From the NCBI GenBank assembly GCA_026394655.1, contig JAPKXU010000059.1, positions 1-40,171 on the forward strand: 40,171 bases of DNA, given 5' to 3'. The translations under genes were made by a program, and so were the position numbers. Positions 1-40,171 of the stretch are shown one piece after another. Origin of the DNA: Methanoregula sp. (lineage in GTDB: Archaea; Halobacteriota; Methanomicrobia; Methanomicrobiales; Methanospirillaceae). Under the pieces are notes generated by a model. That model was given only the letters and a program-made list of their open reading frames with translations. It did no database searches and was not told the origin of the DNA. Within the stretch, counting starts at the first letter, position 1; each line of letters opens with the position of its first letter.

Positions 1-1
1 G

Positions 2-976
2 ATGGAAAGATCAAGGTATGTGATCATCCTTGGAGTGATCCTTGTCCTGGCGGTGTTTGTTGCCGGTTGTTCGAGCGGACCTGCGTCTGACACCACGACA
101 ACAGTCCCCACAACCAGCGCACCAGTGATAAAGTATGCCGCAGGTGACATTATCGGCAAGACATCGACATCAACCGACTCTGTCTGGCTGATCCTTGCGT
201 ATGATCAGACCGCCGACCAGTACGAACGTGCCCTGATATACAAGAATACAGCAGGCACTTGGGGATACCGTACCAATACTAATACCGATAAACTAACTCG
301 GGAGACCGTCGAGAAACTGTATCCGGTAAAAATTTCCCATGTCACGGTTTCGTCTGTTCCTATAGTGACGCCAACCGTTCCAACGACGGTGCCGACAACG
401 CTCTCCGGAAGTGCGCCATCCGTCTCGAACATTACCCCGACTAGTGGGGCAGTGGGAGGTACCGTGTCGATGACGATCCTCGGGAGCAACTTCCAGAGCG
501 GTGCGACGGCAAAACTGGTTCAGGCGGGATATCCCCCCGTCACCGCAACTGGTGTATCAGTCTCTTCCACGAGTGTCACATGCACGTTCAGCCTTGGCAG
601 TCTGCAAAAAGGGCTTGCAACGGTCCGTGTTACCAATCCAGACGGGCAGTACGGCGATATTGAGAACGTGTTCAGTATCGGGGAAGCTGGACCGATAATC
701 GCGAGTGTCAGTCCCATCACCGGTGGATTAAACCAGACCTATGCATTGACACTGACTGGTCAGAACTTCAAGGATGCAGTAAATGTCATGCTGACGAACG
801 GGGGTTCATTGATTCCCTGTAACAGTCCAACTGTTACCGGTTCAGCAACAATCAAGTGTAATATTGCAACCGGATCCGGACCGATTGGCGACTGGACGGT
901 GACAGTAAAGAACCTTGATGGTCAGATGTCCGGTGTAGCGCCACAGCCATTCAAAATAACGAACAGTACCGCGTAA
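2..976 (+). CDS. Secreted lipoprotein with two IPT/TIG domains
   Basis: A 324-residue predicted cell-surface lipoprotein. Residues 1-23 form a signal peptide with a hydrophobic core (VIILGVILVLAVFVAGC) ending in a lipobox, so Cys23 would be lipidated and the protein anchored outside the membrane. A Thr/Ser/Pro-rich linker follows (about 26-42). Residues 45-110 are a small unassigned domain, and after a second Thr/Pro-rich linker two tandem IPT/TIG immunoglobulin-like folds occupy about 138-228 and 232-320; each starts with the P-x-V/I-x-x-(I/V)-x-P-x-(S/T)-G pattern. Such domains are usually binding or spacer modules; the ligand is unknown. The ATG lies at base 2, so an upstream start outside the window cannot be excluded, but the signal peptide looks complete. 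A T-run at 992-997 may end the transcript. Confidence 0.85.
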   Translation: MERSRYVIILGVILVLAVFVAGCSSGPASDTTTTVPTTSAPVIKYAAGDIIGKTSTSTDSVWLILAYDQTADQYERALIYKNTAGTWGYRTNTNTDKLTRETVEKLYPVKISHVTVSSVPIVTPTVPTTVPTTLSGSAPSVSNITPTSGAVGGTVSMTILGSNFQSGATAKLVQAGYPPVTATGVSVSSTSVTCTFSLGSLQKGLATVRVTNPDGQYGDIENVFSIGEAGPIIASVSPITGGLNQTYALTLTGQNFKDAVNVMLTNGGSLIPCNSPTVTGSATIKCNIATGSGPIGDWTVTVKNLDGQMSGVAPQPFKITNSTA

Positions 977-1003
977 ACCCGGATCACTCCCTTTTTTCGT
1001 TTG

Positions 1004-1019
1004 TATATTTTATAAAATC
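1004..1019 (+). promoter_or_regulatory. TATA-box region for the TauE/SafE permease gene
   Basis: The A/T-only stretch TATATTTTATAAAAT lies 10-25 bases before the ATG at 1029 (16-31 bases before the second in-frame ATG at 1035). It is the obvious archaeal TATA element between the lipoprotein stop at 976 and this gene. The short distance would give a leaderless or nearly leaderless mRNA. Confidence 0.5.
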
Positions 1020-1028
1020 CCGGCGCGG

Positions 1029-1847
1029 ATGACCATGGATCTCTTCATCTTTTCTGTCATTGTTCTTGCCCTGACGGGCAGTATTATCGGGGTTGCTTCG
1101 GGCTTACTCGGGATTGGGGGTGGTTTTCTCATGGTGCCCGTGCAGTTCTGGCTCCTGTCTACGCTCGGCGTTGATCCGACCACTGCCATCAGGGTCTCTT
1201 TTGGCACCAGCCTTGCCGTTGTCATCCCGACTGCGCTCTCCAGTGCATGGGGGCATCACTGCCGCCACTGCGTCCTCGTCAGGCACCTTGCGCTCATGGC
1301 AGTTCCCGCATTTGTTGGAGCGGTTCTCGGTGCCATTCTCGCTACACATGCCCCCGGAAAAACCCTTGAGACGTTGTTTGGAGTGATCGTTCTTGTTGCT
1401 GCGGGAACAATGCTTGTCGCAAAGACCCCTCTCCACGATCAGGAGATCTCAGAAAACAAGTTGCTGTATGTCATGTGGGGGCTGGTCTTTGGTGTGGTAT
1501 CCGGGTTACTGGGTATCGGGGGAGGGATTGTCATGATACCGGTGATGACCATCATCCTGCGGTTCCCGATGCACCAGGCAATTGGTACTTCAGCTGTGGT
1601 CATGCTGGCGTCTTCGGTTGGCGGGGTCATCTCCTACATCGTAAACGGGTTGGGTGTTTACGGGCTCCCGCCATACTCATTCGGTTACGTGAATGGGTTA
1701 CAATGGCTCATTCTCGTTGCAGCAAGCGTGCCCATGGCACAGATCGGTGTCCGTGCATCCCATGCCCTTCCCGCACAGAGGATCAAACTGGTCTTTATCA
1801 TTGTCATGGCGATTGTCGGACTTGACATGATCGGGATCTTCGGCTGA
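1029..1847 (+). CDS. TauE/SafE family (DUF81) sulfite/anion exporter-like permease
   Basis: A 272-residue integral membrane protein, the usual length for the TauE/SafE family. It shows the internal duplication typical of the family: the glycine-rich motif SGLLGIGGGFLMVP near residue 24 recurs as SGLLGIGGGIVMIP near 159, each at the start of a hydrophobic half with about four membrane segments. Family members move sulfite, sulfoacetate or related small anions across the cytoplasmic membrane; the substrate here is unknown. The start is ATG 1029 (MTMDLFIF) or the second ATG at 1035. No sulfur-metabolism gene is adjacent, so context does not settle the substrate. Confidence 0.88.
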   Translation: MTMDLFIFSVIVLALTGSIIGVASGLLGIGGGFLMVPVQFWLLSTLGVDPTTAIRVSFGTSLAVVIPTALSSAWGHHCRHCVLVRHLALMAVPAFVGAVLGAILATHAPGKTLETLFGVIVLVAAGTMLVAKTPLHDQEISENKLLYVMWGLVFGVVSGLLGIGGGIVMIPVMTIILRFPMHQAIGTSAVVMLASSVGGVISYIVNGLGVYGLPPYSFGYVNGLQWLILVAASVPMAQIGVRASHALPAQRIKLVFIIVMAIVGLDMIGIFG

Positions 1848-2001
1848 ATGGTTGGGATGCCTGTTTTCTGGTCGATCATTGCCGCATACGGGATGTCTGC
1901 CACCCGTCGGATACCCTGGTACAAGGCAGATGATTGAAGGCGTGTCGTGCGACGTACTATAGAAACCATTATTCAGTCCTCTATGCCACTCACTATCATC
2001 A

Positions 2002-2017
2002 TTATAAATGAGGATGG
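2002..2017 (+). promoter_or_regulatory. TATA box and ribosome binding site for the rubredoxin operon
   Basis: TTATAAAT at 2002-2009 is followed at once by GAGGATGG (2010-2017), a purine-rich site seven bases before the rubredoxin ATG at 2024. The TATA centre is about 19 bases before the start codon. This probably drives the whole rubredoxin-flavodiiron-desulfoferrodoxin set. Confidence 0.5.
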
Positions 2018-2023
2018 TCTTTC

Positions 2024-2182
2024 ATGGACAGGTACATATGTCAAATCTGTGGGCATGTATACAACCCGGAGAAAGGTGAAGCGATTCAGGATATCAAGCC
2101 CGGAATTGATTTCTCATTACTTCCTGCCGACTGGGAATGCCCGGTCTGCGGTGCTAAAAAAGACAAGTTCAGAAAGGAATGA
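2024..2182 (+). CDS. Rubredoxin
   Basis: A 52-residue small electron carrier. Two C-x-x-C-G knuckles (Cys6/Cys9 and Cys39/Cys42) give the four ligands of a mononuclear Fe(SCys)4 site. The family hallmarks are present: YICQICGHVYNPEKG, then a Pro/Asp-rich middle, then LPADWECPVCGAKKDKF. The length matches ordinary rubredoxins (about 52-54). The start is ATG 2024, set by the preceding GAGGATGG. It lies 12 bases before the flavodiiron protein gene and in a set with desulfoferrodoxin, so it probably supplies electrons to one or both. Cytoplasmic. Confidence 0.95.
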   Translation: MDRYICQICGHVYNPEKGEAIQDIKPGIDFSLLPADWECPVCGAKKDKFRKE

Positions 2183-2194
2183 TGGTGACAGATT

Positions 2195-3379
2195 ATGGTC
2201 TCACGAGAACTGGCACACGGAATCTTCTGGGTTGGTGCCCTTGATTTTGACCGGAGGCTTTTTGATGAGTTGATCCCGCTTCCGGAAGGCACCAGCTACA
2301 ATGCGTACCTGATCCGGGGCAGCGAAAAGACAGCACTCATCGATACGGTCGATCCGTCAAAGGAGTTCGAACTGGTCTCAAACCTCGTGAAACTCGGTGT
2401 CGATCGGATCGATTATGTCATCATCAATCACGCAGAGCAGGATCATTCCGGGACACTCCCGATGATCCTTGAATTCTATCCGGATGCGGTTGTAGTCACG
2501 AACGAGAAGTGCAGGGACCTTTTAACTGCCCTGCTCCATTGCCCGCCGGAGACGTTTAAGATCATCAGGGATGGCGATACCCTGTCGCTGGGTGACCGGA
2601 CGCTTGAATTTTTCCTTACCCCGTGGACGCACTGGCCCGAAACCCAGGTCACGTACCTGCGCGAGGACCAGATCCTCTTCTCCTGTGACCTCTTTGGGTT
2701 TCACATGGCAACAAGCGATCTTTTCATCACTGATGAAGCCGCCGCGTACCAGTCCGCCAAACGGTACTACGCGGAGATCATGATGCCATTCCGTGGGAGC
2801 ATCAAAGGGTATGTGGAGCGGGTGAAAGGTCTGCCCCTCTCGATGATCGCACCAAGTCACGGACCGGTCAACCGCCGCCCGGCGCTGATCCTTGATGCCT
2901 ATGCGGACTGGGTCTCGGATGCGGTGAAAAATGAGGTCATCATCCCGTACATCTCGATGCACGGCAGCACCCAAAAGATGGTAGAGCAGCTGACTGATGC
3001 ACTGATTGCACGCGGGATCACGGTCAGACCGTTCAATCTCACCCGTACTGATATCGGGGAACTGGCAAAAGCGCTCGTCGATCCTGCAACTGTCGTGATC
3101 GGAACCCCCACCGTACTCTTCGGTCCGCACCCGCAAGTGGTCTATGCGACATATCTTGCCAACGTGCTCAAACCCAAGTGCCGGTTTGCATCAGTGATCG
3201 GGTCATATGGCTGGGGCGGGAAGGCAGTTGAAACGATCGCAAAGATGCTCGACCATGTGAAGGTCGAACTGATTGAGCCGGTGATGATAAAGGGGCTCCC
3301 GGATGAGGCGACGACAAAAGCGCTCGACCGGCTCGCTGACGATATCTTAAAGAAGCACAAGGAGCTGAACATCACATAA
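2195..3379 (+). CDS. fprA: Flavodiiron protein (F420H2 oxidase / FprA type)
   Basis: A 394-residue cytoplasmic flavodiiron protein. The N-terminal beta-lactamase-fold domain (1-245) holds the diiron ligands: H79-x-E81-x-D83-H84 in the HAEQDH motif, then H146, D165 and H222. The C-terminal flavodoxin domain (about 248-390) starts its FMN phosphate loop at SMHGSTQ (254-260). Family members reduce O2 to water, and some reduce NO; methanogen FprA takes electrons directly from reduced coenzyme F420. The fit in length and ligands is full. Start is ATG 2195, 12 bases after rubredoxin; the desulfoferrodoxin gene follows after 15 bases. Whether this enzyme uses F420H2 or rubredoxin is not visible in the sequence. 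Confidence 0.95.
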   Translation: MVSRELAHGIFWVGALDFDRRLFDELIPLPEGTSYNAYLIRGSEKTALIDTVDPSKEFELVSNLVKLGVDRIDYVIINHAEQDHSGTLPMILEFYPDAVVVTNEKCRDLLTALLHCPPETFKIIRDGDTLSLGDRTLEFFLTPWTHWPETQVTYLREDQILFSCDLFGFHMATSDLFITDEAAAYQSAKRYYAEIMMPFRGSIKGYVERVKGLPLSMIAPSHGPVNRRPALILDAYADWVSDAVKNEVIIPYISMHGSTQKMVEQLTDALIARGITVRPFNLTRTDIGELAKALVDPATVVIGTPTVLFGPHPQVVYATYLANVLKPKCRFASVIGSYGWGGKAVETIAKMLDHVKVELIEPVMIKGLPDEATTKALDRLADDILKKHKELNIT

Positions 3380-3394
3380 GGTGGAGAGGGGAAT

Positions 3395-3775
3395 ATGACT
3401 AAATTGTTTGAAGTTTACAAGTGCAGCGTCTGCGGGAATACCACAAAAGTTGTCCATGCATCCGGGGGCACCCTCGTCTGCTGCGGGCAACCGATGGTAC
3501 TCCAGCCGGAGAAAACTGCCGATGCGGGCAAGGAGAAACACGCCCCGGTTGTTGAAAAGACCGCACAGGGCATCATCGTGAAGATCGGGTCCATCCCTCA
3601 TCCGATGGAGGAGAAGCATTACATCGAGTGGGTAGAAGTGCGAACCGGTGAGCACATTTACATCCGGGGATTTAAGCCCGGCGAGAAGCCGGAATCAGAG
3701 TTCCCCGTCACAGACACGAACGTGAAGGTGCGGATCTACTGCAATGTTCACGGGCTCTGGACGAACAGGGCGTAA
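3395..3775 (+). CDS. dfx: Desulfoferrodoxin (2Fe-superoxide reductase)
   Basis: A 126-residue superoxide reductase of the two-iron class. The N-terminal desulforedoxin-type center I has Cys10, Cys13, Cys29 and Cys30. The C-terminal catalytic center II has His49, His69, His75, Cys116 and His119 (motifs EKHAP, HPMEEKHYIEW and YCNVHGLW), the full set for reducing superoxide to peroxide without making O2. The catalytic Lys lies in the EKHAP loop. A strong ribosome binding site, GGTGGAGAGGGG, sits before ATG 3395. It is the last gene of the rubredoxin-flavodiiron-desulfoferrodoxin operon; a T-run at 3801-3806 lies 25 bases after the stop. Confidence 0.96.
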   Translation: MTKLFEVYKCSVCGNTTKVVHASGGTLVCCGQPMVLQPEKTADAGKEKHAPVVEKTAQGIIVKIGSIPHPMEEKHYIEWVEVRTGEHIYIRGFKPGEKPESEFPVTDTNVKVRIYCNVHGLWTNRA

Positions 3776-3800
3776 TTGTGATAAAACGGCACGCACTCTC

Positions 3801-3806
3801 TTTTTT
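3801..3806 (+). terminator. Oligo-T terminator candidate after desulfoferrodoxin
   Basis: A run of six T following a pyrimidine-rich stretch (CTCTC) 25 bases after the desulfoferrodoxin stop. Archaeal RNA polymerase often terminates at such U-tracts without a strong hairpin. This is a plausible end for the oxygen-defence operon. Confidence 0.35.
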
Positions 3807-3847
3807 ATGGCAAACCCTAATAGAGCACAAGTGGCAACCTCCTAGTG

Positions 3848-5305
3848 ATGCACCGGCTCGGGTATATCGCAACGATCATCGCAGATATCGGGGATATCTT
3901 CTATTTTATTGCCCCGATCACCTGCATCCCGCTCCTTGTTGCTGTGATTTTCTCTGAATGGAACATGCTCGTGCCGATGGCAGCAGTCCCCGTCGTCTTC
4001 TTTTGCTTCGGGCTCCTCTTTAGACAGATCCCGCGGAACACGCGTGAGATACGCCTCTCAACTGCCCTGTGCTCGGTTGCCCTGTTCTGGTTTCTGTCTG
4101 CCGTGATCTGCGGCATTCCGTTTGTTTTAGGACTTCACATGGGTTTTACTGATGCCGTCTTTGAAGGGATGGCGGGGTGGACGGGCACTGCGTTTACGAT
4201 GATGCGCTCTCTTGATACTGCCCCCCATACCCTGCTCTTCTGGCGATCGTATATGCAGTGGATCAGTGGCATCGGGATCATCGCGTTTGCGATTGCAATG
4301 GCAAGCAGTACCGGCTTGTTCCGGTCAAGAATGTTCCGGACCGAAAGCCGGGATGAGCCCCTGATGCCAGGGGTGATCACGACGGGACGGGCACTCTGGC
4401 AGATTTATGGGTTCCTCACGTTCTTTGCTATCGGGCTCATCCTTTTTACCGGGCTCTCACTCTGGGAATCGGTCAACCTCGCGCTATCAGCAGTCTCAAC
4501 CGGCGGGTTCACCATCCATGGTGGGGGCATCCTCTACTATGACAGTGTTCTGCTCGAACTGATCCTCATCCCGATCATGATCGCGGGAGCGCTTCCCTTC
4601 AAGTTGTATTACCTGATAAAGGAGAACCGGCGCTGGAGCCTCTTCGGTGACGAGCAGGTGAAACTCTTTTTCGCGCTCATGCTCATCGGCATCGTGGTAC
4701 TCTCCTATGATTTTATCTTTTTTAACAACATGGACTATCTGCCTGCCATCCAACAGGGGCTCTTCATGACGGTAAGTGCTCTCACAACTACCGGATTTCA
4801 GGTAGCAAACCTCCATACGTGGGCAAGCGTGACACTCCTTTTTTTGACAATGCTTGTCTTCATTGGAGGGGCATCAGGCAGTACTGCGGGCGGAATCAAA
4901 CTTAAACGGATCGCCCTTGCTTACCGTGCGCTCGTCTGGTGGTTCCGCCGTCTCTTTGTGAGCGGGAAGATACTCGTCCCGTTCCGGATCGAAGGCAGGG
5001 TCATCCCGCGTGCCACTGCAGAGCTGGAGACTGCAAAGAACATGCTTGTGATCATTCTTTCGGTCATCATCATCTTTGTTGCTACGCTCGCTGTACTGCA
5101 GTTTCATCTCACCACCTTCAACATCATGGAGGTCCTCTTTACGATCGTATCCGCTTTCTCTACGTGCGGGATTAATACCGGGTACGTATCACCGGATATG
5201 CCTGTTATCTCAAAATGGATTTTTATCCTCGTCATGTGGCTGGGACGGCTGGAAGTGATCCCGGTCATTATGCTCTTTGTCGCAATATTCCGTGGACCGG
5301 ATTAG
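3848..5305 (+). CDS. trkH: TrkH/KtrB-type potassium uptake channel subunit
   Basis: A 485-residue multispanning membrane protein that forms the K+ translocation pore of Trk/Ktr systems. Four pore-loop repeats are visible, each with a key glycine: GWTGTAFT (about 112-119), VSTGGFT (about 217-223), LTTTGFQ (about 316-322) and FSTCGINTGY near the C-terminus. The GGASGSTAGGIKLKR stretch (about 337-351) is the typical intramembrane-loop region of TrkH. Length is normal. A GTG at 3845 directly precedes the ATG at 3848, and I prefer the ATG; no good ribosome binding site is visible. The regulatory subunit TrkA/KtrA, needed by most such channels, is not next to it in this window. Confidence 0.9.
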   Translation: MHRLGYIATIIADIGDIFYFIAPITCIPLLVAVIFSEWNMLVPMAAVPVVFFCFGLLFRQIPRNTREIRLSTALCSVALFWFLSAVICGIPFVLGLHMGFTDAVFEGMAGWTGTAFTMMRSLDTAPHTLLFWRSYMQWISGIGIIAFAIAMASSTGLFRSRMFRTESRDEPLMPGVITTGRALWQIYGFLTFFAIGLILFTGLSLWESVNLALSAVSTGGFTIHGGGILYYDSVLLELILIPIMIAGALPFKLYYLIKENRRWSLFGDEQVKLFFALMLIGIVVLSYDFIFFNNMDYLPAIQQGLFMTVSALTTTGFQVANLHTWASVTLLFLTMLVFIGGASGSTAGGIKLKRIALAYRALVWWFRRLFVSGKILVPFRIEGRVIPRATAELETAKNMLVIILSVIIIFVATLAVLQFHLTTFNIMEVLFTIVSAFSTCGINTGYVSPDMPVISKWIFILVMWLGRLEVIPVIMLFVAIFRGPD

Positions 5306-5369
5306 GGATGCACTGCTGGGCACTGGCACTGCAATAACACAAGTTTACTTTTCTTAACTTCAGAAGATC

Positions 5370-5380
5370 TAATATAAATT
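5370..5380 (+). promoter_or_regulatory. TATA box for the nitrogenase-like operon
   Basis: TAATATAAATT lies with its centre about 19 bases before ATG 5394 and 25 bases before ATG 5400. No Shine-Dalgarno sequence precedes either ATG, so the operon probably starts with a leaderless transcript. Confidence 0.5.
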
Positions 5381-5393
5381 GCCGTGCCAAAGT

Positions 5394-6212
5394 ATGGTGA
5401 TGAAACAGATCGCCCTGTACGGTAAGGGAGGTATCGGGAAGTCCACGACTTCGGCAAACCTCTCTGCCGCGCTCTCGTTGCAGGGGCTCGATATCCTGCA
5501 GATCGGGTGCGATCCCAAGCGCGACAGCACCCGCATGCTGATGCACGGGAGCTTTATCCCGACGGTGATGGATCTTGTCCGGGAACGTGGCGATGCCGCT
5601 ATCTCTCTTCCCGAGATCGTGTATTCCGGTTTTAACGGTGTCCGCTGCGTGGAAGCCGGGGGACCCGAACCCGGAGTCGGGTGCGCCGGAAGGGGGATCA
5701 TTGCCACGTTCCAGCTGCTCGAAAAGTTCGGGGCGTTGACCGGGGATGTCATCGTGTACGATGTGCTGGGCGATGTGGTATGTGGCGGGTTTGCCATGCC
5801 GATGCGGGAGGGATATGCGCAAGAGATCTACCTTGTTACATCCGGCGAACTCATGTCGCTGTACGCGGCAAACAATATCTGCAAGGCAATAAACCGGCTC
5901 TCCTCACGGGTAAAGAGCAAGTGCCGGCTTGCGGGTGTGATCTGCAACGCGAAGAACCAGCCCCGTGAAGAGGAACTTGTTGCCGAGTTCGCCCGGAGGG
6001 TCAACAGCTCGCTTGTGCAGTTCATCCCCCGCGATCGGGTCGTGCAGGTAGCTGAACTGAACCGCCAGACCGTGATTGAATTTGATCCGGGTTCGGCTCA
6101 GGCTGAGCATTACCGGGTCCTCGCTCGGCGCGTCATGGAGAACACCCGGTTTACGATCCCAACCCCGCTCGAGATCGATGACCTTGAAGCCCTCGCCGTC
6201 GAATTCATGTAG
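5394..6212 (+). CDS. NifH-like ATP-dependent reductase iron protein (nitrogenase-like, group IV type)
   Basis: A 272-residue homologue of nitrogenase iron protein. The P-loop GKGGIGKST (10-18) and the switch-type motif [11 protein letters not shown] (38-48) bind ATP. Cys97 (in GVGCAGRG) and Cys130 (in [11 protein letters not shown]) are the two ligands each subunit gives to the bridging [4Fe-4S] cluster of the homodimer. By family knowledge it passes electrons, with ATP hydrolysis, to its NifD/K-like partners encoded next. Starts ATG 5394 ([13 protein letters not shown]) or 5400 ([11 protein letters not shown]) are both possible; a TATA box just upstream suggests leaderless translation. The 3' end overlaps the next gene by 35 bases. 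CfbC of coenzyme F430 synthesis is the closest characterised alternative, but that works with a single CfbD rather than two NifD/K-like proteins. Confidence 0.88.
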
Positions 6213-7248
6213 GTACGGGGGGTGCACGCTCACCGGGGCACTCTCGGTGACCACCCACGTGCGGGATGCGGTGACCGTCGTGCATGGTTCGAAAGGGTGT
6301 ACCCACCACAACTTTTCGCTTTTGCATGCGACCAGTCTCGACAATGATGTGCCGGTAATCCCCAATCTTGTATCAACCGGGCTTTCAGAGACTGACATTA
6401 TATTTGGCGGCGAACAGGCGCTTGACCGGACTCTCGACTCTGTTTTACGGGATGATCCCGGTGTCGTCTTCGTGCTCTCTACTTGTGTTGTCGATATCAT
6501 TGGAGATGATGTCAGGATGGTATGCGGGAAAGAGCGGGGCGTCCCGGTCATTCCCGTGCCGACAGCGGGATTTCTCGGGGGCACTTTTCAGGATGGCGTG
6601 AACAAAGCCCTCATTGCCCTTGCCGGTATGGCGGAGGGCAGTACTGCAAATAAAGCCAGAACTGTGGACAACAAGGAGAGGGCATCCGTGAATATCATTG
6701 GCGAGAAAAATCTTGAGTTCGAGATTAATGAGAATTATGCCGAAGTAACCCGCCTGCTCTCCTCTATCGGTATCCCGGTGAACATCCGGTTTGTCCATGA
6801 CCTTTCGTCAGCACAGATCCCGTCGCTCGGCGCTGCACGGGTAAACATCCTCCGGGACCCGGCACTGGTTCCAGTCGGGGAATACTTAAAGAAGCGATTT
6901 AAAACCCCGTACATCTCTTCATTTCCCCTTGGTTTATCCGGCACACCCGCATTTATCAAGACTGTGGCGGATGTGTGCGGTGTGGACTGCCGGGATGCCG
7001 TTGCAGAGGAACAGGTATTGCAAGCTGAGACACTTGCCGCATTCGCAGATTTGGAAGGTGCAACCGTCTCGTTTGAGAATGCCCTTGTGGATCCGAGTGC
7101 GGTCCCTGCCGCCAAAAAACTCGCACGGGCGCTGGACCTGCACATCAAAAAGAACGGGCGACCGGTTCCGGTGCCTACAACCCCTCCCATCGGGGTTGCC
7201 GGCACACGACGGATGCTCCACCGCTGGAGGCGTGCGATCCATGCCTGA
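6178..7248 (+). CDS. NifD/NifE-like nitrogenase component 1 homologue, subunit A
   Basis: A 356-residue oxidoreductase of the nitrogenase component 1 superfamily, shorter than true NifD (about 480-550). Cys16 (YGGCTLTGA), Cys41 (HGSKGC) and Cys103 ([12 protein letters not shown]) sit where NifD's P-cluster cysteines do, so an Fe-S cluster at the interface with the next gene product is likely. I see no convincing match to the FeMo-cofactor Cys/His ligands. Start is ATG 6178 ([16 protein letters not shown]), the only ATG close before the first cysteine motif; it overlaps the NifH-like gene by 35 bases, giving tight translational coupling. An upstream in-frame extension would read nonsense inside the NifH-like gene. 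Substrate unknown; it is not standard CfbD. Confidence 0.82.
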
Positions 7249-8374
7249 ATGTACAAATCCCCTCTGGTCGTGTGCCATGACCGGCGCTGCCTCCTGTCTC
7301 GCCGGCTTTCGTGGCTTATCAGTTGTCATTCATGGTTCAAGCGGGTGCTATTATTATCCTGCGACACTGCTGCATGCCCCGCTGCATGGCACGTTCATCA
7401 TGGAGAACGATGTGATCTTCGGCTCGGAAGAACGGTTGAACGAGGTTATACACAGCCTGTCAGGGAACGGCACACGGATTGCGGTGATCACTACGTGTGT
7501 CCCGTCGATTCTTGGCGAGGATATACGGTCGATGCTTGCTGCCCATGATGTCATCCTCGTTGACAGTCCCGGCTTCTCCGGCGATGTGGAGGCAGGATAC
7601 CATATCGCCCTCTCCACGCTCGCACCCTCTGTAGATCCTGACAGCACCGGAGTTAATATCGAGGGAGCGAGCCTCTTTGATCCGTTCGCACGAGGGAACG
7701 TGCAGGAGTGTTCCCGGCTGCTGGACATCGCCGGAGTTCCCAAAGGCACCATATTTTCACAGGACGCGCTTCGTAACGTCTGGCAGGCTGCACCGTATAC
7801 CATCGGGACGAACGAAGATTTCCCGAGCGGCGTCGGCACATACCTTGGCGGCACGCTGGGATTGTCTGAGACACAGACCACGTTTGAGCATATTGCCGAA
7901 GTGTATGACGGTGCAGACATTGAGCCCGTCTGCCGGGAGATTGCCGAAGAGGAAGAGAGGGTCATTTATGCCTGCGACAAGTACCTGCGCCGGTATGATC
8001 CCCCGACGGTTGCGATCTTTGCCGGGGCTTCGTATGCGCAGTTTGCCGCTGAAGTACTGAACCGGTATCTTGATGCCGGGATACTCTTTGTCGGAACACG
8101 AAACGAACCTTCTCCGGTTTCACGGTATCCCACTGCACGCATAGCAGGACTTTCCGAAGCACGGGCATGCATAGAACAACACACGCCGGATCTGGTGATA
8201 GGGTCATCGTTCGAGCGATCGGTTTGTAACGGCAGGGCGTTTGTAGGGATCACGCCTCCACTACGAAGCAGAGTCCGCCTCGTTCACCAACCGCTTGCCG
8301 GTATCGGGGGTACATTGCATTTCACCGAAGAAGTTCTGAATGCCTGCATGGACCGGAAGCCTGCGACACATTGA
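7241..8374 (+). CDS. NifK/NifN-like nitrogenase component 1 homologue, subunit B
   Basis: A 377-residue second member of the nitrogenase component 1 superfamily, partner of the preceding gene. Cys11 (CAMTGAAS), Cys36 (HGSSGC) and Cys86 (ITTCVPSILGEDI) match the three cluster cysteines of subunit A; the Cys11-Cys36 spacing is 25 residues in both proteins. Extra cysteines at 4 and 19 are not in subunit A. The heteromeric arrangement (two non-identical component 1 proteins and one iron protein) resembles Chl/Bch reductases, methylthio-alkane reductase or NifEN rather than CfbCD. Start ATG 7241 has GGAGG ten bases upstream and overlaps the previous stop by eight bases. The substrate is unknown. 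Confidence 0.82.
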   Translation: MPECTNPLWSCAMTGAASCLAGFRGLSVVIHGSSGCYYYPATLLHAPLHGTFIMENDVIFGSEERLNEVIHSLSGNGTRIAVITTCVPSILGEDIRSMLAAHDVILVDSPGFSGDVEAGYHIALSTLAPSVDPDSTGVNIEGASLFDPFARGNVQECSRLLDIAGVPKGTIFSQDALRNVWQAAPYTIGTNEDFPSGVGTYLGGTLGLSETQTTFEHIAEVYDGADIEPVCREIAEEEERVIYACDKYLRRYDPPTVAIFAGASYAQFAAEVLNRYLDAGILFVGTRNEPSPVSRYPTARIAGLSEARACIEQHTPDLVIGSSFERSVCNGRAFVGITPPLRSRVRLVHQPLAGIGGTLHFTEEVLNACMDRKPATH

Positions 8375-8388
8375 GGTAGAAGCGCGTT

Positions 8389-8661
8389 TTACACTCGCGG
8401 TATTGCGTGGTTTTGCCCGTCCGCTGGTGGATTATGGGCAGTGATAATTGCGTATTCGTGAATCCCATCCAAAAAAGAGACTGATACAGTCCCCCTGCTG
8501 GTGTATGCTTGTGGCACGCGAGTCGCATGTCCGTTTTCGTACGTGGAAAGGATCAGCATACAGGGTCCCTTCTTGTTGTGTTGAATTCCGCTCCTCTCAG
8601 CACCAATTACGACGGTAAATTCCGGGAGATCTGACTGATCGTTCACTTTCACACCGCGCAC
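8389..8661 (-). CDS. Possible small hypothetical protein
   Basis: An open frame of 90 residues reading against its neighbours, from GTG 8661 (or GTG 8652) to TAA at 8389. The translation is compact and beta-rich in character (PEFTVVIGAERSGIQ, GPCMLILSTYENG, GTVSVSFLDGIHEYAIIT) with reasonable codon choice, unlike typical antisense noise, and it fills a gap where no plus-strand frame is open. A TATA-like GGTATATAACC on this strand lies about 20-25 bases before GTG 8652, which would fit leaderless transcription. No family is recognised and no motif is diagnostic. It could still be chance. Confidence 0.35.
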   Translation of the reverse strand: MRGVKVNDQSDLPEFTVVIGAERSGIQHNKKGPCMLILSTYENGHATRVPQAYTSRGTVSVSFLDGIHEYAIITAHNPPADGQNHAIPRV

Positions 8662-8721
8662 GGCAACTGGTTATATACCGATCTGACGAACGCCTTATTA
8701 CGACAGAGAAGGTGGTCGTGT
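8662..8721. promoter_or_regulatory. Shared upstream region with TATA-like element
   Basis: Sixty bases between the possible minus-strand gene at 8389-8661 and the plus-strand gene at 8722. TTATATACC at 8671-8679 can serve as a TATA element on either strand. GAAGGTGG (8709-8716) is the ribosome binding site of the plus-strand gene. Confidence 0.35.
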
Positions 8722-9141
8722 ATGATGCAAAAAGCAGGATATATACAGCGGACAGGGTGCAGCGCGCTCGATTGCGATGGGATGATGCATGAAGTGATCG
8801 AGATGCATATACTCGGTACCCGGTATGCAATCCGGCTGGCAGCACTGGTGCGAGGAATATCCGGGCATGTATGCATTCAGGTAGAGGCGATCAACCGCGA
8901 ATGGAATAACTACCTTGGAGCAACCTGTGGGCTTGCGCAGGTTTCGGCATCCGGTAAAGCCCTGAACATCGAACTCTTCGGAGCCGGAGACTTCACCGTC
9001 TCGCTTGCCACACTCCGGGCAGTGATCTACAAAAAGCAGCGTCTTGCAGTAGTTGTAAAGATCCCGGAGCAGTCCGTGCAGCCTGCCTGGAGATCGCAAC
9101 GGATTGACGAAAACCAACAGCAGATCAGCGCCGTTGTGTAA
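8722..9141 (+). CDS. Hypothetical protein, 139 residues
   Basis: An unrecognised, probably cytoplasmic protein. It begins with two ATG codons (8722, 8725) preceded by GAAGGTGG, a good ribosome binding site. The N-terminal 25 residues contain Cys13 and Cys18; the centre is beta-rich (MHILGTRYAIRLAALVRGISGHVCIQVEAINREWNNY is split by short turns), and the C-terminus is basic and Gln-rich. There is no signal peptide or membrane segment. Its neighbours are the nitrogenase-like operon 350 bases upstream and a PAS sensor 370 bases downstream, both on the same strand, with no tight coupling. No function is proposed. Confidence 0.6.
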   Translation: MMQKAGYIQRTGCSALDCDGMMHEVIEMHILGTRYAIRLAALVRGISGHVCIQVEAINREWNNYLGATCGLAQVSASGKALNIELFGAGDFTVSLATLRAVIYKKQRLAVVVKIPEQSVQPAWRSQRIDENQQQISAVV

Positions 9142-9510
9142 GATCGTGCAGGGGTTATTCCTGCCTCACGCTGATTATTTTTGATCTCAACGCGTGGAAC
9201 GGGTGGGATACGGGAATAGTGCATGCTGGTTCTCTGTGCCTGATATGCAGGTATGTTTGTAACGGGGCAAATCCTGCCGCATAAATGAAAGCATTCACCC
9301 CCCGGATGGTTTACGGTTTGATGGTGAACGGTACACCTGTGGTACCATCTATTCTCGTGCCAATTCACTGTATCTCTGCACGTACTGTCCGACGACTCCA
9401 TATCGTACAACATTAATAGTCCTGTAACAGAAGTTTACCAGTAAGAATGAAGCCCGCTTTTCTATCGGAGCGATACTCTGTTCGCCCCGGTCCGGAGGTC
9501 TGATGCGAGT
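9142..9510. other. Intergenic region before the PAS gene
   Basis: About 370 bases with no convincing gene. It contains a T-rich stretch ATTATTTTTGATC near 9175-9187 that may terminate the upstream gene, a small inverted repeat GGTAC-(7)-GTACC at 9330-9346, a possible TATA element around 9411-9417 (CATTAATAG) and the ribosome binding site GGAGG at 9494-9498. A long minus-strand frame crossing it has odd His/Cys-rich composition and I treat it as chance. Confidence 0.4.
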
Positions 9511-10395
9511 ATGTTAAAAGAAGATCCATACCGCGAACTGGTCGAATGCCAGCTGGATCTCATTGTGAAGTTCAACCCGGAAGGGCGCCTCCTCTATGTC
9601 AACCCTGCATATTGTGAGATGGTCGGAAAAGCCCAGAACGAATTGACCGGAAGTGTCTTTATGCCGGCTACCGATGAACGGTATACCGATGTGATAGCAA
9701 CCCATATGACAAAACTCTTCCGCCCGCCGTTTGCCTGCGTAGTCGAACAGTGGCTCCCCTCCATACAGGGACTGCGCTGCATCAGCTGGTCGGCAAAATC
9801 CATCCTCGACGGGAAAGGTGGGGTGAAAACCATCGTTGCAACTGGGCGGGATGTTACCCAGCTCAGACTGGACACGCGGGCAATAAAGAAGAGAGACGAT
9901 GACCTCATGCTCATTGTCGAAAGCGGGCAACAGATGTATTACACGCACACGCTGGACCATGTCATGCAGTATGTCAGCCCGAGAATCCGTACGCTCCTTG
10001 GATGCCATCCCGGTTCCGGGAAACGGTTGTGGACGGATTTCCTGTCCGATCATCCGCTCAATGCTGCCGGGCTCGAACGAACAAAGAAGGCGATCACCTC
10101 CGGACGACGGGAACCCCCCTACCGGTTGGAGTTTGTGGGGAAGGATGGTGCGAGGATCTGGGTGGAGGTGAACGAGATTCCGGTTGTAAAGAATCAAAAG
10201 ACCGTTGCCATCGCTGGATCTCTTGTGGATATCACTGAGAAGATGCGCATTGACGCTGGACTTGCCGAGGCGGAAATACTCTTCAAAGGTACGAGCAGTA
10301 TGCCCCTGCCAGAAGAACCCTCCCCAAAGTCCCGGTTCGGTTTTTTCAGATCTATCCTCTCAAAAGAGAAGGAGGATAAAGGAGAGGATTATTGA
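9511..10395 (+). CDS. Double PAS domain signalling protein without an output domain
   Basis: A 294-residue soluble sensor. PAS domain 1 covers about residues 5-115 (YVNPAYCEMVGKAQNELTG is the classic PAS core, split here by its loop; it closes with GVKTIVATGRDVTQ). PAS domain 2 covers about 125-248 and closes with a PAC-like segment (PYRLEFVGKDGARIWVEV, then VDITEKM). The C-terminal 45 residues are charged and Pro/Lys-rich. No histidine kinase, GGDEF or HTH module is attached, so it must act through a partner, as many single PAS proteins of methanogens do. Ligand or cofactor cannot be told. GGAGG 12 bases upstream supports ATG 9511. Confidence 0.85.
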   Translation: MLKEDPYRELVECQLDLIVKFNPEGRLLYVNPAYCEMVGKAQNELTGSVFMPATDERYTDVIATHMTKLFRPPFACVVEQWLPSIQGLRCISWSAKSILDGKGGVKTIVATGRDVTQLRLDTRAIKKRDDDLMLIVESGQQMYYTHTLDHVMQYVSPRIRTLLGCHPGSGKRLWTDFLSDHPLNAAGLERTKKAITSGRREPPYRLEFVGKDGARIWVEVNEIPVVKNQKTVAIAGSLVDITEKMRIDAGLAEAEILFKGTSSMPLPEEPSPKSRFGFFRSILSKEKEDKGEDY

Positions 10396-10521
10396 GGGCA
10401 CAAAAACCAGCGCACATCCCCTCTAATGAAAAAACGTTGATGATACTTTCGATCACAGGCTCAAGAATGAAAGCCTGTTTCATGCAGGAATTATCTCTAA
10501 AAAGGAGGATAGTATTTAATC

Positions 10522-11223
10522 ATGACAGAAGTAACGAAAAAATCGTCCAAAACCCTCGACGATTCCATGAAGATCACCGTGACGAGGAATGGTCCCTATA
10601 TCGTGACCGGCGGGGTACCTCTCACAAGTGAAGAGATCTGCAACGATGACGAAGGTTACTGCCGGACCTGGCGGCAGGTAAAAAAGTATCCTGTTCAGGA
10701 GCAATACGCTCTCTGCCGGTGTGGCAACTCGAAGAACAAACCCTTCTGCGACGGGACGCACGCAAAGAATTACTTTGACGGGACCGAAGCGGGTGACCAT
10801 GAGCCCTACCGTGACAGTGCAGGAGTGATCCGGGGTCCTGCACTCACCCTGACTGATAACGAGCATCTCTGTGTCCATGCCCGTTTCTGTATGCGAGCCG
10901 GGGGGATCTGGAACCTTGTCAAACAGTCCGATAATCCGACAGCTCATGACTTTGCCATCGAAGAAGCCTGCAACTGTCCTTCAGGCAGGCTCGTCGTCCA
11001 TGATAATGCAACCGGCAAGGTCATCGAGCCCGAATTTGAGAAATCCATTGTCATTGTCGAGTACCCGCCCCGGGGAGAGCACGGGCCGCTCTGGGTTCGC
11101 GGGGGTATTTCGGTCATATCAGTCGATGGTGAGCCGTACGAGATCCGGAACCGGGTCACGCTCTGCCGGTGCGGGAGATCGGAGAATAAGCCGTTCTGCG
11201 ACGGTAGCCACGTCATAAGATAA
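10522..11223 (+). CDS. Triple Fe-S protein: CDGSH - Fer4_19-like - CDGSH
   Basis: A 233-residue cytoplasmic iron-sulfur protein. The first CDGSH ([2Fe-2S], 3Cys-1His) site is Cys65, Cys67, Cys76 and His80 (CRCGNSKNKPFCDGTH); the second is Cys215, Cys217, Cys226 and His230 (CRCGRSENKPFCDGSH). Between them, Cys117, Cys123, Cys150 and Cys152 (HLCVHARFC ... EACNCPSGRL) match the divergent Fer4_19 mono-cluster domain. So three clusters per chain are predicted. Such fusions occur in many prokaryotes; redox or Fe-S transfer roles are assumed, not proven. Start ATG 10522 has the strong site AAAGGAGGA about 14 bases upstream. It stands alone between the PAS gene and an isochorismatase-like gene. Confidence 0.92.
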   Translation: MTEVTKKSSKTLDDSMKITVTRNGPYIVTGGVPLTSEEICNDDEGYCRTWRQVKKYPVQEQYALCRCGNSKNKPFCDGTHAKNYFDGTEAGDHEPYRDSAGVIRGPALTLTDNEHLCVHARFCMRAGGIWNLVKQSDNPTAHDFAIEEACNCPSGRLVVHDNATGKVIEPEFEKSIVIVEYPPRGEHGPLWVRGGISVISVDGEPYEIRNRVTLCRCGRSENKPFCDGSHVIR

Positions 11224-11330
11224 TTCAGATTTATAAGAAGGAATATATGGGTAAGGAAATGAGGTTCAAGTAAATTACATCATTTGATGAAATCCGGACA
11301 ATTCAGGAAACACTTATGGAGGTATGAGAA

Positions 11331-11948
11331 ATGGCAAATCCAAAAGACGGAAAACTGGAATTGCTCACTGACAAGAACAGTGCTCTGGTACTCGTGGACT
11401 ACCAGCCTGCGATGTTTGCCGGTGTTGCATCCGGTGACAAGACGATCATAAGGAACGCGGCATATTGCGCTGCAAAAGCGGCAAGTATCATGAGCGTGCC
11501 GGTTGTGCTCTCGGCAATCGGTCCGCAGAGGAACGGGGAATTCATCGCGGAGATCACCCGGTTGTTTCCCGGTCAGGAAGTGTTTGCCCGGGCTATGCCC
11601 AGCTTCGACGCTTTCGAAGACGAAAAGACATGGAACGCTTTTAAAAAGACCGGACGTAAAAAAGTGGTCGTGTCTGGGGTGTGGACAAGCATGTGCTTTG
11701 CCTATACGGCACTCCATGGGTTAAAAGAAGGCTACGAAGTGTACGGGTTGATGGATGCTGCTGGCGACTCAACTCCAGATGCTCATAAATATGGCATTGA
11801 GCGGATGCTCCAGGCTGGTGTTATCCCCATCACGCTGGAGTCGCTGGTATCGGAATGGATGCACGACTGGGGAAACCCGAAGTCCATGGAGCTGGTAAAG
11901 GAAGTGTATTCACGGTACGGGGCGATGATCGGGCTCGGGATGCCATAA
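11331..11948 (+). CDS. Isochorismatase-family cysteine hydrolase
   Basis: A 205-residue cytoplasmic hydrolase of the isochorismatase superfamily (the YcaC/nicotinamidase group). The catalytic triad is visible: Asp23 in LVLVDYQPAMF, Lys110 or Lys111 in GRKKVVVSG, and the nucleophile Cys122 in WTSMCFAYTAL. The family also has a cis-peptide before the cysteine, matching the SGVWTSMC context. Members hydrolyse amides or esters (nicotinamide, isochorismate and other substrates); the substrate here is not predictable. Length is typical. GGAGGT eight to thirteen bases before ATG 11331 supports the start. It converges with the leuCDB-type operon downstream. Confidence 0.88.
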   Translation: MANPKDGKLELLTDKNSALVLVDYQPAMFAGVASGDKTIIRNAAYCAAKAASIMSVPVVLSAIGPQRNGEFIAEITRLFPGQEVFARAMPSFDAFEDEKTWNAFKKTGRKKVVVSGVWTSMCFAYTALHGLKEGYEVYGLMDAAGDSTPDAHKYGIERMLQAGVIPITLESLVSEWMHDWGNPKSMELVKEVYSRYGAMIGLGMP

Positions 11949-12068
11949 CGCTGCACAAAAAATAATTGGAAAAAAGTGGGTGTTGAAGAGTGACGATGAT
12001 CCTGTTGCGTAGACTGGACGTTGTGGCTCGTTTTATAACATGGAATGTGAGCTCACTTAGATAATCCC

Positions 12069-13187
12069 TTATTTTCCCTTCCTCACGCACTCCGCAATAT
12101 ATGTCCCCGCTTTCGCTGTGCTCGCCGCTCCGCCCATGTCCTTTGTCACAACACCGTCGCGGATGCTCTTCTCGATAGCAGTAACAACCGCTCGTGCCGC
12201 TTTCCGCTCCCCGATATGATCGAGCAGCATCGAGCCTGCCCAGATCGTAGCGATCGGGTTTGCAACGCCCATGCCCTTGTATTTCGGAGCCGAACCGTGG
12301 ATGGGTTCAAACATCGACGTACCCTTCGGGTTGATGTTGCCACCCGGTGCCAGTCCCATGCCCCCTTGGATCATCGCGCCGAGATCGGTAATGATGTCCC
12401 CGAACATGTTAGGAGTGACGACGACATCGAACGCTTCGGGATTCTTCACAAACCACATTGTCACCGCATCGACAAAGGCGAACTCTGTCGCCACACCGGG
12501 ATACCCTGCGGCGGTTTTCGTAAAGACATCGCGCCATAACCCGTAGATATCGGAAAGCACATTTGCCTTGTCTACGGATGTAAGTTTTTTCCGGCGTTCC
12601 TGTGCACGGTCAAAGGCATACGTGATGACCCGGCGTGCTCCTTCACGGGTAATAACCCCGATCTGGTATGCCACCTCTTCGGCATCGCTCTCGATATCGA
12701 GCCCGAACTTCACGTTGTAGAGTTCGCGGGCGATGGAAAGATCAGTCTTCTGGTGCTTTTTGAACCGGGAACCGATCCCGACATAAAAGTCCTCGGTGTT
12801 CTCCCGCACCACAACAAAATCAATGTCCGCCGCCGTCTTTCCCGCGAGCGGTGTCTCGACACCTTCGAGTAGTTTGATCGGGCGGAGGTTCACATACTGG
12901 TCAAACGAGAACCGGATCGCGAGCAGGATCCCTTTTTCCAGCACACCGGGGGGTATCCGGGGGTCACCGATCGCTCCGAAATAGATTGCTTTAAATTTTT
13001 TGAGCTCTGCGATATCCTCTTCGGTGAGGAGATCCCCCGTTGCAAGGTACCGGTCGGCACCGATATCGAATGCAGTCCAGTCAATATCGAAACTAAACCG
13101 TTCCCCTGCAGCATCGAGTACCTTTTTGCCTTCATCGATGATCTCCGGTCCGATACCGTCTCCACCTATTGACGCGATTTTGTACAT
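12069..13187 (-). CDS. leuB: 3-isopropylmalate dehydrogenase (isocitrate/isopropylmalate dehydrogenase family)
   Basis: A 372-residue NAD(P)-dependent beta-decarboxylating dehydrogenase, last gene of the operon. Family motifs are intact: GGDGIGPEI (8-16), RENTEDFY (the substrate-loop Arg and catalytic Tyr), and the metal-binding C-terminal pattern [24 protein letters not shown] (nearly family consensus; split by its turn), followed by FEPIHGSAP. It catalyses oxidation and decarboxylation of 3-isopropylmalate in leucine synthesis, or of homoisocitrate homologues in coenzyme B synthesis (AksF). Start ATG 13187 has AGAGGT upstream and overlaps the end of the small dehydratase gene by 22 bases. 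Sequence alone does not separate LeuB from AksF with certainty. Confidence 0.88.
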
Positions 13188-13729
13188 ACCGGCACCTCTT
13201 TTAATCCCTTCGCGTATTCAACAAGTCCCCCGGCATCAATGATGCCTTGCATAAACTCCGGCACCGGCTCAATCTTAAACTGTTTCCCGTCCGACTCAAG
13301 AGAGCCTTTCTTGATGTTTAAGGAGATCTTTGATCCGTCGGCTATTTTGTCTGCTTGTAGGCAGATCACCGGGAGTAGCCCTACATTGATCGAGTTCCGG
13401 AAGAAGATCCGGGCGAAGGAGCGGGCTACCACGACTCTTACCCCGGCACCAAGCAGGGCAAGCGGGGCATGTTCGCGGGAAGAACCACAGCCGAAGTTCC
13501 GACCGCCGACAATAGCATCCCCCTCCTTGACTTTCTTTGCAAACTCGTCCCGGGTGCCCTCAAAGGCATGTTTTGCCAGCTCGTCCGGGTTATTGATGGT
13601 AAGGAACCTGCCCGGAATGATCGCGTCCGTATCGATATCGTCACCGAACTTCCAGACCCGCATATTCTGTGCTGCCTGCGGCAGGTTCACGACGACCTTT
13701 TTTGCAGGGACTGACTTTTTCGCTGCCAT
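13166..13729 (-). CDS. leuD: 3-isopropylmalate dehydratase / homoaconitase small subunit
   Basis: A 187-residue swivelling small subunit of a LeuC/LeuD-type hydro-lyase. Motifs include [18 protein letters not shown] (about 31-48) and [15 protein letters not shown] (about 76-90), which form part of the substrate pocket. The first ~20 residues are an Ala/Lys/Val-rich extension. I chose ATG 13729 ([11 protein letters not shown]) because GGGAGGTG lies just upstream and only two bases separate it from the large-subunit stop; a longer frame would overlap the previous gene. The loop after IIPG reads RFLT, not a clear isopropylmalate or homoaconitate signature, so substrate choice is uncertain. Confidence 0.88.
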
Positions 13730-13731
13730 GA

Positions 13732-14982
13732 TCACACCTCCCTCGGGTCGGTGATAACACCGGTGATTGCGCTCGCTGCTGCCGTTGCCGGGGAGCAAAG
13801 GTAGACTTTTCCCTCTGTGCTCCCCTGCCTACCCTTGAAGTTGCGGTTCGATGTCGAGAGCGAGACCTCTCCGGGGGCTAGAAGGCCGAATGCTCCGCCC
13901 ATGCATGGTCCACAGCAGGGCGCCTCCACAAGAGCACCTGCCTTGACGAACTTCTCGATGAGTCCAGCTTTTAAGGTCTTTAAGTACTCGTCACGGGATG
14001 CCTGGATGATGATGACCCGGATATTGGGGTTAAATTTCTTCTTGCCCAGCACGTCGGCAGCCTCTGCGAGGTCCTCGAAGCGCCCGTTCGTGCAGGAGCC
14101 GATGAAGACCTGATCGATATGTGTTCCCACAACCTTGCTGACCGGGACGCCGGTATCCACGTTATGCGGGATCGCGACCTGCGGTTCGAGACCGGAGGCA
14201 TCGTAGAACCGTTTTTCTGCAAACTTCGCATCCTCGTCGCTTGCCAGCGCGAAGGACTTCATCTTCCGACGACCCTTCATGTACTCCCATGTTACCTTGT
14301 CCGGCGCGACAATACCCGCCTTGCCGCCCATCTCAATTGCCATGTTGCAGAGGGTCATCCTCCCTGCCATGTCGAGTTTTCGAACGGTCTTTCCCGTGAA
14401 CTCGATCGCCTTATAGGTCGCGCCATCTGCCCCGATATCAGCGGCTATGGTAAGGATCAGGTCTTTTGCCCCGACCCGCTTCTGGAACTTGCCGGATACT
14501 TCTGCCCGGATTGTCTCCGGCACCTTGAAGTAGAGAGCACCAAATCTCAGGGCAAAACCCATGTCCGTGGACCCGATACCGGTTGCAAATGCACCGGCTG
14601 CGCCATACATGCACGTATGGGAGTCTGCCCCGACGATGATCTCACCCGGTGCCGCCCTGCCCTTCTCTATCGTTACCTGGTGGCAGACCCCCTCGTTGAT
14701 ATCGTAGTTGTGGATACCCTGTTCAGCGGCAAACTTCCGCATGTAGACATGGTTACTTGCCGCCTCTATGGAGTCTGCGGGGATCTGGTGGTCAAAGAGC
14801 ATGATGATGCGTTTTGGGTCAAAGACCTTTGTTCCGCCCATCTCGTAGAATTTCTGGATGGCAATCGGACCGGTAATGTCGTGGATCATCGCCCCATCAA
14901 GAGGCGCCATGACTACTTCACCGGCTCGTATTTCCGTACCACATTTATGAGAAAATATTTTCTCTACGATTGTTGCTCCCAT
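13732..14982 (-). CDS. leuC: 3-isopropylmalate dehydratase / homoaconitase large subunit
   Basis: A 416-residue large subunit of the aconitase superfamily, binding a catalytic [4Fe-4S] cluster through Cys297 (IGSCTNG) and Cys357/Cys360 (CCGPCMG). Other family motifs are [16 protein letters not shown] and RNFKGRQGS. With the small subunit it isomerises 2-isopropylmalate to 3-isopropylmalate, or acts on homocitrate homologues. First gene of the three-gene minus-strand operon. An in-frame TTG at 14988 precedes ATG 14982; I prefer the ATG. There is no clear ribosome binding site, so a leaderless or short-leader transcript is possible. It diverges from the SIMPL gene across a 145-base shared region. 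Confidence 0.9.
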
Positions 14983-15127
14983 GCTCAATCGCTTGTATAG
15001 TTGATCTTTTATGATATTGTAGTTTGGGGACTGGCGGGTCTCTACCGGTTACGAGTGATAACTGCAACTCTTTTCGAAGTCAAAGTAACCTTTAACTTCA
15101 TCCTCAGGATATGATCATGTGACAATT
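14983..15127. promoter_or_regulatory. Divergent promoter region between leuC-type operon and SIMPL gene
   Basis: About 145 A/T-rich bases between two divergent starts. On the minus strand an A/T-rich ATCATAAAAGATC lies about 25-40 bases before leuC. On the plus strand AACCTTTAACTTC (about 15087-15099) lies 30-40 bases before the SIMPL start. No clear operator palindrome was found. Confidence 0.35.
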
Positions 15128-15862
15128 ATGACACGAAGAATCTCCCTCGTTATCGCCATTACTGCAATTATTGCGATGGCGCTCGTTGGCTGTGTAACAG
15201 CAGCCGTCACTGATACGGCAAATGAAAAAGTGATCCATGCTTCCGGTAATGGAAATGTGATAGGTACACCAGACCGGGCACAGGTTACCTTTGCAGTCGA
15301 GACTGAAAATGCCGATGTGAAGCTTGCACAGCAGGAAAATGCCCTACAGATGACTAAAGTGATCGATGCGCTCGTTGCTTTTGGGATCCCGAAAGATGCG
15401 ATGAAGACAACCGGGTATACTATTTACCCGGTGTATGACGATACCAAGACCCCTCTTGGTCAGAAGGTACGCACTTACCAGGTATCCAATACCCTCACTG
15501 TCACGCTCCATGACGTGAACAAGACCGGTGATGTGATTGATATCGCGGTGGCAAACGGGATCAATCAGGCAAGATCCATCCAGTTCATGCTCTCAGATGA
15601 ACAGGCACAGGTACTCCGGAGTCAGGCGCTGACAAATGCGGTTGCCCGCGCCCGTGCAGATGCAGATACCGTGGCGGCTGCGCTCGGGACAACGATTGTT
15701 GATACGAAGAGCGCGGATATTGGCAGCAGCTACACCCCGGTTCTTTTCGAAAACTATCGGGCTGACACGGCAGCACTCCAATCCGCTGGTACATCCACAC
15801 CCATCCAGACGGGGGATATCACGGTTACCGCACAGGTATCCATCACGTATACGATCCGGTAA
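15128..15862 (+). CDS. Secreted SIMPL-domain (DUF541) protein
   Basis: A 244-residue exported protein. Residues 1-26 are a signal peptide (MTRRISLV, hydrophobic core, then CVTAAV); the cysteine near the cleavage region may be a lipidation site, though the context is not a clean lipobox. The remainder is a SIMPL/DUF541 (OmpF26/BP26-like) domain, recognised by HASGNGNVIGTPDRAQVTF, the repeated amphipathic segments and the C-terminal ITVTAQVSITYTIR strand. Such proteins form ring-like channels or envelope complexes; their role is poorly known. ATG 15128 is preferred; an in-frame GTG at 15119 would add three residues. A T-run (about 15882-15888) lies shortly after the stop. Confidence 0.85.
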   Translation: MTRRISLVIAITAIIAMALVGCVTAAVTDTANEKVIHASGNGNVIGTPDRAQVTFAVETENADVKLAQQENALQMTKVIDALVAFGIPKDAMKTTGYTIYPVYDDTKTPLGQKVRTYQVSNTLTVTLHDVNKTGDVIDIAVANGINQARSIQFMLSDEQAQVLRSQALTNAVARARADADTVAAALGTTIVDTKSADIGSSYTPVLFENYRADTAALQSAGTSTPIQTGDITVTAQVSITYTIR

Positions 15863-16007
15863 CTGCCGGGATCTATTCACAACTTTTTTACATTTAGAGC
15901 GTGTGATCAATTCTTAAATCATTGTTCATGTCCCACTCACCGGGACTCGAATACCAATCAAGTATCGAATATCCCAAAAATTGCGGATACAATAGGATTG
16001 ATCTGAA

Positions 16008-16451
16008 ATGGAGCGCAATATCGGTTTTAAAGAGCGGAGGTATATTGAGGAACTGCGAATCCTCACCCGGTCCACCGCATTTGATTGTGTGATCGATGAC
16101 CGGTTCGACCGGGTGATCTATGTGATCCGGCAGGGTGACATGGGGCTTGCCATCGGTAAGAAAGGGGATAATATCAAGCGGTTACAGAACGTCCTTGGTA
16201 AGCGGATCGAGATGGTGGAGTATGCCGAAGAGCCGGATGCATTCATTGCAAACATATTCAAACCGGCTGAGGTCGTGGGTGTCGAACGAACACCGGAGAG
16301 CGGATCGGTGAATGTGTTCGTGAACAAGAAGAGTGACCTCGGCATTGCGATCGGTAAAGCCGGCTGCAATATCGAAAAAGCGCGCATCCTGTGCCGGCGG
16401 TTTCACGGGATCGAGATCGGGGAAGTACTCCTCCCAAAGGAGGCGGCATGA
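16008..16451 (+). CDS. nusA: NusA-like KH-domain transcription factor
   Basis: A 147-residue RNA-binding protein corresponding to the two KH domains of bacterial NusA, the usual archaeal form lacking the N-terminal polymerase-binding and S1 domains. The KH GxxG loops are seen as IGKKGDNIKRL (about 48-58) and IGKAGCNIEKA (about 115-125). It is expected to bind nascent or ribosomal RNA. In many archaea this gene sits with RNA polymerase subunit and ribosomal protein genes; here it is instead coupled to hisE by an ATGA overlap, which is unusual. Start ATG 16008. Confidence 0.9.
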   Translation: MERNIGFKERRYIEELRILTRSTAFDCVIDDRFDRVIYVIRQGDMGLAIGKKGDNIKRLQNVLGKRIEMVEYAEEPDAFIANIFKPAEVVGVERTPESGSVNVFVNKKSDLGIAIGKAGCNIEKARILCRRFHGIEIGEVLLPKEAA

Positions 16452-16750
16452 ACAAGAACGTAGATCCGGTAATCGTGAGGGAACTCTGGGAGATCATTTG
16501 CGAACGTGCAGCTCACCCCGCCCCGGATTCGTACACAAGCCGACTGCTCAACGATACAAAAGGGATTGACAAGGTACTTGAGAAGGTCGGCGAGGAGTCC
16601 ACGGAGTTCATCCTTGCGGTAAAAAATGGCGTGCGGGAACGTACTGTCGAAGAAGCAGCGGATCTCCTGTTCCACATGCTTGTTGCGCTACGGGCTGCGG
16701 ATGTAGAGCTTGCCGATGTCATGGCAGAGCTCAAAGAGCGGCGCAAGTAG
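16448..16750 (+). CDS. hisE: Phosphoribosyl-ATP pyrophosphatase
   Basis: A 100-residue MazG-fold enzyme that removes pyrophosphate from phosphoribosyl-ATP in step two of histidine synthesis. Diagnostic motifs are SYTSRLLNDTKGIDKVLEKVGEE (broken here into SYTSRLL and KVGEESTE) and EEAADLLFHMLVAL, containing the acidic Mg-binding residues. It is a stand-alone HisE, without the HisI domain fused in many bacteria. Start ATG 16448 overlaps the NusA-like stop (ATGA) and has AAAGGAGG upstream. No other histidine gene is in the window. Confidence 0.93.
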   Translation: MNKNVDPVIVRELWEIICERAAHPAPDSYTSRLLNDTKGIDKVLEKVGEESTEFILAVKNGVRERTVEEAADLLFHMLVALRAADVELADVMAELKERRK

Positions 16751-16756
16751 CCCCGT

Positions 16757-17209
16757 CTATTTTTGCAGGAACGTGGATAAGTCCGTGATTTGGGGAAGCT
16801 CGGAGCTCTTTTGCCCTGCGGTGGCAAGGACTGACTCATCAACAAATACGGGCGCATTTCCGCGCAGGGCGACCGCAATACCGTCGCTCGGACGGCAGTC
16901 GATATATTCTTCATGGTTGTTTGCGGAGAAGACGAGCCCTGCAAAAAAGACCCCGTTCTCAATGCAATCGATCTGGAGGTATTTCAGGGTAATGGAAAAT
17001 TTTGCCATCAGATCTAAAAAAAGGTCGTGGGTGAATGGTCGGGGCATCACCTCCCGGTTAATTGCGCTGTTGATGGCGATTGCCTCCCACAACCCGATAA
17101 AAATCGGTAACTGGAGATCTTCTCCTGCCGAGAGTACGACCAGTGGTACCGTTGCAGCGTCGCTTGTCGCGACAAATACCCCCCTGACTTCACACCGGAC
17201 CGGAGCCAT
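16757..17209 (-). CDS. Bifunctional nuclease family protein (DUF151)
   Basis: A 150-residue cytoplasmic protein of the DUF151/BFN family. The family core is clear: LPIFIGLWEAIAI (about 34-46), RPFTHDLFLDLM (about 57-68) and the acidic YIDCRPSDGIAVALR (about 102-116), matching the conserved R-P-S-D-A-I-A motif. Some plant and bacterial members have reported RNase/DNase activity; the archaeal function is untested. It converges with hisE, with six bases between stops, and follows its own ATG at 17209. Confidence 0.88.
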   Translation of the reverse strand: MAPVRCEVRGVFVATSDAATVPLVVLSAGEDLQLPIFIGLWEAIAINSAINREVMPRPFTHDLFLDLMAKFSITLKYLQIDCIENGVFFAGLVFSANNHEEYIDCRPSDGIAVALRGNAPVFVDESVLATAGQKSSELPQITDLSTFLQK

Positions 17210-17261
17210 GTCTGTGTGAGAGATTGCCGTTCACCCTTTTAAGAGTTGAGGTGCCAGAGCA

Positions 17262-18278
17262 TCAGGGTGCCTGTGCTTCACGGCGGACAATGATAATGCT
17301 TGAGAGGATCCCGAGAACGATATTGAAATAATAGAGGACAAGTCTCCAGATGACCACGAATATGCCAACAATTGATGCGGGGATGAAGAGGGCATACATG
17401 GTAGTTGCCCCGATCTCGGCGATACCGGAACTGCCCGGCGTGAGCGGGAGCATCATCAGGATCGCAAGGATGAGCTGGATCACAAATGACTCAAGGATGA
17501 GCGGCGGCTGACCGAGCCCGACAAGGATCAACGAGGCGGTTACAATCTCAGATACCCAGTACAGGAGCGTGAACAGAAATCCCCATAACAGCCCGCCCTT
17601 GGCGGTCCTCGTGAATTTTCCAACAGCTGTATGGAAGTTTCCGATCTCCTCGTCAATCCGTGTTACCAGTTCTTCCACATCTGCCCCCTCCCATTTCCGG
17701 GTGAAGAAGCGTGCGCACCGGTTTGCCACCCTTTTTACAACATCCGGTCTCCGCATGGCAAGATAGAACAGGACAAGGCACCCGGCAACGAAGATCCAGG
17801 TGACAAAAACCATGATTTCTGAAATGGCTCCCAGGCTCTTCCATTGATCGGTGAGGACGAGCATGGCAAAAGCCGCGAATCCTGCAAGTGCTATGCCGTC
17901 CAGCACCCGCTCCATGATGACGACGGCTGTTGCATCCCCGAGCGGTACGTTTGCCTTGTAGAGTTCGTGGATTCGCACCGGTTCGCCGCCAGCCTGTGCA
18001 GGAGTTATTGCTGCCGCGAGCAGGTTTGCAAAGACAAGGTTCAGCGAATAAAAAAATCCTATCCGGTAACCGAGTGAACCACTCATCTTCTTGACACGCA
18101 ACGCCCAGAAACACATGGTGAGGATATGGGTGAGGCACGCGAGGATTAAGAAGAGCGGGTTGACTTTCTGGAGGTACTGGAGTGTGTTCTCATTGATGGT
18201 GAGGTACAGGATAACGACAAGAACAATAAGGGAGAACCCAATGGAGAGATACAACCATTTTTTTTGAGAGCTTTCCAT
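17262..18278 (-). CDS. Flippase-like integral membrane protein (lysylphosphatidylglycerol synthase TM family, UPF0104)
   Basis: A 338-residue polytopic membrane protein with about eight hydrophobic segments. It shows family signs: NLLAAAITPAQAGGEPVRI (about 86-104), IMERVLDGIAL (about 122-132) and, near the end, LMMLPLTPGSSGIAEIG. Relatives include the membrane domain of MprF and archaeal AglD-neighbour proteins; they are thought to flip lipids or lipid-linked sugars. ATG 18278 is preferred over GTG 18290 because GTGGAG then lies six bases before it as ribosome binding site. A TATA-like AATATATAGT on this strand lies at about 18393-18402. The substrate is unknown. Confidence 0.85.
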   Translation of the reverse strand: MESSQKKWLYLSIGFSLIVLVVILYLTINENTLQYLQKVNPLFLILACLTHILTMCFWALRVKKMSGSLGYRIGFFYSLNLVFANLLAAAITPAQAGGEPVRIHELYKANVPLGDATAVVIMERVLDGIALAGFAAFAMLVLTDQWKSLGAISEIMVFVTWIFVAGCLVLFYLAMRRPDVVKRVANRCARFFTRKWEGADVEELVTRIDEEIGNFHTAVGKFTRTAKGGLLWGFLFTLLYWVSEIVTASLILVGLGQPPLILESFVIQLILAILMMLPLTPGSSGIAEIGATTMYALFIPASIVGIFVVIWRLVLYYFNIVLGILSSIIIVRREAQAP

Positions 18279-18569
18279 GTTTTTCTCCACGACACACGCG
18301 AAAACACACGCGGTCGAAACAAACCGGCATACCGGGTGAGAGTGGCGGAGCCAGTTCCTGTTGGAAGCGGCTTTCCGCGTTATTTGTTACTATATATTTG
18401 GGGCACACGGTCATCATTGTCAGGTTCTCATAAAAACCCGATGTGTGCGTTTTACCTAAACTGGTTATTGGGCATACTATATACTCTTTTTATTCTGGAT
18501 ATCCTGTAATCCCCCCAGGCAGGACAGGCTCGATACAAGGATATCAGGTCCTTATCTTTAATTTAAAGG
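18279..18569. other. Intergenic region between the flippase-like gene and the DUF357 gene
   Basis: About 290 bases. It holds the upstream region of the flippase-like gene (TATA-like element near 18393-18402 on the minus strand) and the 3' flank of the DUF357 gene. An A/T-rich stretch at about 18551-18566 (TTATCTTTAATTTAAA) could end the minus-strand operon. No gene seen. Confidence 0.35.
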
Positions 18570-19148
18570 TCAGACGGTGAATAAGTCTCTGTTTCGGGTA
18601 ATCCGGAACAATCCTGACCGCATCCCGGCATCCAGCCAGCCATGCCCGTAACTGAAACTGGCAAGTGCATCCTCAAGCGAATTCTCTTTTTGGAAACAAT
18701 TGCCTTGGGTGGCATAACCTGCGACAATCACAAGCAGCCGGGAGGCAAAGTCATGGGCGCTCGTTTCCGGCTCCGGTGCAGGGGCAACTGATGCACGTGC
18801 GGTGTCGAGCAGCCGGGCGTACCGGGTGGTCTTCTCGATAAGTTTTGGTGCGAGCATTGCGGGAAGTCTCTCACAGCGTTCAACAAACGGACAGGAGTTC
18901 ATACCTCCGGGAGTTGAAAAGAGCCCGAACGCACAACCGAAGTGCAGCCAGCCAAACCCATACCAGTAGCTTGCCAGCGCATTGACCAAGTCACCAGCCG
19001 TATAGAATGCAGCCCCATCAACAGAATAAGCGTGAGCCATACCCATGACGGTTCCTGCCGTTGAACTGAGTGGGGTTCTTTCCGGAACTATGATGACGGC
19101 ACAACGGATCTGCTCCGACAAACGAGAACCACAGGCAGCAATTTTCAT
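18570..19148 (-). CDS. DUF357 protein with duplicated repeat
   Basis: A 192-residue archaeal protein of the DUF357 family, here carrying two copies of its helical signature: [20 protein letters not shown] (about 53-72) and [20 protein letters not shown] (about 157-176). A Cys/Pro stretch ([14 protein letters not shown]) lies between them. The first ~35 residues resemble a separate small alpha/beta segment ([16 protein letters not shown]). It is the last gene of a long minus-strand unit and overlaps dphB by four bases (ATGA). Members are often found with archaeal information-processing genes; no function is established. Confidence 0.75.
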
Positions 19149-19894
19149 AATCCCGCGAACATCTCCAGGTACTCCCGCTCCATCTCATGCAGTCCTGCGG
19201 GAACGATGACTATATGCAGCGGTGGACCGAATGCTTCGGCACTCACCTGTTCTGCCGTTCCCGCCCTCACTACCGGCGCGTCAGAACCGGCACGGGCGAT
19301 ACCGACATAGAGGGGGATGGCGATCCCCCTCTGCCCTGCGAGGATCTCGAGAAGCCCTACTGCCTCGCCCACCGTCATGTACCGGTCATTCTGGATATCG
19401 AGATAGACAAGGGTGTGAAGATTCCGTTTACGGTTCTCTTTTATCACATCGATTGGGGATGTGGGGAACCAGTTCTTCTGCGGAAACGGCAAAGAACACG
19501 CCTTCCCGAACCGGTAGTTCTGGAGCCCGGACAGACCGCAGACTGCACTTGCGATAGAGGCAGCGTGTATGATCGCTGTTGGTATCCCGCGCTTCTCTGC
19601 ACGCATCCGGAGGTCAGCATGAGTTGTTGAAACCATCGGATCTCCGGCACAGAGAAAGACGACGTTGCCCCGTGATGCGCAATCGAGAAGTTCATCTGGA
19701 TGCTGCTCCACATCCTCCCGGAACAGCGGGCGAACCGGTTTCTGGTAGAATTGTTCGAGATCAGAGAGTGTTGCACCCATCAGCCGGGACGTGTAGCACT
19801 CTAAAAATACCTGATCCGCATTCCTGATAAGGGCAAGCCCTTTTTCTGAGATGTCTTCTTTATCATATAACCCTAGCCCGACAAAGGTCAGCAC
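19145..19894 (-). CDS. dphB: Diphthine synthase
   Basis: A 249-residue SAM-dependent methyltransferase that methylates the modified histidine of elongation factor 2 to make diphthine, an archaeal/eukaryotic pathway. The tetrapyrrole-methylase fold is clear: [15 protein letters not shown] (2-16), [11 protein letters not shown] (about 30-40), [18 protein letters not shown] (about 79-96) and [22 protein letters not shown] region (about 110-131). Full length for the family. The start is GTG 19894, preceded by GGAGG; no closer ATG fits the N-terminal motif. It overlaps the DUF357 gene by four bases and follows the GTPase fusion gene after 68 bases. Confidence 0.94.
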
Positions 19895-19962
19895 GTGTTA
19901 GTCCTCCGAAGCAGGAAAAAAGGAGATTGCATTTTTTGGCTTCCTCTTCATATTCCCGTCTC

Positions 19963-21126
19963 TCAATAGGAGAACTGGGTGATAAAATCCACCAGGGATT
20001 CGAGGACAAACCGTACATCTTCCTTTTTCTTTGATGAGATAAAGAATACTGGAATCTCTTTATTGAGTGCAAGCGCCGTACGGATCTCTGCCTCGGTCAT
20101 CCTGGAAGGCAGATCACTCTTGTTGGCGGCAATAACCATGGGCATCCGGCGTTCCGATATGAGGTGGATGAGGTGCTTTGCACGGGGGAGACTTTCAGGT
20201 TTTGTCACATCGATGACAATCACCGCACCCATCGCATTTTTCAGAAGCATCGGGATCAAAAGATCAAATCGTGGTTGACCGGGAGTCCCGTACAGCGTAA
20301 TATCGAAGTCCTTCCAGTGCAGCCAGCCAAAGTCCATGGCAACTGTAGTTGAACTCCCTGAGAGTCCCGAACGGTCAACCGATTGTCCGCGTTCAGATAC
20401 ACTTGCGACAAATGTTGATTTACCGGACTCTGGTGGACCAGTGACTACAATCTTTGGGATATAGGGGACGATTCGACCATTGGAGATGATAAAGGGTACC
20501 GAGCGTTTCTGCAAGGGCGCCCATGAGGTATGCACAATAGTGAAGAAATTAAAGTGCGGAAGTTTGCCAAACGATGCTTTGATTGAGATGACGAGATCAA
20601 ATGATAACTTTTCGATAAATTGGGTAAGGAGGGAATCCCCCTCAAAATTAAGATGTTCGAGAATAACCGTGGGAGATTGGTTCGAGTTGTGGGAATCGAA
20701 CAGTTTAAAACCTGCCTCGAGCCCGAAATCTTCGTAAATGACATCGAAGTATCCGAAGATCACTTCCACCTGATTCTCTTTGCAGAGCTTGTTGATCCTT
20801 GCCCGCCACTCGTTCTCTGCGACAGCACGTGTCGGGGAACTCCGCTGGATCCGTTCCCGGTCGATCATATCGATAAAAGCGATCTTTTTCCCGGTAATAT
20901 CCAGCATGTTTCCACGCATATTTGCTGCATCATGCAGGAACGCATCGACAGTTGTATGAGGGAGGATCACCAGACACGACAGATCCTTTGCGAGGGCTTC
21001 ATAGATCGTCGAAATTATGAATAGTTGTCCATTTACACCGGGCTCCATGCTGTAGAGGACTTTACTCCCTCTCGGTATGCCCCCTCCGAGCATATCATCG
21101 ATCCCTGCCATTCCTGTTGAAATCAT
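19963..21126 (-). CDS. RecA/KaiC-like domain fused to an MglA/Arf-like small GTPase
   Basis: A 387-residue soluble protein. Residues 1-215 follow the archaeal RecA/KaiC (RadA-paralogue) pattern (TGMAGIDDMLGGGIPRGS at 4-21) but the expected Walker A loop reads MEPGVNGQ, with no GKT/GKS. Residues 225-387 form a small GTPase: G1 GPPESGKS (230-237), a Thr-rich switch I (about 257-262), G3 YGTPGQ (279-284), G4 NKSD (335-338) and G5 SSKK (364-367). The G3 lacks the usual D-x-x-G aspartate, as in MglA-type GTPases (TxPGQ). So an inactive RecA-fold domain appears tethered to a working GTPase. It overlaps the upstream RecA-fold gene by four bases, implying a complex. Role unknown; MglA relatives control polarity or motility. 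Confidence 0.8.
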   Translation of the reverse strand: MISTGMAGIDDMLGGGIPRGSKVLYSMEPGVNGQLFIISTIYEALAKDLSCLVILPHTTVDAFLHDAANMRGNMLDITGKKIAFIDMIDRERIQRSSPTRAVAENEWRARINKLCKENQVEVIFGYFDVIYEDFGLEAGFKLFDSHNSNQSPTVILEHLNFEGDSLLTQFIEKLSFDLVISIKASFGKLPHFNFFTIVHTSWAPLQKRSVPFIISNGRIVPYIPKIVVTGPPESGKSTFVASVSERGQSVDRSGLSGSSTTVAMDFGWLHWKDFDITLYGTPGQPRFDLLIPMLLKNAMGAVIVIDVTKPESLPRAKHLIHLISERRMPMVIAANKSDLPSRMTEAEIRTALALNKEIPVFFISSKKKEDVRFVLESLVDFITQFSY

Positions 21127-21830
21127 GGTATTATCGTCACCTGCCCCTTATTGACAGTAAATTTCAGCCATTCTGCTTTCACGCCCTTGATGCCCGATAC
21201 GCGGAAAAAATTGTCGTTTCCATCCACTTTTACTTCAATCAGACCGGTCATCAGTTGTTTGATGAGTGACAGGGTCCGTTCGTCGAATGACTCATTGTTA
21301 AGAAGATAGATGGCAACCCCTTCAATTTTCCTCTGCTTTGCCGTGAGAATATGAAGGAACTGGTACAGCACCTCGAGCTTACGGTACATGAGAAGTGTGG
21401 AGATCGAATTGACACAGAACCGGATGGGGGGTGGGAACAATCCCGCTTCACCCTCCGAGAATGTTCCTTCGAAGATTGATTCGATCATGTTGGAGAATTT
21501 GATCCCAATGCCCGTAAGATCGGTGGGACTCGAGACAAACATAAGTCGCGGGGTATCCACAATACTCGGGGTGGAGCTCTTGGTAATGGCGTCAATGACC
21601 CCGACAAACCGTTTATCGGACCCGGCAAATTTGAAGAAATCCACTACTTCCGCTGCCCGCTCGTTCGTGGAAAGAACGATGGAGTATTCTCCCTGGACGG
21701 GTTTGATCAGTGCGTACGCAAGCTGCTCAGCAGAACTCATGGAGGGTGCAAGAAGGAGAATATTAGTGCCTGCTTCAAGCCCTCCTGATATTCCATCAAC
21801 CTGTGGGATGCCCGTCTTGTAATAGTACAT
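21123..21830 (-). CDS. KaiC/RecA-fold protein lacking the Walker A motif
   Basis: A 235-residue protein of the archaeal KaiC-like/RadA-paralogue class. The N-terminal TGIPQVDGISGGLEAGTNIL (7-26) is the typical entrance to the fold, but the P-loop reads LAPSMSSAEQ, with no GKT, so nucleotide hydrolysis is unlikely. Middle strands (SIVLSTNERAAEVVDFF; RFCVNSISTLLMYRK) match the fold. A C-terminal beta segment follows. It sits 11 bases after feoB and overlaps the GTPase fusion gene by ATGA. It resembles the N-terminal half of that neighbour, suggesting gene duplication and a hetero-oligomer. Confidence 0.75.
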   Translation of the reverse strand: MYYYKTGIPQVDGISGGLEAGTNILLLAPSMSSAEQLAYALIKPVQGEYSIVLSTNERAAEVVDFFKFAGSDKRFVGVIDAITKSSTPSIVDTPRLMFVSSPTDLTGIGIKFSNMIESIFEGTFSEGEAGLFPPPIRFCVNSISTLLMYRKLEVLYQFLHILTAKQRKIEGVAIYLLNNESFDERTLSLIKQLMTGLIEVKVDGNDNFFRVSGIKGVKAEWLKFTVNKGQVTIIP

Positions 21831-21841
21831 TTATGGTTTGA

Positions 21842-23695
21842 TTATTTCATGAGAATGTTTATAAGCGCTCCTATCAGTAGACCCAGAACGACAGTATATG
21901 CGCAGGCAAAGAACGTGACTTTTGCGCCCATTTGCCGGTAGAGCACCGCAATTGTCGAGACACAGGGGACGAAGAGGACGCTTACGAGTGCAAACGTATA
22001 GAGCTGGACTGAAGTCATCACTGCACCGAGATCGGCGGTGCCGGCAAGTACTGCGAGGGTCTCGAACGCGAGTTCTTTTCTGAAGACCCCGAACAAGAGG
22101 GCGGTCGATGCATATGCCGGGAGACCGAGCAGCGTGACCGTGATCGGGGCAACGAGTTGCTGGAACGCATTAATCCACCCGAAATACTGGAACAGACCGA
22201 GTGCGATGCTCGTCGCGATTAACATCGGCATGGCGATAAAGAGGAATTCCTTGATCCGGAGCCATGACTTTTTTAAGACGAGGAGGGGATGGGGCTTCTT
22301 CAATGGTGCCATCTCTACGATCATGCCGAACTGGTCGCCGGGTGTCATGCGGGAGATGCAGATCGCGGTGAGGATAATCAGGACAAAGATGATAAGGTAA
22401 ATAGAAAATGCCCAGAAAATACCAACAAACACGGCAACGATGCCTGCAATAACGACCGTTCGTGCAGAGCAGGGAACCATGGTGATGAGAAATGCGGCGA
22501 TGGTCTGTTCGCGGCGCGTCTTTAAGATACGCAGGCTCAGGATAGCGGGCACGGTACAGCCAAAACCGATGACCATCGGGATGATCGCCTCGCCATGCAG
22601 TCCGATGCGGTGCATGGCACGGTCAGCAAGAAATGCCGCCCGCGTCATGTAACCCGTATCCTCAATAAGGGAAAGCCCGACGTAAAACGTAAAGACGAAC
22701 GGGAACGCGATTCCAAGCCCGGCTTCCAGCGCGACAAGGACTGAAAATCCGATTCGATCGACTAATGGGGGAAGTCCCAATGCCAGAAACGGGGTGATAA
22801 TGTAGGTGGAGAAGATCTGGACGATCAGCCCCTCCATCCACGAACCGATAACAAAGACCCCCAGTAAGAGCGAGAATAGGATGAGACAGAGCAGGGGGAT
22901 TCCCGGGAATGCACGGGTGAGGATGCGGTCAAGATCAAACTGTTGTCTCTCCGGATTTGTTTTCACCGTCTCGGCAGCAACCCATCTCGCAAAGTTATGG
23001 CGGTTGGTTGCGATGATCTGCCCGACAGACATACGATGACGCTGTTCGATCTCTCCGGCAACGGACAGTGCCGCATCCCGCAGCGCCATGTCATCGCCCC
23101 CTCCCTGGAGTGCCAGGAGGTTCTTGTACCGGGGGGCACCCATCGTCTTTTCAAGTGTTCGGGTTGCCGCTTCAACGTGGTGGTCATATGGGATATGGAG
23201 CGATGATTTTCTGGCGGAGGCGAGAGCGAACGGGAGGATGCGGTCGATATTTTTTCCAATTGAAGCTGCGGTGGGAATTACTTCGATACCGATCAATGCT
23301 GTAAGTCTGCCGGTATCGATGAAGAGCCCGTCACGCTCTGCGTCATCGATCATATTCACGACAACGATCATTGGCAGGGAGTATTCTGCCACTTGTGCGA
23401 GCAGGTACAGGTTCCGCTCAAGTTTCGTGGCATCTAATACGGCGATGATGATGTCTGCGCCCTGTTTCTCAAGGAACCGCCTGACCAGCACCTCTTCTTC
23501 AGAGTTACCATCGAGTGAATAGACCCCGGGGAGATCGATGAGCTCGATCTTCTCTTTCTTATAACAGACGTTCCCGCATTCGAGGGTTACCGTGGAGCCC
23601 GGGTACTTGTTCACCTCCACGCCAAGACCAGTCAGCTGGTTAAAGATCAGGGATTTCCCGACTCCCGGATTACCGAGCAGTGCGATCTTTGTCAT
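21842..23695 (-). CDS. feoB: Ferrous iron transporter FeoB
   Basis: A 617-residue inner-membrane Fe(II) transporter. The N-terminal G-domain has G1 GNPGVGKS (8-15), G3 DLPG (about 54-57) and G4 NMID. The membrane part carries the two gate motifs, FGCTVPAILSLRIL and MVPCSARTVVIAG, and the GVFRKELAFE loop. It is shorter than E. coli FeoB (773) but normal for archaeal forms. I start it at ATG 23695 (MTKIALLGNPG), which overlaps the regulator gene stop by four bases; a longer upstream frame has no family match. FeoA is supplied as the C-terminal domain of the preceding gene product. Fe-dependent repression by that protein is inferred. Confidence 0.95.
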   Translation of the reverse strand: MTKIALLGNPGVGKSLIFNQLTGLGVEVNKYPGSTVTLECGNVCYKKEKIELIDLPGVYSLDGNSEEEVLVRRFLEKQGADIIIAVLDATKLERNLYLLAQVAEYSLPMIVVVNMIDDAERDGLFIDTGRLTALIGIEVIPTAASIGKNIDRILPFALASARKSSLHIPYDHHVEAATRTLEKTMGAPRYKNLLALQGGGDDMALRDAALSVAGEIEQRHRMSVGQIIATNRHNFARWVAAETVKTNPERQQFDLDRILTRAFPGIPLLCLILFSLLLGVFVIGSWMEGLIVQIFSTYIITPFLALGLPPLVDRIGFSVLVALEAGLGIAFPFVFTFYVGLSLIEDTGYMTRAAFLADRAMHRIGLHGEAIIPMVIGFGCTVPAILSLRILKTRREQTIAAFLITMVPCSARTVVIAGIVAVFVGIFWAFSIYLIIFVLIILTAICISRMTPGDQFGMIVEMAPLKKPHPLLVLKKSWLRIKEFLFIAMPMLIATSIALGLFQYFGWINAFQQLVAPITVTLLGLPAYASTALLFGVFRKELAFETLAVLAGTADLGAVMTSVQLYTFALVSVLFVPCVSTIAVLYRQMGAKVTFFACAYTVVLGLLIGALINILMK

Positions 23696-24348
23696 GAACG
23701 CTCCACTGAGATTGCGGATGCGATCTCCGGGCTCAGTGCAACATCGCACCCTTTCACTTGTATTACGAACGACCGGTTGGAGAGCTTCCGTTTTATTGAC
23801 AATTTCTGACCGGGGACTACCCCAAGGTCAAGAAGACGTTTTGCGCAGGATTTCCCCGAGATAGAAGAGACCACGACCCGGTCTCCCTCATCACAGTCTG
23901 CGAGCGTGCGGGAGAACTCCTGTATCCCGGTTTCTACGCAGGATGGGTTGTACACCGAGGTATCTCCGCTATTCGTCCCTGCAGGAATATGGAGATAATT
24001 CCCGAGCCGGTCGATAGTCTCGTCCGATACAGCATGCTCGATTTTGCAGGCTTCACTGGAAGCCTGTGACGAATCCATCCCAAGAATTTCCGTGAGGAAG
24101 CACTGGAGGGTTTCATGTTTTTTTATCACACGCTGCCCTGTCTCTTTCCCCGTCTCGCTGAGCCTGACCGTACCATCACCCGGTAAGATGACATCTCCTG
24201 TAGTGGCAAGTTCGGAGAGTTGGGAGACGACCTCAGGTTCTGGGAGGTGCATGGCGGCGGCGACTTCTTTAATGGTAGGGAGTGCAGGATGCCGCCGGGC
24301 AATGAGAAGAATTGCCTCGAGGTAGTCTTCGCGCAGGGATGCGTGCAT
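23692..24348 (-). CDS. DtxR/MntR-family metalloregulator with C-terminal FeoA domain
   Basis: A 218-residue iron- or manganese-dependent repressor. Residues 1-65 are a winged helix (SLREDYLEAILLIARR; LPTIKEVAAAMHLPEPEV), 66-130 the metal-binding and dimerisation region (GQRVIKKHETLQCFLTEILG; ACKIEHAVSDETIDRL), and about 143-218 an SH3-like FeoA domain (DEGDRVVVSSISGKS; LGVVPGQKL). I start at ATG 24348 (MHASLREDY), in line with family N-termini; ATG 24387 would add 13 residues. It overlaps feoB by four bases, so it probably both represses the operon and supplies the FeoA function. I could not find a convincing operator palindrome upstream. Confidence 0.9.
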   Translation of the reverse strand: MHASLREDYLEAILLIARRHPALPTIKEVAAAMHLPEPEVVSQLSELATTGDVILPGDGTVRLSETGKETGQRVIKKHETLQCFLTEILGMDSSQASSEACKIEHAVSDETIDRLGNYLHIPAGTNSGDTSVYNPSCVETGIQEFSRTLADCDEGDRVVVSSISGKSCAKRLLDLGVVPGQKLSIKRKLSNRSFVIQVKGCDVALSPEIASAISVERS

Positions 24349-24644
24349 ACGTCTTACCTTATCTGGGTGCAGGAACAGTTTATTCATTTGGGTTGGGGAT
24401 AGAATCTGACTTGGTACCTGCGGGTGCACAACCGCCAGTACATCAACTCCTGCAATATCTGGTCCTGTTCCCAATGGGTTGCCGAATGTTACTCCCACGT
24501 AAATGAAAAATTGGGATGTCCGTGTGCCACATGCACAGAAACAGGAGAATTCCGGCAAAATCATCCCTCTCTCAAAAAGACGAGTTTTCATGATGATGAC
24601 GAGTCCTAATCCTCTTATCCTTGGCACACGAAAAAGAATACAGG
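24349..24644. other. Divergent intergenic region between the dtxR-feoA gene and the UppS-like gene
   Basis: About 296 bases that must hold the promoter and any operator of the iron operon on the minus strand and the promoter of the UppS-like gene on the plus strand. A/T-rich stretches at about 24381-24390 and 24500-24512 are TATA candidates. No clear inverted repeat was found. Minus-strand frames through here are open but show no family signature. Confidence 0.35.
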
Positions 24645-25286
24645 ATGATCTACTGGCTCTATGAACAGATGCTCCTTCGGCAAATCCAGATGGTGCCACG
24701 GCAGGTCTGTATCATGATCAGCGGTGCAGATATGGCTGTCGCGCCAGAGAAGATGGTTCAGATTACCGGGTGGTGTAATGAACTCTCCGGGCTGCCCACA
24801 AAGACAGGCACAGATGGATCATCAACAGGAAATCAATCGATCCAGAGGTTGACATTCCACATCAATCCTCTCACATCTGATGAGATGGTGCAGTACTTGC
24901 CGGAGATACGGAAGATATCCCGTATTGCCCGGCTCGTCCTCCATTATGGGGATACTGAAGAAGTGTCAGGTACTGGCATGGAGGTCGTGGTTGCAATCGG
25001 GAAGAGCGGGCGTGAGGAGATTACTGCATGCATCCGCCGGTTGGCAGAAGACGGAATCCCGCCACAGGAGATCGATGAGAAGGTGCTGGAATCGCACCTG
25101 ACCTTCAAGTATGACCCGGACATTGTGATCAAGAGCGGCGGTGACCACCTGACCGATTTTTTAATCTGGCAATCGGTCTATTCCGAGCTCTTCTTCTCGG
25201 ATGTAAACTGGAGATATTTCCGAAAGCTTGACTTTTTACGGGTGTTGCGAGACTACCAGTCACGGATGCGCAGGTTCGGGAAGTAA
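24645..25286 (+). CDS. Divergent cis-prenyltransferase homologue lacking catalytic residues (probable partner subunit)
   Basis: A 213-residue relative of undecaprenyl diphosphate synthase. The C-terminal half is clear: DPDIVIKSGGDHLTDFLIWQ (158-177) and SELFFSDVNW (180-189) match the family IPP-binding region, and the N-terminus (LYEQMLLRQI) matches the canonical UppS 1.5 kb away. But the catalytic D-G-N-R-R loop reads SGADM (26-30), the FSTEN motif is absent, and the IPP-binding Arg/Arg/Ser are replaced by Lys163, Leu169 and Asp171. So it is probably not active alone; it may pair with the catalytic subunit, as NgBR/Nus1 does in eukaryotes. Start ATG 24645 is preferred over TTG 24621. Confidence 0.8.
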   Translation: MIYWLYEQMLLRQIQMVPRQVCIMISGADMAVAPEKMVQITGWCNELSGLPTKTGTDGSSTGNQSIQRLTFHINPLTSDEMVQYLPEIRKISRIARLVLHYGDTEEVSGTGMEVVVAIGKSGREEITACIRRLAEDGIPPQEIDEKVLESHLTFKYDPDIVIKSGGDHLTDFLIWQSVYSELFFSDVNWRYFRKLDFLRVLRDYQSRMRRFGK

Positions 25287-25337
25287 AGACTTGCGACTGT
25301 GACGGTGGATGTTCAGGTTACGGATGATTATGAAAAC

Positions 25338-26000
25338 TTATTTCATCCGTATGTTCACCCAGTAGGGTGTACCACCGATCACCCGTTCCGCGATCACGTA
25401 CTGGTTTTTGAGTGCAACGGTGAACTGCCTCCGATCCGGTATGACTGTGATGGCATGATCCTTGCACCAGTCTTCGAATCGCTGGTAGAGTTCGTCTTTC
25501 GGGATGACTGCATCGGATCCGTTATCGTCATCGGCACGGATGATCCGTGAACTGACGAATTTTTTAATTGCGTTCCCTTTTTGTTTTTTGTCCACCGCCG
25601 GTTTACGGGGTTTACCTTTTGCAGGTTCGGGGGGATGAGTTGGTACTACTGGAACGGGAGCCCCCGTAGGCATTGGTGGGTGAACTGCAGGGGTTTTCGG
25701 TCGCGTGCCGTTTGCCTTCTCCCTCAGTACTTTGGCAGGAGTTGTGGGGTCATCTGCATTGATCACCGGGCGGAGCACAGGCACGGCTGGTGCGGTATCA
25801 GCAGCGATAATTACCGGCAATTTGTGAGTGCTTTTTTTGGGGTGCCCATTTGTATATGCGATTCCTGATCTGAGTGCCAGTGCGGCATTGCACTCATCGC
25901 CAATATCGAGGTGTTGCTCCCGTGCCTGTTTGAGGATATCCGAACGGAGCAGCACCGTTACTTCCTGCCATGTGATCCCGTTCACTTTTACGGCACTCAT
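25338..26000 (-). CDS. Hypothetical protein with basic Pro-rich linker between two small domains
   Basis: A 220-residue cytoplasmic protein not assigned to a family. Residues 1-45 (VKVNGITWQEVTVLLRSDILKQ; IGDECNAALALRSGI) look like a ribbon-helix-helix or CcdA-like N-terminal segment. Residues 50-150 are a Pro/Lys/Ala-rich linker. Residues 160-220 (DELYQRFEDWCKDHAITVIP; FTVALKNQYVIAERVIGGTPYW) resemble winged-helix C-terminal domains seen in phage primases and D5-type proteins. The combination hints at DNA binding. It lies 64 bases after uppS on the same strand and converges with the UppS-like gene. Start ATG 26000. Confidence 0.65.
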   Translation of the reverse strand: MSAVKVNGITWQEVTVLLRSDILKQAREQHLDIGDECNAALALRSGIAYTNGHPKKSTHKLPVIIAADTAPAVPVLRPVINADDPTTPAKVLREKANGTRPKTPAVHPPMPTGAPVPVVPTHPPEPAKGKPRKPAVDKKQKGNAIKKFVSSRIIRADDDNGSDAVIPKDELYQRFEDWCKDHAITVIPDRRQFTVALKNQYVIAERVIGGTPYWVNIRMK

Positions 26001-26064
26001 TCTTTCACACCAGTTCTTCTGTTGTACCGAAAAATATAATGATTGGTCTTTGTGTTCCTATGGG

Positions 26065-26847
26065 TCAGCCGGTATGTGTTCCATTGGCTTTCGTTGTGAT
26101 CCGCTGGTCATAGATCCGGATGGCGCGGAGCAGGTCAATCTTCCTGAAGAGCGGCCAGTACGGTGCACAGAAATAGACCGCTGACTCATGACCGTTCGCG
26201 AGCCACGGCAGGAAATTGGAGGTTCGGTACTCGTTGCCGGTCCTGATGATCAGGTCGACCGGCGGGATACCCTTACCTCCGTACAAATGATCTTCCACCA
26301 TCCGGACATCGATATCACTCGGTGTAATCTCCCCTTTCTGAACTCCTGTCACAATATCCCGTGCAGCAAGCACGATCTCATTTCTGCCGCCATACGCGAG
26401 AGCGATGTTCAGCGTGAAACCGGTATAGTCTTTTGTTGCCGCTTCTGCTGCCTCAACCGCGGATCTCAGGTCACCGGGTAAAAGCAAGCGGTCACCCATC
26501 ATCTGCACCCGGATTTTATACCTGTGCACCCGTTCATCGGTGATGACCGAGAGGAACTTCTCTTTAAAGATCGCGAACAGGTTTTGTATTTCATCTGTTT
26601 TCCTGCCGAAGTTCTCTGTAGAAAAGGTATAGAGCGTCACGTGTTTGATGCCAAGTTCATGAGCCCAGTCCAGCATCTCCTCAGTCTTGTCCGCGCCAGC
26701 ACGGTGCCCGCGTGCAATATCGATACCCATCTGCCGGGCGAATCGTCGGTTGCCATCCTGGATAATGGCGACATGGTATGGCATATGCAGGCACTGCATC
26801 GTCAGGTACCATTCATAGAGTGGTTCAAGCAGGTTGCGGAGGGTCAC
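26065..26847 (-). CDS. uppS: cis-Prenyltransferase (undecaprenyl/dolichyl diphosphate synthase, catalytic)
   Basis: A 260-residue soluble or membrane-associated enzyme that adds isopentenyl units in cis to make the polyprenyl carrier for glycosylation. The catalytic loop DGNRRFAR starts at Asp31; YTFSTENFGR, ALAYGGRNEI and the IPP-binding DLIIRTGNEYRTSNF (about 203-217) are intact. The first 25 residues match the divergent homologue at 24645. Start GTG 26847 overlaps the radical SAM stop by four bases (GTGA); ATG codons further in would cut off the N-terminal helix. In archaea the product is a dolichol-like carrier for N-glycans; chain length is not predictable. Confidence 0.94.
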   Translation of the reverse strand: MTLRNLLEPLYEWYLTMQCLHMPYHVAIIQDGNRRFARQMGIDIARGHRAGADKTEEMLDWAHELGIKHVTLYTFSTENFGRKTDEIQNLFAIFKEKFLSVITDERVHRYKIRVQMMGDRLLLPGDLRSAVEAAEAATKDYTGFTLNIALAYGGRNEIVLAARDIVTGVQKGEITPSDIDVRMVEDHLYGGKGIPPVDLIIRTGNEYRTSNFLPWLANGHESAVYFCAPYWPLFRKIDLLRAIRIYDQRITTKANGTHTG

Positions 26848-27836
26848 TGGGGTGTCACCTCAACGACCATGCCCCCGTTCGGGTAACGTTCGACAACATA
26901 TTTCTTACCGGGAATTTTTCCTGCATCGCTAGTGAGCAGCCACCATGCCATCTCAATCCGGTCACCGCAGTCAATAAAACTATCAGCATCCAGTTTTTTT
27001 GTGCAGAGTGCGCTGACTTCGTCACGTGTGCCCGGGTACAGTTCCAGCACGCCATAGACTACCGTCCCGTCATCGGTGATCTCATCAAACGGGCGTGCCG
27101 TGTTCTCTGCGATCCGTTTCAACCGTTCCCGGAGCTGCACCGAGTCTTTGAATGACGAAGCGCACCAGTGCACTTTCTTATCTTTTACGAGTTCGTCTGC
27201 CCATTCCCGTGCGCCGCTGACCGCGTTATGCACGCCGTCCGCGAGCTCGAATCCCCGCTCCCGCATCTCGTCAGCATTGGTCTCCCCCCATTCAAGCTCG
27301 TTGATATTCAGGAAGTCCAGGTACGGCAGTGCGGGGATGAGCAGTTCGAGCCCGGGCAGTGCAGGGACTTCGATGCCAATGTCGAACCCCATCTTCTTCG
27401 CTTGTTGTGCGGAACGGATATACGGTGTATCAAGAATAGTGTCCCAGCATTCACGCGGCGGGTGCAGGCGGATCTCATCGACCAGCCCGTTCATCTGCGC
27501 CAGTTCTGCATCGGTGGGAGCCCGTGCGGTATAGAGATGGATGTGGTGGGTCTGCCCGAAATGCTCCTTCAACAGTTTCGCGTATGTAATGACCCTGTCG
27601 AGGCAGAGGAGCGGTTCTCCGCCGGTGATCCCGGTGCCGAGCGCACTCATGCTCTCCGCCATATCGATGACCTGATCGGGAGAGTTGATCTGCCGCTCGT
27701 TTGCGAAGACGACGTCGTTTCCTTTGCGTTCGCTTGAGAGCGGACAGTACCAGCAGGAGCGGTGGCAGCGTCCCGTCACAAAGAGCACCATCTTCGCGCC
27801 CTGGTAGCAGAGAACACAACCTTTTGAAAGTGTCAT
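26844..27836 (-). CDS. Radical SAM protein (COG2108-type, PflA-related)
   Basis: A 330-residue radical SAM protein. Cys24, Cys28 and Cys31 (GRCHRSCWYCPLS) form the CxxxCxxC site for the [4Fe-4S] cluster, and GITGGEPLLCLDR (about 69-81) is the SAM-binding GGEP motif. Cys7 and Cys10 and further cysteines (208, 268, 281 regions) could hold an extra cluster but no regular motif is seen. The C-terminal ~80 residues are a separate alpha/beta segment typical of this archaeal family. The substrate is unknown; the family is conserved in euryarchaea. It is the first gene of the minus-strand unit with uppS (four-base overlap). Confidence 0.88.
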   Translation of the reverse strand: MTLSKGCVLCYQGAKMVLFVTGRCHRSCWYCPLSSERKGNDVVFANERQINSPDQVIDMAESMSALGTGITGGEPLLCLDRVITYAKLLKEHFGQTHHIHLYTARAPTDAELAQMNGLVDEIRLHPPRECWDTILDTPYIRSAQQAKKMGFDIGIEVPALPGLELLIPALPYLDFLNINELEWGETNADEMRERGFELADGVHNAVSGAREWADELVKDKKVHWCASSFKDSVQLRERLKRIAENTARPFDEITDDGTVVYGVLELYPGTRDEVSALCTKKLDADSFIDCGDRIEMAWWLLTSDAGKIPGKKYVVERYPNGGMVVEVTPQ

Positions 27837-27866
27837 ATTGGTGAGAAATCCCAGTTTGTTGTCGGG

Positions 27867-27877
27867 AATAATATATG
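27867..27877 (-). promoter_or_regulatory. TATA box for the radical SAM-uppS unit
   Basis: On the minus strand CATATATTATT lies about 31-41 bases before ATG 27836, in a gap of 107 bases after the HepT stop region. It is the strongest TATA candidate there. Confidence 0.45.
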
Positions 27878-27943
27878 ATGATTGGTTAAAATTCTTGGTG
27901 TTTAGTTAATATATTCGTACATCCTGCCAGTTTGGTGGAGGGC

Positions 27944-28390
27944 TTATCTCTTTATGTGCAGAGTCGGCAGCACCGCCTCAATCTCCGCAGTGAACTGAAG
28001 AAAATCCCCGCTATTCTCTTTTAGCAACTGGAATGCAAGCGCATCGTCAATCTTCCCATACCGGTGTACAACGATGTTCCGGAACCCTCTCATACCATGA
28101 ATCTTCTCAAGCATTGCCAGAGTGATGATCCCCTTGTCGATACAATGCAGAAGGATATCTTCATCCTCACCGGGAACACCAAGCGCGAGATCGGCATTTA
28201 GGATAGCACAAATATCGAAGACATCCTCAATTGCAAATTCAATCCGCTTGTAGATCCCATCTTTGACGAGACCAAGATTCTGGAATTCTTCCGCACTTTT
28301 GGGTAATGCCTCCTGCACAAGCGAGACTCCCTCGACAATCTCTTGTAACTTTATACGGATTGTCGTTTCCCGCACTGGTTTTGTCTTCAT
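27944..28390 (-). CDS. hepT: HepT-like HEPN ribonuclease toxin (DUF86)
   Basis: A 148-residue HEPN-family protein, the toxin of a type VII-class HepT/MntA system. The RNase motif R-x4-H-x-Y is present as Arg104, His109 and Tyr111 (RNIVVHRY). The helical bundle includes RIEFAIEDVFDICAILNADLALG (split by its helix turn) and LAMLEKIHGMRGF. Known HepT proteins cleave RNA or tRNA unless AMPylated at the Tyr by MntA. It follows the MntA-like gene with a four-base overlap. Both key residues are intact, so it is probably active. Confidence 0.9.
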   Translation of the reverse strand: MKTKPVRETTIRIKLQEIVEGVSLVQEALPKSAEEFQNLGLVKDGIYKRIEFAIEDVFDICAILNADLALGVPGEDEDILLHCIDKGIITLAMLEKIHGMRGFRNIVVHRYGKIDDALAFQLLKENSGDFLQFTAEIEAVLPTLHIKR

Positions 28391-28812
28391 CGTATCGGTA
28401 CCTGACCAGTGTAATCGTATAAACGGTGTTTGAAGTCGTCAAACTCGATGATGGTCTCTGTCGCTTTGTCATACAGGAACCTGGTGTCACGGGTGTATAC
28501 CGGGATACCTTTGAGTGCTTCGACTCTTACGTAAAGGGGGAGTTGTTGGAAGATCTGGATGTCAAAGAGTGTACCGGGAAGCAGGGAGAGGACTTTGTGG
28601 CGGAAACGTGCTGCATCATCGCGACCGCCTTCATAATACATGCAGAGATCAATATCAGATGAAGGAGTCATCCGTTCTTCCAAAGCCGAACCATAAAGGA
28701 TGATGAACTGCACATGGCGAAATTCCGGGCACTTCTGCATTAGTCTTGTGGCAGCTGCTACAGCGTCGGGGATCGACCTTCTCGTAATACGGGATATCTT
28801 ACCATGTGGCAC
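28387..28812 (-). CDS. mntA: MntA-like minimal nucleotidyltransferase antitoxin
   Basis: A 141-residue nucleotidyltransferase of the MNT family. The G-S-x10-D-x-D catalytic motif is exact: Gly41-Ser42, then Asp53 and Asp55 (YGSALEER ... SSDIDL). In characterised pairs the enzyme adds AMP groups to the HepT tyrosine and so blocks the toxin. The C-terminus (VRVEALKGIPVYTRD; YDKATETIIEFDDF) is typical of HepT-linked MNT proteins. GTG 28812 is the first in-frame start after an upstream stop. It overlaps hepT by four bases. Confidence 0.88.
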   Translation of the reverse strand: MPHGKISRITRRSIPDAVAAATRLMQKCPEFRHVQFIILYGSALEERMTPSSDIDLCMYYEGGRDDAARFRHKVLSLLPGTLFDIQIFQQLPLYVRVEALKGIPVYTRDTRFLYDKATETIIEFDDFKHRLYDYTGQVPIR

Positions 28813-29041
28813 TGTTTCAGGCTCCTATGCAATGATTCTCGTCCTAATCCTATAACCCTTTTTATGCGGAGATCCGACAACCGGATGATATCTTTTCATG
28901 TGAATGGTTCCGGCTGCATCTGTCACATAAGGGGCAAGTAATCTCTTACCCGGAACGTGAGTGCGTCATTGATGCGTTTGCATCTGGTGGAGCACCCACT
29001 CAATTGCCAAGCGACGGGACCAGAGCATTCCCCGCAGAACC

Positions 29042-29067
29042 TTTAAATAAAGTCTCTCACAACCAAC
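29042..29067 (+). promoter_or_regulatory. Conserved promoter, copy 1 of 3
   Basis: TATA element TTTAAATAAA (29042-29051) is followed without a gap by a 16-base stretch that begins GTCTC and ends AACCAAC, 13 bases before ATG 29080. The same 26-base block recurs at 31565 and 34236, each 11-13 bases before a paralogous gene. The TATA position predicts a transcript with a leader of only about 5-10 bases. Confidence 0.75.
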
Positions 29068-29079
29068 AGGTACGAAAAG

Positions 29080-31242
29080 ATGACCGATCATCAGAGCGAA
29101 GTCGCATTATCTGAAATTGTTGGATTTATTTTACTCCTTGCACTTATTGTAGGGGTGCTCGCTCTCTGGGTCAACTATGTCGTACCGGTCCAGGGAAGGG
29201 ATGCTGAAGTTGTGCATTCGAACGAGATTAAGACCCGGTTTACGGATTACAAAATCACTCTTGACAGCCTTTGGCGCAACAATGACCCCGGTGTCACCAT
29301 GTCCACATCATTCAACCTGGGAACCGGGGGGGGCAATACACAGGCAGGAGGGTTATTTATTCCCCTGCTGCACCCCATTGCATCGACCGGAACCGTGTCT
29401 GTGATGGATCAGGGGGATACCCTTAATATTGATTGCAGCCGGTGCAATACAACTGAAGTGAGGTCACAATTCCCTCTGAACATCTCTGTCCTAAAATACC
29501 AGACGGGAAATAATTACTGGGTCCAGCAGGAGTATTACTACCAGGAAGGTGGGGTGTTTCTTTTACAGGAACAGGGACTGATAACCCAAGGGACGTCAAC
29601 CCGTGCTCCACCGCCCATATTCATTTCCCGGAACTATAACGATGTGTCAATTTCCATTGCGCTCATACAGCTCTTCGGCGGAAGCAGCATGGGGGGGAAC
29701 GGTCCGGCACGGGTGGATACCCGGTTAACGACATATCCCCAACTGAATATCACCAATCCCGTATACCAGTCGAACAGCTGGGTGAATATTTCGGTAAATG
29801 TCGCTGATAATACCACCGCCCGGATGTGGAGAGATCTCTTTAATGATATTGCTATACGGGATCTGCTCCCCTCGTATTGGTATACCGTAGGTTGGACGGA
29901 AAATCCGGTTACACACCGGGGGACCGCATACATGAATATCACTCACGCTGTGAATATGACGGTACAGAATTTTGCCTATTACGTTACCCTGAATAATATA
30001 GCATCAGTCTCTCCCGATTTACCGACAGTACCAATTACCGTCCCGACATCGACAACCGCAACACCAACAGCAACGACAACCACCACCACTACGACAACCA
30101 CTACGACGACAACAACAACAACGCCAACACCAACCACAACTGCGACGACACCGATACCGAACTCAGTCCAGAAATTCGTACTGGTGTATGCACAGACTGC
30201 TTTACCCTCATCCATTGCTAATACTCCGGTGGCGGGATTCGACCCGATACTGAACGGTGCCACCATCTCCCCGTCCCAGTACAACAACCAACCTATTACG
30301 ATTCAGGCAGTCACGAACCCCACAACGATGGGTAGTGTAGTAATGGTACTCTCAGGAGCTGCATCCTATACCCAGACTGAAAATATTCTCCCGTATGCCC
30401 TGTTTGGCGATGATCCCCAGGGGCAGTTCAACCCATGGGTACCCACGCCCCCGGCATACGGTACGTACCAGCTGACCGGAACGCCGTATTCCGGTTCTGG
30501 TGGCACGGGGACTGCCGGGACGCCCCTTACGATCAACTTCGTTCTGGTACCACCTGCACCTGTGGCTGGCTTCACGGGAACTCCCACATCAGTATCTGTC
30601 CCACTTACGGTTGCATTCACGGATAGTTCGACAAATACTCCGACATCATGGGCATGGACATTTGGGGATGGCGGCACATCGATTGTCAAAAACCCGTCAC
30701 ACCAGTATACAAGTACCGGGACGTACACCGTTGCGCTCACTGCAACGAATGCCGGTGGCAGCAACACCGTAACAAAGACAAATTACATCACGGTCAGTCC
30801 ACCGGTGCCAGTTGTGATATACTTTGACAATTTCGAGGATGGCAATGTCAATGGCTGGACCACATCAGGTAATGTGGGTATGACTTCTTCACCTGCTGTA
30901 GGAAATTATGCTGTAGTGGTAACGAATACAGGGTCTATACGACAGACAATTCCAACGACAGGACGCACTAGTATAAATGTATCATTCTGGATGGGTGCCG
31001 AGAGCCTTGAAAGCGGAGAAACCGTAGAGGCGCACTGGTATGACGGGACTACATGGACTCTGTTAAAACAGATCAACAGTGGCGATGCAGAAGAAGACGG
31101 GAACCTCCATTACTTCTCATACCTGTTGCCCGCATCAGCCACTAACAATGCAAACTTTGCCCTCAGGTTCAGGATATTGGGAAGTAGTACCTATGACTAT
31201 GGGTATGTTGACAATGTGCGGGTAGAAGGGATGCCCTCCTGA
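29080..31242 (+). CDS. Pilin-like surface protein with Thr-rich linker, PKD domain and C-terminal beta-sandwich
   Basis: A 720-residue exported protein. Residues 1-36 resemble an archaeal pilin N-terminus (SEVALSEIVGFILLLALIVG, one membrane helix), though without the basic residues usual before it. Residues 37-307 are a beta-rich domain shared with the genes at 31602 and 34272. A Thr-rich linker (about 315-365, with 17 Thr in a row) follows, then a region with YAQTALPSS and a PKD domain at about 497-575 (FGDGGTS at its core). The last ~135 residues (DNFEDGNVNGW; DYGYVDNVRVEG) look like a jelly-roll carbohydrate-binding fold. It is probably a membrane-anchored or pilus-associated adhesin. Its promoter is one of three near-identical copies. 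Confidence 0.85.
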   Translation: MTDHQSEVALSEIVGFILLLALIVGVLALWVNYVVPVQGRDAEVVHSNEIKTRFTDYKITLDSLWRNNDPGVTMSTSFNLGTGGGNTQAGGLFIPLLHPIASTGTVSVMDQGDTLNIDCSRCNTTEVRSQFPLNISVLKYQTGNNYWVQQEYYYQEGGVFLLQEQGLITQGTSTRAPPPIFISRNYNDVSISIALIQLFGGSSMGGNGPARVDTRLTTYPQLNITNPVYQSNSWVNISVNVADNTTARMWRDLFNDIAIRDLLPSYWYTVGWTENPVTHRGTAYMNITHAVNMTVQNFAYYVTLNNIASVSPDLPTVPITVPTSTTATPTATTTTTTTTTTTTTTTTTPTPTTTATTPIPNSVQKFVLVYAQTALPSSIANTPVAGFDPILNGATISPSQYNNQPITIQAVTNPTTMGSVVMVLSGAASYTQTENILPYALFGDDPQGQFNPWVPTPPAYGTYQLTGTPYSGSGGTGTAGTPLTINFVLVPPAPVAGFTGTPTSVSVPLTVAFTDSSTNTPTSWAWTFGDGGTSIVKNPSHQYTSTGTYTVALTATNAGGSNTVTKTNYITVSPPVPVVIYFDNFEDGNVNGWTTSGNVGMTSSPAVGNYAVVVTNTGSIRQTIPTTGRTSINVSFWMGAESLESGETVEAHWYDGTTWTLLKQINSGDAEEDGNLHYFSYLLPASATNNANFALRFRILGSSTYDYGYVDNVRVEGMPS
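30052..30150 (+). repeat. ACN trinucleotide tract coding poly-threonine linker
   Basis: About 33 codons, nearly all ACN with a few CCA and GCN, including an uninterrupted run of 17 ACN codons at 30073-30123. It encodes the Thr/Pro linker of the 720-residue surface protein, a likely O-glycosylation stalk. Mixed third bases reduce but do not remove slippage potential; loss or gain would stay in frame. Confidence 0.85.
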
Positions 31243-31311
31243 AAAATATGGGGGCGGTCACAAATTCAAGAAAACTTCTTATCAATATGGGATAACCCGC
31301 TGATATTCCAT

Positions 31312-31337
31312 ATGAAAATGCCTCGCGGCATTTTCAT
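31312..31337. terminator. Perfect 11-bp hairpin
   Basis: ATGAAAATGCC and its exact complement GGCATTTTCAT flank a four-base loop TCGC. It lies 70 bases after the stop of the 720-residue gene. It could act as a transcript end or mRNA stabiliser; no T-run follows directly. Confidence 0.45.
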
Positions 31338-31377
31338 CACGTATGGTTGTTCCATCTTCGGCGTATCGGCGGTTAGT

Positions 31378-31403
31378 ATGAAAGTCGGCAAGCCAACTTT
31401 CAT
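31378..31403. repeat. Second hairpin, 8-bp arms
   Basis: ATGAAAGT and ACTTTCAT pair across a ten-base loop. It begins and ends with the same ATGAAA/TTTCAT motif as the hairpin 66 bases upstream, so the two may be related elements. Confidence 0.4.
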
Positions 31404-31564
31404 TTTGTCTGCCATAACTGGCATTGTTCATCACGTTTTTTTTAAAGATTGATAGCGAGGATTAATCCCTCTCCTTTTTACACTCTGCAATGAACCCACA
31501 CTCCCTCGTCGGCATCACCACGGGGAGTATCAGCCACCCGGATGCCATTTTTCGACGCAATAAC

Positions 31565-31590
31565 TATAAATAAAGTCTCTCACAACCAAC
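31565..31590 (+). promoter_or_regulatory. Conserved promoter, copy 2 of 3
   Basis: TATAAATAAA (31565-31574) followed by a 16-base stretch identical to copy 1, ending 12 bases before ATG 31602. Upstream, CGACGCAATAAC is shared with copy 3 and may include the BRE. Confidence 0.75.
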
Positions 31591-31601
31591 TGCTACTGAA
31601 A

Positions 31602-34052
31602 ATGACCAATAATCAAAACGAAGTGGCATTGTCTGAGGTTATTGGATTTATTTTACTCATGGGACTTATTGTCGCTGTGTTTTCTGTCTGGGTTATCTAT
31701 GTCGTGCCTTCTGTCGGGCGGGAAGCCGAGATCATACATATTGACGAAATCAAAAATGGGTTTACGGATTATAAAATTTCTCTTGACAGCGTATGGCTCA
31801 ACAACAAAACCGGCGTTACTACGTCCACAACATTTAATCTGGGAACTCAGGGAGGCAGTACACAGGCTGGCGGTTTATTTCTCCCCCTGCTGCAGCCATT
31901 TCCTTCAACGGGAATAATATCCATCGCAGATGAGGGGGATACGCTCTCAATCGATTGCAGCAGTAATCTTACCGATGTGACCAACTCCCAATTCCCGCTC
32001 AACATCAGCAAGGTAAAATACGATACTGGAAATTATTACTGGATTCAGCAACAGTATTACTACCAAACCGGGGGGGTATTTCTCTCACAGGACCAGAGAC
32101 CGACAATACAGGGAGGGGTGACAAACCGGATCTCCCCACCCATCTCTGTTTTCGGAACCGTAAACAGGGTCTGGGTAAACATTATTCCCATCCAGATCGA
32201 TGGTGGAGGTCACATAGGTGGTACTGGTCCGGCTCGCGTAGATAGCCGGTTAAAAGTGCAGCCGCCCCTCAATATCTCATATCCGGGACACCAGGCGAAC
32301 AGCTGGGTGAATATCTCCATAAATGTCGGTGATAACCAGACAGCCCGCGTGTGGAGAGATCTCTTTAATGGTATTGCTGTGCGGGAGCAGATCCCCCCGG
32401 CATGGTACACGGTGAATTGGATGGAGAATCCTCAGACACACCGGAGTACTGTATTTATGCTGATCACCGGTCCAAATACCGATAATACACAGGACGTATA
32501 CCTGACAGTAAATCGTGTTGCATTTTATGTTGCCCTGAATAATGTCGAATCCGGTGTTCCCCCGACACCTCCAGACCCGGTTACTGCCGCATTCACCGGC
32601 AGCCCGCTATCGGGATTAAAGCCGCTTCCGGTGCAGTTCACGGATGCGTCAACCGGGCCGGTGACAACATGGTCATGGACATTCGGTGACGGAAATGTCT
32701 CCTCTTTGCAGAGCCCGCTGTATACGTATCTGAATGGGGGTACTTATTCGGTTAGTCTTACGGTCAGCAACGGAACCGGGAGTAATGCCTTGACAAAGAC
32801 GAATTACATCTCGGTTAACGTTCCTCCTGCCCCGGTAACCGCCGCATTCAGTGGCAGCCCGCTATCGGGAATAAAGCCGCTTCCGGTGCAGTTCACGGAT
32901 GCGTCAACCGGGCCAGTTACATCACGGTTATGGGCATTCGGGGATGGCAATACATCAACGCTGCAAAACCCGCTGTATACATATCCGAATGTTGGCATCT
33001 ATTCAGTAAATCTTACTGTCAGCAATGGGACCGGGAGTAATACCCTGACAAAGCTGAGTTACATCACGGTTAACGCACCTCCAGCCCCGGTAACTGCCGC
33101 ATTCAGTGGCAGCCCGCTATCGGGAATAAAACCGCTTGCGGTGCAGTTCACGGATGCGTCGACCGGGCCGGTGACTTCACGGTTATGGACATTCGGTGAC
33201 GGAAATGTCTCATCAGTACAGAGTCCATTGTATACGTATCCCAACGCAGGTACCTATTCAGTCAGTCTTACTGTCAGCAACGGGACCGGGAGTAATACCC
33301 TGACAAAGCCGAGTTACATCACGGTTAACGCACCTCCAGCCCCGGTAACTGCCGCATTCAGTGGCAGCCCGCTATCGGGAATAAAACCGCTTGCAGTGCA
33401 GTTCACGGATGCATCGACCGGGCCTGTGACGTCACGGTTATGGACATTCGGTGACGGAAATGTTTCGTCAGTACAGAGTCCATTGTATACGTATCCCAAC
33501 GCAGGTACCTATTCAGTCAGTCTTATGGTCAGCAACGGGACCGGGAACAATACCCTGACAAAGCCGAGTTACATCACGGCAAATGCCCCGTACATCCAAC
33601 GGGTGGTTGCCGGTCGCTCCACACCTTATACCGATACGACCGGCAAGGTCTGGTCCGCAGACCAAGCGTTCTTAACCGGGAGCTGGGGGTACACTGCCGG
33701 AGGCCAATACGGTCCAGTAAGTAGTTCTATCTCCGGAACTCCCGACCCGGCATTATACCAGACCGAACGGTATGGGAATTTCCAGTACCAGTTCACTGTT
33801 CCGAACGGGAATTACAATGTAATGCTCAAATTTGCAGAAATTTACTGGGACGGTTCGAACCAGCGTATCTTCAATGTGAATATTGAAGGTACACAGGTTA
33901 TGAGCAACGTTGACCTCTATGCACTGGTCGGAAAGAACGCGGCATATGACAGAACATTCCCGGTAACGGTGAGTGACGGTCTTTTAAACATCAATTTCCA
34001 GACCCTGACTGACAACGCGAAGATATCGTCAATAGAAGTGGTAAGGGTCTGA
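31602..34052 (+). CDS. Pilin-like surface protein with four PKD domains and a C-terminal malectin domain
   Basis: An 816-residue exported protein. Residues 1-33 are the pilin-like hydrophobic N-terminus (SEVIGFILLMGLIVAVFSVW); 34-310 is the beta-rich domain shared with the genes at 29080 and 34272. Four tandem PKD repeats of exactly 85 residues each occupy about 324-663 (FTDASTGPVT and FGDGN motifs in each), the third and fourth almost identical. Residues 664-816 match malectin, a diglucose-binding fold (VVAGRSTPYTDTTGKVWSAD; NVMLKFAEIYWD; RIFNVNIEG). So it likely binds a carbohydrate outside the cell. I start at ATG 31602 (MTNNQNEVALSE), consistent with paralogues and promoter spacing; an upstream in-frame ATG at 31542 lies before the promoter. 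Confidence 0.88.
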   Translation: MTNNQNEVALSEVIGFILLMGLIVAVFSVWVIYVVPSVGREAEIIHIDEIKNGFTDYKISLDSVWLNNKTGVTTSTTFNLGTQGGSTQAGGLFLPLLQPFPSTGIISIADEGDTLSIDCSSNLTDVTNSQFPLNISKVKYDTGNYYWIQQQYYYQTGGVFLSQDQRPTIQGGVTNRISPPISVFGTVNRVWVNIIPIQIDGGGHIGGTGPARVDSRLKVQPPLNISYPGHQANSWVNISINVGDNQTARVWRDLFNGIAVREQIPPAWYTVNWMENPQTHRSTVFMLITGPNTDNTQDVYLTVNRVAFYVALNNVESGVPPTPPDPVTAAFTGSPLSGLKPLPVQFTDASTGPVTTWSWTFGDGNVSSLQSPLYTYLNGGTYSVSLTVSNGTGSNALTKTNYISVNVPPAPVTAAFSGSPLSGIKPLPVQFTDASTGPVTSRLWAFGDGNTSTLQNPLYTYPNVGIYSVNLTVSNGTGSNTLTKLSYITVNAPPAPVTAAFSGSPLSGIKPLAVQFTDASTGPVTSRLWTFGDGNVSSVQSPLYTYPNAGTYSVSLTVSNGTGSNTLTKPSYITVNAPPAPVTAAFSGSPLSGIKPLAVQFTDASTGPVTSRLWTFGDGNVSSVQSPLYTYPNAGTYSVSLMVSNGTGNNTLTKPSYITANAPYIQRVVAGRSTPYTDTTGKVWSADQAFLTGSWGYTAGGQYGPVSSSISGTPDPALYQTERYGNFQYQFTVPNGNYNVMLKFAEIYWDGSNQRIFNVNIEGTQVMSNVDLYALVGKNAAYDRTFPVTVSDGLLNINFQTLTDNAKISSIEVVRV
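32572..33591 (+). repeat. Four 255-base tandem repeats coding PKD domains
   Basis: The anchor GCCGCATTCA recurs at 32586, 32841, 33096 and 33351, exactly 255 bases apart. Units 3 and 4 are nearly identical base for base; units 1 and 2 differ more, and unit 1 starts with ACCGGC where the others have AGTGGC. This shows recent expansion or gene conversion inside the array. Confidence 0.9.
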
Positions 34053-34055
34053 CCA

Positions 34056-34062
34056 TTTTTTT
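34056..34062 (+). terminator. Oligo-T terminator candidate
   Basis: A run of seven T four bases after the stop of the malectin-PKD gene, a plausible archaeal transcript end. Confidence 0.4.
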
Positions 34063-34235
34063 ACTTCGCTCTCCCAGTGAAGGCGTAAATAAAAAAGGTT
34101 ACTGTTTTGCGCCAGGCGGACACAATGAGCGTGTATAACCGGCAGCCACTCCCGGACTGGGATTTGAGTATACCATCAGTTCTCTTCTACGCGAGAATAC
34201 TCCCGTCTCATGCAGTCTTATCCGACGCAACAACA

Positions 34236-34261
34236 TTTAAATAAAGTCTCCAACAACCAAC
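34236..34261 (+). promoter_or_regulatory. Conserved promoter, copy 3 of 3
   Basis: TTTAAATAAA (34236-34245) plus a 16-base stretch differing from copies 1 and 2 at one central position (CCAACAACC instead of CTCACAACC region), ending 11 bases before ATG 34272. CGACGCAACAAC lies just upstream as in copy 2. Confidence 0.75.
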
Positions 34262-34271
34262 AGATACTGAA

Positions 34272-35243
34272 ATGACCAATAATCAGAACGAAGTTGCATT
34301 ATCTGAGATTATTGGATTTATTTTACTTTTAGGGCTTGTTTTTGTTGCAGTTTCCGTCTGGGTTATCTATGTCGTGCCGGTAACCGGAAGGGAAGAGGAA
34401 ATCCAGCATGTGAATGAAATTAAAAACGGATTCACGGGGTACAAAAATATTCTTGATAACCTCTGGCTCAATAACGAGACCGGGGTTACCACGTCAACAC
34501 CGTTCAATCTTGGGACCAGAGGGGGCTTTACTCAAGCGGGAGGGCTATCGTTAGCCCTCGTGGAACCAATGCCTTCCACAGGGACAATCACCATAGATAC
34601 CGGGGATCCCCCGGATACGATGTCTATTGACTGTAGCAGCAACCTCACCGATGTAACGAATGCCCAGTTCCCTCTTAACCTCACCAAGGTAAAATACGAA
34701 ACCGATAATAAATACTGGATCCAGCAGCAGTTTTATTATCAGACAGGAGGAGTGTTTCTTACACAGGATCAGGGTTCAACAACCCAGGGTGGGGTGACAA
34801 ACCGGATCTCCCCGCCCATTTCGGTATTCGGGAATAAAGACATTGTCTGGGTAACCATTGTGCCGATCCAGATTGATGGTGCTGGCAGCATGAGCGGAAC
34901 AGGCACGATTCGTGTGGATACCTGGTTAAACCCCCGTACCACACCATTAAATATTTCATATCCCGGGCACCAGTTGAACAGTTGGGTAAATATTTCAGTG
35001 AATGTCGCAGATAATCAGACAGCCCGCATGTGGAGGGATCTCTTCAAAGGGATTGCTGATCGGGAACATCTCAACACAACATGGTATAATGTGGACTGGC
35101 GGGAAAACCTGCAGACACACCGGAGTACTGCATATATGTACATAAGTGGATCTAAAACCGATGATACACGCGATGTATACCTGTCGGTACAGCGTGTCCA
35201 GTTTTATGTCACTCTGAATAATGTTGGATCTGGAATTGTGTGA
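34272..35243 (+). CDS. Short pilin-like surface protein paralogue without tail domains
   Basis: A 323-residue exported protein matching the N-terminal ~310 residues of the two larger paralogues upstream and then stopping. It has the pilin-like membrane helix (SEIIGFILLLGLVFVAVSVW), the conserved NEIKNGFTGYK segment, an IDCSSNLTDVTNAQFPLN motif and the ending VQFYVTLNNVGSG. So it is the core unit on which the other two add PKD, malectin or beta-sandwich tails. Its stop is five bases before the next ATG, so the next gene is probably translated from the same mRNA. Many N-x-T/S sites suggest glycosylation. Confidence 0.82.
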   Translation: MTNNQNEVALSEIIGFILLLGLVFVAVSVWVIYVVPVTGREEEIQHVNEIKNGFTGYKNILDNLWLNNETGVTTSTPFNLGTRGGFTQAGGLSLALVEPMPSTGTITIDTGDPPDTMSIDCSSNLTDVTNAQFPLNLTKVKYETDNKYWIQQQFYYQTGGVFLTQDQGSTTQGGVTNRISPPISVFGNKDIVWVTIVPIQIDGAGSMSGTGTIRVDTWLNPRTTPLNISYPGHQLNSWVNISVNVADNQTARMWRDLFKGIADREHLNTTWYNVDWRENLQTHRSTAYMYISGSKTDDTRDVYLSVQRVQFYVTLNNVGSGIV

Positions 35244-35248
35244 TTATT

Positions 35249-36772
35249 ATGATGAACAGACGACTTGGGTTAAAGCCAAAAAAACCAAATAAAACCGGGG
35301 AAGAAAAGACAACCCGAAGAGATGCATATCACGAGTCCGGGGTATCAGAGGTTGTGGGGGCGATCCTTCTTATCTCGCTCGTTGTCATCTGTGTCGCAAT
35401 TATCGGTGTTTACCTGTTTTCCCAGCCACTGCCGGAAAAGGTTCCCAATTTGCAGTTCATGGTCGGTTCTGACAATCCCACAACACCGTCCCAGCTGTTC
35501 CTGTACCATAATGGGGGAGACCCGTTGACTGCCGGGGAATTTTCCGTACTTGTGGATGGGGTTTCCCAGCCTTACACGGTTGCCAGTGGGGGCAACCAGT
35601 GGTCACTCGGAGAATATCTGGTGATTAACAATATTACGACAATTCCGCAGGATGTAAAAATTGTCTACGGTACTGCTACTTCCGGCAGTGGACAGACTAT
35701 TATCCGGTCCGCATCTTCAGTTAATTTAAATAGGACCAATATCCCGGACGTGATTCCGACACCTCCCATTTGTTCCTGCTGTAATATCGGCATGATCCCC
35801 CCGGATGAGATTCTGGAAGCGATCATGTGGAATATAACCTATAACTCCGAGACATTTTTAAGAAGGGATATACACACCCGGCTGTATCAATGCGGCAATC
35901 TGTCGTTCAGGGTCACTAAACCAAATTCAACAATGTCCATAGCAACAGACAATAAAAACCTGACCGTCGGAGATACCGTGAAAATATCCCTGAGCAGCAG
36001 AACCAGTTATTTTAAATTCTATGGACTTGGGGGCACGTTCTCCACTATCCGTGGCAATTATCTCTATATCACCCTTACGCATGCCGGAGAGACAACCCCT
36101 TACTATAATGGGGTATCCATGACTCTCGATAATGCATGGATCACCGGTTATGACAGTCTGTCTTCAACATTATCCATTTGTTCGCCCGGGGAATCGGGGG
36201 GAATCTCATATTGGAAATATACTTTGCTTGTCATGAACAGTACCATGCCTGAAATCGATCGTAAAGATCCCCGTGACATCAAAATTATGAATATACACCC
36301 GAATCTTGTTGGATTATTTGTCCTCGATTGGGACAGCACAAGCGCCGAGCCGGGCGTGTACTATACCGGTGGTTCAGGAGATACCTATCTTAACGAGATT
36401 ATATGCATTCCACCCGATTATCATTGGTGGGAGTATTATTGGTGGGAACATGATTATTATGACTATCATGGATACGGGTATTATGAATATGGATATGATG
36501 GAATTGTGAATAATGAAAATCTGTTTAATGGATATGGGTATGATGGAAATGTGGGCTGTGGCGATACCGGATCCGGTGGGGGCGGAACCTGTGGGTCGCT
36601 GAGTTGTGGTAACCCATATACTAAATGTCCAGTTGAATTAAGTGCACCTGTTTATCCTGATGATAGTTGTGATGATAAGGATTGCAAAGACAGCTCTTCC
36701 CATCATGATTATAATCATGAGATCTATGTAAATCATGATGATGATTGGCATCATTGCGGGTACTACCATTAG
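35249..36772 (+). CDS. Pilin-like protein with a Tyr/Trp/His/Asp/Cys-rich C-terminal tail
   Basis: A 507-residue exported protein. Residues 28-55 form a canonical archaeal pilin N-terminus (SGVSEVVGAILLISLVVICV) preceded by a basic region (MMNRRLGLKPKKPNK ... TRR), and about 63-150 is the usual pilin beta domain (LFLYHNGGDPLTAGEF; VLVDGVSQPY). A Cys cluster CSCCN lies near 175. The last ~118 residues are unlike the rest: a run of Tyr/Trp with His, Glu, Asp (YHWWEYYWWEH, HGYGYYEYGYDG), then Gly/Cys-rich, then Asp/His-rich (CDDKDCKD, SSHHDYNHE, HDDDWHHCGYYH). It may bind metal or be redox-active. ATG 35249 or 35252 is likelier than GTG 35240. Coupled to the upstream gene. Confidence 0.78.
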   Translation: MMNRRLGLKPKKPNKTGEEKTTRRDAYHESGVSEVVGAILLISLVVICVAIIGVYLFSQPLPEKVPNLQFMVGSDNPTTPSQLFLYHNGGDPLTAGEFSVLVDGVSQPYTVASGGNQWSLGEYLVINNITTIPQDVKIVYGTATSGSGQTIIRSASSVNLNRTNIPDVIPTPPICSCCNIGMIPPDEILEAIMWNITYNSETFLRRDIHTRLYQCGNLSFRVTKPNSTMSIATDNKNLTVGDTVKISLSSRTSYFKFYGLGGTFSTIRGNYLYITLTHAGETTPYYNGVSMTLDNAWITGYDSLSSTLSICSPGESGGISYWKYTLLVMNSTMPEIDRKDPRDIKIMNIHPNLVGLFVLDWDSTSAEPGVYYTGGSGDTYLNEIICIPPDYHWWEYYWWEHDYYDYHGYGYYEYGYDGIVNNENLFNGYGYDGNVGCGDTGSGGGGTCGSLSCGNPYTKCPVELSAPVYPDDSCDDKDCKDSSSHHDYNHEIYVNHDDDWHHCGYYH

Positions 36773-36800
36773 TAAGGAATTGGATCAGGCAACAATCAGC

Positions 36801-36842
36801 AATGCAGAAAAATCTCCATTCATTAATGGGAGATTCTGCATT
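36801..36842. terminator. Hairpin after the aromatic-tail gene
   Basis: AATGCAGAA plus ATCTCC on the left pairs with GGAGATTCTGCATT on the right around an 11-12-base loop, with a two-base bulge. It lies 28 bases after the stop and is followed at 36861 by a run of six T, so a transcript end is plausible. Confidence 0.5.
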
Positions 36843-37103
36843 GTACCCATCAGCGTTCCCTTTTTTACAAAATACAAGACCTATATGATTCGACACCTGT
36901 GGTTAAATCCCGGATTAGGAAAATATGCGTCATTTCTGGGATGATCAACGTGCTCCACTCATGATGCACCACCTGTAGCAGCACAGGACTTTTACCATAT
37001 AATGGGGGATACTCCCACCATGCAGGAAAAAAACCCGGTTATAGATCAAAACACATTTTTCCCGGACTTTGCCCGATTGAACCCAATACTTGCGAAATTT
37101 GGG

Positions 37104-37136
37104 AGCTGCTCAGGTAATCTTATGTAAGATGCAGCT
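37104..37136. promoter_or_regulatory. Nested inverted repeat in the shared upstream block of paralogue A
   Basis: AGCTGC (37104-37109) pairs with GCAGCT (37131-37136), and inside them ATCTTA (37117-37122) pairs with TAAGAT (37125-37130). The segment TCAGGTAATCTTATGTA here resembles TCAGGTAATATTATATGTA at 38493, each about 155-160 bases before a paralogous start. Confidence 0.4.
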
Positions 37137-37264
37137 ATACACTGCATTATTGCCATCAATAATCAGATGGCAAATACAATCCTGACACGTGATCGGAAAA
37201 AACCATCAATAGCCGGTTATTGGCGAAAAAATCTAGGGTATATGTTCAATGCCGATGGATCCGT

Positions 37265-38410
37265 ATGAAACCGGAAAAGGATGTCGAAAAGGGTATTACT
37301 AAACTAATTGGAACACTACTGCTTATTGTCATATTTATCGCTGCCTTTGCTATCCTGGGAGTCCTCCTTTATTCGCAAACTTCAACGGAGAAAACACCCC
37401 GGTTAAATCTTGAGATTGCCAGTCAGGGTAACACGATCACCGTTTCCCATGCAGGAGGTGATCCTATTTCTGGTGGTGAATATTATATCCTTGTGGATGG
37501 GGTTCCCCGGACGTTCACCGGAGCAGCCAGTGACAACACATGGTCAATCGGTCAGACGCTCACCTACCAATCACCGGATACTCCACATCAGGTAGATGTG
37601 GTGTATGTTTCCCCGGGCGGCGCGAAATATCTGGTTGCCACACAAACACTGGGTCAAAACGTCAGACCAACAACCATACCCATTCCACCCGAACCGGTAG
37701 TGGCAAATTTTACCGGCACTCCTGTCGTGGGACTGGTTCCATTAACCGTCCAGTTCACGGATGCATCCGCTGGACCTGTCACATCATGGTCATGGTTGTT
37801 TGGTGATGGCGGGACATCCCCCGCAAAAAGCCCAGTCCACCAGTTCATAAATAACGGTACATATACAGTCAGCCTGGCGGTGAGCAACGGTACTGGCAGT
37901 GACATCATAAGCCGGGTGGGGTACATCACGGTAAATTCGCCGGTTGTTACTCATATTATCAATGGATCAGCATCAACTTCAGGAGGTAATGTTTCACCAT
38001 CAGGTACGTTACATGTTGAACATGGGACCAGTCAGACATTTACGATTACACCGGATACCGGTTATCGTACAGCGAACGTGCTCGTGGATAATGTATCTCA
38101 GGGAGCAATCTCCAGTTATACATTCACAAATGTGGTTTCTGCCCACACGATCTTGGCATCGTTTACAACCAATCCATTAGTGGCAGGCTTTACCTGGGAT
38201 GAACCGGGTCAAAGTGGGCACCTCACCTTTACCGATACCACCCAGGGAGCACCAACTTCCTGGAACTGGAACTTTGGCGATGGCAGTACATCAACCGTGC
38301 AGAACCCATCTCATGATTTCGCGAAAAAACATTCATATCCGGTAACATTGACAGTCTCACGAATTTCTGATGGTGCAACCAATTCAATAATAAAAACGAT
38401 TGATCTCTGA
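37265..38410 (+). CDS. Pilin-like surface protein with two PKD domains and one InlB-type repeat
   Basis: A 381-residue exported protein. A short basic/acidic head (MKPEKDVEKG) leads into one membrane helix (about 12-36, LIGTLLLIVIFIAAFAILGV) and the pilin-like beta domain (about 45-130; HAGGDPISGGEYYILVDGV). PKD domain 1 is at about 144-224 (FGDGGTS), a divergent InlB B-repeat at about 228-301 (GGNVSPSGTLHVEHG; ITPDTGYRTANVLVD) and PKD domain 2 at about 304-381 (FGDGSTS). ATG 37265 is chosen because the next paralogue begins MKPAKD at the same point, after GATGGA in both. Likely a cell-surface adhesin. Confidence 0.83.
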   Translation: MKPEKDVEKGITKLIGTLLLIVIFIAAFAILGVLLYSQTSTEKTPRLNLEIASQGNTITVSHAGGDPISGGEYYILVDGVPRTFTGAASDNTWSIGQTLTYQSPDTPHQVDVVYVSPGGAKYLVATQTLGQNVRPTTIPIPPEPVVANFTGTPVVGLVPLTVQFTDASAGPVTSWSWLFGDGGTSPAKSPVHQFINNGTYTVSLAVSNGTGSDIISRVGYITVNSPVVTHIINGSASTSGGNVSPSGTLHVEHGTSQTFTITPDTGYRTANVLVDNVSQGAISSYTFTNVVSAHTILASFTTNPLVAGFTWDEPGQSGHLTFTDTTQGAPTSWNWNFGDGSTSTVQNPSHDFAKKHSYPVTLTVSRISDGATNSIIKTIDL

Positions 38411-38492
38411 TAAAAATTAATTATTTCAACATAAACCATTTACCTCGGTTGTCTCCTGACAGTCCAAAGCAAAGACTGGTTTTATGATCTGA

Positions 38493-38511
38493 TCAGGTAA
38501 TATTATATGTA
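38493..38511 (+). promoter_or_regulatory. Shared upstream block of paralogue B
   Basis: TCAGGTAATATTATATGTA matches the block before the preceding paralogue and includes a good TATA-like core (ATATTATATG). It lies 159 bases before ATG 38652, so a long 5' leader is implied, unlike the three genes at 29080-34272. Confidence 0.4.
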
Positions 38512-38651
38512 TTGATGCTAAAAATTGCAACATTGTCAACAAAAATCGGGGTAATAAAAATTCCCGGAAATGTGATCTGTTGAATCACCACTAGGTAATA
38601 TTTGAAGCAGGCAAATGTTTCGATTAAATTTTCATAACTGATGGAATCTGT

Positions 38652-40171
38652 ATGAAACCCGCAAAGGATGCTGAAAACGGTAGCGGCGAAATAATCGGGG
38701 CACTTATGCTCATCCTCATATTTGTCGCTGCGTTTGCCGTTTTAGGGGCAATATTTTTTTCACAAACCCCCAAAGAGGAAATTCCCCAGCTAAATCTTGC
38801 GATCGCCAGTCAGGGTAATGCGATCACCGTTTCCCATGCAGGGGGGGATCCTCTACCCGGCGGTGAATATTATGTTCTCGTTGATGGAGTTCCCCAGACT
38901 TTTACCGGTGCCGCCAGCGACAATACCTGGTCAATCGGTCAGACTCTTTCCTATATACCCCCACCAGGGACTACACCGCAAAAGGTTGATGTTGTTTACG
39001 TTTCTCCCAGTGGCGAGAAATACCTGATTGCAACCCAGACCTTGGGTCCAGGTCCAAATGTTAACCCAACAACCCAACCCGTTCCAATGTATACGATAAT
39101 GGCGAGTGCAGGAGCGAACGGAGCAATTAACCCGGCTGGTGCAGTGAGTGTGTACTATGGTGCCAGCCAGAACTTTACGATCACTCCAAACACCGGGTGT
39201 TACATAACAGATGTCCTTGTCAATGGAGCAACAGTCGGCCCAGTAACGAGTTATGTATTCAGCAATGTCCAGTCGAACCAGACGATCTCTACGACATTTG
39301 CGATCAGCACGTATACGATTACGGCAAGTACCGGGGTGAATGGCAACGTCACCCCGGCAGGAGCGACTTCTGTCAACTACGGTTCCAATCAGACGTATAC
39401 AATAACGCCAGCGACCGGGTATCACGTTGCTGACGTTCTGATTGATGGTAGTTCGGTCGGGAACGTGACCACGTATCAGTTCACGAATGTGGTTGCAGCT
39501 CATACGATTTCGGCAACGTTTGCGATCAACACGTACACGATCACGGCAAGTACCGGGGCGAACGGGAACGTCACCCCGGCGGGAATAACGACTGTCAATT
39601 ATGGTTCAAATCAGACGTATACGATCACACCGGTGACCGGGTATCATGTTGCCGACGTTCTGGTGGATGGCAGTTCAGTTGGGAACGTAACGACGTACTC
39701 ATTTGCGAGCATCGCAGCATCGCACACGATCTCGGCAACATTCGCGATCAACACGTACACGATTACGGCGACGAGTGGAGCGAACGGAGCGGTAACTCCC
39801 ACCGGCGTGACGACGGTTAATTATGGCGACAACCAAACATACACGATCACACCGAACACCGGGTATCATGTTGTTAATGTGACCGTGGACGGAAGTTCCG
39901 TTGGGAACGTAACGACGTACTCATTCGCGAGCATCGCAGCATCGCACACGATCTCGGCAACGTTTGCAATCAACACGTACACGATCACAGCAAATACCGG
40001 GGCGAACGGTAATGTTACGCCAGCCGGTGTAACTACGGTGAACTACGGCTCCAGCAAGACGTATACAATAACGCCGGTGACCGGGTATCACGTCGCTGAT
40101 GTCCTTGTTGACGGAAGTTCAGTCGGGAACGTGACGACGTATTCATTCACGAGCATCGCAGCATCACACAC
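38652..40171 (+). CDS. Pilin-like surface protein with tandem InlB-type repeats (runs off the window)
   Basis: At least 506 residues, open to the right edge. The N-terminus (MKPAKDAENG, then membrane helix LMLILIFVAAFAVLGA, then NAITVSHAGGDPLPGGEYY) is closely related to the preceding gene. After residue ~145 come tandem 74-residue repeats of the InlB B-repeat / Listeria-Bacteroides type: each reads YTIT ... G-A-N-G-x-V-T-P-x-G ... VNYGSNQTYTITP ... TGYHVADVLVDGSSVG ... HTISATFA. Five copies are seen, the last cut by the window. Such repeats make stiff surface stalks in adhesins. Only the N-terminal part is annotated; the C-terminal domain is unknown. Confidence 0.83.
   Translation, partial: MKPAKDAENGSGEIIGALMLILIFVAAFAVLGAIFFSQTPKEEIPQLNLAIASQGNAITVSHAGGDPLPGGEYYVLVDGVPQTFTGAASDNTWSIGQTLSYIPPPGTTPQKVDVVYVSPSGEKYLIATQTLGPGPNVNPTTQPVPMYTIMASAGANGAINPAGAVSVYYGASQNFTITPNTGCYITDVLVNGATVGPVTSYVFSNVQSNQTISTTFAISTYTITASTGVNGNVTPAGATSVNYGSNQTYTITPATGYHVADVLIDGSSVGNVTTYQFTNVVAAHTISATFAINTYTITASTGANGNVTPAGITTVNYGSNQTYTITPVTGYHVADVLVDGSSVGNVTTYSFASIAASHTISATFAINTYTITATSGANGAVTPTGVTTVNYGDNQTYTITPNTGYHVVNVTVDGSSVGNVTTYSFASIAASHTISATFAINTYTITANTGANGNVTPAGVTTVNYGSSKTYTITPVTGYHVADVLVDGSSVGNVTTYSFTSIAASH
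39087..40171 (+). repeat. Tandem 222-base repeats coding InlB-type domains
   Basis: Unit starts at 39087, 39309, 39531, 39753 and 39975, exactly 222 bases apart. Units 3-5 share long identical stretches, for example TCATTCGCGAGCATCGCAGC in unit 4 and near-copies in units 3 and 5; unit 1 is the most divergent. The array continues past the window edge. Confidence 0.9.

Follow-up and report, generated by a model that had tools for sequence, protein, structure and literature searches.

The iron protein gene of F430 synthesis shares an operon with an apparently undescribed two-part nitrogenase-like enzyme in Methanomicrobiales

Introduction

In recent accounts, the nitrogenase-like enzymes of group IV come in two arrangements: HDK gene sets with a radical-SAM gene, or the iron protein CfbC with a homodimeric CfbD. 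The HDK sets include the sulfur-scavenging reductases Mar, Isr, and Nfa (PMC11423573). For the F430 step, CfbC and CfbD suffice in vitro (PMC7242693). Also, the activation complex of MCR carries L-cluster-like centers, and NifB is probably involved (PMC12176620).

We analyzed a stretch of 40,171 nucleotides from Methanoregula sp. (contig JAPKXU010000059.1; "the window"). The source genome is a draft of 2.26 Mb and is 82% complete. The window contains three overlapping genes, which we call H, A, and B. In nearly all Methanomicrobiales, the iron protein gene of F430 synthesis (H) shares its operon with the genes of a nitrogenase-like enzyme that has two parts (A/B). We did not find a description of this pair in the literature. 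A/B is real, occurs order-wide, and is apparently a new variant among the nitrogenase-like enzymes, with an iron protein in common with F430 synthesis. If an order-wide heteromer does rely on CfbC, it would be a further branch of group IV, one that bears on the origin of heteromeric nitrogenases from CfbD-like ancestors and on the extra reductive chemistry of a major group of methane producers. It also cautions against taking the nifH-like gene of these methanogens, which belongs to F430 synthesis, for a marker of nitrogen fixation.

An operon of three overlapping genes

All three reading frames are open, on the forward strand: H at 5400-6212, A at 6178-7248, and B at 7241-8374. As first annotated, H and A overlap by 35 bases (6178-6212) and A and B by 8 bases (7241-7248). 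Both overlaps recur in many relatives, across families, with 35-41 bases for H/A in most of them. The 8-base overlap suggests translational coupling. The sizes of A (356 amino acids) and B (377 amino acids) were also borne out. The initial annotation began H at 5394, which gave 272 amino acids, but the conserved start is the ATG at 5400 (the residues there are invariant in an alignment of 23 orthologs), for a protein of 270 amino acids. About 25 bases before this ATG, the sequence taatataaat (5370-5379) resembles a TATA box. Its position suggests that the transcript may be short or leaderless.

In Pfam, H matches PF00142 (E = 4.6e-107), while A and B match PF00148 (E = 1.4e-55 and 2.5e-38), so the three-gene set is not a chance observation. 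Relative to a genus-mate, substitutions at codon positions 1/2/3 number 31/19/113 in H, 86/60/191 in A, and 88/74/223 in B. For A, dN/dS is about 0.16 (Nei-Gojobori), with dS near saturation. Judging from these substitutions, all three genes are under purifying selection. An in-frame stop was flagged in some matches to B; in the one we examined (G245), it is the terminal stop. One Methanoregula-like genome (G026) has two copies of H-A-B, on contigs C28 and C32.

H matches the iron protein for F430 synthesis

H scores 410.1 bits against the NCBIfam model for CfbC (NF033200), which has a cut-off of 402. It contains the Walker motif and the 4Fe-4S cysteines (Cys97 and Cys130, numbered from 5394), and these are invariant across the 23 aligned orthologs. 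Among the Methanomicrobiales genomes listed, the best match to CfbC is the H-type protein in every case.

The gene content of the relatives also bears on the role of H. In 19 Methanomicrobiales genomes that are at least 95% complete, a single NifH-like protein is encoded (PF00142, E below 1e-50), and it adjoins A. In all 19 of these genomes, cfbD is elsewhere and has no cfbC beside it. (In Methanosarcinales and Methanocellales, cfbC directly adjoins cfbD.) With no other NifH-like protein to act on a distant cfbD product, H would have to serve CfbD too. The source genome has its cfbD on a different contig, where the neighbor is a cfbE-like gene and again not a cfbC. The only other NifH-like gene found in this genome is of a different type and scores 326.8 bits against the CfbC cut-off of 402, but because this genome is incomplete, the argument from a single iron protein rests on the relatives. 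From its profile score and genomic context, we take H to be the working CfbC in these organisms. One electron donor, CfbC, probably feeds two different reductases in Methanomicrobiales.

The initial annotation held that CfbCD does not fit this operon. That is correct for A and B, which fall outside CfbD (see below), but not for H, which is above the CfbC cut-off (410 vs. 402). The annotation also proposed looking elsewhere for a cfbC/cfbD pair, and it would have been refuted if the genes clustered with CfbCD and the genome had no further copy of cfbCD. Half of that objection holds: there is no second cfbC in the 19 near-complete relatives, yet a separate cfbD is present and A/B lie outside CfbD. 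Because H is the organism's CfbC, it cannot be assigned to A/B alone.

In a tree of iron proteins, H is weakly nearer to NifH and is not sister to canonical CfbC. A tree constrained to hold H with canonical CfbC is not rejected (AU test, p = 0.435). H may be a CfbC that moved to this locus, or it may be another iron protein that took the place of CfbC. As for the second NifH-like protein of the source genome (C111:111-1031; L002), its P-loop reads GKGGIVKST, with a valine replacing a glycine, which could be a sequencing error. In relatives, this type of protein pairs with D/K-like genes (L247 and L248).

A and B are component 1 subunits outside the known families

A and B both belong to nitrogenase-like component 1 (PF00148) by profile and by fold. 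Comparisons to profiles of PDB entries indicate that A is of the D/E type (its best match is NifE) and that B is of the K/N type, with matches to NifK/AnfK at its N and C termini. The AlphaFold models are confident, with pLDDTs of 87.5 for A and 91.1 for B; the closest folds are NifE and BchB for A and VnfK, NifN, and AnfK for B. When placed in a tree alongside CfbD, NifD/K/E/N, and further nitrogenase-like proteins from the phylum, A and B each form a separate and supported deep clade. These clades and the profile scores below agree with the original claim that component 1 is heteromeric here and distinct from both CfbD and NifDK/EN.

Together, A and B keep all six of the P-cluster cysteine positions, at the residues first noted: Cys16, Cys41, and Cys103 in A, which are invariant across 28 sequences, and Cys11, Cys36, and Cys86 in B. 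(Of the latter three, Cys36 and Cys86 do not vary among 27 B sequences, and Cys11 is conserved at 90% or above.) Conservation of these six residues is not proof of a P-cluster, since they might hold a 4Fe-4S cluster instead. At the position of NifD Cys275 or NifE Cys250, every A sequence has an arginine (Arg226). Also, A is truncated in its C-terminal domain, where NifD has His442, and has lost most of it, whereas B has its C-terminal domain. The shortened domain could give A a non-catalytic role. Without the Cys275 ligand and the His442 domain, A/B would be an electron relay that lacks FeMoco or an L-cluster and binds its substrate directly. The other invariant arginines are Arg204 in A and Arg287 and Arg342 in B, and the four would suit an anionic substrate.

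We compared A/B to the described systems on these features. CfbCD is similar in that H is a functional CfbC, the component 1 subunits are short and of similar length, and there are no FeMoco ligands. But CfbD is homodimeric, keeps two of the three cysteines at P-cluster positions in each subunit, and is encoded elsewhere, while A/B is heteromeric, has three plus three cysteines, and forms separate clades. Against the CfbD model (TIGR03282), A and B score just 39.9 and 41.7 bits, far under the cut-off of 268.4, so we rejected this assignment. NifDK and NifEN share with A/B the pairing of D/E and K/N subunits, the six P-cluster cysteine positions, and the fold. However, A is truncated, the scores are far under the Nif cut-offs, and there are no nifB or nifI neighbors. 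(Among those proteins of the window that were scanned with Pfam, we found no NifB, NifI, or NifEN, in line with the initial annotation; the sole radical-SAM protein found, at 26844-27836, is not NifB.) Despite the six cysteines, A/B is not NifDK, as the FeMoco ligands Cys275 and His442 are missing. Nor is it NifEN: the best NCBIfam matches of A and B are to nifE, but far below the cut-off (131.3 vs. 505.1 bits), and the L-cluster ligand, NifE Cys250, is replaced by arginine.

DPOR (BchLNB) and COR (BchXYZ) resemble A/B in fold and, presumably, in direct substrate binding without a cofactor. The ligation pattern of DPOR is three cysteines and one aspartate, instead of the three plus three cysteines of A/B, and A/B is shorter and was found only in methanogens among the genomes sampled. 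By its ligation pattern, A/B is not DPOR. Mar, Isr, and Nfa share the HDK gene order, but here there is no radical-SAM B gene near, the iron protein is CfbC, and the cofactor cysteine is absent, so these are disfavored.

We also considered Mlab_1040/1039 from Methanocorpusculum labreanum (Dos Santos 2012) as the same pair. These have two plus one cysteines and lie by an ABC transporter, so they are probably a different system.

Outside its own orthologs, A matches best (E about 1e-54) to the D part of a fused NifH-NifD protein from Methanosarcina-like and Methanospirillum-like genomes, which is followed by a NifK-like gene (L249, 4236-7708 on the reverse strand; L245, 4494-7948; also L250, L251, and L253). 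The fused system differs from A/B in its fused iron protein, its pattern of three cysteines plus aspartate, the ABC importer and CbiK near it in some genomes, and its separate clades. Its D part keeps three P-cluster cysteines, while its K part has aspartate and proline at two of three positions, so the pattern is like the three cysteines and one aspartate of DPOR. Its neighbors are a BtuC/FecCD-type importer in L245, and in L249 an ABC ATPase together with a CbiK cobalt chelatase, suggesting a tetrapyrrole or corrinoid reductase.

A and B are nearly universal in Methanomicrobiales but can be lost

In a sample of 392 Halobacteriota genomes, only Methanomicrobiales have orthologs of A (E about 1e-107 or better). 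After these, the best matches are the fused NifH-NifD proteins and then NifE-type proteins. Across 107 near-complete Methanomicrobiales genomes, A was found in 99, B in 100, and both together in 99. Seven genomes lack both, and six of these are from one genus, probably Methanospirillum. The eighth genome lacks A alone and is a draft in 310 contigs. In the three A/B-less genomes that we examined, H is at the same locus and a CfbD-type protein is present, so A/B is not required for F430. A/B is an addition that can be lost without losing the F430 genes.

Directly downstream of the operon, the window encodes a protein of 139 amino acids with no assigned function (8722-9141). In the A/B-less genomes examined, a homolog of about 140 amino acids directly follows H.

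What A and B might do

Our preferred explanation, in which we have moderate confidence, is that the operon encodes CfbC and a second client for it, A/B, with a P-cluster-type relay and no FeMoco-type cofactor, and that CfbC also serves CfbD. A and B would form a NifDK-like heteromer, probably A2B2. A CfbC dimer in its reduced form would bind where A and B meet and hydrolyze ATP, and single electrons would pass to a P-cluster-type iron-sulfur center held by three cysteines from A and three from B. The substrate would sit directly in the interdomain cavity, as in DPOR and CfbD, and would be reduced by this center without FeMoco or an L-cluster. The same CfbC would serve the homodimeric CfbD encoded elsewhere. 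It is quite conceivable, although we would not bet on it, that this is a Methanomicrobiales-specific enzyme of the nitrogenase superfamily, in which CfbC drives both CfbD and A/B and the A/B reaction is not yet known in biology. We are more tentative about the substrate, which might be a carboxylate-rich anionic organic molecule, perhaps a tetrapyrrole. A tetrapyrrole is the most economical guess because the donor is common to CfbD and because the cofactor-less relatives (DPOR and CfbD) act on tetrapyrroles. The initial annotation had offered a tetrapyrrole-like reductase, a new activity, or a methylthio-alkane-reductase-like enzyme; the first two are still candidates, and the third is disfavored by the missing Cys275 ligand and the lack of a radical-SAM B gene nearby.

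Might A/B instead be an accessory or tailoring enzyme for F430, which assists CfbD or takes the reduction of F430 or an intermediate a step further, so that Methanomicrobiales have their own form of the cofactor? A/B shares the iron protein of F430 synthesis and its operon, is conserved across the order, and has four invariant arginines that would suit a carboxylate-rich tetrapyrrole. But cfbD is not adjacent to A/B, CfbC and CfbD are enough in vitro (PMC7242693), and the seven genomes without A/B, with H and a CfbD-type protein retained in the three examined, show that A/B is not needed for basic F430 synthesis. We consider this role unlikely. That NifE is the best profile match of A, along with the L-cluster-like centers and the probable involvement of NifB in MCR activation (PMC12176620), raises another idea: A/B could be a NifEN-like scaffold that brings the 8Fe-9S-C cluster made by NifB to the activation complex. 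This seems very unlikely, as an invariant arginine replaces the L-cluster cysteine of NifE, the domain beside that site is mostly gone from A, A/B is missing from seven Methanomicrobiales genomes, and none was found in the other Halobacteriota sampled.

A sulfur-scavenging reductase like Mar, Isr, or Nfa is less probable still. Group IV enzymes of this kind do exist, with the same HDK gene order (PMC11423573), but their sets include a radical-SAM B gene, which is not near this operon, A lacks the cofactor cysteine (at the Cys275 position), and no sulfur genes are consistently linked to the operon across six families. Least credible of all is that A/B replaces the cobalt-precorrin-6A reductase CbiJ in cobalamin synthesis. 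Ring reduction is the chemistry of this fold in DPOR, and we found no CbiJ (PF02571) in any of 45 Halobacteriota methanogen genomes, including Methanosarcina-like ones. However, Methanospirillum-like and Methanosarcina-like genomes without A/B also lack CbiJ. CbiJ is missing with or without A/B, so A/B does not track the gap.

Other genes near the operon

Across the six families, the conserved neighbors of the operon are TrkH, a PRK-type kinase, an FprA-like flavoprotein, IPMDH/aconitase, and ABC transporters. This synteny gave no clue to a functional partner or substrate. Upstream of the operon in the window, an FprA-like flavodiiron protein is followed by a desulfoferrodoxin, forming an oxygen-detoxification pair (2195-3775). 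On the reverse strand, the window also has an iron-uptake cluster, with FeoB and an iron-dependent repressor that is fused to FeoA (21842-24699), and a toxin-antitoxin pair of the HepT/MntA type, with a HepT-like nuclease and a nucleotidyltransferase (27944-28812).
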